A stretch of DNA of 54,586 nt from a virus. The translations under genes and the position numbers were made by a program. The DNA lies in IMG/VR virus record IMGVR_UViG_3300042519_001736, positions 1-54,586 of that record; one strand, given 5' to 3'. Below, piece by piece: positions 1 through 54,586 of this stretch. Numbering within the stretch: position 1 is the first letter of the stretch; every line of letters starts with the position of its first letter. The notes under the pieces are model-generated. The model did not search any database. It was given only the letters and a program-made list of their open reading frames with translations, and was not told the origin of the DNA.

Positions 1-451
1 CAGGCACGCCTTGCTCGCTCACGATCATCACGTAGTAATTGGCCGTGTTCTCGATGTAGTTGCCGTTGTCCAGGTAGTCCTTGTTGTCGCCTGGCTCTTT
101 GTGAGTCTGGGACAGGATGTCGCTGGTTGCGGGATAAATGTGCACGGGTGCACCGCTGCCTTGGCCACGGGGCATCCACTCGATGTACTGACGCACATAG
201 GCGCAAGGTACGACAGCGATGCCGTGCTTGCCGTCAAACAACTCTCCTGTCACGCTGTTGAGCATCATGCCCGGCAGCGCGCCGTCCATCTCACCCACCT
301 CAGGGCTGGTGCTGGTCAACAGACGCAAAAAGGGCAGTGCATAGTCCTCTTGTGTCATGCCGTCAAAGCCAGCGCCTGCATCTTGCTCCAGGTCGCTCAT
401 AATTGCCAATGCAGTGTTGGTCTCTTGTGCTGCGATTTCGTTTTTAGCCAT
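1..451 (-). CDS. Replication-region phage protein, 3' end cut by window edge
   Basis: Partial gene: the ATG is at 451 and the frame stays open to base 1, giving about 150 residues. The start is preceded by AAGGATCAAGGATC, a usable ribosome site. The protein opens with an acidic, Ala-rich stretch, then a compact region with ALPFLRLLTSTSPEVGEM and GIAVVPCAYVRQYIEW. Proteins of this style occur in the replication operons of aquatic short-tailed phages, where single-strand DNA binding has been suggested. I do not recognise a defined domain, so that role is only a guess. It is the last visible gene of the leftward operon 1345 to 1. Confidence 0.75.
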   Translation of the reverse strand, partial: MAKNEIAAQETNTALAIMSDLEQDAGAGFDGMTQEDYALPFLRLLTSTSPEVGEMDGALPGMMLNSVTGELFDGKHGIAVVPCAYVRQYIEWMPRGQGSGAPVHIYPATSDILSQTHKEPGDNKDYLDNGNYIENTANYYVMIVSEQGVP

Positions 452-468
452 GATCCTTGATCCTTGTT

Positions 469-1023
469 TCAGTTTGATTTGATGATTGCTTTTTGGCCAA
501 TAAATACGCCAAAAAGTTCTGTGTCGACGGGCTGACCCTTCTCGACACGTTCCTTCACCCAGGCCTTGAGGGTCTGGGGTTCTATCTTCTGTGCTTGCTC
601 GGCAGGGTAGCCTTGCTCGCCCAGGAGATTCAGTAGACGAGCAGAGAGCTCGTCTTCACCGCGTCCAAAGCGGACGCTGATGGTGTTCTTGATGATGTCG
701 TCAGACTGGTGGTCGCGCAGCCACTGGTACGCCTCTGCCTGACGTGCTTTGGAGATGCTTGCACCGTAGTACGGCTTAACGTCAATGGACGAGCCGTCTT
801 CCATGACAAACTTTTTCATACCCGTCTCGGCCATGGCCTCGGGGATAGTTTGCTCGGTGAGCTTGCGATACTGCTCGGAGCGTTCCTTGAGAACTTCCTC
901 CATGTCGCTGATCTCTTTCTCCAGCATCTTGGCCCGCTTGGCGAGACCTGCAATGCCAGTGACCTGATCGTCAGATACCTTCAAGGCACCTGCATCATCT
1001 TCAAATAAAGTCGTAAGACTCAT
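469..1023 (-). CDS. Coiled-coil phage protein, weakly Gp157-like
   Basis: 184 residues. The start at 1023 is chosen over an upstream in-frame ATG at 1110 because AAGAAAGGAGAAAGCG lies directly before it. Residues about 20-60 form a charged helix likely to be a coiled coil (KRAKMLEKEISDMEEVLKER). This is followed by IPEAMAETGMKKFVMEDGSS and a beta-rich segment. The order helix, then 'TGMKKF', then a short sheet recalls phage Gp157-type proteins, but the match is loose. It overlaps the upstream gene by 23 bases and is probably translated from the same message. A role in DNA replication or recombination is inferred only from its neighbours. Confidence 0.75.
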   Translation of the reverse strand: MSLTTLFEDDAGALKVSDDQVTGIAGLAKRAKMLEKEISDMEEVLKERSEQYRKLTEQTIPEAMAETGMKKFVMEDGSSIDVKPYYGASISKARQAEAYQWLRDHQSDDIIKNTISVRFGRGEDELSARLLNLLGEQGYPAEQAQKIEPQTLKAWVKERVEKGQPVDTELFGVFIGQKAIIKSN

Positions 1024-1345
1024 CGCTTTCTCCTTTCTTAAACAAATCAACCTCCAGCGGAATGTAGCGTCTTTCACGCTTGTCCCACTTGAGGCACTTA
1101 AAGCGGCCATTATTTTTTGAGGCAGCTACTGCACAGGCGATACCTATGGCAGACGGGTCACCAATGAGGAGCAAGTAGTCCTCATCGGAAAATTTCTCCA
1201 GCTTGCGCTGGATGCGGCGGACTGTTGGCACAACGGAGAAAGCTATCTGCGCATTGGGCGGCAGAATAGTTTCGATCTGGCCATAGTCCAGAGCGCTTGC
1301 AATGTTGTGTTGCGTGGTCTCTGAGACGACGTAAACTTTTGGCAT
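1001..1345 (-). CDS. Small conserved-type phage protein, first gene of leftward operon
   Basis: 114 residues, starting MPKVYVVSETTQHNIASALDYG. The middle has a hydrophobic strand (YLLLIGDPSAIGIACAVAA) that looks like a Rossmann-like beta-alpha unit, and a basic/aromatic C-terminus (KCLKWDKRERRYIPLEVD). No enzyme motif is evident. It is the first gene after the divergent promoter region. Its leader contains AGAAAGAAGAAA, the same purine-rich design found before the island cassettes at 43-48 kb. Its 3' end overlaps the start of the next gene. Function unknown; early expression is inferred from promoter position. Confidence 0.75.
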   Translation of the reverse strand: MPKVYVVSETTQHNIASALDYGQIETILPPNAQIAFSVVPTVRRIQRKLEKFSDEDYLLLIGDPSAIGIACAVAASKNNGRFKCLKWDKRERRYIPLEVDLFKKGESDESYDFI

Positions 1346-1375
1346 TTAATTTCTTCTTTCTGAATCTGAGGGGCC

Positions 1376-1405
1376 AGTGTACACTACATTTTCAGGACTA
1401 TGCAA
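1376..1405 (-). promoter_or_regulatory. sigma70-type promoter for leftward replication genes, over a palindrome
   Basis: On the minus strand: -35 TTGCAT, 18-bp spacer, -10 TACACT. The -10 lies inside the perfect 10-bp palindrome AGTGTACACT (1376-1385). The same palindrome supplies a -10 (TACACT, 1380-1385) for a weaker rightward candidate with -35 TTTCTG at 1357-1362 and a 17-bp spacer. Two opposed promoters sharing one palindrome could give mutually exclusive transcription of the helicase/nuclease pair and the leftward operon. Confidence 0.5.
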
Positions 1406-1428
1406 GCCCTGCCAGAAAGTTAGACATC

Positions 1429-2880
1429 ATGAATCAATTTTTATCGACCTACCCCTTCAAAAACAAGCCGTTTGTCCATCAACAGGCTTATCTCGAGCGC
1501 TTCTGGGAATACCCTGTGGCAGCCCTCTTTGCCGACATGGGCACCGGCAAGAGCTTCATGCTGATCAACAACGTGGCCATGCTCTATGACAAGGGCAAGA
1601 TCAACGGGTTTTTGATTGTGGCCCCCAAGGGCGTTTACCGCAACTGGTTCAACACCGAAATTCCTAAGCACTTACCCGACCACGTTGTCTACCGTATGGC
1701 GATCTGGAATCCGTCGCCGCGCAAGGCCGAGCAGCAGGCCATGGACGAGCTGTTCACCGTCACCGAGGACCTCAAAATCCTGGTGATGAACGTCGAGGCC
1801 TTCAGCACCGCCAAGGGCACGGCCTACGCCAAGCGCTTTTTGCTGGTGCACAACGCCATGATGGCGATCGACGAGAGCACCACCATCAAAACGCACAGCT
1901 CCGCTCGCAGCAAGAACACTGAGAAGGTGGGCCGTGGCGCGCGATACAGGCGCATCCTCACGGGCTCCCCGGTCACCAAGAGCCCGATGGACCTGTACCA
2001 GCAGTGCGCATTCCTGTCTGACGGCTGCCTGAACGTGAGCAGTTTTTATGTGTTCCAGGCCCGCTACTGCGTGACGGTGGAGCGCCAGCTCAACACCCAC
2101 AGTTTCAAGCAAATCGTGGGCTACCGCCGCCTGGACGAGCTCAAAGAAAAACTCGATCGCTTTGCGTTTCGCGTCAAGAAGGAAGAGTGCCTGGACCTGC
2201 CCGACAAGCTTTACGTCAAGCGCGAAGTGGACCTGACGCCTGAGCAGATCAAGGCGTACAACGAGATGAAGGCCTATGCCATGGCCCAGATCGACGGCGG
2301 CCTGGTGAGCACGGTCAACGCCCTCACCCAGCTCATGCGGCTGCACCAGATCGTGTGCGGTCACGCCAAGCTGGACGACGGTACGGTGATTGAGCTGCCC
2401 AACAAGCGGATGGACGAGTTGCTGGCTGTTGTCGAGGAGACGGACGGCAAGATCATCATCTGGGCCAACTACCGCCACGACATCGAGGCCATCAAGCTGG
2501 CCCTGGCCAAAGAGTACGGCATGAACAGCGTGGCCACCTACTACGGGGACACGGTGTCTGAAGAGCGCCAGCGCATCGTTGATGACTTCCAGGATATGAA
2601 CAGCGAGCTGCGGTTCTTCGTTGGCAATCCGAGCACGGGCGGCTACGGTCTGACGCTTACGGCCGCGCACACGATGGTCTACTACAGCAACAGCTTTGAC
2701 CTGGAAAAGCGCCTGCAGTCCGAGGACCGTGCACACCGTATTGGCCAGACCAAGAACGTCACCTACATTGACCTGATCGCCGTGGGCACCGTGGACGAAA
2801 AGATCGTCAAAGCGCTGCGTGCAAAGATCGACATCGCAACCCAGGTGCTGGGAGAGGACTTCAAACAATGGCTCATCTAA
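1429..2880 (+). CDS. SNF2-family DEAD/DEAH-type helicase
   Basis: 483 residues from the ATG at 1429. An upstream in-frame ATG would place the start inside the divergent promoter region, so it is not used. Walker A is ADMGTGKS at about residues 35-42. The Walker B/DEAH equivalent is MAIDEST near 145. Motif III-like RRILTGSPVTKSP is near 178. The second RecA-like half has DGKIIIWANYRHD near 340 and ends with SEDRAHRIGQT near 435, the arginine-finger motif VI typical of SNF2/Rad54-like ATPases. These enzymes translocate on duplex DNA. In phages they accompany replication and recombination. The gene runs opposite to almost everything else and overlaps the downstream nuclease by 13 bases, so the two are probably co-translated. 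Confidence 0.93.
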   Translation: MNQFLSTYPFKNKPFVHQQAYLERFWEYPVAALFADMGTGKSFMLINNVAMLYDKGKINGFLIVAPKGVYRNWFNTEIPKHLPDHVVYRMAIWNPSPRKAEQQAMDELFTVTEDLKILVMNVEAFSTAKGTAYAKRFLLVHNAMMAIDESTTIKTHSSARSKNTEKVGRGARYRRILTGSPVTKSPMDLYQQCAFLSDGCLNVSSFYVFQARYCVTVERQLNTHSFKQIVGYRRLDELKEKLDRFAFRVKKEECLDLPDKLYVKREVDLTPEQIKAYNEMKAYAMAQIDGGLVSTVNALTQLMRLHQIVCGHAKLDDGTVIELPNKRMDELLAVVEETDGKIIIWANYRHDIEAIKLALAKEYGMNSVATYYGDTVSEERQRIVDDFQDMNSELRFFVGNPSTGGYGLTLTAAHTMVYYSNSFDLEKRLQSEDRAHRIGQTKNVTYIDLIAVGTVDEKIVKALRAKIDIATQVLGEDFKQWLI

Positions 2881-3572
2881 TCCCCTGGTCCACGCGCTTT
2901 GACTACAAAAAACTTGAGCGGATTGACGCGCCCACGGGCCGCATGTATGTCTTGGCGGACGGCAGTCGTGTCCCGTCGGTGACAACCATCTTGGACCGCA
3001 CCAAAGACAAGGCTGCGCTCAAGGATTGGGCGGACAGGGTTGGCCAAGCCGAGGCCGATCGGCAGAAGGATCAGGCGTCTTACATCGGCACCTGGATGCA
3101 CACCACACTTGAGTGCATCATCAACGGTCACCTTATGCAGTTTGGCCCGGATTGGCTGGCCATGAAGGGGCACCTGATGGCGTTTACCCTGGCCAACCGG
3201 TACTTCGGTGCGATCTCTGAGATTCACGGCTCGGAGGTGTCACTGCACTACGGCCAGCAGTACGCCGGCTCGACCGATTTGGTGGCCACGTACCGTGGCA
3301 AGCTGGCCATCGTGGACTTCAAGCAGTCGGTCAAGCCCAAGCGCCACGAGCACATCACCGATTACTTCCACCAGCTTGCTGCGTACGCCACCGCACACGA
3401 CTGGATGCACGGCACCGACATTGACTTCGGTGCGGTGCTGATCGCAGTGCAGGATGGCACAACGCAGGAGTTCACCACCACGGGTCGAGAGTGGCGAAAC
3501 TTCAAGACCCAGTGGATGGCAAGGCTTACCTTGGCGCAGGAGGCTGTTGCTGCTGAGAGGCAAGGCCACTGA
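2868..3572 (+). CDS. PD-(D/E)XK exonuclease, RecB/Cas4-like
   Basis: 234 residues. The nuclease core shows GSTDLV near 135, then LAIVDFKQS near 148 (the D-x-K active-site pair), then YFHQLAAYA near 166, the trailing helix Gln/Tyr motif seen in RecB-like and mitochondrial genome-maintenance exonuclease-type nucleases. Such enzymes resect DNA ends for recombination-dependent replication or repair. The start lies inside the 3' end of the helicase gene after GGGAGAGGAC, indicating coupling and a joint helicase-nuclease role. Its last 47 bases overlap the 3' end of the convergent ejection-protein gene. Confidence 0.9.
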   Translation: MAHLIPWSTRFDYKKLERIDAPTGRMYVLADGSRVPSVTTILDRTKDKAALKDWADRVGQAEADRQKDQASYIGTWMHTTLECIINGHLMQFGPDWLAMKGHLMAFTLANRYFGAISEIHGSEVSLHYGQQYAGSTDLVATYRGKLAIVDFKQSVKPKRHEHITDYFHQLAAYATAHDWMHGTDIDFGAVLIAVQDGTTQEFTTTGREWRNFKTQWMARLTLAQEAVAAERQGH

Positions 3573-6500
3573 CGCTGTCAAACGGGAACAGTGACTGCAT
3601 CATGGACCGCGCGTTGGGGCTGGCAGGGGCTGCGCCTGCAGCCCCACCTGTCGCACCGGCCGGGCTAGGGGGCTTAGGTGTGAGGTTGAGGCCCGTGCCC
3701 CGAGTGCTTGGGGCAGGGGCCATTTGACGCAACTGCTGCGCTGCCTGGCCTTGGCTGGCTGGCGCTGGGGCAGGGGAAGGCGCTGGCTCTTCGTAGGTAG
3801 CGTAGTTCAGGCCGGAGGCCAGCAGGTAGCCATGCAGCTGCCGCGCAATCTGAAGCTTGTCTGACTCTGTCCGCCCTTTTTTAAGCAGTAGAGACATGAA
3901 CTCAGGGTCCTGCGCCGCCCTCTCCAGGATAGACACGGTGCTCATGCTGGGCATCTTGTCAAAGATGGAGCGCACGGCCTTGGAGCCTGCGGAAGCCGCG
4001 ATCAGGGAGCCTGGGCCACTAGGAGCTGCGGCAGTACCGATGCGCGCACCAATGACACGCTGCACCAGCTCCTCGACCGCGTCGCTGCCTGGAACGATTT
4101 CGTCCAGCGTGCGACCGCTGGCCATGGACTTTTCAATCCGGATCATTGGATCAGTCAAGCGCTTGAGGCCCTTCATCTCGCTCAAAGTCATCACGCCGTT
4201 GGCACGCATGACGTTGGCAACCGAAGGCAGGTTTGGGCCCAGCGGCTTGAAGAACGCGTCTTCAAAGGCCTGCGGGCTGAGGTTGCCATTAGCGTTTGTG
4301 GCCTTGGTGTACGCGTAATCGTACAGGGACGACTTCAGTCCTCGGATGGCAGCCTCACTCTGGTCCGATTCCTTGACCATCTTAACCAGGTTCTGCATGT
4401 CCCGAACCGGTGTATTACCGTTGAGGATAGTGCCCAATGCAAGGCTGGGACGCTCCGAACCTGCTTTGATGACATTGGCAAAGGCATACTGATCAGCGGC
4501 CCGCTTCATGAGCGCGCTGTTTTCGTTCTGGACCATGCGAAAAGCGTTTTCGGCCTTGACCGTGTCTTTCAAGTCAGCCGTCATCCCCAGCTTGTCCAGC
4601 ATGGGCTTGTTTTCAGCAATGAATTTGTTCAGCCTTGAGGTGACGACACGCGTAACGTCACGTCCGGTCTCCGGATCAAACCGGGTCTCGAGGGCCGCCG
4701 ACGCGCCCATGCGGAGGACGCGCTGCTGTGCATCCGCCAGGGATGCCGCTCCTGCGCGTGAGACGTCAGCTGCGGGCTTGAGCGCGGCAGCTTGTGGGCT
4801 GTCTGCGCCAAAAGTGCGCACTGCGTCGTCGTAGCGCTTGGACATGAACTTCACCGCGCCTTCAACCTCGTTCATGCGCATGGCAGTCACGTCGGCATTG
4901 GCTCCGAAGGCACGGCTCACCAGGATTTCGGCAGGCAGGCGCTCGGCACCGCTTCCCGTCACACCGCCAACTGTGTTGGCAAAGGAACGGGTAAAGACGT
5001 CGTTCAATGATTTGGAGAACTGGCGCGCCTCATCAAACTGAGGGTTTTTAAGTGAGCTCAAGTCCTGCAACATGCCCTCGGCCATCGTGCCGTAGAAGTT
5101 GGCGTTGTTGACGTCGCCCTTCCCGGCAGCTTCGCGAGACATTTTGAGCAGCGTAGATCGGTAGTTCACCAGCTCGTCAACACTTATGGGCTTAGTCTGC
5201 GGCAAGAAGCGCTGTGGAATCTGGCCCGTCTCCATGTACTCCTGCGTCCGTCGACCGGCACTAAATCTCTTTACGGAGTCCTGGTCAACCCCCATAGCAT
5301 CCATGATGTCACGGACAGGCTTTGGGATAGCGGTGTCGTACAGGGCTTGGCCCACGCTGGATGCCCGCTCGGCAAAACTGTTGGCGGTGTTGGTGGGGGC
5401 TATCGAAGGCGCAACGTATTCCTGTCGGGGGATGTACCGAACGATCTCTTTCCCTGTTCGAGGGTCCTCCCCTATTACCACCCTTTCCTTGGTTGTTTTG
5501 AGACTGGGCTTAGTCAAGGAATCTAAGGCACCTTTCCAGAGGCCGCTCTCGTAGTCGCGGGCATCGCGCAGCGCAAGCTCGGTTTGCTCTTTGACGGTGG
5601 CTCCGATGGCCTTTCGTGCCTCAGGGGTGTCTTTGGTGAGCTTGGAAATCTTCAGCGCCGCAATGCGATCAGCGTCTTGCAAACGCCCGTCGAGCATGGA
5701 ATTGAACCGGGCCTCCTGCAGCTGTGCGGCCAAGAACAAGGAGTCCTGAGTACCGATGTCCTTCAATCTGTCCGTCAACATTTGGTAGGCCTGGGAAGCT
5801 TGCCGCCCCTGCTCCCGAGCCCTGCCCAAAAAGTCTTTATTGGTGTTGCCCAGAGCGGACTCCAGCGCGGTCAGCCCTAGGCTATCCGTCTTCTGTGCAG
5901 CAGTGGGCGTGATGCGTTTCCCGCCTGGCACGGACAGCTGGTCGATCGGCATGTCAGCCTCAAGGCGACGGATCAGAGTGGGGATGTCCTCGCCAAACTC
6001 TTCCAGGATCGTGTACAGGCGGTTCGCGGCCCGCGCTTCTCGTGAGCTTGCACTGAAGTTGGTAGCGATCTTTGACAGGCCGTCCATCACGGTCCCCGTC
6101 TGGTTGATCAGGAAGCGGCCGGGGAAAAGGACACCGCCAACGACCTCCCCTGCCATGCGTGTGCCGGGTGCTCCGGGGTCCTCGCTCTCCGCTATTCCGG
6201 CCCCGAGACTTGCACCAAGGGCACCCATGACCTCACTGGTCTTGAACGTCTTGGGATTGCGAACAGCGGCATCGCGAATATCCGTGACAAAACGCCCCAC
6301 GCGGCTGCCTGTCATCGTGGGCAAATAGGGAACGGCTGCCATGAATGGGAGGCTACTGCCACCGGTCTTGCCTGCCTCTCGGTATACCTTTGAAGTGGGG
6401 TCGGTTGGCTCTGGGAAAAAGTCCTTGTAGGCGTCTTCCGCACTCTTGCCTGCGAAGTAGCCGCCGACACCGCCCGCGATCATGCCGCCCACGGCCGCAG

Positions 6501-6738
6501 GACCGCCGAAGGGCAACCCCAATCTCAAGCCGCTGACAGCTCCAGCCACCGTAGGAGAGTCGCTGACAAGTCCTTGGCCCACGCCTTGAACGTACTGGCT
6601 CGCCCGATCCAAAAAACTAGGCTGAGCGGGCTCAAGGCCTTCCGGTACCTGGTCGGCTGCGGAAGTGGTATCAAGCATCCGCATAGCTGGACGCGTAACA
6701 GGCTCTAGCCCCTCAGGAATCTGATCTTTATCGGACAT
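3526..6738 (-). CDS. Large internal virion / DNA-ejection-type protein
   Basis: 1,070 residues, preceded by AAGGGGATTTC. The N-terminus has two copies of a short acidic motif (DQIPEGLEP and DQVPEGLEP). A Gly/Ala-rich, membrane-seeking stretch of about 50 residues follows (AVGGMIAGGVGGYFAGKSAE). Most of the rest is Ala-rich, charged and helical. The C-terminus is Pro/Ala/Gln-rich and ends in a polyglutamine run. There is no catalytic motif. Size, composition and position at the end of the structural block fit a protein packed in the capsid and injected with the DNA. Its stop lies inside the convergent nuclease gene. Confidence 0.75.
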   Translation of the reverse strand: MSDKDQIPEGLEPVTRPAMRMLDTTSAADQVPEGLEPAQPSFLDRASQYVQGVGQGLVSDSPTVAGAVSGLRLGLPFGGPAAVGGMIAGGVGGYFAGKSAEDAYKDFFPEPTDPTSKVYREAGKTGGSSLPFMAAVPYLPTMTGSRVGRFVTDIRDAAVRNPKTFKTSEVMGALGASLGAGIAESEDPGAPGTRMAGEVVGGVLFPGRFLINQTGTVMDGLSKIATNFSASSREARAANRLYTILEEFGEDIPTLIRRLEADMPIDQLSVPGGKRITPTAAQKTDSLGLTALESALGNTNKDFLGRAREQGRQASQAYQMLTDRLKDIGTQDSLFLAAQLQEARFNSMLDGRLQDADRIAALKISKLTKDTPEARKAIGATVKEQTELALRDARDYESGLWKGALDSLTKPSLKTTKERVVIGEDPRTGKEIVRYIPRQEYVAPSIAPTNTANSFAERASSVGQALYDTAIPKPVRDIMDAMGVDQDSVKRFSAGRRTQEYMETGQIPQRFLPQTKPISVDELVNYRSTLLKMSREAAGKGDVNNANFYGTMAEGMLQDLSSLKNPQFDEARQFSKSLNDVFTRSFANTVGGVTGSGAERLPAEILVSRAFGANADVTAMRMNEVEGAVKFMSKRYDDAVRTFGADSPQAAALKPAADVSRAGAASLADAQQRVLRMGASAALETRFDPETGRDVTRVVTSRLNKFIAENKPMLDKLGMTADLKDTVKAENAFRMVQNENSALMKRAADQYAFANVIKAGSERPSLALGTILNGNTPVRDMQNLVKMVKESDQSEAAIRGLKSSLYDYAYTKATNANGNLSPQAFEDAFFKPLGPNLPSVANVMRANGVMTLSEMKGLKRLTDPMIRIEKSMASGRTLDEIVPGSDAVEELVQRVIGARIGTAAAPSGPGSLIAASAGSKAVRSIFDKMPSMSTVSILERAAQDPEFMSLLLKKGRTESDKLQIARQLHGYLLASGLNYATYEEPAPSPAPAPASQGQAAQQLRQMAPAPSTRGTGLNLTPKPPSPAGATGGAAGAAPASPNARSMMQSLFPFDSVSGLASQQQQPPAPR

Positions 6739-6747
6739 GAAATCCCC

Positions 6748-8754
6748 TTAATTGTTTCCTCGTGGTCGGTCAGCAACTCGATAGAGTTGCTTGCCCTGCC
6801 ACAGAACCTCTGTACCAGGAGGGTACAGTCGAATCTCTTCTTGGCTCATCACAACTGGAGGAAGGCCAAGGTTGTCGTATTGCTGGGCGAGAGCCGAGGC
6901 GCGCTGTCGTGCCTTGCCCTTATCAGCAGGTGTCAGGCCAGAGCTCGCAGACCCTTGCTTCTCGTTTTCTGAGATCATGCTACGAAGCGTTGAACCCAGT
7001 GCGATAAGCTTCGTGCCGTATGCGTCGGGGTCCAGCGTAGCGCTTGGAATAATCCCAATCACACCCTTCAACTGCTCCTGTTCCTTTTGGCTGCCTGCCG
7101 TGCTCTTAAGCAAGGACTCCACAACGCGCTCTGCCTGTTGCTTGGCTTGTTGACGTGCCAAGGAAATCTCAGCAAAGGGGTCACCAAGGCCGGGGATACC
7201 GGAGATGACGTCCTTTGCGGCGCTCACTGGCCCAGAAATCTTGTACCTGTCATTCCAAAGAGAAATCTGAGGGGCAGCCTCTGCTTCAGCAGTGCCTGCA
7301 GGAGAAGTGCCTGGCCCGCCCATTGGCAGCGGTGGCACGCTCGGGCCTGAAGAAGCGCTTGGCTGCGGGCCGCCCATCGGCAATGGTGCAACGCCTTGTC
7401 CCGAAGCGGCAGTTCCCCTTGTCAGGATTTGAGGAAGCTCTCTTCTTACTTCTCGATATCCACTGATCATGTTGGTCACGGGGTCCATGATGGGGACCAT
7501 CTTGGGCTCAAGCCACTTATCCTTCGCCAATGAGAAGATTTGTTCCTCCTGCGGTGTGGCAGTGCCGGCTTCAACCTTTGGCCCCAAGGTCACAAACGAA
7601 TTCATGATGCGTCCGTCCAAGCTGTTACCAAACGCATTGGTTGCTGCGCCACCAATCTTCTTGGCTTCAATCTTCGCTTGAGCGCGCAGCACTTCGTTGA
7701 GCAAACTGCCCTTGCGCTTTTCCAGCTCAGCATTTTGAGCTGCGACTTTGTCAACGTCTTTCTCACCTTGCTGCAATGCCAGAGTTTTGATCTGACGATC
7801 AATCTGGGTGATCTGTTCCAGTTGCCGACCCATGGCAGCGGGCAGTGTTCGGGTGGCCCCGGCCAGGCGAGAGATAAAGCTGCCGCGCAATGGTTTACCC
7901 GTCTCGTCGGTGTTTGCAGCAAAGCCAAAGGCCCGTTGTCCGAGGTCAAACAGCATCTGTGCCTGCGTTGTATTCTTGTCCACGGCCAGCATCTTGTTGA
8001 GCAGTGGTAGGCGGGACATCGTCGCTTCTTCAATGCTCGGGGCCCGAACCGGCTGCTGGTTAAGCGTGCCCATGGCCTGCCGCTGAGCAGCGGCCACCAT
8101 TTCGGGAGGAAACATCATAGCGCCGGAGTCAGAAGGGCTTTGTACAGCAGGGGTCACGCCTTCTTCATCCGACCCGTCGCTAAAATTTTGGACGTACCCG
8201 CCCTTGGCCATTGCGATCGGCGCAGAAGGGGGTGCACCCCCACCAAGGGCCGCCGTCAGTTCAGCTATGCCTCCTTGCTGTGGGGGCGGGGGCATGTCTG
8301 CGCCAGGAGGCAGTGGGGGCATGCCCGGAGGGGGCATGCCCATCTCAGCCGGCACCGGAGGCATGCCGGGGGGAGGCATGCCGGGAGCGCCGTCCATCAT
8401 TGGTGGCTGTGGCCCTTGGGCCATGGGCGCTGATTGGGGCAGCGCGCCGATACCGCCACCACCCTGCTTTGCCAGCACAGGCTGTAGCATGGCCAAGACG
8501 GTTTCTGGCGTTTCAGTGGCGGCCTGATAGCCCACCAAGTCAGCCAACTCATCCCGGCGCGCGTCAATAGAGCGCATGTCGCCGCGCAAGTTATTCATCA
8601 AGATTTCCGGCGTATCAGGACGACGCTCCAGCATTTTCTCGGAATCATCGTCCTCGTCATCGCCCTCGTCCTCTTCCGACATTGAGTCCATGAGACCCTG
8701 CATGATGCCGACGTTTTCGACATCGTCATCCATTGCCTTCATTTTTTTGTTCAT
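6748..8754 (-). CDS. Structural protein with Pro/Met/Gly-rich linker, ejection-type
   Basis: 668 residues, preceded by AAGAGGTCACT. The N-terminus is very acidic (SMSEEDEGDDEDDDSEKM). Residues about 110-170 form a Met-Pro-Gly linker with repeated GMPPPGMPP units. A short motif AKGGYVQNFSDGSDEEGVTP follows; similar 'GGY..F.DG' pieces occur in virion proteins of environmental short-tailed phages. The central third is helical and Gln-rich. The gene sits 9 bases upstream of the 1,070-residue protein, so the two are probably made together and may assemble together. Function is assigned from context only. Confidence 0.75.
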   Translation of the reverse strand: MNKKMKAMDDDVENVGIMQGLMDSMSEEDEGDDEDDDSEKMLERRPDTPEILMNNLRGDMRSIDARRDELADLVGYQAATETPETVLAMLQPVLAKQGGGGIGALPQSAPMAQGPQPPMMDGAPGMPPPGMPPVPAEMGMPPPGMPPLPPGADMPPPPQQGGIAELTAALGGGAPPSAPIAMAKGGYVQNFSDGSDEEGVTPAVQSPSDSGAMMFPPEMVAAAQRQAMGTLNQQPVRAPSIEEATMSRLPLLNKMLAVDKNTTQAQMLFDLGQRAFGFAANTDETGKPLRGSFISRLAGATRTLPAAMGRQLEQITQIDRQIKTLALQQGEKDVDKVAAQNAELEKRKGSLLNEVLRAQAKIEAKKIGGAATNAFGNSLDGRIMNSFVTLGPKVEAGTATPQEEQIFSLAKDKWLEPKMVPIMDPVTNMISGYREVRRELPQILTRGTAASGQGVAPLPMGGPQPSASSGPSVPPLPMGGPGTSPAGTAEAEAAPQISLWNDRYKISGPVSAAKDVISGIPGLGDPFAEISLARQQAKQQAERVVESLLKSTAGSQKEQEQLKGVIGIIPSATLDPDAYGTKLIALGSTLRSMISENEKQGSASSGLTPADKGKARQRASALAQQYDNLGLPPVVMSQEEIRLYPPGTEVLWQGKQLYRVADRPRGNN

Positions 8755-8763
8755 AGTGACCTC

Positions 8764-10431
8764 TTAAAAAAGACCCGCCTTTTTGGCACCGGCTACCGTG
8801 GAAAGGGCACCTAGGCCGATGCCTACGGCTTGCTGGAATGGACTGGCGCTGGGCGTGCTTGCAATAGTGGTCTGCATTTGCGAAGACGGTGCGCCCTTGT
8901 AGATGTCTGACAAGAACGCGGCCTGTTGATAGGGCGCGTAGACCTGCTGGAGCTGTGTGGCCCGCTGAGCATCAAGCCCTTGTTGGTTAAGCGCCTGCTG
9001 AGCCTGCCCGGTGTTGTACAAGAAGTTGATGTCGCCTTGTTGAAGGGTTTGAGCCGTCTGACCCAATGCGGCCTGCTGCACACCAAGCTGGCCCAATTGG
9101 CCCGCCATTGCGCCCAGCCCTTGCGCCTGCTGTTGGCCAATGCCAAACTGCTGCCCGGCTAGGCTGCCAATGCCCTGTCCTATTTGCTGGAACTGTTGCC
9201 CCTGTTGGCCATACAACGTGCCAGCCGTTTGGGCGGCTTGGTTGCGAGCCTGGGACTGTTGCATCAACAGGTTGGCAATGTTTTGGTTGATGGCCGCTTC
9301 TTGGCCCGCCAACGCGCCGCCCTGAGAGGCCAAGTTCCCATACTGCTGACTGGCCTGCAGAAACTGCCCGGCAGCGCCTTGACCCAGTTGAGCCTGCTGA
9401 ACACCTAGATTGCCCAGCTGACCCCCAGCCTGCACCCCCAGTTGAGCCTGCTGAGCGCCCAACTGGCCAATACCTTGGCCCGCCTGCATTTGACGCCCTT
9501 GTTGCTGCTCAAACGCATTCATGGCCTGCGCCTGCGCCTGGGTATAGCCCTGTGACAAGAGGTTGGCGATTGTGGACGACTTCTGGTCCATCAAGTTGCG
9601 CTGCATTTCGGCGCGTTGAACGCCTTCGCGCTCGCCGCCAAACGCACCAGATCGGACTGCCTGCGCTGCCAGACCCTGCCCAGCAATTGCGCCTTGGCGA
9701 TCCATTTGACGCATGGTCTCGTCAATGACCTGCTGACGGTACGGGTCCATGAAGGCCTGTGCAAAACGCGGGTCGTAGCCCTGCGCTGCACCGCTAAGTG
9801 CACCAATCCCCATGCCCAGTGTCTGTTGGCCCTGCTGCAGGCCCATGCCGATGGTGGACGTGGCGGGATTGAGGTTGGCCTGGCTGGCACCTGCAGACAT
9901 GTTCTGGGCCGTGGACAACGCGCCAAGGCCCGATTGCAGGTCCTGACGAGCGCCGCCGAACTGCCCCGTAGTGTCAGACATTGCAGTGCGCCGTGCAGCA
10001 CTGTCAAGGTAGTCCAACCCTTGGTTGATTTGACCAATGCCTGCAGTGGTGTTGGCAGCAGCTTGCCCCGCCTGCCGCATGGCCGCCTGTGCATCAAAAA
10101 ACTGGTTACGAGTGTCCGCCCCGCGCAGCACGTCAGCAGCTTCGCCCGTGGTCGTATATGCAGCCTCCACCGCCCTATTGGCATTGGTCATGTACGGGTT
10201 AAACGCTCCAATACCCTGTTGCGTAGCCGCCGCTAAAGCGGCTTGCTGAGCAGGGGAAAAGCCTGCCACTTGGTAAGCGGGAAGCTGAGAGCCGAGAGTG
10301 GGGGCAACAATGCCCGCTTTGTTTGGAAGACCAAAAGAAAGTCTCTCTGCTTCCTCCATTAAGCGCAGTTTTGCCTCCTCAATCCGAGGAGACTCCTGCA
10401 CTATCTGCGCGGTGGTGGTTACGTCTGCCAT
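8764..10431 (-). CDS. Gln/Ala/Gly-rich helical virion protein
   Basis: 555 residues, preceded by AAGGGGAAATAA. The C-terminal half consists of degenerate short repeats built from LGQLGVQQAQLG and GIGQLGAQQAQ, giving long runs of Gln, Ala and Gly with almost no charge. This predicts an extended helical or coiled fold, as seen in phage internal core proteins. The start of the following leftward gene is only 10 bases beyond the stop. There is no enzymatic signature. It is most likely part of the internal core or injection apparatus. Confidence 0.75.
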   Translation of the reverse strand: MADVTTTAQIVQESPRIEEAKLRLMEEAERLSFGLPNKAGIVAPTLGSQLPAYQVAGFSPAQQAALAAATQQGIGAFNPYMTNANRAVEAAYTTTGEAADVLRGADTRNQFFDAQAAMRQAGQAAANTTAGIGQINQGLDYLDSAARRTAMSDTTGQFGGARQDLQSGLGALSTAQNMSAGASQANLNPATSTIGMGLQQGQQTLGMGIGALSGAAQGYDPRFAQAFMDPYRQQVIDETMRQMDRQGAIAGQGLAAQAVRSGAFGGEREGVQRAEMQRNLMDQKSSTIANLLSQGYTQAQAQAMNAFEQQQGRQMQAGQGIGQLGAQQAQLGVQAGGQLGNLGVQQAQLGQGAAGQFLQASQQYGNLASQGGALAGQEAAINQNIANLLMQQSQARNQAAQTAGTLYGQQGQQFQQIGQGIGSLAGQQFGIGQQQAQGLGAMAGQLGQLGVQQAALGQTAQTLQQGDINFLYNTGQAQQALNQQGLDAQRATQLQQVYAPYQQAAFLSDIYKGAPSSQMQTTIASTPSASPFQQAVGIGLGALSTVAGAKKAGLF

Positions 10432-12426
10432 TTATTTCCCCTTCACAGGACCGCCTTCAAGCATCTTCATGAGCTTGTACATGCGCGCCGCACCCTTGCG
10501 ACGACTTCCGCTGCCCGCGTTGCGGACAGCCTTGGCAGTAAACACGAATTCGCCATCCGACAGCATAGCTGGGATGTCGTCTGAAGTCCCACTTCCAGGC
10601 CCGTTGATAGGACCTGTTTTACGAGGAAACTGTGTGGGCTCGGGTATGCCGCCCTTAGCCATGCGCTGAGGCATGTCTTGCCCATAAACCAACGGCACGC
10701 CGTACATCCCTGCAAGGTTATACGGCTGAGGAATGGCTCTTGGGGAATTTGTAATGCCGGTAGGCGTGACAACTGGAGCGCCAGGCTGCATGGGAAGGGC
10801 TGCGGAGTAGTCAGTGCTCACGATTGGATTGTATGGAGCAAGCTTGGCGGTTTCCAAGCCATACCCGCCCTCTCGGACAAACTTATCGCGCTCCTTGGCC
10901 AACCGCGCATTTTCAAGGTATCGTGCTTTTTCGGCGGCCGATACTTCGTCGATGTCTTCCTTGTTTTTAAAACCGCCTGACAATGCGGCAGCTCCAAGCC
11001 CAAGTCCTACCTTAGTCAGCATGCTCATGCCCGGAGCCGCAGCAGCCGCAGCCGCAGGGGCCGCAGCAGCCGCCGCAGTTGCGGCGGCTGGAGCCGCAGC
11101 TCCAAGCGACGCTGCCGCCGTGCCAGGGGCCGATGAGGAACCGAACAGGCTCTCAAAGAAGCCTGGAGAAGATGCCGCAGGGGCCGCAGCAGGAGCCGCC
11201 ACAGGGGCCGCACCTGCAGGAACAGTCGAAGGGTCATACGACATTGTCTGATTAGGCTGCAGTGAAAGCAGGCTTCGGGCTGTGCCGTCATATTGAGGCC
11301 CGTAATCGGAGCCGCCCACTTCTATGCCGGGCTGAGAGGAGACATTCGCTTGCGGGTTGTTTCCAAACGCGTTCATCGCAGCTGCCGAAGCTCCTGAGGT
11401 GAGGCCCATTTTTAAGGCATCTGCCGTGCTGAGTCCGCCTATTTTGCCAATGCCAAACCCCGTAAGGCCGGTGGCCAGGCCCGTGTTAAGTGCGCTGCCT
11501 GCCGCTCCTGGTAGGAAAGAGCCCAGTGCCTGCGTGGGGCTAAAGCCGCCAATGGTGCCGCCACCACCAAAATAACCCATGGCACCTGACATTAAGGCCT
11601 CTTTAAGGCTGCCGCCTCCCGCCAAAGTTACGCCGCCGGATACCAGCGCGGCGGTCCCTGCCTTACCCAACGTCATGCCGATCGACGTTGGTCCGAGGAG
11701 CATGGCCAAGCCCACAGTAGCCAAGACTTTTCCAATGGGGTTTGAAAGGACCTTCTTGACTGCGCCAGTAACGCTTTTCCAAAGCTTTTTGAGGAAGAAT
11801 TCAGGCAGGCCTGTGACGGGATTAATTGTTCCAGAGCCGCCACGGGCCTTAAGCAGCTGCGCCTCTCCAGGCGTGATGTGCGCCAGCATGGTGTCGCCAT
11901 TGCGTCCCTGAGACGCCATGTAAGAAGCCACATCTGCCAAACCGCCTTGGGCCATGGTCAGAGGTTGTCCCCCATTGATGCCCTGCATGGCATCTGCGCC
12001 CTGTATGGGCGGCATGTCCATCATGGGGGCCTGCGCTCCCTCAAACTGCATCAACTGCAGCTCATGCAAGGCAGAGATCATCGCGCCCAGGAATCCGGGG
12101 TCATACTCTTCCGGGAGGTCTTCCGCGTCAACAGCATCGCTGTCTATGAGGTTTTGACGCAGCTGGGCGTACTCGCCCGGGCGCTGGGACATGTAGACCA
12201 GCGTTTCAAGCATTGAGGATATTTCAGCCGCCGAAAGCTCCACTTCCGCCATACTCTGGCGAATCTCGGCCTTAAGCGCGGCGTATTCTTCGGGGCTGCG
12301 CTGTTGCAGCACCGTTTGCGCAGCATCGTATGAGTCTGCGCTTGAGACAATCGGTTGCTCGTTTACAGGCGCTTCGCCTTGCATGGGCATGCCTTGGGGC
12401 AGCGCCATGATTCCTTCATTCGCCAT
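10432..12426 (-). CDS. Virion protein with Ala-rich core and conserved C-terminal motif
   Basis: 664 residues from the ATG at 12426, chosen because GAAAGGACCACC precedes it; a start 24 codons further up would fall inside the promoter leader. The N-terminal 150 residues are acidic and helical. Next come AQGGLADVASYMASQGR and GDTMLAHITPGEAQLLKARG, then hydrophobic Gly-rich segments and a poly-Ala stretch. Near the C-terminus is GTSDDIPAMLSDGEFVFTAK followed by a basic tail, a motif pair I associate with large virion proteins of environmental podophages. It is probably an internal virion or ejection protein. Its stop abuts the next gene (10431). Confidence 0.75.
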   Translation of the reverse strand: MANEGIMALPQGMPMQGEAPVNEQPIVSSADSYDAAQTVLQQRSPEEYAALKAEIRQSMAEVELSAAEISSMLETLVYMSQRPGEYAQLRQNLIDSDAVDAEDLPEEYDPGFLGAMISALHELQLMQFEGAQAPMMDMPPIQGADAMQGINGGQPLTMAQGGLADVASYMASQGRNGDTMLAHITPGEAQLLKARGGSGTINPVTGLPEFFLKKLWKSVTGAVKKVLSNPIGKVLATVGLAMLLGPTSIGMTLGKAGTAALVSGGVTLAGGGSLKEALMSGAMGYFGGGGTIGGFSPTQALGSFLPGAAGSALNTGLATGLTGFGIGKIGGLSTADALKMGLTSGASAAAMNAFGNNPQANVSSQPGIEVGGSDYGPQYDGTARSLLSLQPNQTMSYDPSTVPAGAAPVAAPAAAPAASSPGFFESLFGSSSAPGTAAASLGAAAPAAATAAAAAAPAAAAAAAPGMSMLTKVGLGLGAAALSGGFKNKEDIDEVSAAEKARYLENARLAKERDKFVREGGYGLETAKLAPYNPIVSTDYSAALPMQPGAPVVTPTGITNSPRAIPQPYNLAGMYGVPLVYGQDMPQRMAKGGIPEPTQFPRKTGPINGPGSGTSDDIPAMLSDGEFVFTAKAVRNAGSGSRRKGAARMYKLMKMLEGGPVKGK

Positions 12427-12499
12427 GGTGGTCCTTTCCAGTTTTTGCCAGTAGCCTCGCTTAGGGCTGCGCGCCGGGAAAGGACGCGTTAATGGCAAG

Positions 12500-12529
12500 A
12501 TTATCCCTTAAATCCCCACGCCCTGTCCA
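12500..12529 (-). promoter_or_regulatory. Candidate internal late promoter
   Basis: Minus strand: -35 TGGACA, 18-bp spacer, -10 GATAAT, inside the 107-base gap 12427-12533. It would give a leader of roughly 70 bases containing a small hairpin (AGCC ... GGCT) before the ATG at 12426. The 18-bp spacer matches the island promoters. Confidence 0.45.
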
Positions 12530-12533
12530 CTTA

Positions 12534-12866
12534 TCACGCCCTGTCCATCTCTAGATAGGACAGGTAAAAGTCAACTGTCGCCTGTGAGCTGGTGACCTTG
12601 ATTACATCGGCCGTTTCTAAGACGCAGGGCACCCCGCTTAAGACGTCCAATGTCTGGTTCGTGGGCAGTGCATAGCCCTTCAGCAAACAAAATGCAGTAG
12701 CCCCGCCAGCCGGATAGACGTTGACCGTCAAAGCGGTGGTAGAAGCGTTCCTGTTCGTCACCCGCAAAGAGGACAAAACACCCGTATTTGCAGCTGGCGC
12801 GGTGTAGATTGTTGTTTCAGTCGCAGCTGCCGGAGTGAGGTATTTGCGCAGGTATTTGTTTGCCAT
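12534..12866 (-). CDS. Small beta-rich tail-associated protein
   Basis: 110 residues, starting MANKYLRKYLTPAAATETTI. The pattern of alternating hydrophobic residues (SLRVTNRNASTTALTVNVYP) predicts a beta sandwich of about eight strands, as in capsid decoration or tail-spike base domains. A paralogue-like fold with similar wording is seen in the 123-residue protein at 22980-23351. It lies between tail genes. No catalytic residues are visible; structural role by context. Confidence 0.65.
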   Translation of the reverse strand: MANKYLRKYLTPAAATETTIYTAPAANTGVLSSLRVTNRNASTTALTVNVYPAGGATAFCLLKGYALPTNQTLDVLSGVPCVLETADVIKVTSSQATVDFYLSYLEMDRA

Positions 12867-12868
12867 GA

Positions 12869-13579
12869 TCAGTTCGCCGATACAAAGTTGATGGTAAGAA
12901 TCACTGACGGAATGGCAGGGCGCGTGGGACTTGTGCCAGCAGCATAGTTCTGAATAAAGACGTTCAAATTATCCGACCACCAGGCAACTTGCAAGTAGTC
13001 GTTGGTGGGATCATCTACAGTGAAAATACCAGTAATCGCTGGAACTATGTGGGACCAAATACTGGCGCTTTTACGAGCAGGCACATCAAAGCGTGTGTTG
13101 CTCAACGGGTAGTTGACACCAGTGTCCTTGGCCCATACCTCAAATTCAGCGACTGTATTGCTGCGGTTTGTTACCTGCAAGGTAAATGTCACCAGGTACT
13201 GGCCAGCACAAGGAACTTTGATCCGTGAGCCGCTTTCCACGGTGATACCGTTGGAGAACGCAGGAGCAAACGTAAGCAGGTTCTCACCCGTGATGCTGGC
13301 GTTTGTTTGGTCCTGGTCCGAGATCATCATTGCCTGGGGCAAGATGATGCCGTTGCTGTTCTGAAACCCACGGATACCACCAGCAAACCCGCCTCCCGCT
13401 CCGCTGCCCATGCCCATCCACGTAGCAGCCGCCGCAGTGTCCTGACTGGTAACCGGCGTGTACGTGTTGTTAAGCTGCAGAATAATCTGCTCAAGCGAGC
13501 GCACCAGCTGGTTGAACTGCGCCGGGTCGTAGTCCGTCTGATTCGCGTTGGGCAGGCGGACGTTGGTGATCTTGCTCAT
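12869..13579 (-). CDS. Tail-associated protein with C1q/TNF-like beta domain
   Basis: 236 residues. The first 60 residues are helical (EQIILQLNNTYTP) and are followed by a Gly-rich turn. From about residue 100 the chain is a beta jelly-roll-like domain (GQYLVTFTLQVTNRSN; DYLQVAWWSDNLNVFIQ) that resembles C1q/TNF-type trimeric fibre heads. It starts in an ATGA overlap with the gene upstream, so translation is coupled. Likely a tail or fibre component; the fold assignment is by eye. Confidence 0.7.
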   Translation of the reverse strand: MSKITNVRLPNANQTDYDPAQFNQLVRSLEQIILQLNNTYTPVTSQDTAAAATWMGMGSGAGGGFAGGIRGFQNSNGIILPQAMMISDQDQTNASITGENLLTFAPAFSNGITVESGSRIKVPCAGQYLVTFTLQVTNRSNTVAEFEVWAKDTGVNYPLSNTRFDVPARKSASIWSHIVPAITGIFTVDDPTNDYLQVAWWSDNLNVFIQNYAAGTSPTRPAIPSVILTINFVSAN

Positions 13580-15429
13580 CGAATGCCGTCCGGTTGAATA
13601 TCAACGCGCATCGTGCCAAAGCGCCAGTTGCCATTCAAGTCGCTGCTTTCAATCCGCAACTGAATCTGGCGGCCGCGTGCGCGAGTGTCCACTTTATCCG
13701 TGGTGGGCGTGATGGTGTAGGGGTCCAAAGAGCTTGGCGTGGCGCTGGTCTGTGGGTACAAGCGCAAGAGCAGCCGCACCGCCAGATTGCCGACTTGATT
13801 TTTGAAGTCTGGGATAAAGCGCTTCATGAACAGCACCTGGTCCCCGTCGCCAATGTCAAAGTAACCTGAGTAGATGTGGGCCTCAATCGGCAGGCCATCA
13901 TCATTTACCCCGGTCTCCTGGTTGTACAAGATGGACCTTCCGGCGGTTAGGCCAACAATGGGGGTAAGGCTCGACTGCACTGACTCCGGATCGTACTTTG
14001 TGGCCAAAGGTAACGGGAATGACCCAGTGTCCCGCCACGCAGTGCGAGCCAGGGTGCCGATGGACCAGACATTTTCCAAGTAGTTGTACGTTACCGACCG
14101 ATTGACATACGAGCTGTCGGCGGTGGGGTAGAACCACGTGACCTCGTTGAACTGGGTATTGATGGCCACGTTGACAGAAAATCCTTGGGCGGTGTTGATG
14201 TTGTCGTACACGTAGTCCTGCACGGAGGACGGAATTTTTTTCACCGTACCGTCAAAAACAAAGAACGCGTCCTTGCTCATCCAATACGCCACACCGTTGA
14301 CGTCAGCACAAGCATGCGGACCAATAATTCCGCAGTTGGCCCCCAGCTGCTGGAAACCGAAGGTGTACGGAGGCCCAATAAATTGCTGGCCATGCAGCGC
14401 GGTATCCGTCCAGATCAAAATCTGTCCTCGCGACCGCAGTGCGGAGATGATCTCGTTACCGTCCGTGAGCCGTTGTCCGCCGGCCGTGTTGGTGGCGGTG
14501 GCAACAAAGTCACCAATGTTCTCTTGGCTTGAAAAGCGCACAAACATCGGGTCTTGACTGGTCGGGTCACCAAGCACGGATTCCGTGCCAAAGCACACCA
14601 GGTGTCGGTCGGGCGTGGAGATCAACGCAAACGTGCTTCTTGTTGGCGCTCCAGCAAGAACAGTGGCCCGTGTTGAAAGGCCCGAGGCTGGGGACCACTG
14701 GAATACCTGCCCGTTCACCAGCTGCATGATCAGGTCTTGGCCGTAGTTGTCAAACTGCCAGACACGGGAGCTTAGGGCAAGGCCGAGAACAGTGGGAGGG
14801 CGAGGTGTGTTCCAGGAAAAAGAGTTCCATGCACCCGTGTTCCAGCCATAGTCAAAGAAGCTGACGTCACTTCCCACGCTGATTTGATACACCCCGTTGG
14901 CCGTGCCAGCGGTAGAGGCGGTGGACGTGGCAGCGGTGGGAGACAGGATTGTGTACTGGCTTCCGCTCAAGACCTGTTGGATTTCAAACTCGTTTGTTAG
15001 GGTGGCATTAAGGATGCCCCCAGGGTTCCCGGTAACCGTGTTGAAAGTGACAAAGTCCCCGACCACTGCACCATGACTGGCATCGTTAACCGTGACTATG
15101 GCGGAGCCGTTAGTAGTGTTAAAGGTAACTGCGTCAGTTGCCCGGATGGGGGTGATGTCAGCCCAATCACCGCCATAAAAAACATAGACTTTTCGGTTGG
15201 TGCCAAGAACCATGTATGGTGTTCCGTCCAACGCATTCCAGGTAAAAACCTCGGAAACGGCCCCTACAAAGTAGATTTGCGGGGTGTTAAACGATTCCCA
15301 GCCGCCTATCTTTTCTGGCAGGCCATAGCGGAATCGGACAAAGTCGCAGTCTACCCATCCGCCTTCCGCACCGTATTCGGTGTTCTGTTTGTCAATGCCA
15401 GGCTTGAGGAACAGTCGCAGGAGGGCCAT
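13576..15429 (-). CDS. Tail nozzle / DNA-stabilisation-type structural protein
   Basis: 617 residues, starting MALLRLFLKPGIDKQNTEYG, followed by WVDCDFVRFRYGLPEKIGGW. The body is rich in beta strands and Trp/Tyr with repeated 'V.G...Y.VLGT..KVYV..GG.W' strand motifs, consistent with a beta-propeller-like ring. Proteins of this size and position in short-tailed phages form the tail nozzle (T7 gp12-like or P22 gp10-like). Which of these it matches cannot be decided by eye. An ATGA overlap couples it to the next gene. Confidence 0.75.
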   Translation of the reverse strand: MALLRLFLKPGIDKQNTEYGAEGGWVDCDFVRFRYGLPEKIGGWESFNTPQIYFVGAVSEVFTWNALDGTPYMVLGTNRKVYVFYGGDWADITPIRATDAVTFNTTNGSAIVTVNDASHGAVVGDFVTFNTVTGNPGGILNATLTNEFEIQQVLSGSQYTILSPTAATSTASTAGTANGVYQISVGSDVSFFDYGWNTGAWNSFSWNTPRPPTVLGLALSSRVWQFDNYGQDLIMQLVNGQVFQWSPASGLSTRATVLAGAPTRSTFALISTPDRHLVCFGTESVLGDPTSQDPMFVRFSSQENIGDFVATATNTAGGQRLTDGNEIISALRSRGQILIWTDTALHGQQFIGPPYTFGFQQLGANCGIIGPHACADVNGVAYWMSKDAFFVFDGTVKKIPSSVQDYVYDNINTAQGFSVNVAINTQFNEVTWFYPTADSSYVNRSVTYNYLENVWSIGTLARTAWRDTGSFPLPLATKYDPESVQSSLTPIVGLTAGRSILYNQETGVNDDGLPIEAHIYSGYFDIGDGDQVLFMKRFIPDFKNQVGNLAVRLLLRLYPQTSATPSSLDPYTITPTTDKVDTRARGRQIQLRIESSDLNGNWRFGTMRVDIQPDGIR

Positions 15430-15431
15430 TT

Positions 15432-15590
15432 TTACCCCTTTGCGGCACGCATGTTATCAACCAAGTTTGGGTATGGACGACCTGCTTTTTTGGCGGCGGC
15501 CTTTGCAGAGGCCTTCTTTGCGGGGGTCAAAGCCTTGGGCTTTCCAATGCTTTTAGGGCGCTTTTTGTCCCAGATCGGCGTGGCTTTCAT
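15432..15590 (-). CDS. Tiny Lys/Ala-rich basic protein
   Basis: 52 residues, starting MKATPIWDKKRPKSIGKPKA, then Ala/Lys-rich helix, ending PYPNLVDNMRAAKG. GGAG lies seven bases before the ATG. The stop is two bases before the next ATG, so the genes are tightly spaced. A short basic protein with this layout is familiar from environmental podophages next to tail genes. DNA binding or a packaging/virion minor role are possible. No function can be assigned. Confidence 0.75.
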   Translation of the reverse strand: MKATPIWDKKRPKSIGKPKALTPAKKASAKAAAKKAGRPYPNLVDNMRAAKG

Positions 15591-15605
15591 GTGTGACTCC
15601 AATTA

Positions 15606-16196
15606 CTAAGCTGTTAAGACGTTGAGGGCGGTGTTAATGTGCGCAACCCTGTCTGCAAGCCCGATTGTCCCACCGTTAATCTTCTTTGTCATCCCGGTGA
15701 AGTCCTTAGCATCGGCCTCCTTGTTTAAGCCGCGCTTGTTCCAGTACCACGCAGCCGTCAGGGCTGCGTTTTCTTTGGTCAGAACCAAATCAGGATTGGC
15801 CACAAAGTCCACTCCCAAGGCATCAGAGGCGAGGCGGTAGTTGTCCTTGCCGGTCAACTGGATCAGCCCCCGGCCACGGTACTTCCAGCCATCTCCCTCG
15901 TCCGTGTTGCCCATCCGGCCAGAGTAAACCTTGTTGGCAATCTTCTCGGGGTTGCGGTGGAACGGCTGCGCAGCCTCCTCAGACGGGAAGCGGCTTGGCC
16001 AAGTGGCGTGCAAACCCTTTGCGCTGTAGTTCAGGTTCTCTTGCAGGGTCTTGAAATTGCCAGACTCATGGGCGCACTGGCCGATAAATGCCGCTTGGCG
16101 CTCGGGGGTGCCGATGTCAAACCGATGGAATGCCGCCGTCAATGGCTCCAGCCAAGACGGGTCGATGTGCATTTCCTTGAGTTGGTCTTCGGTCAT
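15606..16196 (-). CDS. Endolysin, glycoside hydrolase family 19
   Basis: 196 residues. It is a GH19 (chitinase-type) muralytic domain with almost no extra sequence: CAHESGNFKTLQENLNYSAK places the likely catalytic pair at Glu44 and Glu53, and YRGRGLIQLTGKDNY at about 105-120 is the classic substrate-cleft motif. It cleaves the glycan backbone of peptidoglycan at lysis. There is no signal peptide, so release depends on the holin. It starts in an ATGA overlap with the holin stop, giving coupled expression. Confidence 0.95.
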   Translation of the reverse strand: MTEDQLKEMHIDPSWLEPLTAAFHRFDIGTPERQAAFIGQCAHESGNFKTLQENLNYSAKGLHATWPSRFPSEEAAQPFHRNPEKIANKVYSGRMGNTDEGDGWKYRGRGLIQLTGKDNYRLASDALGVDFVANPDLVLTKENAALTAAWYWNKRGLNKEADAKDFTGMTKKINGGTIGLADRVAHINTALNVLTA

Positions 16197-16603
16197 TTTT
16201 TGCCCCGCATGTCTGCAAGTTTCTCAACTGTGCGGCCACCGAAGTAGGCCAAGAAAATGATCTGCCCCCACTGGCCCAGCAGTTGCACGTAGGATTCCTG
16301 TGCGTTGTACCCGTAGGCAGACATCATGGTGAACACGAAATAGGCCACGAAGATGGCAATCAGCGCCATAGGCCGGATGTTCTTGGACAGCCACGAGTCG
16401 CTACCCATGTCGGACCGCCAGCGCTCGGTGATGGATGTCTGCTCGATCTCAAACAGCTTGGTGTCGTTGGCCATTTTGGCCAGCTCACCGTCTTGCGCCA
16501 TCTTGGCCAGATCAAGTTGCGCCTTGGCTTTGGCCTCTGGGTCTGGGATAAGCTTGTCAATGAGCTTGCCACCCACCTCAAGAAGTGCTGTCAATGGAAA
16601 CAT
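16193..16603 (-). CDS. Holin, 3TM-type family
   Basis: 136 residues. The N-terminal half is a charged helix (DPEAKAKAQLDLAKMAQDGE). Two clear membrane segments follow (ALIAIFVAYFVFTMMSAYGY and the segment around GQIIFLAYFGGRTVEKL). This layout matches the 'holin of 3TMs' family associated with phage and gene-transfer-agent release. It forms inner-membrane lesions that let the endolysin reach the cell wall. The gene lies directly upstream of the endolysin. Its ribosome site AAAGGGTAAGCG overlaps the stop of the preceding gene. Confidence 0.88.
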   Translation of the reverse strand: MFPLTALLEVGGKLIDKLIPDPEAKAKAQLDLAKMAQDGELAKMANDTKLFEIEQTSITERWRSDMGSDSWLSKNIRPMALIAIFVAYFVFTMMSAYGYNAQESYVQLLGQWGQIIFLAYFGGRTVEKLADMRGKK

Positions 16604-16606
16604 CGC

Positions 16607-17062
16607 TTACCCTTTCAATTCAAAACTGAGGTTGGTGTGGCGGGGATACTGCACCACGCGCTCTCCCTCGGGACACTTGTATTTGATGGTTGCCAGCAGA
16701 GTTGCCTTGCCACTGGCGATTTTCTCTTTTCTCACCATGGTGAGCTGATAGGTGAAGGTGTCGATTTCTGGCCCCGCAGGTCCGCTAAATTTACTGGCAG
16801 TGGTTGTGGCCTCATGCACCATACCCGCCGCATCCCGGATGCTTGGGGTAAAGCTCTCAACAGAGCAGTCGTCGCGCTTTTTGATCCGCGCAACCGTCAC
16901 GTTGATGGGCTGTCCAGCCTCCGCTACGATTTTGAAATTCTCGGGTGACCACTCGATGATCGCCCGGTCAAACACACCAAACTTGTCGGCCAGCGTGTAA
17001 CTGCCACCTAGCGCAGCAACGCTTGCGGCAACGGCTCCAATGGCTTTGGTGAGGTCAACCAT
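16607..17062 (-). CDS. Membrane-anchored/exported lysis-region protein
   Basis: 151 residues from the ATG at 17062, preceded by TTGGAGTTTTT. A longer frame opening at 17125 overlaps another gene and has no ribosome site. An N-terminal hydrophobic helix (AIGAVAASVAALGG) is followed by a beta-rich domain with two Cys (DDCS near 65 and YKCPEG near 130) that could form a disulfide outside the cytoplasm. Position between the lipoprotein and holin suggests a lysis accessory role. It is not recognisable as a known spanin. Confidence 0.65.
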   Translation of the reverse strand: MVDLTKAIGAVAASVAALGGSYTLADKFGVFDRAIIEWSPENFKIVAEAGQPINVTVARIKKRDDCSVESFTPSIRDAAGMVHEATTTASKFSGPAGPEIDTFTYQLTMVRKEKIASGKATLLATIKYKCPEGERVVQYPRHTNLSFELKG

Positions 17063-17150
17063 AAAAACTCCAAATAAAAACGCGGGCGCACCACAGGGAC
17101 AGCCCAACAAGAAAGGCCGCTGCACAGAATGCTACGGCCCAGTCTTTCAT
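17055..17150 (-). CDS. 31-residue single-span membrane peptide
   Basis: MKDWAVAFCAAAFLVGLSLW opens this tiny frame. The chain is almost entirely one transmembrane helix with a short C-terminal tail. It begins inside the ATGA stop-start overlap of the upstream lipoprotein gene, and its stop falls after the ATG of the next gene, so it is translationally coupled at both ends. That is strong evidence it is translated. In a lysis cassette it could be an inner-membrane spanin-like partner, a holin regulator or an antiholin. Confidence 0.6.
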   Translation of the reverse strand: MKDWAVAFCAAAFLVGLSLWCARVFIWSFYG

Positions 17151-17743
17151 GGCACCGCAGGGGTGGTTGTTGTTGTTGTGGTGTTGGTGCTGGTCACCAC
17201 AGTTGGAGTAGCCGTATTGTCAGTAATGCCGCCACCAGCAAGGCGACCACTGTTGCCAGAGTTTGACCCACTGTTTGCTCCAATCGAGTAAGTGCCTGCG
17301 CCGATCACACCATTGCCGCCAATCGTTGTCACGTTAGCTGCTGGCGCTTGAATCTGCGAGGCGATGCCCACAAACGCTGCGTTGGTGCTGACACCCAGAG
17401 CTGTTGCATTGTCAGACTGGCGCATGCCCAGCGTGGTCTGCTTGTTCACGGTATACACCTGCCCGATGGTTGGCAGCAACAAGCCTGTCCATTGCATGGC
17501 GTAGTCGGCCCATGACTTGGGGGCGTTGATCTGCGCGTTCTGCTGACCACCACCCATTTGCAGGGACATGACCGCAGCGACCTTGGCCGTGGTGTCGCCC
17601 TGCCGGGCAATGTCGGCAAGAGCTTGGAACCGTGCCGTCTGGGCCGCTGCTTGCGCTTTGTGGGCGTCAGCATAGGCCTGGTACTCGGCAGTGGCGCAGC
17701 CTGTCAAGGACAGGGCGCAGACGGCCATAGCAAGTAGTCTCAT
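17147..17743 (-). CDS. Lysis-region lipoprotein
   Basis: 198 residues. There is a type II signal peptide with lipobox LTGC (Cys16), so the mature protein is lipid-anchored. AAAGGAGCAACC precedes the ATG. An Ala/Gln-rich helical segment follows the anchor. The C-terminal 60 residues are low-complexity Gly/Ser/Asn and then a Thr run. Lipoproteins in this position often act as outer-membrane spanin subunits, but this one is longer than typical o-spanins. A minor virion lipoprotein or superinfection-exclusion role is also possible. Confidence 0.75.
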   Translation of the reverse strand: MRLLAMAVCALSLTGCATAEYQAYADAHKAQAAAQTARFQALADIARQGDTTAKVAAVMSLQMGGGQQNAQINAPKSWADYAMQWTGLLLPTIGQVYTVNKQTTLGMRQSDNATALGVSTNAAFVGIASQIQAPAANVTTIGGNGVIGAGTYSIGANSGSNSGNSGRLAGGGITDNTATPTVVTSTNTTTTTTTPAVP

Positions 17744-17762
17744 GGTTGCTCCTTTACGTAAG

Positions 17763-19124
17763 TCATAGCGTCTGGTCGGCTATTGTTAAAGTATTAGCTG
17801 CGCTCGCCGCAGTTGGAGTCACTACTCCCTCGGTATGCTGGATATTAGACGGACTGTAACTAGAGACAAGAAGTCCCCCTGAAGAGGCGGTTACGGTCGA
17901 TGCCGAGTATGTATATGTCCTGCTGTCGATGACAACGGAGTTCCCAGCGCCTGCCCCACTTCCAGGGACTTTTAAGATCAGTACTCTGTCCGACAATCCG
18001 GACGACACTTGAGACAGGGTTACGTACACGTTATCAAGGGAGTCCACTGCAATTGACTTCGCAGTAATAGTTGCTGCTGGGCAAGCTAGTTTTCGCTGCC
18101 ACACAAGGGTTCCGCTGGTGTCAGCGCTGTACTTGGCAATGAGCAGTTCTTCCCTTAGGCCGTCGGAACTTACCAATCTAGCGCAGGTATAAACATACGT
18201 GTTACCTGGGCTCATAGCCGCAGCGACAGCGTAAATGCTGGTAGTAGAGCTAAGTTGCCGCTGATATGGAAAGCCGGTAGCGTTGGTGTGCCTTAGCAGT
18301 ACTTGACTTGATCTGCTTCCGGCGCTTAACGTGGCATATGTATTGACCAGGAAATAGCTCACCGTATCTGCTTCTCCACGAAGCACATATGCTCCCTCTT
18401 GGCGGCCCGATCCCCCCGCATCTCGCTGGGTTGTTGCTCCTATTGTTGCCCCTGTTGATCGATCAAGGATAAGGAAAGCCGAGTCGACATTGCCGGGTGC
18501 GTCGGATGTTGCAGCTACATTAAAGTAGTCGACATTGTTTATTGAGACACTGCTCGCGGATTCAAACGGTGTGCCAGTGTCCCCAATGGTGCGTCGAAGC
18601 TGAACAGTGCCGGAGGAGTTGAACTTGACCACATATATGTCAGTGCGGCTTGTGGCAAAAAACCTTGCGGCACCCGCGCAATAAATATTGTCGCTGGAGT
18701 CTATAGTAAGCCCAAAAAAGTCCGAGTTATTGTTTATCCGAGTCTGCCATTGAACAACGCCGCTGTTGTTGAATTTCACAACGTATCCAGTGTTAAAACT
18801 GCTGGAAGTAATAAGCTTAGACCCGGCTATTACAGGGTTGCCGGCAGAGTCAATCGCAATTCCAGAAGCACCTTGAAAGTCTGTCCCATCCGTAAGCGCA
18901 GTTTGCCAGGTAATGCTGTCCAGTGTAAGTGGGATACCCAGTGCCGTAAGCTGCTGGAATCCCGACGCAGAGGTTTGCACAGACGCGTTTAACTGGTCGT
19001 TTCTTATGGCCATGTTTGGGGCTGAAACGGCATTGCCGTTGGGATTGCTGATGACCGCTAATAGCCCCACCGGGGAAGCGGCGCTTCCAAAACTGGCAAG
19101 AACAAGATTAAAAATCCCGCTCAT
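17763..19124 (-). CDS. SBBP-repeat beta-propeller tail-fibre-associated protein
   Basis: 453 residues. Repeated units of about 45 residues have the form '..GIAIDSAGNPVIAGS...' and '...YVVKFNNSGVVQWQTRI', e.g. near 85, 140 and 185. These are SBBP (seven-bladed beta-propeller-like) repeats common in secreted and surface proteins. The N-terminal 60 residues probably attach it to the virion. Position immediately after the main fibre gene (ATGA-type overlap at 19121-19124) suggests receptor or surface-glycan binding. Confidence 0.75.
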   Translation of the reverse strand: MSGIFNLVLASFGSAASPVGLLAVISNPNGNAVSAPNMAIRNDQLNASVQTSASGFQQLTALGIPLTLDSITWQTALTDGTDFQGASGIAIDSAGNPVIAGSKLITSSSFNTGYVVKFNNSGVVQWQTRINNNSDFFGLTIDSSDNIYCAGAARFFATSRTDIYVVKFNSSGTVQLRRTIGDTGTPFESASSVSINNVDYFNVAATSDAPGNVDSAFLILDRSTGATIGATTQRDAGGSGRQEGAYVLRGEADTVSYFLVNTYATLSAGSRSSQVLLRHTNATGFPYQRQLSSTTSIYAVAAAMSPGNTYVYTCARLVSSDGLREELLIAKYSADTSGTLVWQRKLACPAATITAKSIAVDSLDNVYVTLSQVSSGLSDRVLILKVPGSGAGAGNSVVIDSRTYTYSASTVTASSGGLLVSSYSPSNIQHTEGVVTPTAASAANTLTIADQTL

Positions 19125-20596
19125 GACAGGTTTCCCGACACTATTGCACGTGAGGCGGAAATAAAGAAGACAGTGGCCAACCCCCGCGTCAAAATGCCAA
19201 AAGAACCAATGTCATCGTTCGTCCCTGCTTTGTAAACGTCCGTAACAGCAGAACAGGTGCAGGTGATGGTTGCACTCGTGTTGTTGACAATGCTGATGAC
19301 ATCTCCCGCTGCAAATACGGTACCTGGAACCACGACAGTGCCCCCTGTCTGCAGTTCAATAAATTTGCCCACATCCGATAGCACCAACGTGTAGCTAGAT
19401 GTTTTGTTGCTCCCAGATTGAGGGATATTTCGATAGCCTACGCTGGCCGTTCCGTCTACAGTGCAGTTGGTCAATGTCCCACTGGCAGGTGTGCCCAAAG
19501 CCGGTGTCACAAGAGTGGGACTGGTTGCAAAAACAGCCGCGCCACTGCCCGTCTCGTCTGTCAGCGCCCCGGCCAAATTAGCGGAGGTAAACGACCCCAA
19601 AGAAGTGGCATTCCCCGTTGACGTGACCGCCCCCGTGAGGTTGGCGTTGGTCGTCACGCTGCCTGCTGTCAGGCCTGCCGCCGTGCCGGTGATGTTAGTG
19701 CCCACAAGCGCCGAAGGCGTTCCAAGGGCGGGCGTAACGAGGGTAGGGCTGTTTGCAAAAACAGCCGCGCCACTGCCCGTCTCGTCCGTCAAAGCTCCGG
19801 CCAGGTTGGCAGAAGTGAACGATCCCAAAGAGGTGGTCGTTCCTACCGAAGTCACTGCGCCCGTAAGGTTGCCCACCCCAACGGCGCTAACAGTTTGATT
19901 TGGCCAAGTGCCTGTGATTGTGACGTTGGTCCCCTGCACCAAGGAAGGGGTGGCAGTGCCTGTCCCGCCGTTGGCAACTGGCAACAATCCCGTCACGCCC
20001 GTTGACAAGGGCAGGCCCGTGGCATTGGTCAGCGTTCCGCTGGAAGGGGTGCCTAAAGCCGGTGTAACCAGCGTCGGGCTGTTAGACAGCACGTTACTGC
20101 CCGTGCCTGTCGAAGTCGTAGCCCCTGTTCCGCCACTCGTAACAGGCAGTGCCGCACCAAGGGTCAAGGCACTGAAATGCGTGACAGCATCAATTACGTT
20201 CACCCCGTTCACATACAGGTGCATCTTTGCGCCATTGGGAATGGTGATGCCCGTCCCTGCGGACGTTTTTACGGTAATGCTTTGGCCGCCAGACGTGTTG
20301 TTGTGGACCAGATACTGCTTTTCGATCGTCGGGACGACCAGTTCGCGGGTCGCGGTCAAATTGCCCACAGATGTTGCATTGAGGACCAAGGCTCGCGCTG
20401 TCTGCAAAGCGGGCCCCAGCAGGTCCGTCAAATCAATAGTCAGGTTGGTGTCCGTCAAAAACACAGGGTTGCCCAGGCCAGTGATAGCCTGTTCAATGGC
20501 CGTGCCAATGTTGGTGTTGGTCGTGTCGCCCCAAGTGTTCGACTGCTCGCCGCTGCCGATCAGCTCAAACTTAAGGTCTGAAAAGGTACTTGCCAT
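19121..20596 (-). CDS. Tail fibre protein, long copy
   Basis: 491 residues, starting MASTFSDLKFELIGSGEQSN. The first 140 residues are a conserved attachment region shared with the short copy at 23353-23964. The middle carries imperfect repeats of about 35 residues built on SANLAGALTDETGSGAAVFA and SPTLVTPALGTPS, typical of beta-helical trimeric fibres. The C-terminal 80 residues form a distinct distal domain with TITCTCSAVTDVYKA. It probably makes the adhesion fibre. It sits among other fibre genes and is likely to be cotranscribed with them. Confidence 0.85.
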   Translation of the reverse strand: MASTFSDLKFELIGSGEQSNTWGDTTNTNIGTAIEQAITGLGNPVFLTDTNLTIDLTDLLGPALQTARALVLNATSVGNLTATRELVVPTIEKQYLVHNNTSGGQSITVKTSAGTGITIPNGAKMHLYVNGVNVIDAVTHFSALTLGAALPVTSGGTGATTSTGTGSNVLSNSPTLVTPALGTPSSGTLTNATGLPLSTGVTGLLPVANGGTGTATPSLVQGTNVTITGTWPNQTVSAVGVGNLTGAVTSVGTTTSLGSFTSANLAGALTDETGSGAAVFANSPTLVTPALGTPSALVGTNITGTAAGLTAGSVTTNANLTGAVTSTGNATSLGSFTSANLAGALTDETGSGAAVFATSPTLVTPALGTPASGTLTNCTVDGTASVGYRNIPQSGSNKTSSYTLVLSDVGKFIELQTGGTVVVPGTVFAAGDVISIVNNTSATITCTCSAVTDVYKAGTNDDIGSFGILTRGLATVFFISASRAIVSGNLS

Positions 20597-20598
20597 GA

Positions 20599-20973
20599 TT
20601 AAACCCCTATTTGAGTGGTTATTTCGATCCAGGTGGTTGAATCCTCATCCCACCGGTACGACCTGTCGTCCCCAGGCAATGGTACAGGTGCAACCCACAA
20701 GCAGGTTTGCTCATCTAGTACCCAGCTCTGGTAAGGTTTTGGGGGAATAAAGGCATCACGAGATGCATCGTAGGTATAACCAATACCTGCAAAATTTTTA
20801 CGAAACTGGCGGCTATAACTGGCTTGAACCCAGGTGCCTCCCAGCAGGTTACGACAAAATTCTTGACCTATGGACTCCTGTTCAACTCCGTTTTCGTCCA
20901 ACAACTCGATGTTGTTCACAACAATAACTTGTTGCACGGTGTTGTCTAGCCCTATTTCTGCAAAATGTGCCAT
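20599..20973 (-). CDS. Tail-fibre-module accessory protein, cyanophage-like family
   Basis: 124 residues, starting MAHFAEIGLDNTVQQVIVVN, with EFCRNLLGGTWVQASYS, AGIGYTYDASRDAFIPPKPY and SWVLDEQTCLW. This set of motifs is shared with small proteins near tail fibres in aquatic myophages and podophages, including cyanophages (from memory). It may act as a fibre tip, chaperone or connector. It lies two bases upstream of the long fibre gene. No enzymatic motif. Confidence 0.75.
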   Translation of the reverse strand: MAHFAEIGLDNTVQQVIVVNNIELLDENGVEQESIGQEFCRNLLGGTWVQASYSRQFRKNFAGIGYTYDASRDAFIPPKPYQSWVLDEQTCLWVAPVPLPGDDRSYRWDEDSTTWIEITTQIGV

Positions 20974-20981
20974 GGCCTTCC

Positions 20982-21941
20982 TTAAAATGTTATTGAACCG
21001 GAGCCGGTAAATTTATAAATCCTGAATCCACCGACCACTGTAATTGTTGGACTGCCCGTTGTAGCGGTCGCGGCTCTAAATGCCGAAGAGTAGCTAATAA
21101 TCACAATACCCGAACCACCGGTGCCACCGCCCAATTGATTTACGCCGTTGGGGCCGGTGGTACCTGCACCTCCGCCGCCACCTCCTGTATTTACGGTGCC
21201 ACTAGCGCCAGCAGTAGGTGTCCCGCTCCTTGTCCCACCATCGCCACCGCCACCAGCTCCTCCTGGACCCCCTACAGCGTTCCAAGTCCCACCTCCTCCG
21301 CCCCCCGCATATGTCACGGCGGACCCGGAGATACTTGATGTAGTACCCGTCCCGCCGGCTCCCGCCAAAGCTTGGGAGGCGTTCCCTCCAACAGATGAGG
21401 CCCCTCCTCCTCCTCCGGCATTGTAATTGGGTCCACTAGAATCAGTGCCCCCGTTGTTCCCTTGGCCCACTATGCCTGAACCTGGCCCATAGCCTGGGAA
21501 TGCACCTCCCCCTCCGGAACCGCCATTTTGGCCGGCGAGTCCGGTATTGGTAAGGTTTCCTCCACGACCTCCCCCCGTAGAGGTTATACTACTAAAAACA
21601 GAATTACTCCCGTTTGCATAAGCATTATTAGTGCCGGCCGGCTGACCAATGCCTCCCCCGCCTACTGTTACTGTAATAGCCGTGCCGGCGGAGACCGCAA
21701 ACCCTGATGCAGTAAGTAATCCCCCAGCACCACCGCCACCACCCTCCCAGCCACCGCCACCGCCGCCCCCTGCCACAACAAGATATTCAACTGTTGAGGG
21801 CGCAGGGAGTACAACTAGCGGCCAATTATTCGCCTGTTCTAATTGAATTTGCTTGCTAATACCCCAGACCGCACTAGTGGCAGATGAAGTCGAGGCGGGT
21901 GGAGTGGCAGAAATCGAACCGCCTTTGTATCTTTTAACCAT
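20982..21941 (-). CDS. Glycine-rich tail-fibre protein, copy B
   Basis: 319 residues. The N-terminal 60 residues (MVKRYKGGSISATPPASTSS) and the C-terminal 45 (SGIVIISYSSAFRAATATTG) flank a core that is roughly half glycine with GGGGGG runs, a 'glycine-rich domain' fold seen in phage adhesins. It is a paralogue of 22015-22980. The two share nearly identical ends at DNA level but have diverged cores. Likely a receptor-recognition tip or fibre segment. Confidence 0.8.
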   Translation of the reverse strand: MVKRYKGGSISATPPASTSSATSAVWGISKQIQLEQANNWPLVVLPAPSTVEYLVVAGGGGGGGWEGGGGGAGGLLTASGFAVSAGTAITVTVGGGGIGQPAGTNNAYANGSNSVFSSITSTGGGRGGNLTNTGLAGQNGGSGGGGAFPGYGPGSGIVGQGNNGGTDSSGPNYNAGGGGGASSVGGNASQALAGAGGTGTTSSISGSAVTYAGGGGGGTWNAVGGPGGAGGGGDGGTRSGTPTAGASGTVNTGGGGGGAGTTGPNGVNQLGGGTGGSGIVIISYSSAFRAATATTGSPTITVVGGFRIYKFTGSGSITF

Positions 21942-21945
21942 TAAC

Positions 21946-21999
21946 TTATGACCTCATGAGTACAGAAGCAACAAACAAGGGGAAAGACGTGCTTGCCAT
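21946..21999 (-). pseudogene. Deletion scar: 17-codon fusion of a fibre-gene start to the tail of another gene
   Basis: Between the two glycine-rich genes is a 17-residue frame, MASTSFPLFVASVLMRS. Its first codons and upstream bases match the start of the MASTF fibre genes. Its end (bases around GAGGTCATAAGTTAATGG) matches the end of the gene at 22980-23351 and its junction with the next ATG. It looks like the remnant left when a fibre gene and its neighbour were deleted after a module duplication. Confidence 0.55.
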
Positions 22000-22014
22000 G
22001 ATTAAACTCTTATT

Positions 22015-22980
22015 TTAAAATGTTATTGAACCGGAGCCGGTAAATTTATAAACCCTGAATCCACCGACCACTGTAATTGTTGGACTGCCCGTTGTAGCGG
22101 TCGCGGCTCTAAATGCCGAAGAGTAGCTAATAATCACAATACCCGAACCACCTGCGCCACCGCCTTTGTGGTTAACTCCGGTATTGCCGGAGGTGCCCGC
22201 ACCCCCGCCACCACCTCCTGTATTCACAGTGCCACTAGTGCCCATACTATTTGTCCCGCCGGCCCCACCGCCGCCGGCCCCTCCTGCCCCTCCAACCGGG
22301 CTGCTGATGTTACCTGCACTACCCCCGCCGCCTCCAGCATACGTTACGGAACTCCCAGAAATACTTGATGCAGTGCCGGCTCCGCCGACCCCACAAACAG
22401 TGCCGGTTCCAATACCTCCAACGGCGGAGGCTCCACCGCCCCCTCCAGCGCCATAGTTAGGTGCAGTAGTGCCAATGCCCCCGTTGTTACCTTGGCCGAC
22501 TGTCCCTGTTCCACCGCCGGCGGAGGCTCCGGAGTTGTATGAACCCCCTCCTCCCGAACCTCCATTTTGACCCTTTAATCCGGCATTGGTAAAGTTTCCT
22601 CCACGACCTCCACCCGTAGAGGTTATACTACTAAAAACGGAATTACTTCCGTTTGTGTAAGCATTATCAGTGCCGGCCGGCTGACCAATGCCTCCGCCGC
22701 CCACAGTTACTGTAATAGCGGTGCCGGAGGAAACTGCAAACCCTGATGCAGTTCTAAATCCCCCAGCGCCACCACCCCCGCCCTGCCAACCACCACCACC
22801 ACCACCCCCTGCCACAACAAGATATTCAACTGTTGAGGGTGCAGGGAGTACAACCAGCGGCCAATTATTCGCCTGTTGTAATTGAATTTGATCGCTAGTA
22901 CCCCAAACCGCACTAGTGGCAGTTGAAGTCGAGGCGGGTGGAGTGGCAGAAATTAAACTGCCATCGTATCTCTTGACCAT
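22015..22980 (-). CDS. Glycine-rich tail-fibre protein, copy A
   Basis: 321 residues from the ATG at 22980 (MVKRYDGSLISATPP); its ATG shares one base with the stop of the upstream gene (TAATG). A start eight codons further up is possible but lies within that gene. The architecture equals copy B: conserved head, glycine-rich core, conserved C-terminal 45 residues. DNA at 22019-22152 is nearly identical to 20988-21121. Divergence is concentrated in the core, as expected if the core contacts a variable host surface. Confidence 0.8.
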   Translation of the reverse strand: MVKRYDGSLISATPPASTSTATSAVWGTSDQIQLQQANNWPLVVLPAPSTVEYLVVAGGGGGGGWQGGGGGAGGFRTASGFAVSSGTAITVTVGGGGIGQPAGTDNAYTNGSNSVFSSITSTGGGRGGNFTNAGLKGQNGGSGGGGSYNSGASAGGGTGTVGQGNNGGIGTTAPNYGAGGGGGASAVGGIGTGTVCGVGGAGTASSISGSSVTYAGGGGGSAGNISSPVGGAGGAGGGGAGGTNSMGTSGTVNTGGGGGGAGTSGNTGVNHKGGGAGGSGIVIISYSSAFRAATATTGSPTITVVGGFRVYKFTGSGSITF

Positions 22981-23351
22981 TAGCTTATGTCCTCGTAGCT
23001 GCAAGTCACGACTAAGGTTGTTGATGTTGATGCAGTTGCACCTAGACTTTGATTTTCTTCTAAGTAATACTGGCTTGTTTTATCAATAATGTTTAAAGTA
23101 GTGTTGGCAGGCACTGATATAGTACTTGCAATTGCAAAACTTGTTCCTGCTAAACTAGCGGCATTATTCCAGACCAGTGTTACGGAAACTGTATTAAGGG
23201 AAGTGTTGGCTACGTTAACAGTATTAATTTTCAAGCATTTTCCACTGCTGGCTGCATTGCTCAACACGGAAGTTGCAGAGGTTGTTGTTAGACTCACCGC
23301 TGTTGTCTTTCCGTAGATTGCCGTTGCTGCGATTAAATTTGGTGCTGCCAT
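22980..23351 (-). CDS. Small beta-rich fibre-module protein
   Basis: 123 residues, starting MAAPNLIAATAIYGKTTAVS. Predicted as a beta sandwich with alternating Thr/Val-rich strands (CLKINTVNVANTSLNTVSVT). The layout resembles the 110-residue protein at 12534-12866. It sits between the short fibre copy and glycine-rich copy A. A matching copy appears to have been lost at 21946-21999. Structural role inferred. Confidence 0.65.
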   Translation of the reverse strand: MAAPNLIAATAIYGKTTAVSLTTTSATSVLSNAASSGKCLKINTVNVANTSLNTVSVTLVWNNAASLAGTSFAIASTISVPANTTLNIIDKTSQYYLEENQSLGATASTSTTLVVTCSYEDIS

Positions 23352-23352
23352 A

Positions 23353-23964
23353 TCAAACTCCGAAAATTGTTATTAATCCGTATACCGTCGCTGCCGATAC
23401 GCCGCCACCGCCACCGCCTGTTGAAGCAATAGTCTGATTTGGCCATGTGCCGGTAACCGTGACATTGGTGCCAGCGACAAGACTTGGTGTAGTGGTGCCC
23501 GTCCCGCCACTTGTAATAGGAAGCGCCGCAGCAAGGGTAAGGGCGCTGAAGCGCGAAACGGCGTCTACTACGTTCACCCCGTCCACGTACAGGTGCATCT
23601 TGCTTCCGTTAAGGACCGTGATGCCCGTCCCTGCGGTTGTTTTCACAACAATGCTTTGTCCGCCCGACGTGTTGTTTTGGACGATGTACTGTTTTTCAAT
23701 CGTTGGAACCACCAGGCTGCGGGTCGCGGAAAGACTTCCCGTAGACGTGGCGTTTAGGACCAAGGCCCTTGCCGTCTGCAGGGCAACCGTGTCCGTAAGG
23801 GAGATCGTCAGGTCTGCATCTGTTGTAAAAACAGGATTTCCAAGACCTGTGATTGCCTGTTCAATGGCCGTGCCGATATTGTCATTGGTAGTCTGGCCCC
23901 AGTTGCCTGCCTGATCCCCAGTGCCAATAAGCTCAAACTTAAGGTCTGAAAAGGTACTTGCCAT
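23353..23964 (-). CDS. Tail fibre protein, short copy
   Basis: 203 residues. The first 140 residues closely match the long fibre at 19121-20596 (MASTFSDLKFELIG; NNTSGGQSI; KMHLYV). The repeat-rich middle is missing and the chain passes straight into TPSLVAGTNVTVTGTWPNQT and a Gly6 tail. This is an internal-deletion version of the long fibre, possibly an adaptor between the virion attachment region and the following small proteins. Confidence 0.75.
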   Translation of the reverse strand: MASTFSDLKFELIGTGDQAGNWGQTTNDNIGTAIEQAITGLGNPVFTTDADLTISLTDTVALQTARALVLNATSTGSLSATRSLVVPTIEKQYIVQNNTSGGQSIVVKTTAGTGITVLNGSKMHLYVDGVNVVDAVSRFSALTLAAALPITSGGTGTTTPSLVAGTNVTVTGTWPNQTIASTGGGGGGVSAATVYGLITIFGV

Positions 23965-23973
23965 AATTATTCC

Positions 23974-25134
23974 TCATGTAGAAACTGCAGTCCATGTAAC
24001 GGTATTCTCGTCGCTAACGGGCTGCCATGCAATAGTGTTGCTGTCGTTAACAACTCCCCAAACAAGGACGTTTGAAATTCTCCCTATCGCCTGCACCCCG
24101 GTTACAAGCACCGTCACATCTACAAAAACAATGGCCCCTACGATGCCTGCTGCTTGCACCCCCGTAACAGAAACAGATGCCGTGCCCTGTGTTGTTACCT
24201 GGCCGACAGATGCCGTGCCCGCTACCCCTGCGACAGTTGCTACTGCTGCCGCATTTACCGCGACTTGGCCAACGGACGCCGTGCCCGTCACCCCTGTAAC
24301 AGAAACATCGACGACCTCTCCTACTGCTACTTGGCCGAGGAAAGTCACGCCTGTCACCCCTATGGGAGTTACAGATGCCGTGCCCTGCATTGTCACTTGG
24401 CCGGCGGAAGCAACCCCTTGCACTCCCGTAACAGCGACAGATACGGAGGTTGAAACGTCCACCACAACTTGGCCGACGGAAGCAACCCCCTGCACTCCCG
24501 TAACAGCAACGGATACGGAACTCGAGACATCCACTACAACTTGGCCGACGGAAGCAATCCCCTGCACTCCCGCAACAGCGACAGACGCAGTCCCCTCTAT
24601 CGTTACCTGGCCGACAGACGCGGCACTGCTTACCCCCGTGACAGGAACGGATACGGAACCCGAGACATCCACCACAACTTGGCCGACGGAAGCAATCCCC
24701 TGCACTCCCGTAACAGCGACAGACGCAGTCCCTTCTATCGTTACCGGGCTGACGAAAGCAGTCCCCTGCACTCCCGTAACAGCGACAGATACGGAGGTTG
24801 AAACGTCCACCACAACTTGGCCGACGGAAGCAATCCCTTGCACTCCCGTAACAGCAACGGATACCCCTTCCCCTACTGCTACCTGACCGACAAGCGCCGT
24901 GCCCGCTACCCCGGTAACAGATACGGATATGGAACTTGCGATGTCTACCGTTACTTGTCCAACGGAAGCGGTTCCCTCTACCCCGACGAGGTTGACAGTA
25001 ACGCCTTGCTCTGTCGTGGCTGTTCCTACCGCTCCAGTTGCGGCAATATCAAGCGCGCCCTCCCCCCAAGGCTGGTCTCCCCAGGCTACGCCAGACGCGT
25101 TCCATCCGTCAAAGGCAACAGCTGCATTGGACAT
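23974..25134 (-). CDS. Repetitive beta-solenoid-like surface protein with 72-bp repeats
   Basis: 386 residues. Nearly the whole protein is a tandem array of 22-24-residue units such as VTGVQGIASVGQVVVDVS. At DNA level the best units are 72 bp (for example starts near 24421, 24493 and 24565) and nearly identical, so the array is young or actively homogenised. Units alternate short (EGTASVAVTGV) and long (DVSSSVSVAVTGV) arms. The C-terminus ends with two similar Trp-containing motifs (NTIAWQPVSDENTVTWTAVS). Likely an extended fibre or capsid-surface rod. Confidence 0.75.
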   Translation of the reverse strand: MSNAAVAFDGWNASGVAWGDQPWGEGALDIAATGAVGTATTEQGVTVNLVGVEGTASVGQVTVDIASSISVSVTGVAGTALVGQVAVGEGVSVAVTGVQGIASVGQVVVDVSTSVSVAVTGVQGTAFVSPVTIEGTASVAVTGVQGIASVGQVVVDVSGSVSVPVTGVSSAASVGQVTIEGTASVAVAGVQGIASVGQVVVDVSSSVSVAVTGVQGVASVGQVVVDVSTSVSVAVTGVQGVASAGQVTMQGTASVTPIGVTGVTFLGQVAVGEVVDVSVTGVTGTASVGQVAVNAAAVATVAGVAGTASVGQVTTQGTASVSVTGVQAAGIVGAIVFVDVTVLVTGVQAIGRISNVLVWGVVNDSNTIAWQPVSDENTVTWTAVST

Positions 25135-25143
25135 CTACAACTT

Positions 25144-25581
25144 TTATGCAATTCGGATAATTGCATTTGTAGCGTCAGCAGTTGGGAAGATGATGGTAAA
25201 AGTGCCGACGGTAGACGTCTTTGCACCACCAAAATCCAGCACGCAAACGGTTGGGTTGCCTGCCGCCGTGTCGTTGTAAATCAACGCGCCATAAGCGGTG
25301 ATAGTTGCGCTGGTAAATGACAGGTCAGCAAAGTCCGTAAATGCGGTGGTACCGCTGGACGTGGGCGTGACGTTGGTCAACGTGCCGCCGCCTGCTGCAT
25401 ACGTGCCAGAGTTCGGCACTTCGTTGGTGGCAGTGTAAGCAGTAGTCGCGGCCGTGAAAGACGCGCTGTTGTCGTACAGGGCCAGCTTAAACGTATTGCC
25501 GGTGCTGGCGGTGAAGTTGTGCACGGCTTGCATCAGCTCTGTTTTAAAGCTGGTGCACATGAAGTTGCCTGAAAATGCCAT
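25144..25581 (-). CDS. Structural protein, beta-rich, tail/fibre module
   Basis: 145 residues, starting MAFSGNFMCTSFKTELMQAV. It is Thr/Ala-rich with predicted beta strands (FKLALYDNSASFTAATTAYT) and ends TIIFPTADATNAIIRIA. Proteins with this opening are common in environmental phage tail regions. Spacing is 9 bases to the repeat protein and 2 bases from the upstream gene, so it is part of the same message. No functional motif. Confidence 0.7.
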   Translation of the reverse strand: MAFSGNFMCTSFKTELMQAVHNFTASTGNTFKLALYDNSASFTAATTAYTATNEVPNSGTYAAGGGTLTNVTPTSSGTTAFTDFADLSFTSATITAYGALIYNDTAAGNPTVCVLDFGGAKTSTVGTFTIIFPTADATNAIIRIA

Positions 25582-25583
25582 TT

Positions 25584-25871
25584 TTACTCTCCTAGTAAGT
25601 GAACCAAGTTGGGATGCCCGGCTTGGGTAAGCCTGGCTGCAATTGTCGCCCTGTCCTGCTCAATCGCCTCTTTCAAATAAAACGCCACCACTTGTTTGAC
25701 GTTTTCCTTAAATGCCCGAGCCTGCGCCTGCACTGCAGGATGCGACTGGTCTCCAATGTAGATAATTTTGTCAGCAGCACGGACGGCCAACTCTTCGGCT
25801 GTCCAGCCGCGTGCCTGCGTTGTCTCGACAAAAACGCTTCCCATAGAAGCTTGAACAAGGGGTGTGATCAT
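25584..25871 (-). CDS. Small helical phage protein
   Basis: 95 residues, almost all helix: GWTAEELAVRAADKIIYIGD then ARAFKENVKQVVAFYLKEAI. An ATGA-type overlap (25868-25871) with the adaptor gene upstream implies coupled translation. Candidate roles are a tail-completion or assembly factor. No family recognised. Confidence 0.65.
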   Translation of the reverse strand: MITPLVQASMGSVFVETTQARGWTAEELAVRAADKIIYIGDQSHPAVQAQARAFKENVKQVVAFYLKEAIEQDRATIAARLTQAGHPNLVHLLGE

Positions 25872-26527
25872 GGTCCAGGTGACTCCGACTTAAGTGGAAT
25901 ACGAAGCATACCATCTCGATATTCATCACGACGGCGGCGACCCTGCTGCTCAGCGCCCAAGCCCTGTATGGCCTCTTTGTAGGCTGCACGGAAATACTGC
26001 ATCATGTCCGCAGGCCCCTTGGTGTAGCTGTAGGCCTGGATCAAACATGCGTACAACAATGCCTCTGGTGCATTGATGCTGACCCAAGTCGTCGGATTGG
26101 CGGACGACAGCTGCGCCGGGCGGTAGATGTAGCCCAGTTCCACGCTGTAGGCCTGATTTGGCGTAGGCGCAATGTAAAAAGTGTTCTGGTCCCACACTGA
26201 ATAGTACTTGGGCGTGCCCTGTGTAGTGCCATTCGCCCAGTACTCCTTCATGAAGGATGTGTCCCGAAAGTCCAAGAAAATCTGCTCGCCACTGGCCGGC
26301 GTCAGAATCATGTAACGATGCGTGAGCAGGTCCGAAGGGGCGCTTAGGAACCTGTTGCCCTGGGTCATGTTGCCGGTAACTTCCAGCTTGAACACGTCCA
26401 AGTCAATCTCGCGAAGAATCTGGTTCTCCGCCATGGTGATGAAGGTGTTGATCACCGGCTCAGTAAAGACGTTACTCCCTACCTCGGTGTAGTTACGGAT
26501 GTTGGTGACAAGTTCGTCGTAGGTCAT
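25868..26527 (-). CDS. Head-tail adaptor / tail tubular A-like protein
   Basis: 219 residues, starting MTYDELVTNIRNYTEVGSNV. The helix-rich N-terminus (NTFITMAENQILREIDLDVF) and later strands (KYYSVWDQNTFYIAPTPNQA, YSVELGYIYRPAQLS) match the pattern of phage connector adaptors (T7 gp11-like or similar) that dock the tail nozzle to the portal. The C-terminus is Gln/Arg-rich. It overlaps the upstream gene by an ATGA. Confidence 0.75.
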   Translation of the reverse strand: MTYDELVTNIRNYTEVGSNVFTEPVINTFITMAENQILREIDLDVFKLEVTGNMTQGNRFLSAPSDLLTHRYMILTPASGEQIFLDFRDTSFMKEYWANGTTQGTPKYYSVWDQNTFYIAPTPNQAYSVELGYIYRPAQLSSANPTTWVSINAPEALLYACLIQAYSYTKGPADMMQYFRAAYKEAIQGLGAEQQGRRRRDEYRDGMLRIPLKSESPGP

Positions 26528-26874
26528 GAAATGCTCACAGTCACTGATCCAACAACACCTTGCGCGATGAGCGCTTGGTCCTGTACGTACGGCTGCATGT
26601 TAGTGCCACCGCGCACACTGCCATAGCTTTGAAAAGCGGTAAAGCCTGGTGCGCCAACAAAGACGGACACAGGCTCGATGCGGTCGGGACGCGGATCGCG
26701 CAACGCAATGGCATCGCCTTTGTAGCGTAAGGGCTCAAGCTGCGGCTCTTTTGGCTCGTAGTCATCTGGGCACACCATAAAGCCACGCCAATTCTTGCGC
26801 AGGGTGTTGTACCGGTAGCGCTGGCCACAGTAGTCGCACAGCCCATAGGAGTGCATGCCTGACGCAAAAGCCAT
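26524..26874 (-). CDS. Small structural protein with Cys-based metal-binding head
   Basis: 116 residues from the ATG at 26874, one base after the upstream stop. Cys13-x2-Cys16 (LCDYCGQRY) and Cys35 (VCPDDYEP) make a short zinc-ribbon-like head. A longer frame opening at 26991 lies inside the previous gene. The rest is extended and Pro-rich. It sits between two adaptor proteins, suggesting a minor head-tail component. Confidence 0.65.
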   Translation of the reverse strand: MAFASGMHSYGLCDYCGQRYRYNTLRKNWRGFMVCPDDYEPKEPQLEPLRYKGDAIALRDPRPDRIEPVSVFVGAPGFTAFQSYGSVRGGTNMQPYVQDQALIAQGVVGSVTVSIS

Positions 26875-26875
26875 G

Positions 26876-27541
26876 TCACACCCCCATGTCCGGTACGAAC
26901 TGCACGCTTGCAGTATCGCGATCCTCCAGAGCGGCGCGCTGGAAATCTTCCTCATAAATCGCCTTGAGCGCCGCAGCGCGATCAGCAGCAAACTTCAGAG
27001 AAAGATAGTACGCCAAGCCGGACGCCAAACAAGGTAAGAAGCGAAAATTCACGTCCGCCGTGTTGACATAGCTTCCTGCGTCTTGGATACGGCGAATGCG
27101 GTAATACACAAACGTGTACCCAGCAGCCGGGGCAGGGTAAAAGTACACCTTGGGGATGGTGGTGCGCTCGACATAAAACTGCGCAGGGCGAGCCTGCGTT
27201 GTTTTGTCAGGCACGTTGAGCCAGTCCTCACGACTGATGCGCTCAATGTACACATCCGTGTTGGTGCCTTGGTTGTTTTGACGAATGACCGCCTCAAGCA
27301 CATTGACAACCGACTCGTCCAAGGCAATCTCGTTGACGCCAGCGGTCAACGGGAAAGTGGCCTGCTCAATTGTCCACAGGTTCAGCCCGCGATTGGCCCA
27401 GTCAAGGAAAAGCAAGTTGAGCGATCGGCGGGCCGAGGTGAGTTGAAACCCACTGGTTGGCCGCATGCCACAGCGCTCAAATGCTTCCTCAACCAGGTCG
27501 TCAATCGACAGGTTGAATGTGGTGGTGCCTGATGTGGCCAT
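26876..27541 (-). CDS. Head-tail connector/adaptor protein
   Basis: 221 residues. The helical N-terminus (NLSIDDLVEEAFERCGM) and TSARRSLNLLFLDWANRGLN are typical of the adaptor that stacks under the portal in short-tailed phages (P22 gp4-like or T7 gp11-like pattern). Beta strands follow (KVYFYPAPAAGYTFVYYRIR), and a helical C-terminus (FAADRAAALKAIYEEDFQRA). It lies just upstream of the second adaptor, so together they may form the collar. Assignment by pattern and order. Confidence 0.75.
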   Translation of the reverse strand: MATSGTTTFNLSIDDLVEEAFERCGMRPTSGFQLTSARRSLNLLFLDWANRGLNLWTIEQATFPLTAGVNEIALDESVVNVLEAVIRQNNQGTNTDVYIERISREDWLNVPDKTTQARPAQFYVERTTIPKVYFYPAPAAGYTFVYYRIRRIQDAGSYVNTADVNFRFLPCLASGLAYYLSLKFAADRAAALKAIYEEDFQRAALEDRDTASVQFVPDMGV

Positions 27542-27781
27542 TTAGCAGGCTGCTCCGCCTTTTTTGTAGCCCTTGGCCATCATGCCCCCGCCCATTTTGC
27601 CAATGGGCTTGCCCATGGCCATGCGCTTGTGCTCATTCATGCCGCCTTTGTTGGCCATGCCGCCCTTTTTCATGCGAACAGGACCAGTGGTCTTGCTTGT
27701 TTCGGACATTACCTTGTTTGCAGGGCCGCTTTCAACAGCACCGCCGCCACGAGTGGCGCAACCCATTCCTTTACCAGCCAT
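27542..27781 (-). CDS. Gly/Lys/Met-rich small basic protein A
   Basis: 79 residues. Two ATGs lie six bases apart. The second (27781) has AAAAGGAG at proper spacing and is preferred; the first would sit almost on the ribosome site. Composition is Lys, Gly and Met with KKGGMANKGGMNEHKRMAMG. No domain. Such short 'KKGG' proteins travel with capsid/adaptor genes in these phages and may be minor DNA-binding virion proteins. Confidence 0.6.
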   Translation of the reverse strand: MAGKGMGCATRGGGAVESGPANKVMSETSKTTGPVRMKKGGMANKGGMNEHKRMAMGKPIGKMGGGMMAKGYKKGGAAC

Positions 27782-27783
27782 GA

Positions 27784-28002
27784 TCATGCTCCTTTTTTCA
27801 TTGCACGGCCCTTGACGTCGGCCGTTTTACGTTTGACAGCACGACCCATCTTGTCGCCCATGTCAGAGTCTTTCATCATCTTGCCGTCAGGCATCTTGTG
27901 CATGCCTACCGCGCCGCCTTTTTTCATTTTGCCAACGCCATCGGCCGCAAAAGCAGGCACTGATTTGCCGCCTTTTTTGACCATTTTCATCGGTGCTTTC
28001 AT
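27784..28002 (-). CDS. Gly/Lys/Met-rich small basic protein B
   Basis: 72 residues, starting MKAPMKMVKKGGKSVPAFAA, with KMKKGGAVGMHKMPDGKMMK. Its ATG lies in an ATGA overlap with the upstream stop. Composition matches the next gene (KKGG, GM repeats), suggesting an old duplication. No catalytic motif; probably nucleic-acid-associated or virion-packed. Confidence 0.6.
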   Translation of the reverse strand: MKAPMKMVKKGGKSVPAFAADGVGKMKKGGAVGMHKMPDGKMMKDSDMGDKMGRAVKRKTADVKGRAMKKGA

Positions 28003-28250
28003 GTCATCCGTCCTTTTTGCATGTCATCGAGCTTTTGCTCGATTCGGTTAAACCGTTGATCCATGTGGACAACAAGTTTCTCAACTCGATCGTCCACTTC
28101 CCTGCGCGTGATGTGGTCCCTGGCAACCTCTTCGCGTGTGCGGTTAAGCAAAATTCCGAGCCTGGACAGCTCGTCGAACTTGCCTTTAAGCAAAAACCCC
28201 ATGAGGCCCACTACCGCTGTCAAAACGATGTTCCATACCATCATCTCCAT
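27999..28250 (-). CDS. Membrane-anchored coiled-coil protein
   Basis: 83 residues. One N-terminal transmembrane helix (VWNIVLTAVVGLMGFLLKG) is followed by a long charged helix likely to be a coiled coil (VDDRVEKLVVHMDQRFNRIE). The topology resembles inner-membrane spanins or other envelope-associated phage proteins, although it lies far from the lysis cassette. ATGA overlap with the next gene. Confidence 0.7.
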   Translation of the reverse strand: MEMMVWNIVLTAVVGLMGFLLKGKFDELSRLGILLNRTREEVARDHITRREVDDRVEKLVVHMDQRFNRIEQKLDDMQKGRMT

Positions 28251-28251
28251 G

Positions 28252-28506
28252 TCAGCACTTCCATCGCGCCAGGGCGGCGGCCTTACGAGTCGGTTTACCC
28301 TTCTCGTCTTTCATCGGTCCCGGCATGCCGCTCATGCGCGCGCAGAACGAGTCCTTGCGCTTACCGCCCTCAGGCTGCGGGGCTTTCAAATTGCTGCCCG
28401 TTGCCGCGTTGTACTTTGCACGGCCTTTGGCAGTCAAGCCCGCCCCCTTGGAGACGGGCAATTTCTCGCCGCGACCGACCGAAAGGGAGGGGGTCTTTTT
28501 AGCCAT
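28252..28506 (-). CDS. Small basic phage protein, DUF6321-like
   Basis: 84 residues with the linear motifs GLTAKGRAKYNAATGSNLKA, SFCARMSGMPGPMKDEKGKP and a terminal RKAAALARWKC. I associate this string with DUF6321, a family of unknown function in phages (memory, not searched). It is highly basic and probably disordered apart from short helices. It overlaps the next gene by one base. Confidence 0.7.
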   Translation of the reverse strand: MAKKTPSLSVGRGEKLPVSKGAGLTAKGRAKYNAATGSNLKAPQPEGGKRKDSFCARMSGMPGPMKDEKGKPTRKAAALARWKC

Positions 28507-28808
28507 TACTGCGCTGCCCCACCATAAAACAACAGTGTCACGCTGGTAACTTCAGCACTGGAAACATCAATAAACACCCCTGAGTCAAAGAGAATTCCCA
28601 TATCCGGGAGGATAAGGTCAGTAGCTCCAGCCGCAGCAGGTGTAACAATGGTCAGCAGGGCTGTGCCTGCGGTAGTGCTGCCGTTCTTCAGGGAAAAAGA
28701 CGCGGCTGTAGCGGTGTTTGTGAAGTAAATACCAGCTACTCTTGTGCGGCCCGCAACTGCATGGCCATCAGCAGTCTTTGTGACTGCCTGAATATTGCTG
28801 TTGCTCAT
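28506..28808 (-). CDS. Small beta-rich structural protein
   Basis: 100 residues, starting MSNSNIQAVTKTADGHAVAG. Predicted as a beta barrel or sandwich (VAGIYFTNTATAASFSLKNG). Similar in style to the 110- and 123-residue beta proteins elsewhere in the window. Probably a decoration or tail component. Confidence 0.6.
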   Translation of the reverse strand: MSNSNIQAVTKTADGHAVAGRTRVAGIYFTNTATAASFSLKNGSTTAGTALLTIVTPAAAGATDLILPDMGILFDSGVFIDVSSAEVTSVTLLFYGGAAQ

Positions 28809-28820
28809 GATGGCCCCTGG

Positions 28821-29339
28821 TTAAGCGGTACGCGTGAAGACGTATGCTGTGGCGCTGGAGAACATGATGGTGAATCGTGCCAAGCCGGTAACGCCAGAGG
28901 CCACAGTCAGGTCACCAAACGAACCGGCTGTGTCAGCAGCTGCGCTGGACAAGATACCGTTGACTGCAACAGCAATAGTCACGGTGTTTGCGCCGCCGGT
29001 GTTGTCCACGTACAGTTCCAGCACAGTGCCTTTAGTAGCGCCAAGAGCTGCGCCAAGCAAAGTGCCGGTAGGCAAAGTGATGGTCGTAGCGGCAGCCGAA
29101 GTGGATGTGATGTAGCCGGTTGCAACTTCAGCGGCGGTGGCGGTTGCGGTGGCGTTGATCGCGGCCTTTGTGGGGTGGTTCTGATCAGTGAAAACCAGGT
29201 TGGTAGTTGTCAAATCGGTCACGCTGGTAGCGGTGCCAAAAGTGGCATCTACAGTAACAGCACCGGAGGTGGGGCTGACGGTGACAGATTGAAAGCCGTT
29301 CTGCGAGCGAACTGGGCCGGTAAACGTGGTGTTTGCCAT
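28821..29339 (-). CDS. Structural protein with fibre-like N-terminus
   Basis: 172 residues from the ATG at 29339, which follows TAAGGAAAATC. A frame opening at 29369 lacks a ribosome site. It begins MANTTFTGPVRSQNGFQSVT, a phrase common to phage surface or decoration proteins. The rest is Thr/Ala-rich beta structure (ITLPTGTLLGAALGATKGTV). First gene after the strong terminator, so it may have its own weak promoter around 29415-29440 (T-rich -35, TATATT -10). Confidence 0.7.
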   Translation of the reverse strand: MANTTFTGPVRSQNGFQSVTVSPTSGAVTVDATFGTATSVTDLTTTNLVFTDQNHPTKAAINATATATAAEVATGYITSTSAAATTITLPTGTLLGAALGATKGTVLELYVDNTGGANTVTIAVAVNGILSSAAADTAGSFGDLTVASGVTGLARFTIMFSSATAYVFTRTA

Positions 29340-29452
29340 GATTTTCCTTACATGCAAGTTGAGGCGCATCTATCTGCATGTCGTCAGCCGGGACTGTCAG
29401 ATGCGCCGAGAAACCCCGGAGTGCGTCCAATATAACCTATTTACAAAAAAAG

Positions 29453-29476
29453 AAAAAGGGGCCGAAGCCCCTTTTT
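29453..29476 (-). terminator. Strong intrinsic terminator with UUCG tetraloop after the capsid gene
   Basis: On the minus strand: a GGGGC/GCCCC stem closed by a TTCG loop, flanked by five A and five T, then a further T-rich run. UUCG is an extra-stable RNA tetraloop. The hairpin also reads as a terminator on the plus strand (GGGGC CGAA GCCCC TTTTT). It lies 30 bases after the capsid stop and would limit read-through into the small-protein and tail genes, lowering their dosage relative to capsid. Confidence 0.9.
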
Positions 29477-29506
29477 ATTGGCCGGGAACCCCCGACCCTT
29501 TTTCGC

Positions 29507-30415
29507 TTAGGCTGCGCCTGGCGAACCGAACATGCCGCGTGGGTCGCTGAAGCCGAAGCTGTAGCGTTCCCGGGCCTTGTAACGGACGTTGCCGGTGTCA
29601 AAGTCACCTTCGAAACCGGTCTTCATGGACACGCGCTCGAACATCTTCATGCCGTTAGGTGCGTCAGTCTTGAGGAAGAACGCATCTGGATCGGTCAGGA
29701 AGTTGTTGACCACGTAGCCCTGAGGCACCATGCCCATGTTCTTGATGGCGTTGACATCGTTATCAGCAGTACCGACGCGCAGCGTGGACTTCATGATACG
29801 GTCAGCAGTGAACATCAGCTCTTTGGGGATGATCAACTTCAAGCCTTGCACGGCGATCTTCAGGCCGCGTTCATCGGTGAACGCTGCGATGTCGATCAGG
29901 GCCTGTTCCAAGGAGGTCTCGGACAAGTCAGCGGCAGTAGCCAGAGTGTTGGACAGGTTTGGACCACCCAGAGTGGGGTGAGCAGTGGAGCACAAAGCAA
30001 CACCGTCGCCACCAATAGAGGTGGTGAAAGCGCCGTTCAGCACAGCTGCAGCCTTGATCTGCTTGGTTTGAGCCATGGAGCGAGCCAGAGCCTTGGTGTA
30101 GCGGGCCGACAGGCGGTCGTAGAGGTTGTCCTCAACGGCTTCTTCGGTCAGCGAGAACGCCAGGGCGATGGTCTCGTGGGTGTAGCGAGCAGTGTAGACC
30201 TCTTGTGCTTGGTCGTACGAAACGCCAGCGCCTTCAGTCTTCACAGGAGCTTCGCCGAAGCCCGATTCCATGACTTCCTCTTCAAACGCGCGGTCCGAAG
30301 ATTCGATAGCGTAGATTTGGGTGTGTTGGTTCTCGTAGTTTTTGTACTCGAGGCCGAAAAGGGCGTTGAGGCCTGGCTCAAGTTCCTTGACCAGTTGTGC
30401 GCGTGAAATTGCCAT
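29507..30415 (-). CDS. Major capsid protein
   Basis: 302 residues, starting MAISRAQLVKELEPGLNALF. Features typical of an HK97-fold capsid subunit are a long N-terminal arm, an E-loop-like acidic region (SDRAFEEEVMESGFGEAP), a spine helix (SLEQALIDIAAFTDERGLKI), and C-terminal strands (DAFFLKTDAPNGMKMFERVS). Order decoration, capsid, terminator and the upstream scaffold and portal make the assignment strong. No N-terminal protease-cleaved delta domain is apparent. Confidence 0.9.
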   Translation of the reverse strand: MAISRAQLVKELEPGLNALFGLEYKNYENQHTQIYAIESSDRAFEEEVMESGFGEAPVKTEGAGVSYDQAQEVYTARYTHETIALAFSLTEEAVEDNLYDRLSARYTKALARSMAQTKQIKAAAVLNGAFTTSIGGDGVALCSTAHPTLGGPNLSNTLATAADLSETSLEQALIDIAAFTDERGLKIAVQGLKLIIPKELMFTADRIMKSTLRVGTADNDVNAIKNMGMVPQGYVVNNFLTDPDAFFLKTDAPNGMKMFERVSMKTGFEGDFDTGNVRYKARERYSFGFSDPRGMFGSPGAA

Positions 30416-30417
30416 GA

Positions 30418-30999
30418 TTAAGCTCCTTGACCAGCAACACCAGCACTGCCGTACAGATGTTCGTTAATTTTCACAACCACCACGGCATTGGTGCCCAGGG
30501 CGTTGCCGGGGACGTCATACATACCGACGATCTTCAGGTTCAAAGCGGCGGTATTGGCGATGGTGGACGAGTCCAATTCCATGGTGGAAACACCTGTGGT
30601 GGTGCTGCCGCCAGTGCCGACGACGTCAGCGTTCTTGCCGATGTCGGCCTGAACGATGTCTTCATCAGCTTGGATCAAGAACAGCTGTGATGGATCGTCG
30701 ATCACGTCGGCAACGATCTTGCCAGCGGTGATGTTGACCGAACCAGGGTAGTAGTTCTTCCAGGTGGGTTTGCCTGTGGTGGGGTCGATGTACTGGCAAC
30801 CATTGAAGACGCCAACGGCGGCTGTATGGGTGGCAGGTGCGAATTTGACCAAGTAGCCATCAAAGATGGTGACGAGGTCGCCTTGGAAAATTGCTCCGGA
30901 CTGGTTGTCTGCAATTTCGTAGCCGTACTGAGCTTGGGCACCAGTGGCGGAGAGATTGCCGAGAGGACGCAGACCAAAGGCTTTGTCGATGTTAGCCAT
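30418..30999 (-). CDS. Putative capsid decoration/stabilising protein
   Basis: 193 residues, directly upstream of the capsid gene (two bases). The chain is beta-rich with QGDLVTIFDGYLVKFAPATH and DIVQADIGKNADVVGTGGST; no membrane or catalytic motif. Cement or decoration proteins commonly lie in this position and share this composition. It could also be a head-maturation factor. Confidence 0.7.
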   Translation of the reverse strand: MANIDKAFGLRPLGNLSATGAQAQYGYEIADNQSGAIFQGDLVTIFDGYLVKFAPATHTAAVGVFNGCQYIDPTTGKPTWKNYYPGSVNITAGKIVADVIDDPSQLFLIQADEDIVQADIGKNADVVGTGGSTTTGVSTMELDSSTIANTAALNLKIVGMYDVPGNALGTNAVVVVKINEHLYGSAGVAGQGA

Positions 31000-31028
31000 T
31001 TGTCATTCCTTTGAAAAAGATGGATTCG

Positions 31029-31508
31029 TCAGCCCTTGTTAGAGCCGCCGAAGGATACGCGAGACTGTCGGGTGGGTCGCTGAATGGTCATGCTATTGTG
31101 AGCATTCGCTTTCATCAGCTCATTGTCGGCAGCTTGCAATTGGTCGTTCGCTCGATTACGGTAATACGCATTGCGCTCTTCAACTGTTTCCACAGGGATG
31201 CGAGCAAGGAGTAGGCCTCCCACGCTGATCACGCCAGCATGTCGGCCATCTTCCACTGTTGGGACGTGATAGTCGGGGTACTCGTCCCCACGAACCAACT
31301 CATACCCCTCGCGGAGTTTTCCAGAGATGTTCGTGCGGTCGTCAATACCACCAGCTTCAGCCCGAATCCAACGGTGCTTGTATCCCGGAGGCGCAGGAGG
31401 CGCATCCAGTCGTGAAGGGGGAGCCCAGGGTTTACGTCGCGCATCTTTCTCACGGGATTCGACACCGCGAGAATTGCGATTGAGTACGGGTACTTTAACG
31501 TCTGACAT
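31029..31508 (-). CDS. Basic head-assembly-associated protein
   Basis: 159 residues, starting MSDVKVPVLNRNSRGVESRE. It has a Pro/Arg-rich N-terminus (RRKPWAPPSRLDAPPAPPGY), then HRWIRAEAGGIDDRTNISGK and GYELVRGDEYPDYHVPTVED. Proteins with this string occur next to scaffold genes in environmental podophages (memory). Probably a minor head protein or assembly factor. No domain recognised. Confidence 0.7.
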   Translation of the reverse strand: MSDVKVPVLNRNSRGVESREKDARRKPWAPPSRLDAPPAPPGYKHRWIRAEAGGIDDRTNISGKLREGYELVRGDEYPDYHVPTVEDGRHAGVISVGGLLLARIPVETVEERNAYYRNRANDQLQAADNELMKANAHNSMTIQRPTRQSRVSFGGSNKG

Positions 31509-31512
31509 GGTC

Positions 31513-32451
31513 TTACTCCTTTACGTACTTGGCATATTCCTCGAGAGGAACGCCCAGCTTTTTGGCAATTGCAACTTGACTTGGTGTCAATTTGACAGTG
31601 CGGCGTGCGTTGTTAATACCCGAGGATCGGGATGCAGGTGCCACCGTTTGCACGTTCCTGGTGGCTCTGTTAGTTTGCGCTTGAGACTGGCCTCCTCCCA
31701 GTTTCTGGGGGAAATTCTGTTTCAAGCGTTTGTCAAGCTCATCATAGTACTCCTCGCTGCTTGGGTCAAATCCTTCGGATTGGATTAGCTGGCGATGAAT
31801 TCCCCACGCTGCGTGGGTCATGGCCGTGTCGCGGCCGTACCAAGGATTGCGCTCTGCCCATTCTTCAACACGAGGATCAACCTCTTGTTGCACTTGGACC
31901 TGTGGCTGCTGCGCGGCCTGCTGGGCAGCCACCTGCTGTTGGTAGTTCCACTCTTGCTGTTGCTGCTCGCGCTGCTGAGTGGCCGTATTGAGCTGATTTT
32001 GCTCCCAAGTCAGGGACGTGAGACGCTGCTGGGCCTCTGTCTCGGTGTCAATGTCGCCCTCTTCACGGGCCTTGCGGATGATCTGCTTGAGAGCGACTAC
32101 TTGCGTCTGCACACGGCCGTTGGCCTCGCCCAGGCGTTCGCTGTCCACGGCCATGTACTGCTGTTCAAGCTGCGTGGCGCGAGCCTGGACGCTCTTGGCA
32201 TATTCCAATGCCGCCTGCTCACGGCGCTGGGTCTCGCGCAGGCGTGCGGTCAGCTTGTCAATGCGCTTTTTGACGCCTTCGCTGTATTGGTCGAGCTCGC
32301 CCCCGGCAGCGTTGTCGCTGCCCTGTGGGGAGGGCGTTTCAACAAGGGGCGCTTGGGGCTTGTCCAGCACTTCAGCAGCGCCGTCCTCCCCGATGGATAC
32401 GGTGGCTGGACTTTCATCCTCACCGATCTTAAATTGCAGGTCATCATTCAT
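31513..32451 (-). CDS. Capsid scaffolding protein
   Basis: 312 residues. An acidic N-terminus (LQFKIGEDESPATVSIGEDG), a long coiled coil (RIDKLTARLRETQRREQAAL onward), a Gln-rich stretch (REQQQQEWNYQQQ), and a basic C-terminus near NARRTVKLTPSQVAIAKKLG are the standard layout for phage scaffolds, whose basic C-terminal helix binds capsid subunits. Located between the co-chaperonin and the capsid genes. Confidence 0.85.
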   Translation of the reverse strand: MNDDLQFKIGEDESPATVSIGEDGAAEVLDKPQAPLVETPSPQGSDNAAGGELDQYSEGVKKRIDKLTARLRETQRREQAALEYAKSVQARATQLEQQYMAVDSERLGEANGRVQTQVVALKQIIRKAREEGDIDTETEAQQRLTSLTWEQNQLNTATQQREQQQQEWNYQQQVAAQQAAQQPQVQVQQEVDPRVEEWAERNPWYGRDTAMTHAAWGIHRQLIQSEGFDPSSEEYYDELDKRLKQNFPQKLGGGQSQAQTNRATRNVQTVAPASRSSGINNARRTVKLTPSQVAIAKKLGVPLEEYAKYVKE

Positions 32452-32463
32452 GTCGTTGCTCCT

Positions 32464-32937
32464 TTACATGTGCAGAATGTCTTCAGGACTGTTCACAACA
32501 GCCAAAACTTCGTCGTCGTTCAACAAACGAATCTCACCGCCGTCGATTGGGATGCGAGCACCCGCATATCGGCCGAAGATGATCCAGTCACCTGCCTTGC
32601 ACCACGGTCCGGCGGGAAATTTACTCTCGTCGGCATAGGCAAGATCGCCCACTTTCAAGACGTAGCCGCACGTGGTGCCAAGCTGCGTTCTGCGCTGCGT
32701 TTCCTCGGCCAAGACGATGCCGCCTTTGGTCTTCTCCGCGCCGCGATAGGGCAGGATGGCAATGCGCCACCCGGTAGGTTTTGGAATGGTGTCGATGACG
32801 GCTTGGGCGAGCTTCTCGGGGTCAAACCCGAGCTCGGTGTAGGCGTCTTCGAGGGCTGGCGGCTTGTTGGCTGCTTCCTCGGCCCACTTACGCTCCAAGG
32901 CGGTCATGTTGATTTCAGGTACTGCTGCGGTTTCCAT
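32464..32937 (-). CDS. Phage-encoded GroES-like co-chaperonin
   Basis: 157 residues from the ATG at 32937, after AAAGGAAGACC; an upstream in-frame start is inside the previous gene. The GroES beta-barrel signature is visible: PTGWRIAILPYRGAEKTKGG (start of the barrel and mobile loop), IVLAEETQRRTQLGTTCGYV, and a C-terminal KAGDWIIFGRYAGARIPIDG. It probably caps host GroEL to fold the capsid protein, like T4 gp31 (established role in that family). No phage groEL is present in the window. Confidence 0.85.
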   Translation of the reverse strand: METAAVPEINMTALERKWAEEAANKPPALEDAYTELGFDPEKLAQAVIDTIPKPTGWRIAILPYRGAEKTKGGIVLAEETQRRTQLGTTCGYVLKVGDLAYADESKFPAGPWCKAGDWIIFGRYAGARIPIDGGEIRLLNDDEVLAVVNSPEDILHM

Positions 32938-32947
32938 GGTCTTCCTT

Positions 32948-33151
32948 TCACTTGAGAAAATCGTCGACATCGTCTGTGACCTTTTTGAGCAAGTCTTTCA
33001 CGGAGTCTTCAACCATTCTCAAACCCTCAAGGCGACCCATCATGAAGCGGTAGCGCTCCATGTCTGTGATGGTTCCGTTCAGGACAATCTGCTTGGATTG
33101 ATCCTGGAGTTTCCTGATTTCTTTCAGAACTGCTTCTGCAAATTCAAGCAT
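32948..33151 (-). CDS. Small helical protein upstream of the co-chaperonin
   Basis: 67 residues from the ATG at 33151 (MLEFAEAVLKEIRKLQDQSK), placed there because ATGGAAATCACC gives a ribosome site; alternative starts lie at 33163 and 33181. Entirely helical, charged, ending KVTDDVDDFLK. Possibly an assembly cofactor. Family unknown. Confidence 0.6.
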   Translation of the reverse strand: MLEFAEAVLKEIRKLQDQSKQIVLNGTITDMERYRFMMGRLEGLRMVEDSVKDLLKKVTDDVDDFLK

Positions 33152-33170
33152 GGTGATTTCCATGAAAAGC

Positions 33171-33191
33171 AGACGGTACAAGGCCCCGTCT
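33171..33191 (-). terminator. Weak attenuator-like hairpin
   Basis: Minus strand: AGACGG stem, nine-base loop, CCGTCT, followed by GCTTTTC. It lies in the gap before the 67-residue gene. The stem is short and the T run is weak, so it is at best a partial terminator. Confidence 0.25.
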
Positions 33192-33210
33192 GATAGCGCT
33201 TACTCACAAC

Positions 33211-33360
33211 TCAGTATATCTTAACTGGACGGTTGCCGTCACGCTTTTTGACAATCATGGACGGACCCTGCACGCCCGGGGGCGTCTTGGGCATCCCGTA
33301 CTTTACGCCCTTTGGTTCTTTGGTCTTCACGCGCTTGAGTGGAATTTCTTTAACCGCCAT
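33211..33360 (-). CDS. 49-residue basic protein overlapping the portal gene end
   Basis: Starts MAVKEIPLKRVKTKEPKGVK inside the last codons of the portal gene (11-base overlap) and ends GNRPVKIY. It is Lys/Pro-rich and probably unfolded alone. This small gene with the same wording follows portal genes in related environmental phages (memory). It may bind DNA or the portal. Confidence 0.7.
   Translation of the reverse strand: MAVKEIPLKRVKTKEPKGVKYGMPKTPPGVQGPSMIVKKRDGNRPVKIY
33213..33242 (-). promoter_or_regulatory. Candidate internal promoter before capsid-assembly genes
   Basis: Minus strand: -35 GTGACG, 18-bp spacer, -10 TATACT. The -10 overlaps the end of the 49-residue gene. The -35 matches consensus at four of six bases. 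If active, it would add transcription for the co-chaperonin, scaffold and capsid genes. Confidence 0.35.
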
Positions 33361-35686
33361 ACTGGCCTCCTGGTTGGTTGAGCTTGGCTTCCTGCAGTTG
33401 CAACTTCTGACGGTTGAGCTGCAAAGTCTCTTGCTGCTTTTGCTGATCCATGGCCAAGCGCTGTTGGTCAATGTTGATGCGCGCTTGGTCGGCTTGGCCG
33501 CGCTGGGCAATCTCTTTTTCCTTGAGCACGACCAACGGGTCGGGTCCTTCGCCACCTGCGAAAGCCTCTTGCATGTCCCGCACCTCCTTGATTCCAGCTG
33601 CAATGCGCAGGGCAATCATGCCCTCCTTCTGGATGGCAGACACCATGCGATCGGGATCGGTGCCATAGGCCTTGAACAGGTCGGCTTCGACGTCCTCTTC
33701 CGCGCGCAGGCGCACGTGATCCAGGATGTGCTTTTGCAGTTCAATCGCGGCCAAGGGGTTGGCCTGCAAAAGAGGTGACAGGCCCATCATCAGGTGCGCT
33801 GCCATGTGGGCATCATGCTGCTGGCCGGCAAAGGCTTTGAGCTTCATGCCATTGAGCACGTCGCTGTTCTCAGACGCAGGGTCGCGAGGCGTATTGGTGT
33901 TCTGCGGCAACAGCACACCATCAATGTCACGGACGTTCAGCGCTGCATACATGCGGTAGAAGGCCTCGTACATGTTGTGCATGTTCGGGGCGCTCTGTGC
34001 AAGCTGCAGCTGCATCTGTGCAAGCTGGATACGCTGAGCGGAGCTGAAGATGTTGGGGTCAGCCACGGGCTGCACCGACACCATGGTGTCAAAGTCCTTC
34101 TTCTTGATCTTGCGACTGGCCCCAGGCACGTCGTAGGGGTACTCGTCAGGCATGTACTGGCCAAAGCCCTCAAACAGGAGTTTGAACTCCAGCGTCTGCG
34201 CATAGTGCAGGCGCTTGTGGATGCTGGACATGACCATAGAGCCGCGCTCCAGTAGCGCCAAGGTCGTTCCAACCTGCGCGTACTGGTTGCCGTCGCCAAC
34301 TTGCATGTCGGCAGTGCTGGACAGGCGCTTGCCCGAGTCAATCAAGAACCCCATGAGCGTGAACAGCACTTGGCTTGGCTCTTTGTACGGCAATGGCATG
34401 AGCGAAGCAGAAAGTTCCGCGCCACCAGCATCAATGTCACGCCATTCACCCGGTTGGATCGGGTTAGAGTCGTCCGCGATCCGCGCGCCCTTGGCTTTGA
34501 AGCCTGCGGGCAGGTTAGACAGAGTTCCGGCGTCGGTCAACTGGCGCAAAGCGCTCGTAGCGGCCTTGCTGAGACCGCCAATGAGGTGCACAAAGCCCAG
34601 ACCATAGGCTCCTGGGCCTTCGACAAGCACGTAATGCACAAAATAGTTGCGGCGACGGCATTTTTTGTCGTCTTCTTTCCAGTTTCGACGAATTCCGACC
34701 ACTTTAAGCGTGTCCTCGGCCAGTGTGACGACGTATGGGCGCTTGATCCCGGTCACCTCGCCGTCTTCGTCCTTGTCTTCAAAGCCTGGGATGTCCAAAT
34801 CAACCAGTTGCTCGAGCAAAAACACCTCTCCAATGTCGTCGGTAGGCTGGATGCCGGTGATTTTGTCAACCGCCTCTTGAATTTGACTCGCATCAGCAGG
34901 TGTAGAGTAAGTGTCCAAGAAAATATCGAGGTACTCACCGGCCAAGGCGCGCTTTTTGTACTCGTTGGAGTCCATCGCAATGCGGTGCGTGAGCCGTGGG
35001 CATTGGGACACGACACTTGAGCCGTTGTAGGGGATGTAAACGTCGTCTGCCAGGCACAGTTTGGACACCATGCGCTCCAGTTGGTAGTCGTAGTAGACCT
35101 TTTTGAAGGTCGAACCACCGTAACCAGTGTAGAAAAGCTGCTGGTCAAACTCCGGCGTGTACTCCTCCATCACCGTGGTGAGCTGATAGTTCATAAAGTC
35201 CTGCACGCGGCCGGCCTGCTGGAACTTTTCCACCGTCTCCTTGCCCATGATTTGGCTGCGGACAGGTCCGCCGGCAGGCATGAGCTCTTTGAAGGCCTGT
35301 GCCTGGAACTGAATGATGGCCTCGGTCAGCATTGGATGGGTCGCGCCTGACGCGCCACGGAAAGGCTTGGTGCGCTCTTCCATGCGAAAGCCCAGCAGAT
35401 CAAGGCCCTTGGCGTACATCTGCTCCCAGTCGGACCGCGAACCCTTGTCCGCTTGGAACAAAGAGGACACTTCGATGCCGATCGTGGCCAACTCGTCTGA
35501 ATCAATGACCTCGGCCAGGTTGGCGTAGAAGTCCACCTCCTCGGCATCCTTCTCGCCCATCTCAATAGTTGCGCCGCCGTCCTCTTCGATGATGATCTCG
35601 ATGTCCGACTGGGGCGCTGGAATGCCCCCGCCGCCGATGACTACCTCGAGCATGGGCATGCGGTTCAGTGCTTTTTCGATTGCCAT
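33350..35686 (-). CDS. Portal protein
   Basis: 778 residues, starting MAIEKALNRMPMLEVVIGGG. It has an acidic N-terminal arm, then RSDWEQMYAKGLDLLGFRME and TEAIIQFQAQAFKELMPAGG, which are portal wing-type helices. NQYAQVGTTLALLERGSMVM lies near residue 475, where the crown helices begin. The C-terminus is a long Gln-rich coiled coil (DQQKQQETLQLNRQKLQLQE), as in other large podophage portals. It forms the dodecameric DNA channel at the head vertex. Flanked by TerL-side and capsid-side genes in standard order. Confidence 0.92.
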   Translation of the reverse strand: MAIEKALNRMPMLEVVIGGGGIPAPQSDIEIIIEEDGGATIEMGEKDAEEVDFYANLAEVIDSDELATIGIEVSSLFQADKGSRSDWEQMYAKGLDLLGFRMEERTKPFRGASGATHPMLTEAIIQFQAQAFKELMPAGGPVRSQIMGKETVEKFQQAGRVQDFMNYQLTTVMEEYTPEFDQQLFYTGYGGSTFKKVYYDYQLERMVSKLCLADDVYIPYNGSSVVSQCPRLTHRIAMDSNEYKKRALAGEYLDIFLDTYSTPADASQIQEAVDKITGIQPTDDIGEVFLLEQLVDLDIPGFEDKDEDGEVTGIKRPYVVTLAEDTLKVVGIRRNWKEDDKKCRRRNYFVHYVLVEGPGAYGLGFVHLIGGLSKAATSALRQLTDAGTLSNLPAGFKAKGARIADDSNPIQPGEWRDIDAGGAELSASLMPLPYKEPSQVLFTLMGFLIDSGKRLSSTADMQVGDGNQYAQVGTTLALLERGSMVMSSIHKRLHYAQTLEFKLLFEGFGQYMPDEYPYDVPGASRKIKKKDFDTMVSVQPVADPNIFSSAQRIQLAQMQLQLAQSAPNMHNMYEAFYRMYAALNVRDIDGVLLPQNTNTPRDPASENSDVLNGMKLKAFAGQQHDAHMAAHLMMGLSPLLQANPLAAIELQKHILDHVRLRAEEDVEADLFKAYGTDPDRMVSAIQKEGMIALRIAAGIKEVRDMQEAFAGGEGPDPLVVLKEKEIAQRGQADQARINIDQQRLAMDQQKQQETLQLNRQKLQLQEAKLNQPGGQYGG

Positions 35687-35695
35687 GTGTGTTCC

Positions 35696-38600
35696 TTATC
35701 GAGTGCGTGGGGACGCTCCGAGCTCTGTTTTGTAATTCTGCAGCAAGGGGGTCAGGTAGCTGTCCGACTCTTCAATTGCTGCTGGCTTGAGGTGAGTTTG
35801 CAAGAATCTTAAGACGGCGGCATCATATTTCTCAGGTGCGGTGTTGCCCGAAGCACGACCGTTGCCCTTGATTTGTGTCACGACAGGCGTGGTCTCGTCC
35901 AGCATCTTCACCTCGATTGTGTTGACAGGTCTATTACGGTTGTCACGTAGAGTATATACCTGCCATTTGCCGGTGCCAAAGCCGTCCATTTTATCTTTAG
36001 AGTAACCTACGCCACCCAGCTCATAGCCGCCCACGGAGTGGCCGACATACGCGCCTTCCGGCACTGTTGCTTCGCGCTTTTCAATGCGTTTCCAGGCAAA
36101 GCCGTCCAGGCCCGAGCCCTCGCCAAACTGCAGCAGGGGCTTGCTCACGCCATCAGAAAACACGTTTTCCGCCACGGGCTTGCCAGCTTTAATCCTGCTG
36201 ACCATGGTCTCAAGCTTGAACTTGTTTTCGCCCAGCTTCAGGCCGCCGCGTACCGCGTCTTCAAAACGGATGTTGGCAAGCTCTCGCGCGGGCAGGCTGG
36301 CGAGATACTCATTGATGTTTTCTGGCTTAAACAACACGCCAAGTGTCTTGCCCATGTAGCCAATGTCGTAAACAGGCTCGCCCTTTTCAATGGCGGTAAG
36401 CACGTTTTGGGGCAGCAGATTTGGGCCCACTTCGGACTGGTCCAAGCCTTGCAGGCCTGAGCGGCCCTTGCCAAACTGGTCATTGGCCCACGCAAGCTGT
36501 TGCTCGGGTGTCATCTTCTTGTAGGCAGATGCCTCTTCAAACGCCTGATACAAATCCTTTGCCGAACGCGCGCTGTTCTCGCTCACAATGCGGTCCGGGT
36601 CCTTAACTCCACGGGTCGTAATCCCTATTTCGGTGTTAATCAGCTCTGGTCGCATGCCCTGGGCCATCATCTTGTCCGCTTCTATCTCTGCCGCTGCACG
36701 GCCCATGGCCCGGCCTTCCGAGCTGATGGAGCTGTAGGCGGTCTCAGCAGCGGCAGGGTTGGTGGTGATCAGGTTGCCCCGGAGGCCCGTAGCCTCGTCA
36801 TAGCGCCGCGAGACGTCTTCGTATGATTCCGGATATTCTGGAAAGAAGCGCGATTCAGCGGGCCCTGGGCCAACAAAATCCGCAGCTGGGCGTGCCCCTT
36901 CTTTGGTCCTTGTCTTGCCTACGGCCAAGGAATCTATAAGGCTCCTCGGAAAGCCTGTTCTCAGGTCTGACAACGCCGTTCCCTTGAGCTTCTTTGTTTT
37001 GATGCCTTCCAAAATCGGGTCGTCTGGCGTGCCGTACTGCCGTTCAAAGTAGTTGCGCGCCTTTTTGTTCCAAAAATCTTCGATGAGGCCGCGTTTCTCA
37101 TCGTTTCTTTCTGTGACGTATTTGGCCTCAGTTATGCCGCCTTGCAACAATTGATCTACTTCGCTGACGTTTTTGTTCAAGCCCACAGTGCCCGTGAGCA
37201 TGGTGCTGCCGGTGGGGCGCACCGCATACGACGCGCCAGGGACAGAAATCTGGCGGTTGTACTCCAAGAAATCCTTGCCCACGTCAGCAGCCTTGTCGCC
37301 CACGGCCTTGGCTGCCTTCATGCCTGCGCGCACAGGCGCTGCAGGGTTCACGGCGCTTGAGCCGATCTCAGCGATGTTGAACAAGGCCCGCGCGGCTGTG
37401 CCTTCCTTGGGCGGCTCTTGGCGGATGCCGGCCTTGGTGGCACGGCGCTTCAAATCCTCCGAGCCCAGCATGGGCGCTTCCACGTTGTAGCCAAACGGAC
37501 GCATGGCCATGGTGGCCAAGTCCACCGGTGCACCCAAGAGGTTGTACGGTGTTTCAGAGATGCCCTGCAATGCAGCAGCTTCCAGGTCCCCTGCCTTGGT
37601 CGAGCTCTTGCGACCTTTGCCAGACTTGGGCGTGACAAAAGCAGGCCTGCTTGCGGCGTCAAGCTCTGCTTGCGAGACCTCTCCCTCTTCAGGGCTGCCC
37701 TCGGCGCGGTACTCGGGACGCTGGGCCGGGCCCTTTTCGGCCTTGGCCTTGCGCGCGTCCAGCTGCTCACGGCTCATGATGTAGGGTTTGTCCTTGGTTT
37801 GCTTGGTCTGAGCCTGCAGCGCCATGGCCTGCACCAGCTTTTCCAACTCAGCCTGGCTCGTGGACCGCGCTGCAAGTTCCGCACCGATGCGGTTGTTGTG
37901 AACATCGTAGGGCAGGTCGTCACGCGGCTTGCCAATGCCCAGTGCCGAAAAGAAGGTTTGCGGGTTGCTGGTGTACTCGTGGGCCTTGCCCAGCAACTCT
38001 GCCGCCTTGGGACCATACTTGCGCGCCACACTGCCAGCGGCCAACATATGCCGGGCCGCGTCCCGCTGATCGTCTTGGCCAAGCTGGTCAGGGAACATGC
38101 GGGCCGACGCCTTGGTGGCATAGTCACTCACGCCGAAGATGCTGGGCTCAGCCACTTCGGCCTCAGGCTTTTTTACTTCACCACCTTTAGCAAAAGTCTT
38201 CTTACCCAGAGTGTTCCTGGTCAGGGTTGGTGCCTCCAATGTGGGCGCTCCAAGGGTATTGGCCCGTAGGCCAAGGGCCTTGTTCTTGGCAATTTTGATC
38301 TTGCGCTGATACTGCTCGACAAACGCCTCCATCTGCGCCCGGGCTGAGTCCGTGTTTTTAGACTCACCAGGCGAGGATGTCGTGTCAAGCTTCAGCTGTT
38401 TGATTTCCGCCAAAGGAGCCAGCTTGAGGTTCATCTCCTTGGAAGACTCCGAACCGCCCGCGCCCCGCGAAGGGCGCTTTATGTTCTGGCGCACAGGGGA
38501 CAGCTTCTTGGTCACGCTAGTCACATCGGTCAAATACTTTTGAGCCGTGCCCAACGGGTCGATGTCAATTGAATCAGCCTTTTCCTTCTCTTGCTCTTGC

Positions 38601-41176
38601 TGCAGGTAGTCGCTGATATAAGTGCCGTTGCTCACGGCCTCTCCACCTTCTTTAAAGAACGCCGGCATTGTTGGGGCCGCAATGACATTGCCAAAACGGT
38701 CCGTTGTAGTGCCCAAGGTGCCTGACAGAGGCGCTCCTCCCCCTGAAGCTTGAGCGGACAGTTGGCCCTGTCTCACCGCGTCTGCTGCGGGGACCACTGC
38801 GGAAGCAACTGCGTTACCCATGCGATCCCGCGTGGTGCCGAATGTGTCTGACAGCTTCTTGTAGCTACCCAAAGTGTGGGGGTCCAGACTGTTATTGCCC
38901 ATTGAGCGCGCGGGTAAAGCGGGTGCAGACGGTGTGCCAGACTGGGCCGGCACCATTGGGCGCTCATAACTGTTCGCAGGAGCAGCCAGAGGGCCGACTG
39001 CGGTGCGCTTGAGCACCTCGTCTTCAAACGCGTTCAGGCCAGGGGCCCTCAAGCCGGCACCAGGGAGAGTGGGAACGCCGTAGTCAGGTGTGCCAGGGCC
39101 CCCAGGTGTGCCACCTGTTCCGGGCCTTGGCCGCATGGTTATCGGGTCAAATTCCCTTGGACCTGTAGCAGAACTCACTGCAATTCCGGTAGGGGGGATT
39201 GCCGGAGGTGTCACAGGTGGGGGTGCCACAGGTGGGGGTGCCACAGGTGGGGGTGCCACTGGCGGAGGTGCCACAGGTGGAGGTGCCACAGGTGGGGCTA
39301 CCACTGGCGGAGCTACCACTGGCGGAGCTACCACTGGCGGAGCTACCACTGGCGGAGCTACGGGAGGATTGGCAGCGGCGGCGGCACGTTTTCGGGCTTC
39401 TTCAGCCGCTGTTGTGTATTCTGGAACGCCACCAAACTCGGGGAATGCCGCAGCCAATTGCTCCGGGCTGTACTTGAGAAGCGCTTTATCCAGCTCTTCC
39501 TGCGTTTGCGGTCCCGATTTAATCAACGCACGAAGAGCCGCCGCCTGTTCCGCCGCAGTGGGAGGTGCCACTGGAGGCGCTTCGGGTGGGTCAATATTGG
39601 CGTTGACCTGTCCGGGTGCGGTAGCCATAGGCGGACCATTGACCTGTCCAGGTGCGGTAGCCATAGGCGGACCATTGACCTGTCCAGGCGCGGTTCCCAT
39701 GGAAGGACCATTGACTTGGCCGGGGGCAGTCCCCGCTTGATCAAATCCGTTTAAATCATCTCGAGCAGATGCCCCAATGCCGGGTGAGGAAAAACCCGGG
39801 TCGCCTAGTTGAGGGAAACCAGGAAGCGCTTCCAAGTCGTCTCTAGCTGAGCCTGAACCGCCCGGTGAAGAAAAACCCGGGTTTCCCGATGATGTGGGAC
39901 CAGGGGACCCCGCAGGGTCAGGCCTGTTCATCCAGTCGTCAACAAAGTTAGAGGGGGAACCAGCACCAGCACCAGCACCAGGGCTGCCGGGTATCGCTTC
40001 CAAGTCGTTTCTGGCCGAGCCTGAACCGCCGCCAAATCCCGCAATGGTGTCTTGAATGTGTTTGTTAAGGTCTTCAATGTATTTGTTGACGTTAGGCGGG
40101 GTTGTGTACAAGTGTGTAGCGGGCATTCCGCCACCCATGCCTACGTCGTTGGTCAAGGTGGGAATATTGCCGCCAGAGCCGTAGCCGCCAGAGCCACTAC
40201 CGGCGAGGCTACCACCACCACCACCACCGGCGGGGCTACCACCACCATCACCGGTGGGAGTTCCGCCGCCAGGGGCTTCACTGCCAGCACCACCACCGGC
40301 GGGAGTTCCGCCGGCCGGAACCCCACCAAAACTGCCAGAGTCCGCGCTGCCCGCACCGGGGCTACTAGGAATGCCGGAACCCACATCGCCAGCCCCTGGG
40401 CCGCTGGCGCTGCCAGAGCCTGCGCCGCCAAAACTGCCAGAGTCCGCGCTTCCCGGGCCCGCGCTACTGGCGCTGTTAGAGTTCACGTTGGAAAGGTTGT
40501 TCGTGACCCTTGACACGTTAACTGTTGGACGGGCAGGTGCTGGCAAATTTGCCAGCATCTGATTAAACCTGGACAAGGGTGCCGGCTGGTTTGATGCAGG
40601 GCGGAACACAGGTGCCGCAGGCGTTGCGCGTGCCGCCGGACTGTACAAAGGAGGCGGAGCTTTGTACGTATTTCTGTTCGTCGCAGGCGTAAATTGAGGC
40701 CCCGCACGGGTTGGCAGCGGGACCGTCGACCGACTCGCCGTCGGACCGTATAAAGGGCGCGGAGCTTTGTACGTATTTTTGTTCGTCGCAGGACTAAACT
40801 TAATGGCAGGCGGAAGGGGGTCCCGAAACCCAATAGCAGGAGCAGATGCCCTCGGACCACCAAAAGGCGAAGACCCAGTCGTTGTCCCACGCATTGTAGG
40901 AGCAGATGCCCTCGGACCACCAAAAGGTGAAGACCCAGTCGTTGTCCCACGCATTGTAGGAGTAGCTCGCGCTGCCTTAGCGGCAGCTTCCGCTCTTGCC
41001 CTCGCAGCCTTGGCGTCAGCCTCGGCCCTTACTCGCGCTGCCGTGGCCGCCGACTGCGCGGCTCGCTCGGCCTGAATACGGGCCACTCCAGCATTGTTTT
41101 TTGCCATGTTGTCCCGGGTTGCTTGAGAAATCCCCGGGGCGTTCATTTCGGCTGCTGTCCAGATTTTTTGGGCCAT
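35696..41176 (-). CDS. Giant 1,826-residue ejection/virion protein with DUF6973-like module
   Basis: The N-terminus has an Ala/Arg/Glu helix (residues 30-75), then a 60-bp tandem repeat (residues about 73-112), Pro-rich and Gly/Ser-rich linkers to about residue 720 with 36-bp and 15-bp repeats, and a charged helical region. Near residues 1033-1100, DQRDAARHMLAAGS ... LGKAHE ... DVHNNRIGAELA has the spacing of DUF6973-like modules (R-H, H-E, N-N-x-x-G) seen in phage and toxin-type proteins. The C-terminal 600 residues are well folded (QVYTLRDNRNRPVNTIEVKM). It is probably packaged and ejected into the host. A different role such as a hydrolase or effector is possible. It lies between portal and large terminase. 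Confidence 0.7.
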   Translation of the reverse strand: MAQKIWTAAEMNAPGISQATRDNMAKNNAGVARIQAERAAQSAATAARVRAEADAKAARARAEAAAKAARATPTMRGTTTGSSPFGGPRASAPTMRGTTTGSSPFGGPRASAPAIGFRDPLPPAIKFSPATNKNTYKAPRPLYGPTASRSTVPLPTRAGPQFTPATNRNTYKAPPPLYSPAARATPAAPVFRPASNQPAPLSRFNQMLANLPAPARPTVNVSRVTNNLSNVNSNSASSAGPGSADSGSFGGAGSGSASGPGAGDVGSGIPSSPGAGSADSGSFGGVPAGGTPAGGGAGSEAPGGGTPTGDGGGSPAGGGGGGSLAGSGSGGYGSGGNIPTLTNDVGMGGGMPATHLYTTPPNVNKYIEDLNKHIQDTIAGFGGGSGSARNDLEAIPGSPGAGAGAGSPSNFVDDWMNRPDPAGSPGPTSSGNPGFSSPGGSGSARDDLEALPGFPQLGDPGFSSPGIGASARDDLNGFDQAGTAPGQVNGPSMGTAPGQVNGPPMATAPGQVNGPPMATAPGQVNANIDPPEAPPVAPPTAAEQAAALRALIKSGPQTQEELDKALLKYSPEQLAAAFPEFGGVPEYTTAAEEARKRAAAAANPPVAPPVVAPPVVAPPVVAPPVVAPPVAPPPVAPPPVAPPPVAPPPVAPPPVTPPAIPPTGIAVSSATGPREFDPITMRPRPGTGGTPGGPGTPDYGVPTLPGAGLRAPGLNAFEDEVLKRTAVGPLAAPANSYERPMVPAQSGTPSAPALPARSMGNNSLDPHTLGSYKKLSDTFGTTRDRMGNAVASAVVPAADAVRQGQLSAQASGGGAPLSGTLGTTTDRFGNVIAAPTMPAFFKEGGEAVSNGTYISDYLQQEQEKEKADSIDIDPLGTAQKYLTDVTSVTKKLSPVRQNIKRPSRGAGGSESSKEMNLKLAPLAEIKQLKLDTTSSPGESKNTDSARAQMEAFVEQYQRKIKIAKNKALGLRANTLGAPTLEAPTLTRNTLGKKTFAKGGEVKKPEAEVAEPSIFGVSDYATKASARMFPDQLGQDDQRDAARHMLAAGSVARKYGPKAAELLGKAHEYTSNPQTFFSALGIGKPRDDLPYDVHNNRIGAELAARSTSQAELEKLVQAMALQAQTKQTKDKPYIMSREQLDARKAKAEKGPAQRPEYRAEGSPEEGEVSQAELDAASRPAFVTPKSGKGRKSSTKAGDLEAAALQGISETPYNLLGAPVDLATMAMRPFGYNVEAPMLGSEDLKRRATKAGIRQEPPKEGTAARALFNIAEIGSSAVNPAAPVRAGMKAAKAVGDKAADVGKDFLEYNRQISVPGASYAVRPTGSTMLTGTVGLNKNVSEVDQLLQGGITEAKYVTERNDEKRGLIEDFWNKKARNYFERQYGTPDDPILEGIKTKKLKGTALSDLRTGFPRSLIDSLAVGKTRTKEGARPAADFVGPGPAESRFFPEYPESYEDVSRRYDEATGLRGNLITTNPAAAETAYSSISSEGRAMGRAAAEIEADKMMAQGMRPELINTEIGITTRGVKDPDRIVSENSARSAKDLYQAFEEASAYKKMTPEQQLAWANDQFGKGRSGLQGLDQSEVGPNLLPQNVLTAIEKGEPVYDIGYMGKTLGVLFKPENINEYLASLPARELANIRFEDAVRGGLKLGENKFKLETMVSRIKAGKPVAENVFSDGVSKPLLQFGEGSGLDGFAWKRIEKREATVPEGAYVGHSVGGYELGGVGYSKDKMDGFGTGKWQVYTLRDNRNRPVNTIEVKMLDETTPVVTQIKGNGRASGNTAPEKYDAAVLRFLQTHLKPAAIEESDSYLTPLLQNYKTELGASPRTR
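39204..39370 (-). repeat. 15-bp coding minisatellite (Val-Ala-Pro-Pro-Val)
   Basis: About eleven tandem 15-bp units (variants of GGCGGAGCTACCACT on the plus strand) inside the giant gene. They encode repeated VAPPV / APPPV pentapeptides. Multiples of three keep the frame. Unit variants are arranged in runs, as expected from slippage. Confidence 0.85.
39605..39725 (-). repeat. 36-bp coding tandem repeat in the giant gene
   Basis: Units begin at 39605, 39641, 39677 and a partial one at 39713. Each encodes a 12-residue TAPGQVNGPPMA-type unit. The first two are nearly identical, the later ones diverge. In frame. Confidence 0.8.
40841..40960 (-). repeat. 60-bp tandem duplication in the giant gene
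   Basis: Two adjacent 60-bp copies differing at one base (GGCGA versus GGTGA), encoding two copies of a 20-residue TMRGTTTGSSPFGGP-containing unit. Near identity implies recent duplication. Confidence 0.9.
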
Positions 41177-41213
41177 ACCGGTTCCTGCCTGTAAGTTGCC
41201 TACATTTTACCTG

Positions 41214-42671
41214 TCAATAGTACTCCGGCACAAGCTCGCCCGCCTCGCCCTCCTCATTGTCGTCAGTGGCCAAGCTGATGAAGTTTCCACGCCGAAACCT
41301 GTCCATGGCCATGGTCGTGCTGTCCACCATGTCGTCGTTGTCGCCGTTCGGAAACGCCGCGCACTCTTCAACAAGGAGCTCCGCCCAATCCGTGTCCGGA
41401 GCCCACACCATCCCAGCCTCGAACACCGGTGCAATGGCATTGGCCCGCGCTACCTTGTCCGTGCCCGACCTGCGCCCGCCCGGCGAATACATCGTCACAG
41501 GGATGTTCATCTTGCGCAGCTCCTGCTGCAGCGGCGTTCCCGTGGCCTTCGCCTCAATCAACACGTTGTCCGGCTGCCAGTGGTCATACTGCTCCTTCGC
41601 AATCCGCTTGAGCTCTGGGAAGTCCCACCTCCCGCGCTTGACATCCAACAAGATAATGGACGCCCCCGAGTCCTCATTTTGGTAGAACACGCCCCACGTC
41701 GTGATGACAGAAAAGTCAGCCGTCTCCTTCTTGGAATACGCCGTGTCCATGGACTGAATGATGTAGTTCACCACAGGCGGATCGTCGTGCGGCCACACGC
41801 GCCACCACTCCCGTTTCAAGATCGCACCCTCGTCGTTCGTGGGCTGCTGCTGGTACATCGCGTTCCACTTTTGCACCGACAAAGTGGCCTTCACGCCCTC
41901 CAGTTCCTCGATCTTCCAAAAGCCTGGCCAAAGTGGCTTGCCACTGGGCATGATGGCCGGGAACTCGATCACCTCCCACTGGTCCGCGTTCCGCGATTTT
42001 TGCGCCTTTAGTAAGCGCGCTGTCAGGTCCTTGGTTCCCCAGCGGGTCATCACGATCACGATCGCACCGCCTGGCTGGAGTCGCGTGCGTGGGCCAGAGA
42101 TGTACCACTCCCAGGCATTGTCCAAAGCAAGCTCACTCATCGCGTCCTGCTCCGAATGCGGGTCGTCAATGATCAAGACGTCCGCACCACGGCCCGTCAT
42201 CGCGCCACCCACACCCACAGCAAAATATTCCCCACCCTTGTTTGTGTCCCACCGGCCAGCAGCTTTGCTGTCCTGCTTCAACGTCACCTCAGGAAACACC
42301 TCCTTGTACGTGTCCATGTCCATCAGGTCACGCACCTTCCTGCCAAAGCGCACGGCGAGCTCGCTGTTGTGCGTCGCTTCAATGGCCTTGGTTCGCGGAT
42401 CACGGCCCATGAGGTACGCCGGAAGGAGATAGGAGGCGAATTCAGACTTCGTGTGCCGAGGCGGCATGTTGATGATCAGGCGCTTGAGCGTGCCGTTGGC
42501 AATGCGGTCAAAGGCCTTGGACATGACCGCGTGGTGCTCACCAAGGATCGCGTTTGGCCACACGTAGCGCACGAAATCGAGGAAGCTGGTCTTGGCTTTT
42601 TCTTGCGAATCAAGCTGCGCGAGCCGGTACTCAAGGCGCAGTCGGTCCGCTTCAATTTCTTCAGGGATCAT
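41214..42671 (-). CDS. terL: Terminase large subunit
   Basis: 485 residues. The start at 42671 (MIPEEIEADRLRLEYRLAQL) is preferred; the open frame continues to 42851 but enters the parS/repeat region. The ATPase domain has the Walker A-type loop NMPPRHTKSEF at about 63-73 and Walker B VLIIDDPHSE near 163. The RNase H-like nuclease shows SMDTAYSKKETADFS near 305, NVLIEAKATG near 367 and DDMVDSTTMA near 445, giving the acidic residues that cut concatemers. It packages DNA through the portal. Unusually, the small subunit is about 5.4 kb away. Confidence 0.95.
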   Translation of the reverse strand: MIPEEIEADRLRLEYRLAQLDSQEKAKTSFLDFVRYVWPNAILGEHHAVMSKAFDRIANGTLKRLIINMPPRHTKSEFASYLLPAYLMGRDPRTKAIEATHNSELAVRFGRKVRDLMDMDTYKEVFPEVTLKQDSKAAGRWDTNKGGEYFAVGVGGAMTGRGADVLIIDDPHSEQDAMSELALDNAWEWYISGPRTRLQPGGAIVIVMTRWGTKDLTARLLKAQKSRNADQWEVIEFPAIMPSGKPLWPGFWKIEELEGVKATLSVQKWNAMYQQQPTNDEGAILKREWWRVWPHDDPPVVNYIIQSMDTAYSKKETADFSVITTWGVFYQNEDSGASIILLDVKRGRWDFPELKRIAKEQYDHWQPDNVLIEAKATGTPLQQELRKMNIPVTMYSPGGRRSGTDKVARANAIAPVFEAGMVWAPDTDWAELLVEECAAFPNGDNDDMVDSTTMAMDRFRRGNFISLATDDNEEGEAGELVPEYY

Positions 42672-42759
42672 GGGGTCCGTTTCGTTTTGGAATTGCAAAA
42701 ATTTTGACACACATTTCGGTTTCTGACAAAGGGGGCCCTTTTTGCCTGGGGCCCAAAAC

Positions 42760-42775
42760 TGTTTCACGTGAAACC
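42760..42775. promoter_or_regulatory. parS: Near-perfect bacterial parS (ParB-binding) site
   Basis: TGTTTCACGTGAAACC contains a 14-bp perfect palindrome (GTTTCACGTGAAAC, 42761-42774) and matches the universal chromosomal parS consensus TGTTTCACGTGAAACA at 15 of 16 bases. ParB-family CTPases load on this sequence and spread along neighbouring DNA. Other CACGTG cores I noticed in the window do not extend to this 14-mer. No ParA or ParB gene is visible here, so host ParB would be the partner. It sits upstream of TerL. Confidence 0.8.
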
Positions 42776-42923
42776 TACCGTGTAAAACAGGGCTAAAGCC
42801 CGCGCAGCCCGCGACCCGGCCCGTTTTTCGGGCCCCGGGGTGGGTGGGCACTCACTTACGCTGCAGGGCGCGCGGACCGTGGGCCAGGGCACCAGGTCGG
42901 CGGCCACCGGCCACCAGGCGCCA

Positions 42924-42965
42924 GGCTCGCGGATCACGCACCAGGGCTCGCGGATCACGCACCAG
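42924..42965. repeat. 21-bp perfect tandem repeat
   Basis: Two perfect adjacent 21-bp copies (42924-42944 and 42945-42965) beginning GGCTCGCGGATCACG. The period is two DNA turns, so both copies present the same face. Imperfect GGCCACCTGGGC copies follow at about 42994-43045. Confidence 0.85.
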
Positions 42966-43116
42966 GGACCGGCCACCAGGGCACCAGGCGCGCGGCCACC
43001 TGGGCACCGGCCGGGCGGCCACCTGGGCGGCCACCTGGGCACCGGCCACCAGGGCGCGCATTATGGTGCTGCAGCTGGTGCACGTCGACATAATGCCTGG
43101 ACCAGGTAACGCGCCG

Positions 43117-43198
43117 GATTATCTGATAATCGCTAATTGATCCCGCGATAATAAAGTCATCATTATCCGATTATCTTTAATCGATTATCCGATTATCT
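43117..43198. repeat. GATTATC iteron-like array
   Basis: GATTATC occurs at 43117, 43169, 43183 and 43191, with inverted copy GATAATC at 43125-43131. The first pair forms a perfect inverted repeat with one-base spacer. ATTATCCGATTATCT occurs twice with starts at 43162 and 43184, a 22-bp spacing (about two helical turns). Set in AT-rich DNA, this resembles initiator-binding iterons or an operator array. Confidence 0.7.
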
Positions 43199-43389
43199 CG
43201 CCAGGCACGCTAAGCGCGCACCAGGTAGCACGGTCCAGGGCGCGCGGACCAGGGCGCCGGCATGCAATACCCGGCGCACGGCACACGGTCCAGGCGGCCG
43301 GCTTCGCGGACCCGGCACGGCCACCAGGGCGGCCGGGCGGGTTATGCATTTTTTGCATAGTTATGGGCGGCCGGTCAGATACCGGGCGC

Positions 43390-43413
43390 AAAAAAACCCG
43401 GCACGCGGCCGGG
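43390..43413 (-). terminator. Intrinsic terminator T0
   Basis: Minus strand: CCCGGC stem, five-base loop, GCCGGG, then TTTTTTT. Ends the operon 43883-43438. A 25-base stretch here (43391-43415) is identical to 46123-46147. Confidence 0.85.
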
Positions 43414-43437
43414 TCCAGGGCGAGCAAAACCGGCGCG

Positions 43438-43656
43438 CTAAGCGGCCAGGCCCGCACGGTCGGCCAGGTCGGCCAGGATCGCGTCAGCGGTGCCCAGGGC
43501 ATCAGCGCGATCATCGGTAAAATACTCGGCCACCAGGCGGCCATCAGGGCCCAGGGCGCGCACCTGGTACTCAGACCAGGTAGCGGACCAAGCCACGCGC
43601 ACCAGGCCAGCATCGGCCAGGCGCACCAGCTGCACCAGGCGCAGGCGCGCGCTCAT
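43438..43656 (-). CDS. Small island protein, unknown
   Basis: 72 residues, starting MSARLRLVQLVRLADAGLVR, with RVAWSATWSEYQVRALGPDG. The strand-turn-strand pattern followed by a helix (ADALGTADAILADLADRAG) suggests a compact alpha/beta fold. ATGA overlap with the gene upstream. Codons are unusually rich in GCC/GGC and CCAGG words, unlike the structural genes. Function unknown. Confidence 0.65.
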   Translation of the reverse strand: MSARLRLVQLVRLADAGLVRVAWSATWSEYQVRALGPDGRLVAEYFTDDRADALGTADAILADLADRAGLAA

Positions 43657-43883
43657 GCTGCACCCCTAGCGGCCAGGTCGGCCGGGGTGACGGTGGCAAG
43701 CCAGGCGGGCCCGCAAATGTTGCGCACCTGTCGCAGTAGGTGCCCGTCAGGCTCTCGGGCATCCTGGCCGGTCAACCATGCGTCAGCCAGAGCATACCGC
43801 CAGTCACGGCCGTGACGGCCAGCAAAGGCGGCCACGGCGGCCAGCTGTTCAGCGCTCGGAGCGGGTTTAATTTTCGTTTTCAT
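43653..43883 (-). CDS. Small island protein of plasmid/phage type
   Basis: 76 residues from the ATG at 43883, preceded by the conserved AGAAAGCGAGAAAGT leader. Sequence RDWRYALADAWLTGQDARE then LLRQVRNICGPAWLATVTP is a pattern I have seen in small proteins of plasmids and phages with no known role. First gene of a two-gene operon under the promoter at 43932-43961, ending at T0. Confidence 0.7.
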   Translation of the reverse strand: MKTKIKPAPSAEQLAAVAAFAGRHGRDWRYALADAWLTGQDAREPDGHLLRQVRNICGPAWLATVTPADLAARGAA

Positions 43884-43931
43884 ACTTTCTCGCTTTCTTG
43901 GGTTGATCCCGGCCACCCGGCCGGGGCTTTT

Positions 43932-43961
43932 ATTTTAGTCTAAAAAATCCACTGTGTGCAA
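43932..43961 (-). promoter_or_regulatory. Island promoter Pa with hairpin leader
   Basis: Minus strand: -35 TTGCAC, 18-bp spacer, -10 TAAAAT (in TTAGACTAAAAT). The transcript would begin with a CCCGGCC/GGCCGGG hairpin and then AACCCAAGAAAGCGAGAAA before the ATG at 43883. AGAAAG can pair with the extreme 3' end of 16S rRNA. Confidence 0.75.
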
Positions 43962-43990
43962 CAAATAAAAAAGCCCGCCAGGTGGCGGGC
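43961..43990 (-). terminator. Intrinsic terminator T1
   Basis: Minus strand: GCCCGCC stem, four-base loop, GGCGGGC, then TTTTTTATTTG. Ends the operon 45237-44012 and is immediately followed by promoter Pa. Confidence 0.85.
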
Positions 43991-44011
43991 TCGGTGACCA
44001 GGGCGGCCAGG

Positions 44012-44221
44012 TCAGCGCATGCGGAATTCATTGGCCAGGTCCTGGCCACCATGGCGGCCGATCCACCCGCGACCGTTCAGGCCCAAGGGCGTGCGCTCTA
44101 CCGTTATTTGATTTTCTCCCCAAGTCAGCTGCACCCAGGTTTCACCGGCGGCCAGGGCTTTGCGGATCGCAGCGCGCAGCGTGGGCCCGCTCGGTTTTTT
44201 GGTGTATTCAATCGATCGCAT
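44012..44221 (-). CDS. Small island protein downstream of DUF932 gene
   Basis: 69 residues, starting MRSIEYTKKPSGPTLRAAIR, with GETWVQLTWGENQITVERTP. Two bases after the stop of the DUF932 gene, so cotranscribed. Looks like a small beta-hairpin/helix fold. Partner or regulator of the DUF932 protein by position only. Unknown family. Confidence 0.65.
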   Translation of the reverse strand: MRSIEYTKKPSGPTLRAAIRKALAAGETWVQLTWGENQITVERTPLGLNGRGWIGRHGGQDLANEFRMR

Positions 44222-44223
44222 GA

Positions 44224-45237
44224 TTAAACCCCCACGGCCAGCAAGTCGACGGCCCGGGCTTTGAGCGCTGCACCGGTGCCAAACCAGGCCGACTCCATGC
44301 GGGTATTATTCGAGCGGCCGCGCTCATGGTCGACCAGCTCGGTCACCGCGTTAAGCATTGCCCAGCGGGTCCCGGCCACCCCGGGCAGCTCGGACCCGAT
44401 CGCGCCACCGTTAAATAATTGCATGATCCGGTTATAGGCTTTGGACTCGGTCACCGGGCGCGCGCTCGTGTGATAAGGGCGCAGCAGCTCGGCCACAAAA
44501 TCATCAGCCTGGACTTGATCCATGCCGGTCCCGGCCAGCTGTCGCGACTGCACTAAAAACCCCTCAAACGAATTAGCAACGATTCCCAGCTGTAACCGGA
44601 CAGCCTGGGCGTCAAAGCGCTCAGAATGCAAAACCCGAACGGCCGATTTTAAATAACCGGTGGTTGTCTCGCGCTCGCCCTGGATCACGCGGCCGCCACT
44701 ATAGCCGCCCACGGCGGCCGTTATGGTGTTATTGCAAACCACCCGGATAGCGGTAAATTTCGCCACGGTCGCCATGGTCCCATCGTAGCTGGTGCCCAGC
44801 AGTAAATAAGGCTTGACCAGGTCACCGGCCACCACGGGGGCAGCGTCGCCAACACTGGCCAGGGCCCAAACCCGGCGGCCATCGCTCAGCGCGCCAGCTG
44901 TTTCAAGCTCAAACCCGCCCAGGTCGACCAGCTCGCGGAAAAAGTCCATAACCTGGCCAGGCTGCACCACGTTATATGCGCTCGACACCACGGCCAGGGG
45001 CGCGCCGGTGTCAGAACGGTGCAGCACCTTGCGAGCGGGCCAGGTTTGCAGGTCAGTGGCGGCCGGGGTCGAATACTGGACCGGGCTTTCGATCACGTCA
45101 TAAGCTAACCCGGCTTCACGGGTCCAGGTGTCAATACTGGCCCCAGGTGTCAGGGCCTGGCCCAGGCCATGCCAGGGGGTTTGGCCGGTGTATGCAATAG
45201 CAGCGCGGCCGGTGGTGGTGTCGATCATGTGAGCCAT
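44224..45237 (-). CDS. DUF932 phage/plasmid-like protein
   Basis: 337 residues from the ATG at 45237, after AAGAAAGCGAGAAATCACC; an in-frame ATG at 45273 lies within the leader. Motifs of DUF932 (the TIGR03299-type 'phage/plasmid-like' proteins): TPWHGLGQALTPGASIDTW, VVSSAYNVVQPGQVMDFFRE, FTAIRVVCNNTITAA and a C-terminal RWAMLNAVTELVDHERGRS. The family is widespread on conjugative plasmids and phages; its molecular role is not settled. Located between promoter 45291-45320 and terminator T1 with its own small downstream gene. Confidence 0.88.
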   Translation of the reverse strand: MAHMIDTTTGRAAIAYTGQTPWHGLGQALTPGASIDTWTREAGLAYDVIESPVQYSTPAATDLQTWPARKVLHRSDTGAPLAVVSSAYNVVQPGQVMDFFRELVDLGGFELETAGALSDGRRVWALASVGDAAPVVAGDLVKPYLLLGTSYDGTMATVAKFTAIRVVCNNTITAAVGGYSGGRVIQGERETTTGYLKSAVRVLHSERFDAQAVRLQLGIVANSFEGFLVQSRQLAGTGMDQVQADDFVAELLRPYHTSARPVTESKAYNRIMQLFNGGAIGSELPGVAGTRWAMLNAVTELVDHERGRSNNTRMESAWFGTGAALKARAVDLLAVGV

Positions 45238-45290
45238 GGTGATTTCTCGCTTTCTTGGGTTATGACCGGGCAAAACCGCCCGGTCATTGA

Positions 45291-45320
45291 ATTTTAGTCT
45301 AATGTTTTTGGACTTGTCAA
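45291..45320 (-). promoter_or_regulatory. Island promoter Pb with hairpin leader
   Basis: Minus strand: consensus -35 TTGACA, 18-bp spacer, -10 TAAAAT (TTAGACTAAAAT as in Pa). The leader has a GACCGGGC/GCCCGGTC hairpin, then the same 19-base AACCCAAGAAAGCGAGAAA as Pa. Drives the DUF932 gene. Confidence 0.85.
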
Positions 45321-45338
45321 CAAGTCAACAAAATAAAT

Positions 45339-46028
45339 TTATTTGACCAGGCCCAGGTCGCCCACAATGTGATGGCGCAGCAAGGACCCGGGCGGCAACG
45401 AGCGCGCAAACCCGACCAGCTCGGCCGCGTCATCCTGGTGGCCGCCGGTCTTGGTTTTCTCCCAGGCCAGGCGGACCGGGCCCGCGTTACCGTAACAGCC
45501 CCCAGGGGTGTCAGCACCGACAAGGGCCTGGCCGCTACCGTGCGCGACAAAAACAATTACATAATCCCGGTCACCCCGGGCGCATAACGGGCGGCCGTTC
45601 CCGCACTGGGCACAGCTGAAATTCTCGGCCAGCTCGGCCGGGCATTGTGCAAAGCGCACGCCCTCGACCGTATACGGCCAGACCGTACCGGCCGGAGCGG
45701 CCACCACGGCCGGGCGGCCGATGGCCACGGCGGCCAGGGCCTGGCCGATGGTGTCGCAGCTGGCATTAATCACGGTCTCGCCAGGTGCTGGCACGGGCAG
45801 CAGCTCGGCCGCAAAATGAGAATAAGCCCAGGCTTGACCACTACGGGGCACGGCTTGACGCACGGCCGCCAGATAATCCGCGTCGACCAGGTCGGCCGCG
45901 TGCTGGCCCTGAGGGTTGAGCGCGCATGTTTTCGGACACGTGCCAAATACGTTATGGCCGCCGGCCCGATAAGTCACCGCGATGGGGCCGGTTTTTTTGT
46001 TGCCGGAATTTTTAACGGTCTTAAGCAT
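45339..46028 (-). CDS. Cys-rich island protein, DUF7227-like
   Basis: 229 residues. At least eight Cys in pairs and singles: GTCPKTCALNP near 30, ASCDTIGQ near 90, QCPAEL, CAQCGNGRPLCAR near 140-150 and GGCYGNAGPV near 178. Together with buried His this suggests one or more metal sites. The string resembles a phage/plasmid family I recall as DUF7227 (not searched); no catalytic role known. Own promoter (46081-46110). No terminator separates it from promoter Pb, so read-through into DUF932 is possible. Confidence 0.75.
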   Translation of the reverse strand: MLKTVKNSGNKKTGPIAVTYRAGGHNVFGTCPKTCALNPQGQHAADLVDADYLAAVRQAVPRSGQAWAYSHFAAELLPVPAPGETVINASCDTIGQALAAVAIGRPAVVAAPAGTVWPYTVEGVRFAQCPAELAENFSCAQCGNGRPLCARGDRDYVIVFVAHGSGQALVGADTPGGCYGNAGPVRLAWEKTKTGGHQDDAAELVGFARSLPPGSLLRHHIVGDLGLVK

Positions 46029-46080
46029 TTTCTTTCTCGCTTTCTGGGTTGCGGCCGGGCGGGTTGCTGGCCTAATTGAA

Positions 46081-46110
46081 ATTTTAATCTAACATTTATC
46101 CACTTGTCAA
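46081..46110 (-). promoter_or_regulatory. Island promoter Pc
   Basis: Minus strand: -35 TTGACA, 18-bp spacer, -10 TAAAAT (TTAGATTAAAAT). Leader ends AACCCAGAAAGCGAGAAAGAAA before the ATG at 46028. The spacer contains TTATCCACT, an eight-of-nine DnaA-box-like match, probably coincidental. Confidence 0.85.
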
Positions 46111-46122
46111 CTATCCACCAAC

Positions 46123-46146
46123 AAAAAACCCGGCACGCGGCCGGGT
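46123..46146 (-). terminator. Intrinsic terminator T2
   Basis: Minus strand: CCCGGC stem, five-base loop, GCCGGG, then TTTTTTG. Same 25 bases as T0. Ends the three-gene operon 47008-46166 just before promoter Pc. Confidence 0.85.
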
Positions 46147-46165
46147 CGGGTCGGGTCCTGGTCGA

Positions 46166-46399
46166 TCAGGGCAGAACTTGCAGCTCTTCGGTGTTTATTT
46201 GCCGATACTTTTCGAACAGGGCCGAAAATGCTCCCAAAATGCGGGCCTTATTGTCACCGTCCGCGTGGAAATAAGCCACGGCCAGGGCTGCAGCAAAATT
46301 GCCGCCTATCTTTTCCATGGTTTGCGCTGCGCGGTGGTTTGCATCGGCCAGGGCCTGGATATGGTTTCGCATGTAAAACTGTTGAAGCTCAAAATCCAT
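46166..46399 (-). CDS. Small helical island protein
   Basis: 77 residues from the ATG at 46399 (MDFELQQFYMRNHIQALADA), which follows TTGGAGAAAACA; a frame opening at 46453 is rejected because it lacks a ribosome site and translates an A-run. All helix with GGNFAAALAVAYFHADGDNK. Last gene of an operon that ends at T2. Family unknown. Confidence 0.65.
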   Translation of the reverse strand: MDFELQQFYMRNHIQALADANHRAAQTMEKIGGNFAAALAVAYFHADGDNKARILGAFSALFEKYRQINTEELQVLP

Positions 46400-46437
46400 T
46401 GTTTTCTCCAAGTTAAAAAAAAAAACGGTCGGTCGGG

Positions 46438-46662
46438 TCACTGGTCGCGCCAATGGTCGAGCTGGTCGGCTATCGCGGCGGCCGTGGCATGCCAGGCCAC
46501 CGGGCTAATGATCGCCCGGGGATTATCGGCGGGCACGCCCGCGTCGACCACCTCGGCCGCATAACGGCGCACGGCTTCAATGATAAAAGCCTGGGACAAA
46601 GGCCCGCCGGGATTCATGATCATCAGATGGTTTACTTTCTGAATGTTCGTCTGTGTCTTCAT
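46438..46662 (-). CDS. Small helical island protein
   Basis: 74 residues from the ATG at 46662 (MKTQTNIQKVNHLMIMNPGG), preceded by AAGGGGGCCACC. Helices: LSQAFIIEAVRRYAAEVVDA and WHATAAAIADQLDHW. Middle gene of the three-gene operon. Unknown family. Confidence 0.65.
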   Translation of the reverse strand: MKTQTNIQKVNHLMIMNPGGPLSQAFIIEAVRRYAAEVVDAGVPADNPRAIISPVAWHATAAAIADQLDHWRDQ

Positions 46663-46672
46663 GGTGGCCCCC

Positions 46673-47008
46673 TTATGGCTTGATCGTGAATGACTGATCG
46701 GCAAACCAGTCGTTTATCGCGCTATCCAGGTCAATGGCTTCGGCCAGCTTGTCGGCGTCGAATTCCCCGGCCAGGTCGGACAGGTCAATATCCCCCGCAA
46801 TAATGGTCAGCTGGCTGTCGCGCAGCTCTCCGGCCAAGTTGGCCAGGTTGATGTGTTCAACCAGTTCTGACAGGTTGATGTTTTGGGCTATGCCTTCCAT
46901 GGCGTTTTCGCCGTCAGCATTTGCCAGCTCTTGGCGCACCATGTCGGCCACCATCGGGCGCAGCTGCTCGGCCAGGTCTTTCACAAGGGCTTCAATAATG
47001 TGTTGCAT
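46673..47008 (-). CDS. Island protein with repeated Ile-Asn/Asp-Leu motif
   Basis: 111 residues, starting MQHIIEALVKDLAEQLRPMV. From residue 43 it has spaced copies of a short unit: NINLSELVEH, INLANLAGEL, DIDLSDLAGEF, AIDLDSAIND. This periodicity resembles solenoid or pentapeptide-like coils but is short. Acidic overall (DNA-mimic character possible, inference only). First gene after promoter Pf with the conserved AGAAAGCGAGAAA leader. Confidence 0.7.
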   Translation of the reverse strand: MQHIIEALVKDLAEQLRPMVADMVRQELANADGENAMEGIAQNINLSELVEHINLANLAGELRDSQLTIIAGDIDLSDLAGEFDADKLAEAIDLDSAINDWFADQSFTIKP

Positions 47009-47060
47009 GTTCTTTCTCGCTTTCTAGGTTTTGGCCCGGCGAAATGCCTGGCACGGGTGC

Positions 47061-47090
47061 ATTGTAAAACTACTTTTATCAACTTGTCAA
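47061..47090 (-). promoter_or_regulatory. Island promoter Pf
   Basis: Minus strand: -35 TTGACA, 18-bp spacer, -10 TACAAT. Leader has an imperfect GCCAGGC/GCCGGGC hairpin and ends CTAGAAAGCGAGAAAGAAC before the ATG at 47008. Confidence 0.85.
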
Positions 47091-47230
47091 CTGTCCCCAC
47101 CAAATATTTTGTGGAACAGCCAAAAGCCCAGCAGCTTGAAGACCAGGCCTTTGTTCTGCTTGTCGTCGGGGGGTTTCGGTGGAGGTCGTCTCAGCGCGCG
47201 GTAAAGCGCGCGGCGTTCTGACCGGCGCAT
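47087..47230 (-). CDS. 47-residue basic-hydrophobic peptide
   Basis: Starts MRRSERRALYRALRRPPPKP three bases after the stop of the DUF2591 gene and ends in a hydrophobic helix (GLVFKLLGFWLFHKIFG). Its stop overlaps the -35 of promoter Pf. A basic head and amphipathic tail could make it membrane-active. Translation is uncertain. Confidence 0.45.
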   Translation of the reverse strand: MRRSERRALYRALRRPPPKPPDDKQNKGLVFKLLGFWLFHKIFGGDS

Positions 47231-47233
47231 GCG

Positions 47234-47563
47234 TCACTCTTTTACCAGGTCGTCAGGGATTTCCACGGTGTCGCCCAGCTTGCTGGCAACGTAGCACCGC
47301 ATGGCTGCGACCAAAGGGGTCGGGCCGTTCTGCATAGCCAAGCCACCGGGCGCGGGGCACTCTGCCTCCCACAGTGAATCATTGACGCAGTGCAGGTCAA
47401 TCCACTCTCGCTCAATGATCGGCCCACCTTTCGCCCAGTTGGTGGAATAAAGGTGCGGGCAATTCTTGGCCCTCCATCTTGTGGCTCTGTCGCTGACCGC
47501 CAAGCCTTCACACTTTGCCACCGCCCAATCAAGGGCAGCGCCTGTCAATTCTGATGTTTTCAT
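47234..47563 (-). CDS. DUF2591 phage protein
   Basis: 109 residues from the ATG at 47563, after AGAAAGAGAGAAAGAC. The DUF2591 pattern is clear: MKTSELTGAALDWAVAKCEG at the start, NWAKGGPIIEREWIDLHCV in the middle, and GPTPLVAAMRCYVASKLGD near the end. The family is common in early regions of proteobacterial phages, with unknown role. Driven by promoter 47660-47689. Confidence 0.9.
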   Translation of the reverse strand: MKTSELTGAALDWAVAKCEGLAVSDRATRWRAKNCPHLYSTNWAKGGPIIEREWIDLHCVNDSLWEAECPAPGGLAMQNGPTPLVAAMRCYVASKLGDTVEIPDDLVKE

Positions 47564-47659
47564 GTCTTTCTCTCTTTCTGTGGTTAAGGGTAGGCTACTC
47601 ACCGCGTCAAGTCGTGGATGGACCCACATAATCGCCGTCAGCAGCTTTCGCCCGTGGCC

Positions 47660-47689
47660 ATCCTAGCACAACTTCTGCCTACAAGTCAA
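47660..47689 (-). promoter_or_regulatory. Island promoter Pg
   Basis: Minus strand: -35 TTGACT, 18-bp spacer, -10 TAGGAT. The -35 overlaps the 3' end of the nuclease gene. About 90 bases of leader run to AGAAAGAGAGAAA before the ATG at 47563. Confidence 0.7.
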
Positions 47690-48105
47690 CTGTCCACGAG
47701 ATGGTTCCGCAGCTCTGCCCATGAAATGCCTGTCCAAGGCCAACGGGCCAGTGCAGGGGTATCGATGCCTAGGTTAACCAGGTCAATGGCCTGTTCCCCG
47801 CAATACAGCAGCAGTTCGGACTTGCTGGCATGCGCAGTGCCGGCCGGGTGATACTGGACAAGGATGTAGGTCGGGCAGCGTAGGTCGGCATGCTTGATGT
47901 GGAAAGCTACCTGGTGAGGCGACAAGTTGACCTTGCGGCCCCGTTTGACCACCTTGAGCTCCACCATCACAAACACCCCATGCGGGAATGCCATCAGAAC
48001 ATCAGGGATGCCCAGATTGACCCGGGACTCAATCCGGGTGAAATGGCAGTTTGGGATATTTTCCCGGACCCTCTTGTACAGGTTCGCTTCCGGTTTCAGG
48101 GCCAT
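47686..48105 (-). CDS. VRR-NUC / Holliday-junction-resolvase-like nuclease
   Basis: 139 residues. Active-site pattern of a small PD-(D/E)XK nuclease: Glu26 (RIESRVNLG), Asp35 (GIPDVLMAF), Glu49-x-Lys51 (MVELKVVKRG) and Gln65 (LSPHQVAFH). The HQVAF helix is characteristic of VRR-NUC enzymes, which cut branched or flap DNA. In phages such a protein may resolve concatemers before packaging. It overlaps the small terminase gene by 77 bases and starts after GAGGAAGAACCAG within it. Confidence 0.85.
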   Translation of the reverse strand: MALKPEANLYKRVRENIPNCHFTRIESRVNLGIPDVLMAFPHGVFVMVELKVVKRGRKVNLSPHQVAFHIKHADLRCPTYILVQYHPAGTAHASKSELLLYCGEQAIDLVNLGIDTPALARWPWTGISWAELRNHLVDS

Positions 48106-48703
48106 CTGGTTCTTCCTCTTCTGGTTCTTCTTCGATTTGCTTGGGGGTCACATCCACGATGAGAGCGGCCGCGCCACCGTACAAGCGCTTGATCTCTTCC
48201 AGCTTACGCTGCACCTCGTCCTTGCTCATGCTGTCGATGGTGCCGTGGCGAATTTCCTTGCGCTCGATGTAAATCGTGCCCAGGGCCTGGCCACGGCGAT
48301 ATTCAGCCTGGACGGCCGCGCCATATGCGCCAGCCTGCAGCGCCTGGTCGCGAATGACCTGCAGGTCTCGCATGTGGCGCTCAAAGGTCGTGCCGTACTT
48401 CTCGCCCAGCTCCCGGCGGCGCTCTTGGATTGCCACGACAATGTGCGGGCAAATCTCCGGATCGGTCAGCTCACGTGCACGGTTCTTCGCCCAGGCCTCG
48501 CTGTACCCGGCGCGCAGGGCGGCCTCTTTCAAGGTGACGTGGCCATCGCCCGCGCAAAACTCTTCCACGAACTTCCATTCCTGGGGTGTCAGGACTCGGG
48601 GCTTGTGGGTCTTGACCGGTGCGGTCACCCGGGCCTCGACAACAGCAGGCCTTCCTCCTAGGCTTTTACCGGTCAAGAACTTGTCGTCCTTGTACGTGCC
48701 CAT
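48029..48703 (-). CDS. terS: Terminase small subunit
   Basis: 224 residues from the ATG at 48703, after GGAGGGTTGCCTA. N-terminal helix-turn-helix DNA-binding region LTPQEWKFVEEFCAG then TLKEAALRAGYSEAWAKNRA (Terminase_2 pattern), a long central helix (YGTTFERHMRDLQVIRDQAL), and an acidic Pro/Glu-rich C-terminal tail. It recognises the packaging start and recruits TerL. The C-terminal coding end overlaps the nuclease gene by 77 bases in another frame. Confidence 0.88.
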   Translation of the reverse strand: MGTYKDDKFLTGKSLGGRPAVVEARVTAPVKTHKPRVLTPQEWKFVEEFCAGDGHVTLKEAALRAGYSEAWAKNRARELTDPEICPHIVVAIQERRRELGEKYGTTFERHMRDLQVIRDQALQAGAYGAAVQAEYRRGQALGTIYIERKEIRHGTIDSMSKDEVQRKLEEIKRLYGGAAALIVDVTPKQIEEEPEEEEPDGPETGSEPVQEGPGKYPKLPFHPD

Positions 48704-48921
48704 TAGGCAACCCTCCACAGCCGCCAGCCTTCGCCGTACCGGCGGCACGTGAACCGCGTGCCAGGGTTCCTGCGCGAGTGCATGTAGGCCGCGCTGCGCA
48801 GGTTCTTGATCCAGGTGGCATCCAGGATCAGAAAACTGTCTCCAAGGGCCATATCAGCGAATGGATAGCGCTGGCGGGGGTCGCCACCGCCAGGCAAGGG
48901 GATGTTTTTGTCGATGTTCAT
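48703..48921 (-). CDS. Small protein preceding the small terminase
   Basis: 72 residues from MNIDKNIPLPGGGDPRQRYP (48921), followed by FADMALGDSFLI and a basic C-terminal RFTCRRYGEGWRLWRVA. Its stop and the next ATG share a base (TAATG). Proteins with this opening are frequent in environmental phages. A weak promoter, TTGCGT-17-CACAAT, ends just upstream of the ATG and would give a very short leader. Confidence 0.7.
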   Translation of the reverse strand: MNIDKNIPLPGGGDPRQRYPFADMALGDSFLILDATWIKNLRSAAYMHSRRNPGTRFTCRRYGEGWRLWRVA

Positions 48922-49351
48922 GCCCACATTGTGCAACAAATCCACAGCCAACGCAACCAAAGCCCCTAAAGAGCCTCTTCAAGGTCAAATTCAGGGTTTT
49001 ATATAGACTTTTTTAGGGTCATGTATGAAAAGTTTTTTTCAAAAAGTTAGTCCGCGCGCATTTTATGTGAATTACACCTCATACACCTGTATATCCATAC
49101 TGTATTGCTCTAACCTATTGATCTAATTCACTTATTACATCATTACGTCTATTACACTGTTTTCAACTCAAAATATTTATGAGGTAACATATATTCTACA
49201 AATACTATATATTTCCCCAAATATCCCCGGTCCGTGGTCCTCGAACCCCTCTCCCCTACGTATTAACCCTTACCCCCACCTCATTTATCCTTGTACATAT
49301 CCATTTATCTTTATACAATTGCCTCTCCCCTTGCAACCTGGAGCTTTTGCC
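48922..49351. other. AT-rich gene-free region
   Basis: 430 bases, strikingly AT-rich (about 48990-49330), with T and A runs and many TATA-like words but no gene. It separates the leftward terminase block from a rightward HNH-like gene. Contains a rightward promoter at 49291-49319. Composition would ease strand opening, so an origin or regulatory role is possible. No clear iterons seen. Confidence 0.6.
49291..49319 (+). promoter_or_regulatory. Rightward promoter for the HNH-like gene
   Basis: Plus strand: -35 TTGTAC, 17-bp spacer, -10 TACAAT, about 30 bases before the ATG at 49352, with GGAG in the leader. Spacer is 17, unlike the 18-bp leftward island promoters, suggesting separate origin. 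Confidence 0.6.
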
Positions 49352-49657
49352 ATGTCCCATCCTTCGATTGAGCGCTTGAACGAGCTTTTTGACTACAGCC
49401 CTGCGGGCAATGGTGCGTTGTTGTGGAAAGTGGGGCGCAAGGGCCGTGCTGCGGGCTCCTTTGCCGGCTATGAGACACCTCGCAATGAGCTGCGGGTGCA
49501 CATTGACGGGGTGTCGTGCCCTGCGGGCAAGGTGGTGTGGGCCTTGTGCATGGGGTATTGGCCCGAGAACCGTCTGAAGTTCTTGAACGGCGACCGCACG
49601 GACATCAGAATGGACAACCTGGTGGAGACAGACCGCCTGGACGGTCCAGGGCGCTGA
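49352..49657 (+). CDS. Degenerate HNH-like homing-endonuclease-type protein
   Basis: 101 residues (start at 49352 after GGAGCTTTTGCC). The layout follows phage HNH_3-type proteins: RLNELFDYSPAGNGALLWKV, then a VWALCMGYWPENRL segment, then LNGDRTDIRMDNLVE. The usual His of 'HR..W' and 'DHINGDR' are replaced (AGKVVW, KFLNGDR), so nuclease activity is doubtful; only the terminal N remains. Lone rightward gene in the AT-rich gap, as expected for a mobile insertion. It could now be a DNA-binding regulator. Confidence 0.7.
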   Translation: MSHPSIERLNELFDYSPAGNGALLWKVGRKGRAAGSFAGYETPRNELRVHIDGVSCPAGKVVWALCMGYWPENRLKFLNGDRTDIRMDNLVETDRLDGPGR

Positions 49658-49659
49658 TT

Positions 49660-49899
49660 TCACTGCAAACTGATCCCCAGCGCTTCCTTGTGTTCGCCGG
49701 CCAGCATTTTTGCTGCGACTTCGAGGGGGATGAGGTCGCCGAACTCAATCTCTGTCACTTCGCCGAACTCCGTGGCCCGTGGGTCTTGGATCACGGGCCC
49801 GATGAGGGCGTACTTGACCCCACCGGCGGTGAGGATGACGACTTGGACCATGGGCCGTGGCCCGAGGACTTCGAGAATATCTTGGAGGGAGGGGGTCAT
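49660..49899 (-). CDS. Small early protein
   Basis: 79 residues from the ATG at 49899 (MTPSLQDILEVLGPRPMVQV), coupled by an ATGA overlap to the upstream gene. Beta-rich with an acidic end (TEIEFGDLIPLEVAAKMLAG). End of the long leftward early operon; it faces the HNH-like gene tail to tail with two bases between them. Family unknown. Confidence 0.65.
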   Translation of the reverse strand: MTPSLQDILEVLGPRPMVQVVILTAGGVKYALIGPVIQDPRATEFGEVTEIEFGDLIPLEVAAKMLAGEHKEALGISLQ

Positions 49900-50144
49900 C
49901 TGGGTGCCTCGACCCATCCAACGCCTGGACCTCCGTCCATGACGCCCAGGTCGAGGGCGAGTTTCTCGACCTCCCCTTCCAGCCTTCTGTTTTTCGCCAG
50001 GAGTTGCAGGACCTGGTTGGAGAGATGCTCCCCCAGGTCGTTCTGCACCTCGATCCTTCTGCGCAGGCTTTGGATGTACTCCAGGGTTTCTACGCAGGTG
50101 ATTGGCTGTGGGGGGTTGTCCGTTGAGAAGATAGCGGGTCTCAT
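49896..50144 (-). CDS. Small coiled-coil early protein
   Basis: 82 residues, preceded by AAAGGAAAACC. MRPAIFSTDNPPQPITCVET is followed by a long charged helix (QVLQLLAKNRRLEGEVEKLA) likely to be a coiled coil. Small early proteins like this are often host-takeover factors, but no target can be named. Confidence 0.65.
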   Translation of the reverse strand: MRPAIFSTDNPPQPITCVETLEYIQSLRRRIEVQNDLGEHLSNQVLQLLAKNRRLEGEVEKLALDLGVMDGGPGVGWVEAPR

Positions 50145-50157
50145 GGTTTTCCTTTTG

Positions 50158-50379
50158 TTAAAGCTCGTGCTTGTTCAATTGTGGCTTGGTTTTCGGGTGG
50201 GCGCGGCTGTGGACGCTGAACTGTTTGTAGGCCACCAGGTTTTCTTCCTTGCTCAGGTGGGCGTAGGTCTGAGGGGTTTTCGTCCGGAATACGGGGTCGT
50301 TGGCGAAGATGCTGGCCCGTGGTCGGTGGGCCCAGTGGAATGGGCTATCGGGGCGGCAGTTGCAGGTTTGTTTTTTCAT
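50158..50379 (-). CDS. Small basic early protein
   Basis: 73 residues from the ATG at 50379 (MKKQTCNCRPDSPFHWAHRP), which overlaps the previous stop by ATGA. Short and basic with two Cys near the start and no clear hydrophobic core. Unknown. Confidence 0.55.
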   Translation of the reverse strand: MKKQTCNCRPDSPFHWAHRPRASIFANDPVFRTKTPQTYAHLSKEENLVAYKQFSVHSRAHPKTKPQLNKHEL

Positions 50380-50531
50380 GGTTTGTCTTTCAGGAGGATG
50401 CGTTCGAGCACTTCCATGGATCGGGTGAGGTCTTCGTGGACATAGTCTGGCAGTCGCGCTGATTGGCTCATGGCCCACGACTCTATCGCGGACAGCAGCT
50501 TGATTGCTGCGAGGGCTTCTTCTTTGGTCAT
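50376..50531 (-). CDS. 51-residue helical early protein
   Basis: Starts MTKEEALAAIKLLSAIESWA and continues SARLPDYVHEDLTRSMEVLE; two helices. A small phage protein with the same pattern (short helix, 'LPDY.HEDL', helix) is frequent in proteobacterial phages (memory). ATGA overlaps on both sides. Unknown role. Confidence 0.75.
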   Translation of the reverse strand: MTKEEALAAIKLLSAIESWAMSQSARLPDYVHEDLTRSMEVLERILLKDKP

Positions 50532-50755
50532 GTGTTCTCCCTTGCTCGGATGGCGTCAGCGCAGTCCAAAGTAGCAACCTCCCACAAAGATTCGTTGTCT
50601 AGTGACATGCGCTCAGGAGTGGGTAAGTCATCACACACCTTTGCACACGCCTCACGCTCATCAGCACGGACAAGGGCTTCAAAGGCTTTGAGTTTTTCGT
50701 CATCCAACCACCAGCCGTGGCTGATTGTTTCTGCCATGTCTATCGTGGTTTTCAT
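50528..50755 (-). CDS. Small early protein with conserved EREAC-type motif
   Basis: 75 residues from the ATG at 50755, after GAGGAGTTGTTT. Contains FEALVRADEREACAKVCDD and LDCADAIRAREN, the 'EREACAK.C......A..IR.R' motif of many uncharacterised phage early proteins. Coupled to the next gene by ATGA. Confidence 0.8.
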   Translation of the reverse strand: MKTTIDMAETISHGWWLDDEKLKAFEALVRADEREACAKVCDDLPTPERMSLDNESLWEVATLDCADAIRARENT

Positions 50756-50862
50756 AAACAACTCCTCAGTGTCAAAAGCCCCAGCATCAGCACGATGAAG
50801 GCCCACAGTATCCAGATCAACTGCCCGTCAGCCGGGGTTGGCTTGTCTTCGTCTTCGGTCAT
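50752..50862 (-). CDS. 36-residue single-span membrane protein
   Basis: MTEDEDKPTPADGQLIWILW begins an acidic head followed by one transmembrane helix (WAFIVLMLGLLTL) and a short Arg/Cys tail. Stop-start overlaps with both neighbours support translation. Possible inner-membrane effector. Confidence 0.65.
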   Translation of the reverse strand: MTEDEDKPTPADGQLIWILWAFIVLMLGLLTLRSCL

Positions 50863-51086
50863 GCTTCCCTCGCTTTCATCATTTCATCCGAAACTTGATA
50901 GGCAATCCATGCAGTGTTGTACCACTCGCGGGAGTCATGGACATCTTTCGCTTGAAGGATTGACTGCATCGCCTTGGCCGCAAAGTAGTCGCGCAGGGTC
51001 ATGCCGGGTTCCGTATGCCATCCATCAACGCCCTCAAATCGTTCACCAGCCGGAAACGCTGGCCCACCTGTGTTTGTGTTGCTCAT
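50859..51086 (-). CDS. Small early protein with GGPAFP / GMTLRDYFA motifs
   Basis: 75 residues from the ATG at 51086 after GAGGATCATCAA. NTGGPAFPAGERFEG, GMTLRDYFAAKAMQS and WIAYQVSDEMMKARE form a pattern frequent in short phage early proteins, function unknown. ATGA overlaps at both ends. Confidence 0.8.
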   Translation of the reverse strand: MSNTNTGGPAFPAGERFEGVDGWHTEPGMTLRDYFAAKAMQSILQAKDVHDSREWYNTAWIAYQVSDEMMKAREA

Positions 51087-51175
51087 TTGATGATCCTCAT
51101 GAACGCGCCGCAACGGGCGCATTTGTAAATGGGTTGGCCCGTGACGGGCTCCCAGCGGTGTTGGCAGTCCGTCAT
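51083..51175 (-). CDS. 30-residue zinc-ribbon peptide
   Basis: MTDCQHRWEPVTGQPIYKCA opens it; Cys4-x-His6 and Cys19-x2-Cys22 make a single zinc knuckle. Its ATG shares a base with the previous stop and its stop overlaps the next ATG. Very short for a stand-alone protein but the pattern is specific. Confidence 0.7.
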   Translation of the reverse strand: MTDCQHRWEPVTGQPIYKCARCGAFMRIIK

Positions 51176-51495
51176 CAAAACTTCTCCCGGTAAAACTTGC
51201 CGATGACTTCGGCCAGCTCGTGGATGTGAAAGTCTCCGCCTTCGCCACCTGCATCGCTGATCCAGATCATGCCTGGCTGCAGGCTCGGTTGGAGACGCCA
51301 GCCGGCAATCTGGACTTCGTAGTGCGCCTTGCCATCCTTGACGCCCTGGTCATAGGCCACCTGGGCCTTGCACGCGTCCTCGATGGTCATGAGGGTGTAC
51401 TTTTGGCATTCTTCCCAGACGAACTTGGCGTTTTGTTCGCCAATCACCTTGCGCTCGGCTTTGGTCAATTGTTCCCACCATTGTGTAAAGGTCAT
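51175..51495 (-). CDS. Early protein, helical N-terminus
   Basis: 106 residues, starting MTFTQWWEQLTKAERKVIGE, preceded by GGAGGGAAGCC. Helical first half; second half with GWRLQPSLQPGMIWISDAGG and a terminal helix. ATGA overlap upstream. No family recognised. Confidence 0.7.
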   Translation of the reverse strand: MTFTQWWEQLTKAERKVIGEQNAKFVWEECQKYTLMTIEDACKAQVAYDQGVKDGKAHYEVQIAGWRLQPSLQPGMIWISDAGGEGGDFHIHELAEVIGKFYREKF

Positions 51496-51743
51496 GGCTT
51501 CCCTCCAAACAGCCCCGTGATCCGTGACCAGGCCAGCTTGCGCAGGGACACGTTGGCCAGCTTGGTTTGCAGGGTAATGACCGTGGCGCGCAGCTCGAGG
51601 TTGCTGTTCACCAGGGTGTCCAGCTCCTCTGCTGCGTTCTTAGTTGCGCGGTCCACGCCTTCGGCAAAACCCCGCTCGTAGGCGTCCTTGGCCACTTCTT
51701 TAAAGGTGCGGCGAGGGCGTGTGGTTTTAGTGGTCGTGTTCAT
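51492..51743 (-). CDS. Early coiled-coil protein
   Basis: 83 residues from the ATG at 51743 after GGAGAAGCAGT. Basic head (TTKTTRPRRTFKEVAKDAYE), then a helix ELDTLVNSNLELRATVITLQ with heptad-like spacing and a short tail FGGKP. Likely oligomeric. Unknown function. Confidence 0.65.
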   Translation of the reverse strand: MNTTTKTTRPRRTFKEVAKDAYERGFAEGVDRATKNAAEELDTLVNSNLELRATVITLQTKLANVSLRKLAWSRITGLFGGKP

Positions 51744-51987
51744 ACTGCTTCTCCATGTGGTTAAAAATTTCACGGTCGAGTCGATCGTGATCGTTCGGGG
51801 TCATCTTGCGCTCAAGCCACGGGGCTGGCCGGCCTCTGAGATCGCAGATTTCCCATTCCCCTTCACCGCCCTCTTCAGGGTAGCAACGCTCTGGCGGACC
51901 GGAGCGCTGCGCGGGGATGTAGACCTCCCAGTACTTCACGCGAATGAGGCAGGGGATGCCGCAGACGCGGGATTCAAACTCAGTCAT
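51727..51987 (-). CDS. Early phage protein, acidic
   Basis: 86 residues. MTEFESRVCGIPCLIRVKYW, then SGPPERCYPEEGGEGEWEIC and APWLERKMTPNDHDRLDREI; a pattern common to short phage early proteins. It overlaps the next gene by 17 bases and the previous one by ATGA. Function unknown. Confidence 0.8.
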   Translation of the reverse strand: MTEFESRVCGIPCLIRVKYWEVYIPAQRSGPPERCYPEEGGEGEWEICDLRGRPAPWLERKMTPNDHDRLDREIFNHMEKQYEHDH

Positions 51988-52172
51988 GGCAGCAGCCTCC
52001 CGTCAATGCGCGCGAGCAGCTTCTCGTAAGAGGACTTGTCCCGCTCCAACTCTTCAATTTCCTCCGCCCAAATCTCGACATCTGAACAGGTGGCAATTTC
52101 ATGGTGCGTGTGCTCAACAGCCAAGGCCAGTGCCCGGCGCACGTGAATAAGGTTGATTCCTGTAAAGGTCAT
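51984..52172 (-). CDS. Small helical early protein
   Basis: 62 residues from the ATG at 52172, which overlaps the upstream stop (ATGA). Helices MTFTGINLIHVRRALALAVE and AEEIEELERDKSSYEKLLAR. Unknown. Confidence 0.65.
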   Translation of the reverse strand: MTFTGINLIHVRRALALAVEHTHHEIATCSDVEIWAEEIEELERDKSSYEKLLARIDGRLLP

Positions 52173-52489
52173 AACGGCATGTCCCCGTGCCATGGCTCGT
52201 CGTCCATGCGCTTTAGGTTGAAGATGAAGCGGTACTGCGGATGCACCTTGACGAACAGGCGCGCGTAGAACGCAATGTGGTTGTTGCAAATCTTGAAGTC
52301 CTGGCCGGTGGTCTTCATTGCCACTTCCCAGCGGATGCGGTTGATGATGAGCCAGTGGCTGATCTTCCTGTGGCCGTGGTTGATGGCCTCCAGCGTGAAG
52401 CGCTCAAAGTATTCCCACACGGCCGGGTTGGCCGCGTTGAACTTGTTGAACTCCCGCTGCCGCAGGTGGAATGGGGTGTTCATGCTCAT
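52169..52489 (-). CDS. Conserved early phage protein (WEYFERFT motif)
   Basis: 106 residues from the ATG at 52489, in an ATGA overlap with the previous stop. NAANPAVWEYFERFTLEAIN, HRKISHWLIINRIRWEVAM and FYARLFVKVHPQYRFIFNL are a widely seen phage protein of unknown role with a mixed alpha/beta, basic character compatible with nucleic acid contact. Confidence 0.8.
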   Translation of the reverse strand: MSMNTPFHLRQREFNKFNAANPAVWEYFERFTLEAINHGHRKISHWLIINRIRWEVAMKTTGQDFKICNNHIAFYARLFVKVHPQYRFIFNLKRMDDEPWHGDMPL

Positions 52490-52680
52490 GCTTGTTCCCC
52501 ATATCCTGTCAGATCGCGGTGCTCCCCAACCCAACCACAATCAAGGCAGCGTGACGGCGAGTCATCATCTTGCGTTTTCATGCTGTGGCAGAAGTGTTCC
52601 ATGGTATTCGCCATCCATGTGGTCCATTCCTGCAGTGTCACTCGGTCGCTCGTGCATTCGGGGCATGTCAGTTTGCTCAT
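52486..52680 (-). CDS. Small zinc-ribbon early protein
   Basis: 64 residues. Cys6-x2-Cys9 (LTCPECTSD) and Cys45-x2-Cys48 (RCLDCGWVG) form a zinc ribbon; His and acidic residues between. Candidate transcription or translation modulator. ATGA overlaps with both neighbours. Confidence 0.7.
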   Translation of the reverse strand: MSKLTCPECTSDRVTLQEWTTWMANTMEHFCHSMKTQDDDSPSRCLDCGWVGEHRDLTGYGEQA

Positions 52681-52778
52681 AACGGTGCCTCCTCTGCGTC
52701 AGATGGATAGACCGGCCCGCTCGGGGCCCGTGGTCCGTGATACGGGGGCAGTGGAAAGGGAGGGAACGGCCAGGTCAT
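52677..52778 (-). CDS. 33-residue Pro-rich peptide
   Basis: MTWPFPPFPLPPYHGPRAPS then an acidic end. Extremely Pro/aromatic. Preceded by GAAGGAGGCATC and held between ATGA overlaps, so probably translated; it may serve mainly to couple its neighbours. Confidence 0.55.
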   Translation of the reverse strand: MTWPFPPFPLPPYHGPRAPSGPVYPSDAEEAPL

Positions 52779-52978
52779 GATGCCTCCTTCGCGACCTGCG
52801 TGACAGTGATCTTCAGGCTATACACGCGCTCCGCATACGCCAGCAGCGACAGCAAGACAGCTGGCTCCATCGCAATCTGTTTGTTAGTGTGGTGGTTCAC
52901 GGCCAGCCAAATCTGGTAGCCGTCAAAGCTGGCGTAAACGCCATCGCCCAGGTAGGTGTCTTGTGCGTCCTCGCTCAT
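52775..52978 (-). CDS. Small early protein (LGDGVYASFDGYQIWL)
   Basis: 67 residues with DTYLGDGVYASFDGYQIWLA and a C-terminal helix EPAVLLSLLAYAERVYSL. This pattern recurs in many proteobacterial phages next to other tiny early genes. Function unknown. ATGA overlaps upstream and downstream. Confidence 0.85.
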   Translation of the reverse strand: MSEDAQDTYLGDGVYASFDGYQIWLAVNHHTNKQIAMEPAVLLSLLAYAERVYSLKITVTQVAKEAS

Positions 52979-53295
52979 GTTGCCCCCGGCGTATAGGTGA
53001 TGGCCAAGAGGTTTTGGATCATGCCTTCCAGGTGGTTGACACGCTCTTGAGCCTCGGACCGCACCTTGGTTTGCTGCACCTTCAAGGTCTCGATCTTGCT
53101 GGCAATCAGCTGCTCAGTCGTGAGAACAAAGTCCACCGTGATGGTGGCCTCGCCTACGTAGGTCCAGCCGCTGCCGCGCATGTCATGCCGGGTAAACACC
53201 AGCGACTCAAGGGCAGCAGGAGTGCCAACTTGCTCGGGGCTCAAATTGCAATGATCAGGCAACCATGCCTTCAATGTTCCAGTGATTTCGTTCAT
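52975..53295 (-). CDS. Early protein, first gene of a sub-operon
   Basis: 106 residues, starting MNEITGTLKAWLPDHCNLSP. A beta-rich head (SGWTYVGEATITVDFVLTTE) and a C-terminal coiled coil (KIETLKVQQTKVRSEAQERV). First gene after promoter 53331-53361 with the leader ATAGAAAGATAGAA. Unknown. Confidence 0.7.
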   Translation of the reverse strand: MNEITGTLKAWLPDHCNLSPEQVGTPAALESLVFTRHDMRGSGWTYVGEATITVDFVLTTEQLIASKIETLKVQQTKVRSEAQERVNHLEGMIQNLLAITYTPGAT

Positions 53296-53310
53296 TTCTA
53301 TCTTTCTATG

Positions 53311-53326
53311 TTGTCAGGATTGACAA
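53311..53326. promoter_or_regulatory. Inverted repeat in the early leader
   Basis: TTGTCAGGATTGACAA: six-base arms around a four-base spacer, between the -10 and the ATG at 53295. It could be an operator or an RNA hairpin, like the hairpins in the island leaders. Confidence 0.5.
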
Positions 53327-53330
53327 GTTG

Positions 53331-53361
53331 ATTTTAACAGGAACCTTGAGGAACCTGTCAA
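53331..53361 (-). promoter_or_regulatory. Early promoter
   Basis: Minus strand: -35 TTGACA, 19-bp spacer, -10 TAAAAT (or 18 with TTAAAA). Same leader style as the island (AGAAAG ... AGAA). Drives the zipper operon 53295 leftward. Confidence 0.75.
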
Positions 53362-53373
53362 GCATTTTTAAAA

Positions 53374-53721
53374 TTATTTAAAGCCCACCATGATGGACTC
53401 AGGCCGTAGGACGTTGACACCCTTGGGACGCCACAAGTGGAGACAGTAGGGGTGGTTGTTGACGTGATCTTTTGAAGGAACGTGGAACTGCATGGCCACA
53501 TCCTCGTCATCCCAGAACATGTCTTTGACCTGGCACATCTCTTCCCAGGTCGGGCAGCGGTCCTTGCGGCTGACACTCACGTGCTCCCATCCTGCGCCGT
53601 CACTTGCGATGACGAACGCAGTCTGGGAATGCTTGAGCTTGACCACAAAGGCCCCGTTGGTGGCGTCACCCTCTGGATAACCAGAGAGCTTGACGCGGCA
53701 TTTCTCAGGCACGTGGAACAT
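53374..53721 (-). CDS. Early protein, DUF7694-like
   Basis: 115 residues from the ATG at 53721 (MFHVPEKCRVKLSGYPEGDA). AGWEHVSVSRKDRCPTWEEM, then MFWDDEDVAMQFHVPSKDHV and HPYCLHLWRPKGVNV match a phage family I recall as DUF7694 (unsearched). Function unknown. Shares a TGATG junction with the upstream gene. Confidence 0.8.
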   Translation of the reverse strand: MFHVPEKCRVKLSGYPEGDATNGAFVVKLKHSQTAFVIASDGAGWEHVSVSRKDRCPTWEEMCQVKDMFWDDEDVAMQFHVPSKDHVNNHPYCLHLWRPKGVNVLRPESIMVGFK

Positions 53722-53888
53722 CAGAACACCCCGAACCAAATGCCTGTGCCGTGCACGCAGCCGACAGGAAAGAAGATCGCCCCTGCGAGCAAGAAGCCCC
53801 AAGAGGCTGTCTTAAGGCAGGTGACGACGTGCGTGAACCAGGCCAGGATGACCCAGCCAAAGCCAATAATTGCGAAAGCGTCGCTCAT
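53721..53888 (-). CDS. 55-residue two-span membrane protein
   Basis: MSDAFAIIGFGWVILAWFTH is the first membrane helix; WGFLLAGAIFFPVGCVHGTG the second. Held between stop-start overlaps (ATGA upstream, TGATG downstream). Similar small early membrane proteins occur in other phages. Could act on membrane potential or exclusion; unknown. Confidence 0.7.
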   Translation of the reverse strand: MSDAFAIIGFGWVILAWFTHVVTCLKTASWGFLLAGAIFFPVGCVHGTGIWFGVF

Positions 53889-54295
53889 AAATCGACTCCT
53901 TGGTAAATCATTTCAAGACGGCTAGTCTGGGTCGACAGCATGCTGTTGAACGCGGCGAGTTGGTTGGCCAAGGGGCAGCCTCCTCCGTCGGATGTACGCA
54001 AGCCTGACGCTGTCTCTGGAATAGGCAGGCAGGCAGACGCCAAGCGGATGTCCAGCGAGTCGATCACGCTTGCCAGCGCGTGGAGGTTTTTCTCCAGCTG
54101 CTGTATCTCGCGGGTCACATTCCCTTGCTGGCGCTGCTTGGCTTCAGCGCCAAGAATAGCCCCGGCGTAAATCCGCTCCTGGCCTTGTGCCATTTGCTTG
54201 ACATGATGGTCGGGATGAAAGCGCATCTGCTGCTCGGCAGGGTTGCTGTACGTGTTCTTTGGGCAATAGTCTGCCGATGTTGTCTCGTAGTTCAT
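53885..54295 (-). CDS. Early helical protein
   Basis: 136 residues from the ATG at 54295 (MNYETTSADYCPKNTYSNPA); a frame opening at 54427 lies inside the previous gene. It has a long helix (EIQQLEKNLHALASVIDSLD) and an N-terminal region with HPDHHVKQMAQGQERIYAGA. Coiled-coil tendency, unknown function. Confidence 0.65.
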   Translation of the reverse strand: MNYETTSADYCPKNTYSNPAEQQMRFHPDHHVKQMAQGQERIYAGAILGAEAKQRQQGNVTREIQQLEKNLHALASVIDSLDIRLASACLPIPETASGLRTSDGGGCPLANQLAAFNSMLSTQTSRLEMIYQGVDL

Positions 54296-54558
54296 CGTGC
54301 ATTCCCCTGCAAGCGGTCCGCGACCAGTGTGGCGTAGCCCGCGATGTCGACCCAGCTGTCCACCTTGTCGGGGTTGCCGTTCACGATGCGGGCCATCTTG
54401 TGGACGATCATCTCCAGGGCTTCCCACTGGTCATCGGCAAACGTCTTGTCGTGCACGCGGGCGTGGTCCGCGAGCAGTCGTTTGATGCCCTGCATCAGCG
54501 CAGCGCCGTCCCGGAACGTGCCGTAGTCCTGGGCCCGCTCGTCGAGGGTCTCGTCCAC
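54292..54558 (-). CDS. DUF6378-like early phage protein
   Basis: 88 residues. MDETLDERAQDYGTFRDGAA, WEALEMIVHKMARIVNGNPD and SWVDIAGYATLVADRL form the characteristic 'ER...YG.F ... Q.EALE.I..K..RI..GNP ... DSW.DI.GYA.LV' pattern associated with DUF6378 (memory). The ATG at 54558 follows AAAGGTACGCCAGTGG; an upstream extension past the window edge cannot be excluded. ATGA overlap with the next gene. Confidence 0.82.
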   Translation of the reverse strand: MDETLDERAQDYGTFRDGAALMQGIKRLLADHARVHDKTFADDQWEALEMIVHKMARIVNGNPDKVDSWVDIAGYATLVADRLQGNAR

Positions 54559-54586
54559 TGGCGTACCTTTAAACGAGAAATTGCGG

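Follow-up and report, generated by a model that had tools for sequence, protein, structure and literature searches.

A repeated promoter, hairpin and one-base-inserted Shine-Dalgarno module in front of accessory genes in a lineage of tailed phages

Main finding

Five cassettes with a common design lie on the minus strand of a tailed-phage contig, between the gene for a terminase small-subunit-like protein (terS) and that for the large terminase (terL), and all are outside the head and tail genes. Each consists, in order, of a promoter of the TTGACA-N18-TAAAAT type, a hairpin, the leader AGAAAG(C/A)GAGAAA and a start codon. We favour, as rather more than an even chance, the reading that these units would be autonomous transcription units for the host polymerase, in which a 5' stem-loop may shield the mRNA, the ribosome site may be tuned down, and the whole may form a fixed socket for accessory genes. 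The anatomy and conservation of the module, the covariation of its stem, the association of hairpin with ribosome-site class and the swapping of genes behind it can be read directly from the sequences.

The phage and its gene setting

The window analysed here is the whole contig, a virus record of 54.6 kb (54,586 nucleotides) with its tailed-phage genes on the minus strand. In addition to the terminase genes (Table 1), these include genes for a portal protein, a major head protein and an endolysin. The contig's closest annotated relative, Phage DSL-LC04 of Dishui Lake, shows 74% DNA identity to it over a 1-kb stretch. Phage DSL-LC04 was placed in the proposed family Dishuiviridae, and its predicted host group is the Gammaproteobacteria (PMC10611076). 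The interval between terL and the portal gene holds a 1826-codon open reading frame (35696-41176) without a PHROGs match; the counterpart position in DSL-LC04 is occupied by a PcfJ-like protein. An adjacent gene pair at 20982-23004, both members matching phrog_2295, is an apparent tandem duplication.

Table 1. Positions of the cassette elements and neighbouring features in the window
Feature	Position	Strand	Detail or basis
terL, large terminase	41.2-42.9 kb	minus	
Cassette 1 ORF, 76 aa	43653-43883	minus	ATG at 43883
Cassette 1 one-base-inserted Shine-Dalgarno	43886..43898	minus	AGAAAGCGAGAAA
Cassette 1 5'-terminal hairpin	43908..43925	minus	CCCGGCC-GGGT-GGCCGGG; fold -16.4 kcal/mol
Cassette 1 promoter	43932..43961	minus	TTGCAC-N18-TAAAAT; promoter scan
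Intrinsic-terminator-like hairpin, directly upstream of promoter 1	43965..43992	minus	
Cassette 2 gene, DUF932 (PF06067), 337 aa	44224..45237	minus	
Cassette 2 leader	45243..45255	minus	AGAAAGCGAGAAA
Cassette 2 5'-terminal hairpin	45264..45285	minus	GACCGGGCGGTTTTGCCCGGTC; fold z -2.9; covariation, 34 related leaders
Cassette 2 promoter	45291..45320	minus	TTGACA-N18-TAAAAT; promoter scan
Cassette 3 gene, DUF7227 (PF23872), 229 aa	45339..46028	minus	
Cassette 3 leader	46033..46045	minus	AGAAAGCGAGAAA
Cassette 3 imperfect hairpin	46053..46072	minus	GGCCAGCAACCCGCCCGGCC; fold -8.3 kcal/mol, z -0.9
Cassette 3 promoter	46081..46110	minus	TTGACA-N18-TAAAAT; promoter scan
Intrinsic-terminator-like hairpin, directly upstream of promoter 3	46121..46147	minus	
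Cassette 4 gene, 111 aa	46673-47008	minus	no family match
Cassette 4 leader	47013..47025	minus	AGAAAGCGAGAAA
Cassette 4 imperfect hairpin	47033..47054	minus	fold -9.7 kcal/mol, z -0.2
Cassette 4 promoter	47061..47090	minus	TTGACA-N18-TACAAT; promoter scan
Cassette 5 gene (exchangeable slot), NinX-like (PF10765), 109 aa	47234..47563	minus	
Cassette 5 leader	47567..47579	minus	AGAAAGAGAGAAA
Cassette 5 long structured leader	47588..47653	minus	fold -27.3 kcal/mol, z -1.9; long stem
Cassette 5 promoter	47660..47689	minus	TTGACT-N18-TAGGAT; promoter scan
terS, terminase small-subunit-like	48.0-48.7 kb	minus	

Promoters

The original prediction had named five promoters with an 18-nt spacer. All five were recovered at their claimed sites with that spacer, the position used to name each one being the downstream end of the -10 hexamer on the minus strand; the shared string TTAGA(C/T)TAAAAT is indeed common to the promoters of cassettes 1, 2 and 3. 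By sequence the cassette promoters look like the sigma-70 type. Promoter-like sites are numerous between 42.9 and 54.6 kb (13, versus 4.2 +/- 2.0 in shuffles), and the three sites there that match at 11 of 12 positions are, every one, cassette promoters. Since terminator-like hairpins stand just upstream of promoters 1 and 3, both of these units look like self-contained transcription units. The 25 bp around the second of these hairpins recur at 43391-43415.

At 45305-45325, in the window and its close relatives, the -35 element lies within the palindrome GACTTG-TTGA-CAAGTC, which has no T tract and could be an operator. Among the related loci L053-L063 (e.g. L055, upstream of the DUF932 gene), the -35 element (TTGCGC or TTGACA) is part of a GC-rich inverted repeat, in its loop or in one arm, and the repeat, for example CAGGGGCTTGCGCCCCTGG, is followed by a T run (compare L080 and L084); with the -35 element inside the repeat and the T run after it, the intrinsic terminator of the upstream gene appears to be fused with the next promoter.

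Distribution of the design

Searching viral contigs with the DUF932 protein gave 337 related stretches, and 80 were retained for comparison. The same series of -35, 18 nt, -10, hairpin, AACC-like spacer, leader and ATG precedes the DUF932 gene at about 80 viral loci related to this one, and the promoter spacer is 18 nt in 49 of 57 distinct leaders. The design persists in diverged loci, down to approximately 77-80% protein identity. Distant members keep the hairpin and have the leader replaced by ACAGGAGAT (most of L061-L072) or AGAAAGGAT (L076-L079); this exchange indicates that the leader occupies the position of the ribosome site. In DSL-LC04 the hairpin is followed by AGAAAGAAAGCGAG.

In DSL-LC04 and eleven related contigs, matches to the leader pattern are clustered and mostly on a single strand, and the reversed pattern gives few matches. 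The full cassette pattern was found in 43 viral stretches, versus five matches across all genome contigs (Gastranaerophilales, Bacteroidia, Hydrogenothermaceae, Sphingobacterium and Paenibacillus). A host-derived element was rejected, as these five are scattered over unrelated organisms and resemble chance matches.

A unit on the opposite strand (G001 at 20305, plus strand; L013 at 3868; and relatives) likewise has an inserted Shine-Dalgarno sequence, with a promoter spacer of 17 bp. It has a long TTGTCA...TTGACA stem at its predicted transcript start and fronts a conserved 82-aa protein (MNTNNRVWIELELP).

The hairpin at the predicted transcript start

The clear hairpins expected in two cassettes are present at 43.9 kb and 45.3 kb, with folding energies of -16.4 and -18.3 kcal/mol respectively. 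Strong hairpins are thus found in two of the five cassettes of the window; those of cassettes 3 and 4 fold little or no better than shuffles, and their support comes from relatives, which keep GGCC...GGCC. Relatives of cassette 5 have a short CACCTGG..CCAGG or GGGCGAA..CGCCC hairpin in the leader position. The window's own cassette 5 leader exceeds that of relatives such as L013 by about 50 nt.

Compensatory change was assessed on 34 aligned leaders; distant relatives of the L061 type were left out of this pair count, their stem having been misplaced when they were aligned together with the others. Over the eight-pair stem, 93.0% of cells are paired, compared with 82.9% after shuffling, and 27 cells have changed on both sides of the stem, involving four of the pairs, versus 10.7 in shuffles (none of 500 reached 27). 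The covariation score is 0.365 against 0.195 (0/500), with a shuffle that does not keep the relatedness of the sequences. When the register is shifted by one to three columns, a control that does keep relatedness, stem pairing falls to 33-54%.

Position and accessibility are also conserved. The 5' edge of the stem lies 3-8 nt past the -10 element in 157 of 184 distinct leaders in front of many genes, which is where sigma-70 transcription should begin. Counted from this predicted start, the stem-loop stands within a few nucleotides of the transcript's 5' end, as in 5'-terminal stabilising stem-loops. The mean fold z over the 184 leaders is -2.35, and the Shine-Dalgarno sequence is unpaired within the fold in 152 of them. 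A search of the window against Rfam gave no family match at the gathering score. Two other identities for the hairpin were discarded. A sense intrinsic terminator or attenuator was rejected since the U tract after the stem is absent, only 11 of 184 leaders passing a loose rule. The N4-type promoter hairpin was set aside, as the hairpin here follows a sigma-70 promoter and shows no conservation of sequence.

A Shine-Dalgarno sequence with one inserted base

The leader is enriched over background, as had been predicted: sites within two mismatches of the 13-mer number seven, against a chance mean of 1.05, and none of 100 shuffles reached seven. Its sequence is exact in four cassettes and differs at one position in cassette 5 (Table 1). 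An extended or shifted Shine-Dalgarno sequence had been proposed. One base inserted into AGAAAGGAGAA describes the leader better than a shifted site does, because other genes in these phages are preceded by the perfect, uninserted form, which matches the 16S tail CUCCUUUCU perfectly. Complementarity of AGAAAG to the end of proteobacterial 16S rRNA had also been claimed. The CUUUCU tail does occur in Burkholderiales among others; the 16S rRNA of E. coli ends in CCTCCTTA, so that 'proteobacterial' is too broad. Although Gammaproteobacteria are the predicted hosts of DSL-LC04, the sites complementary to CUUUCU suggest a host whose 16S rRNA ends in this way.

The cassettes carry AGAAAG-N-GAGAA, in which N is C in 121 cases, A in 80, T in 33 and G in none, and the gap from leader to start codon is mostly 3-7 nt among the gene-family clusters. 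Where a promoter is present, the inserted form is accompanied by a hairpin at 205 places and lacks one at 10, and the uninserted form has one at three places and lacks it at 11, all these counts coming from related and hence not independent sequences. Gene-family clusters display the same split between inserted and uninserted forms as the pooled counts.

With the CUUUCU-ended tail CUCCUUUCU, which may not be that of the host, the inserted form is predicted to make nine pairs around a one-base bulge, and the duplex energies are -13.1 kcal/mol for the uninserted and -9.3 kcal/mol for the inserted sequence. A G at N gives the same predicted energy as the inserted form, so pairing strength alone does not explain the missing G; avoidance of a GGAG core, for example, may do so.

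Two other sites had been likened to the cassettes. For the gene at 1345 (AGAAAGAAGAA) the likeness fails, as its relatives have the uninserted AGAAAGGAGAA and no hairpin, and their Shine-Dalgarno sequence begins no more than about 15 nt past the predicted -10. The promoter at 53331 is at most a related variant: its 19-bp spacer stands as described, the hairpin at 53.3 kb is weak by folding and made of a TTGTCA/TGACAA repeat, and the Shine-Dalgarno sequence of a relative is uninserted. For both sites the likeness has less support than for the five cassettes, and they belong to neighbouring but different designs. The stretch 53285-53335 also has a GGTTCC direct repeat within the 19-bp spacer, TTGTCA-ATCC-TGACAA directly past the -10, and ACTTGTCAA, the reverse complement of the cassette sequence TTGACAAGT.

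A fixed module before an exchanged gene

Cassettes, 205 in all, were clustered by module and by protein. The cassette 5 module precedes about ten unrelated families of small proteins (predicted open reading frames). At all 13 loci checked it has identical neighbours, with the same gene about 59 nt upstream and the same cassettes following. Among 72 pairs with unrelated genes, the module has a mean identity of 0.84, compared with 0.81 for the end of the upstream gene and 0.50 past the start codon, where the value should be about that of unrelated DNA in a global alignment of this kind. Since the end of the upstream gene is also 81% identical, conservation of the module in this slot may partly be plain descent. 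In the window, the slot holds the NinX-like gene behind the longer structured leader.

Proposed working of the unit and alternatives

Judging by promoter quality, the host sigma-70 RNA polymerase would read each unit. Transcription would start about 7 nt past the -10, at the base of the stem-loop, and yield an mRNA with a paired 5' end. Structures at the 5' end are known to stabilise mRNA, since both RppH and RNase E require this end to be single-stranded, although loss of RppH affects only about 10% of E. coli mRNAs (PMC3997798). Because these enzymes rely on such ends, a stem at this position would hinder decay; its position and covariation suggest that it probably shields the message from 5'-end-dependent decay. 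After a short unpaired spacer, often AACC, AGAAAG-N-GAGAA would follow as a moderated ribosome site, as suggested by the predicted pairing around the bulge. Accessory genes between terS and terL may then use the module as a standard socket. We advance only tentatively the further view that a lineage of uncultivated freshwater phages possesses a standardised socket of promoter, capping hairpin and bulged Shine-Dalgarno sequence, in which cargo would turn over exactly at the start codon, while the inserted base would mark a distinct translational class, read in another way than the remaining genes of the phage.

The hairpin or the AGAAAGNGAGAA leader might instead be the binding site of a phage regulator, either an RNA-binding protein or a small RNA, with the gene class as its regulon. 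The 12-mer is conserved beyond the needs of pairing, N is never G despite equal predicted duplex energy, and the AGAAAG...GAGAA pair is fixed before otherwise unrelated genes. However, the hairpin sequence varies freely while pairing is kept, which makes a sequence-specific reader of the hairpin unlikely, and distant relatives put the ordinary ACAGGAGAT in the leader's place. We regard regulation of this kind as unlikely, though worth keeping in view.

Less probable still, but able to hold in addition to the favoured transcription-unit reading, is that the repeats are mainly substrates for recombination during cassette exchange and their roles in expression secondary. The sharp break in identity at the start codon of the swapped slot and the repetition of modules along one genome would fit this; blocks of homology, however, need no covariation, fixed distance from the -10 or fixed Shine-Dalgarno register, and hairpin sequences differ among cassettes within one genome. 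Very improbable is an antisense terminator that insulates the units, with the -10 complement (ATTTTA) as its U tract. On the plus strand the scan calls two cassettes terminator-like, and 81 of the 184 distinct leaders pass a loose rule for antisense terminators, but more than half fail it and the spacer from -10 to stem is not kept T-rich. Hardly any credence can be given to recent paralogy of ordinary promoters and ribosome sites duplicated along the genome with no special function. A 75% likeness between cassettes 3 and 4 over 100 bp speaks for it; against it stand the persistence of the design over the diverged loci described above, the covariation and the class association.

These phages offer a clean natural experiment, with two ribosome-site forms one base apart in one genome and the inserted form nearly always accompanied by a hairpin at the predicted 5' end. 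Short reporters could measure both the effect of bulged Shine-Dalgarno pairing in a host with the CUUUCU tail and the means by which short accessory mRNAs of phages are protected. The slot with its fixed module is also a practical handle on uncultivated phage contigs, in which candidates for host takeover or counter-defence could be sought behind the module.

Comparison with known systems

Literature searches on phage start-site hairpins and on bulged Shine-Dalgarno pairing gave no relevant paper, a weak negative as subscription journals lay outside them. The closest known system is that of the SAS and ESAS signals of cluster K mycobacteriophages, which the cassettes resemble in layout without being members. 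SAS is a 13-bp asymmetric repeat (consensus GGGATAGGAGCCC) a few nucleotides before the start codons of many non-structural genes; it overlaps the Shine-Dalgarno sequence, is conserved beyond it and fronts different gene families. Half of the SAS sites carry an upstream inverted repeat (ESAS), in which later work recognised a sigma-70-like promoter whose spacing is 17-18 bp. This imperfect 17-bp repeat overlaps the promoter, its consensus is conserved within a subcluster, and RNA pairing was judged unsupported.

Like SAS, the cassette element is a short asymmetric repeat a few nucleotides before the start codons of non-structural genes. Unlike SAS, it belongs to another host group, AGAAAGNGAGAA does not fit the GGGATAGGAGCCC consensus within two deviations when compared by eye, and the Shine-Dalgarno sequence has an inserted base in place of a perfect AGGAG. 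The inverted repeat also differs from ESAS in that it lies past the -10, within the predicted transcript, and covaries with variable sequence.

Stem-loops at 5' ends and phage morons are, taken singly, well known. With the stabilising stem-loops of the ompA/papA type (PMC3997798), the cassettes share a stem-loop near the predicted 5' end and, after it, a ribosome site that is accessible; they differ in forming a repeated, sequence-divergent series within one phage lineage, with a common promoter and Shine-Dalgarno sequence. Similarly to morons, they are individually promoted, often terminator-flanked accessory genes among core genes, with content that varies between relatives. In contrast to morons, it is the gene that is exchanged here, and the control module in front of it remains where it is.
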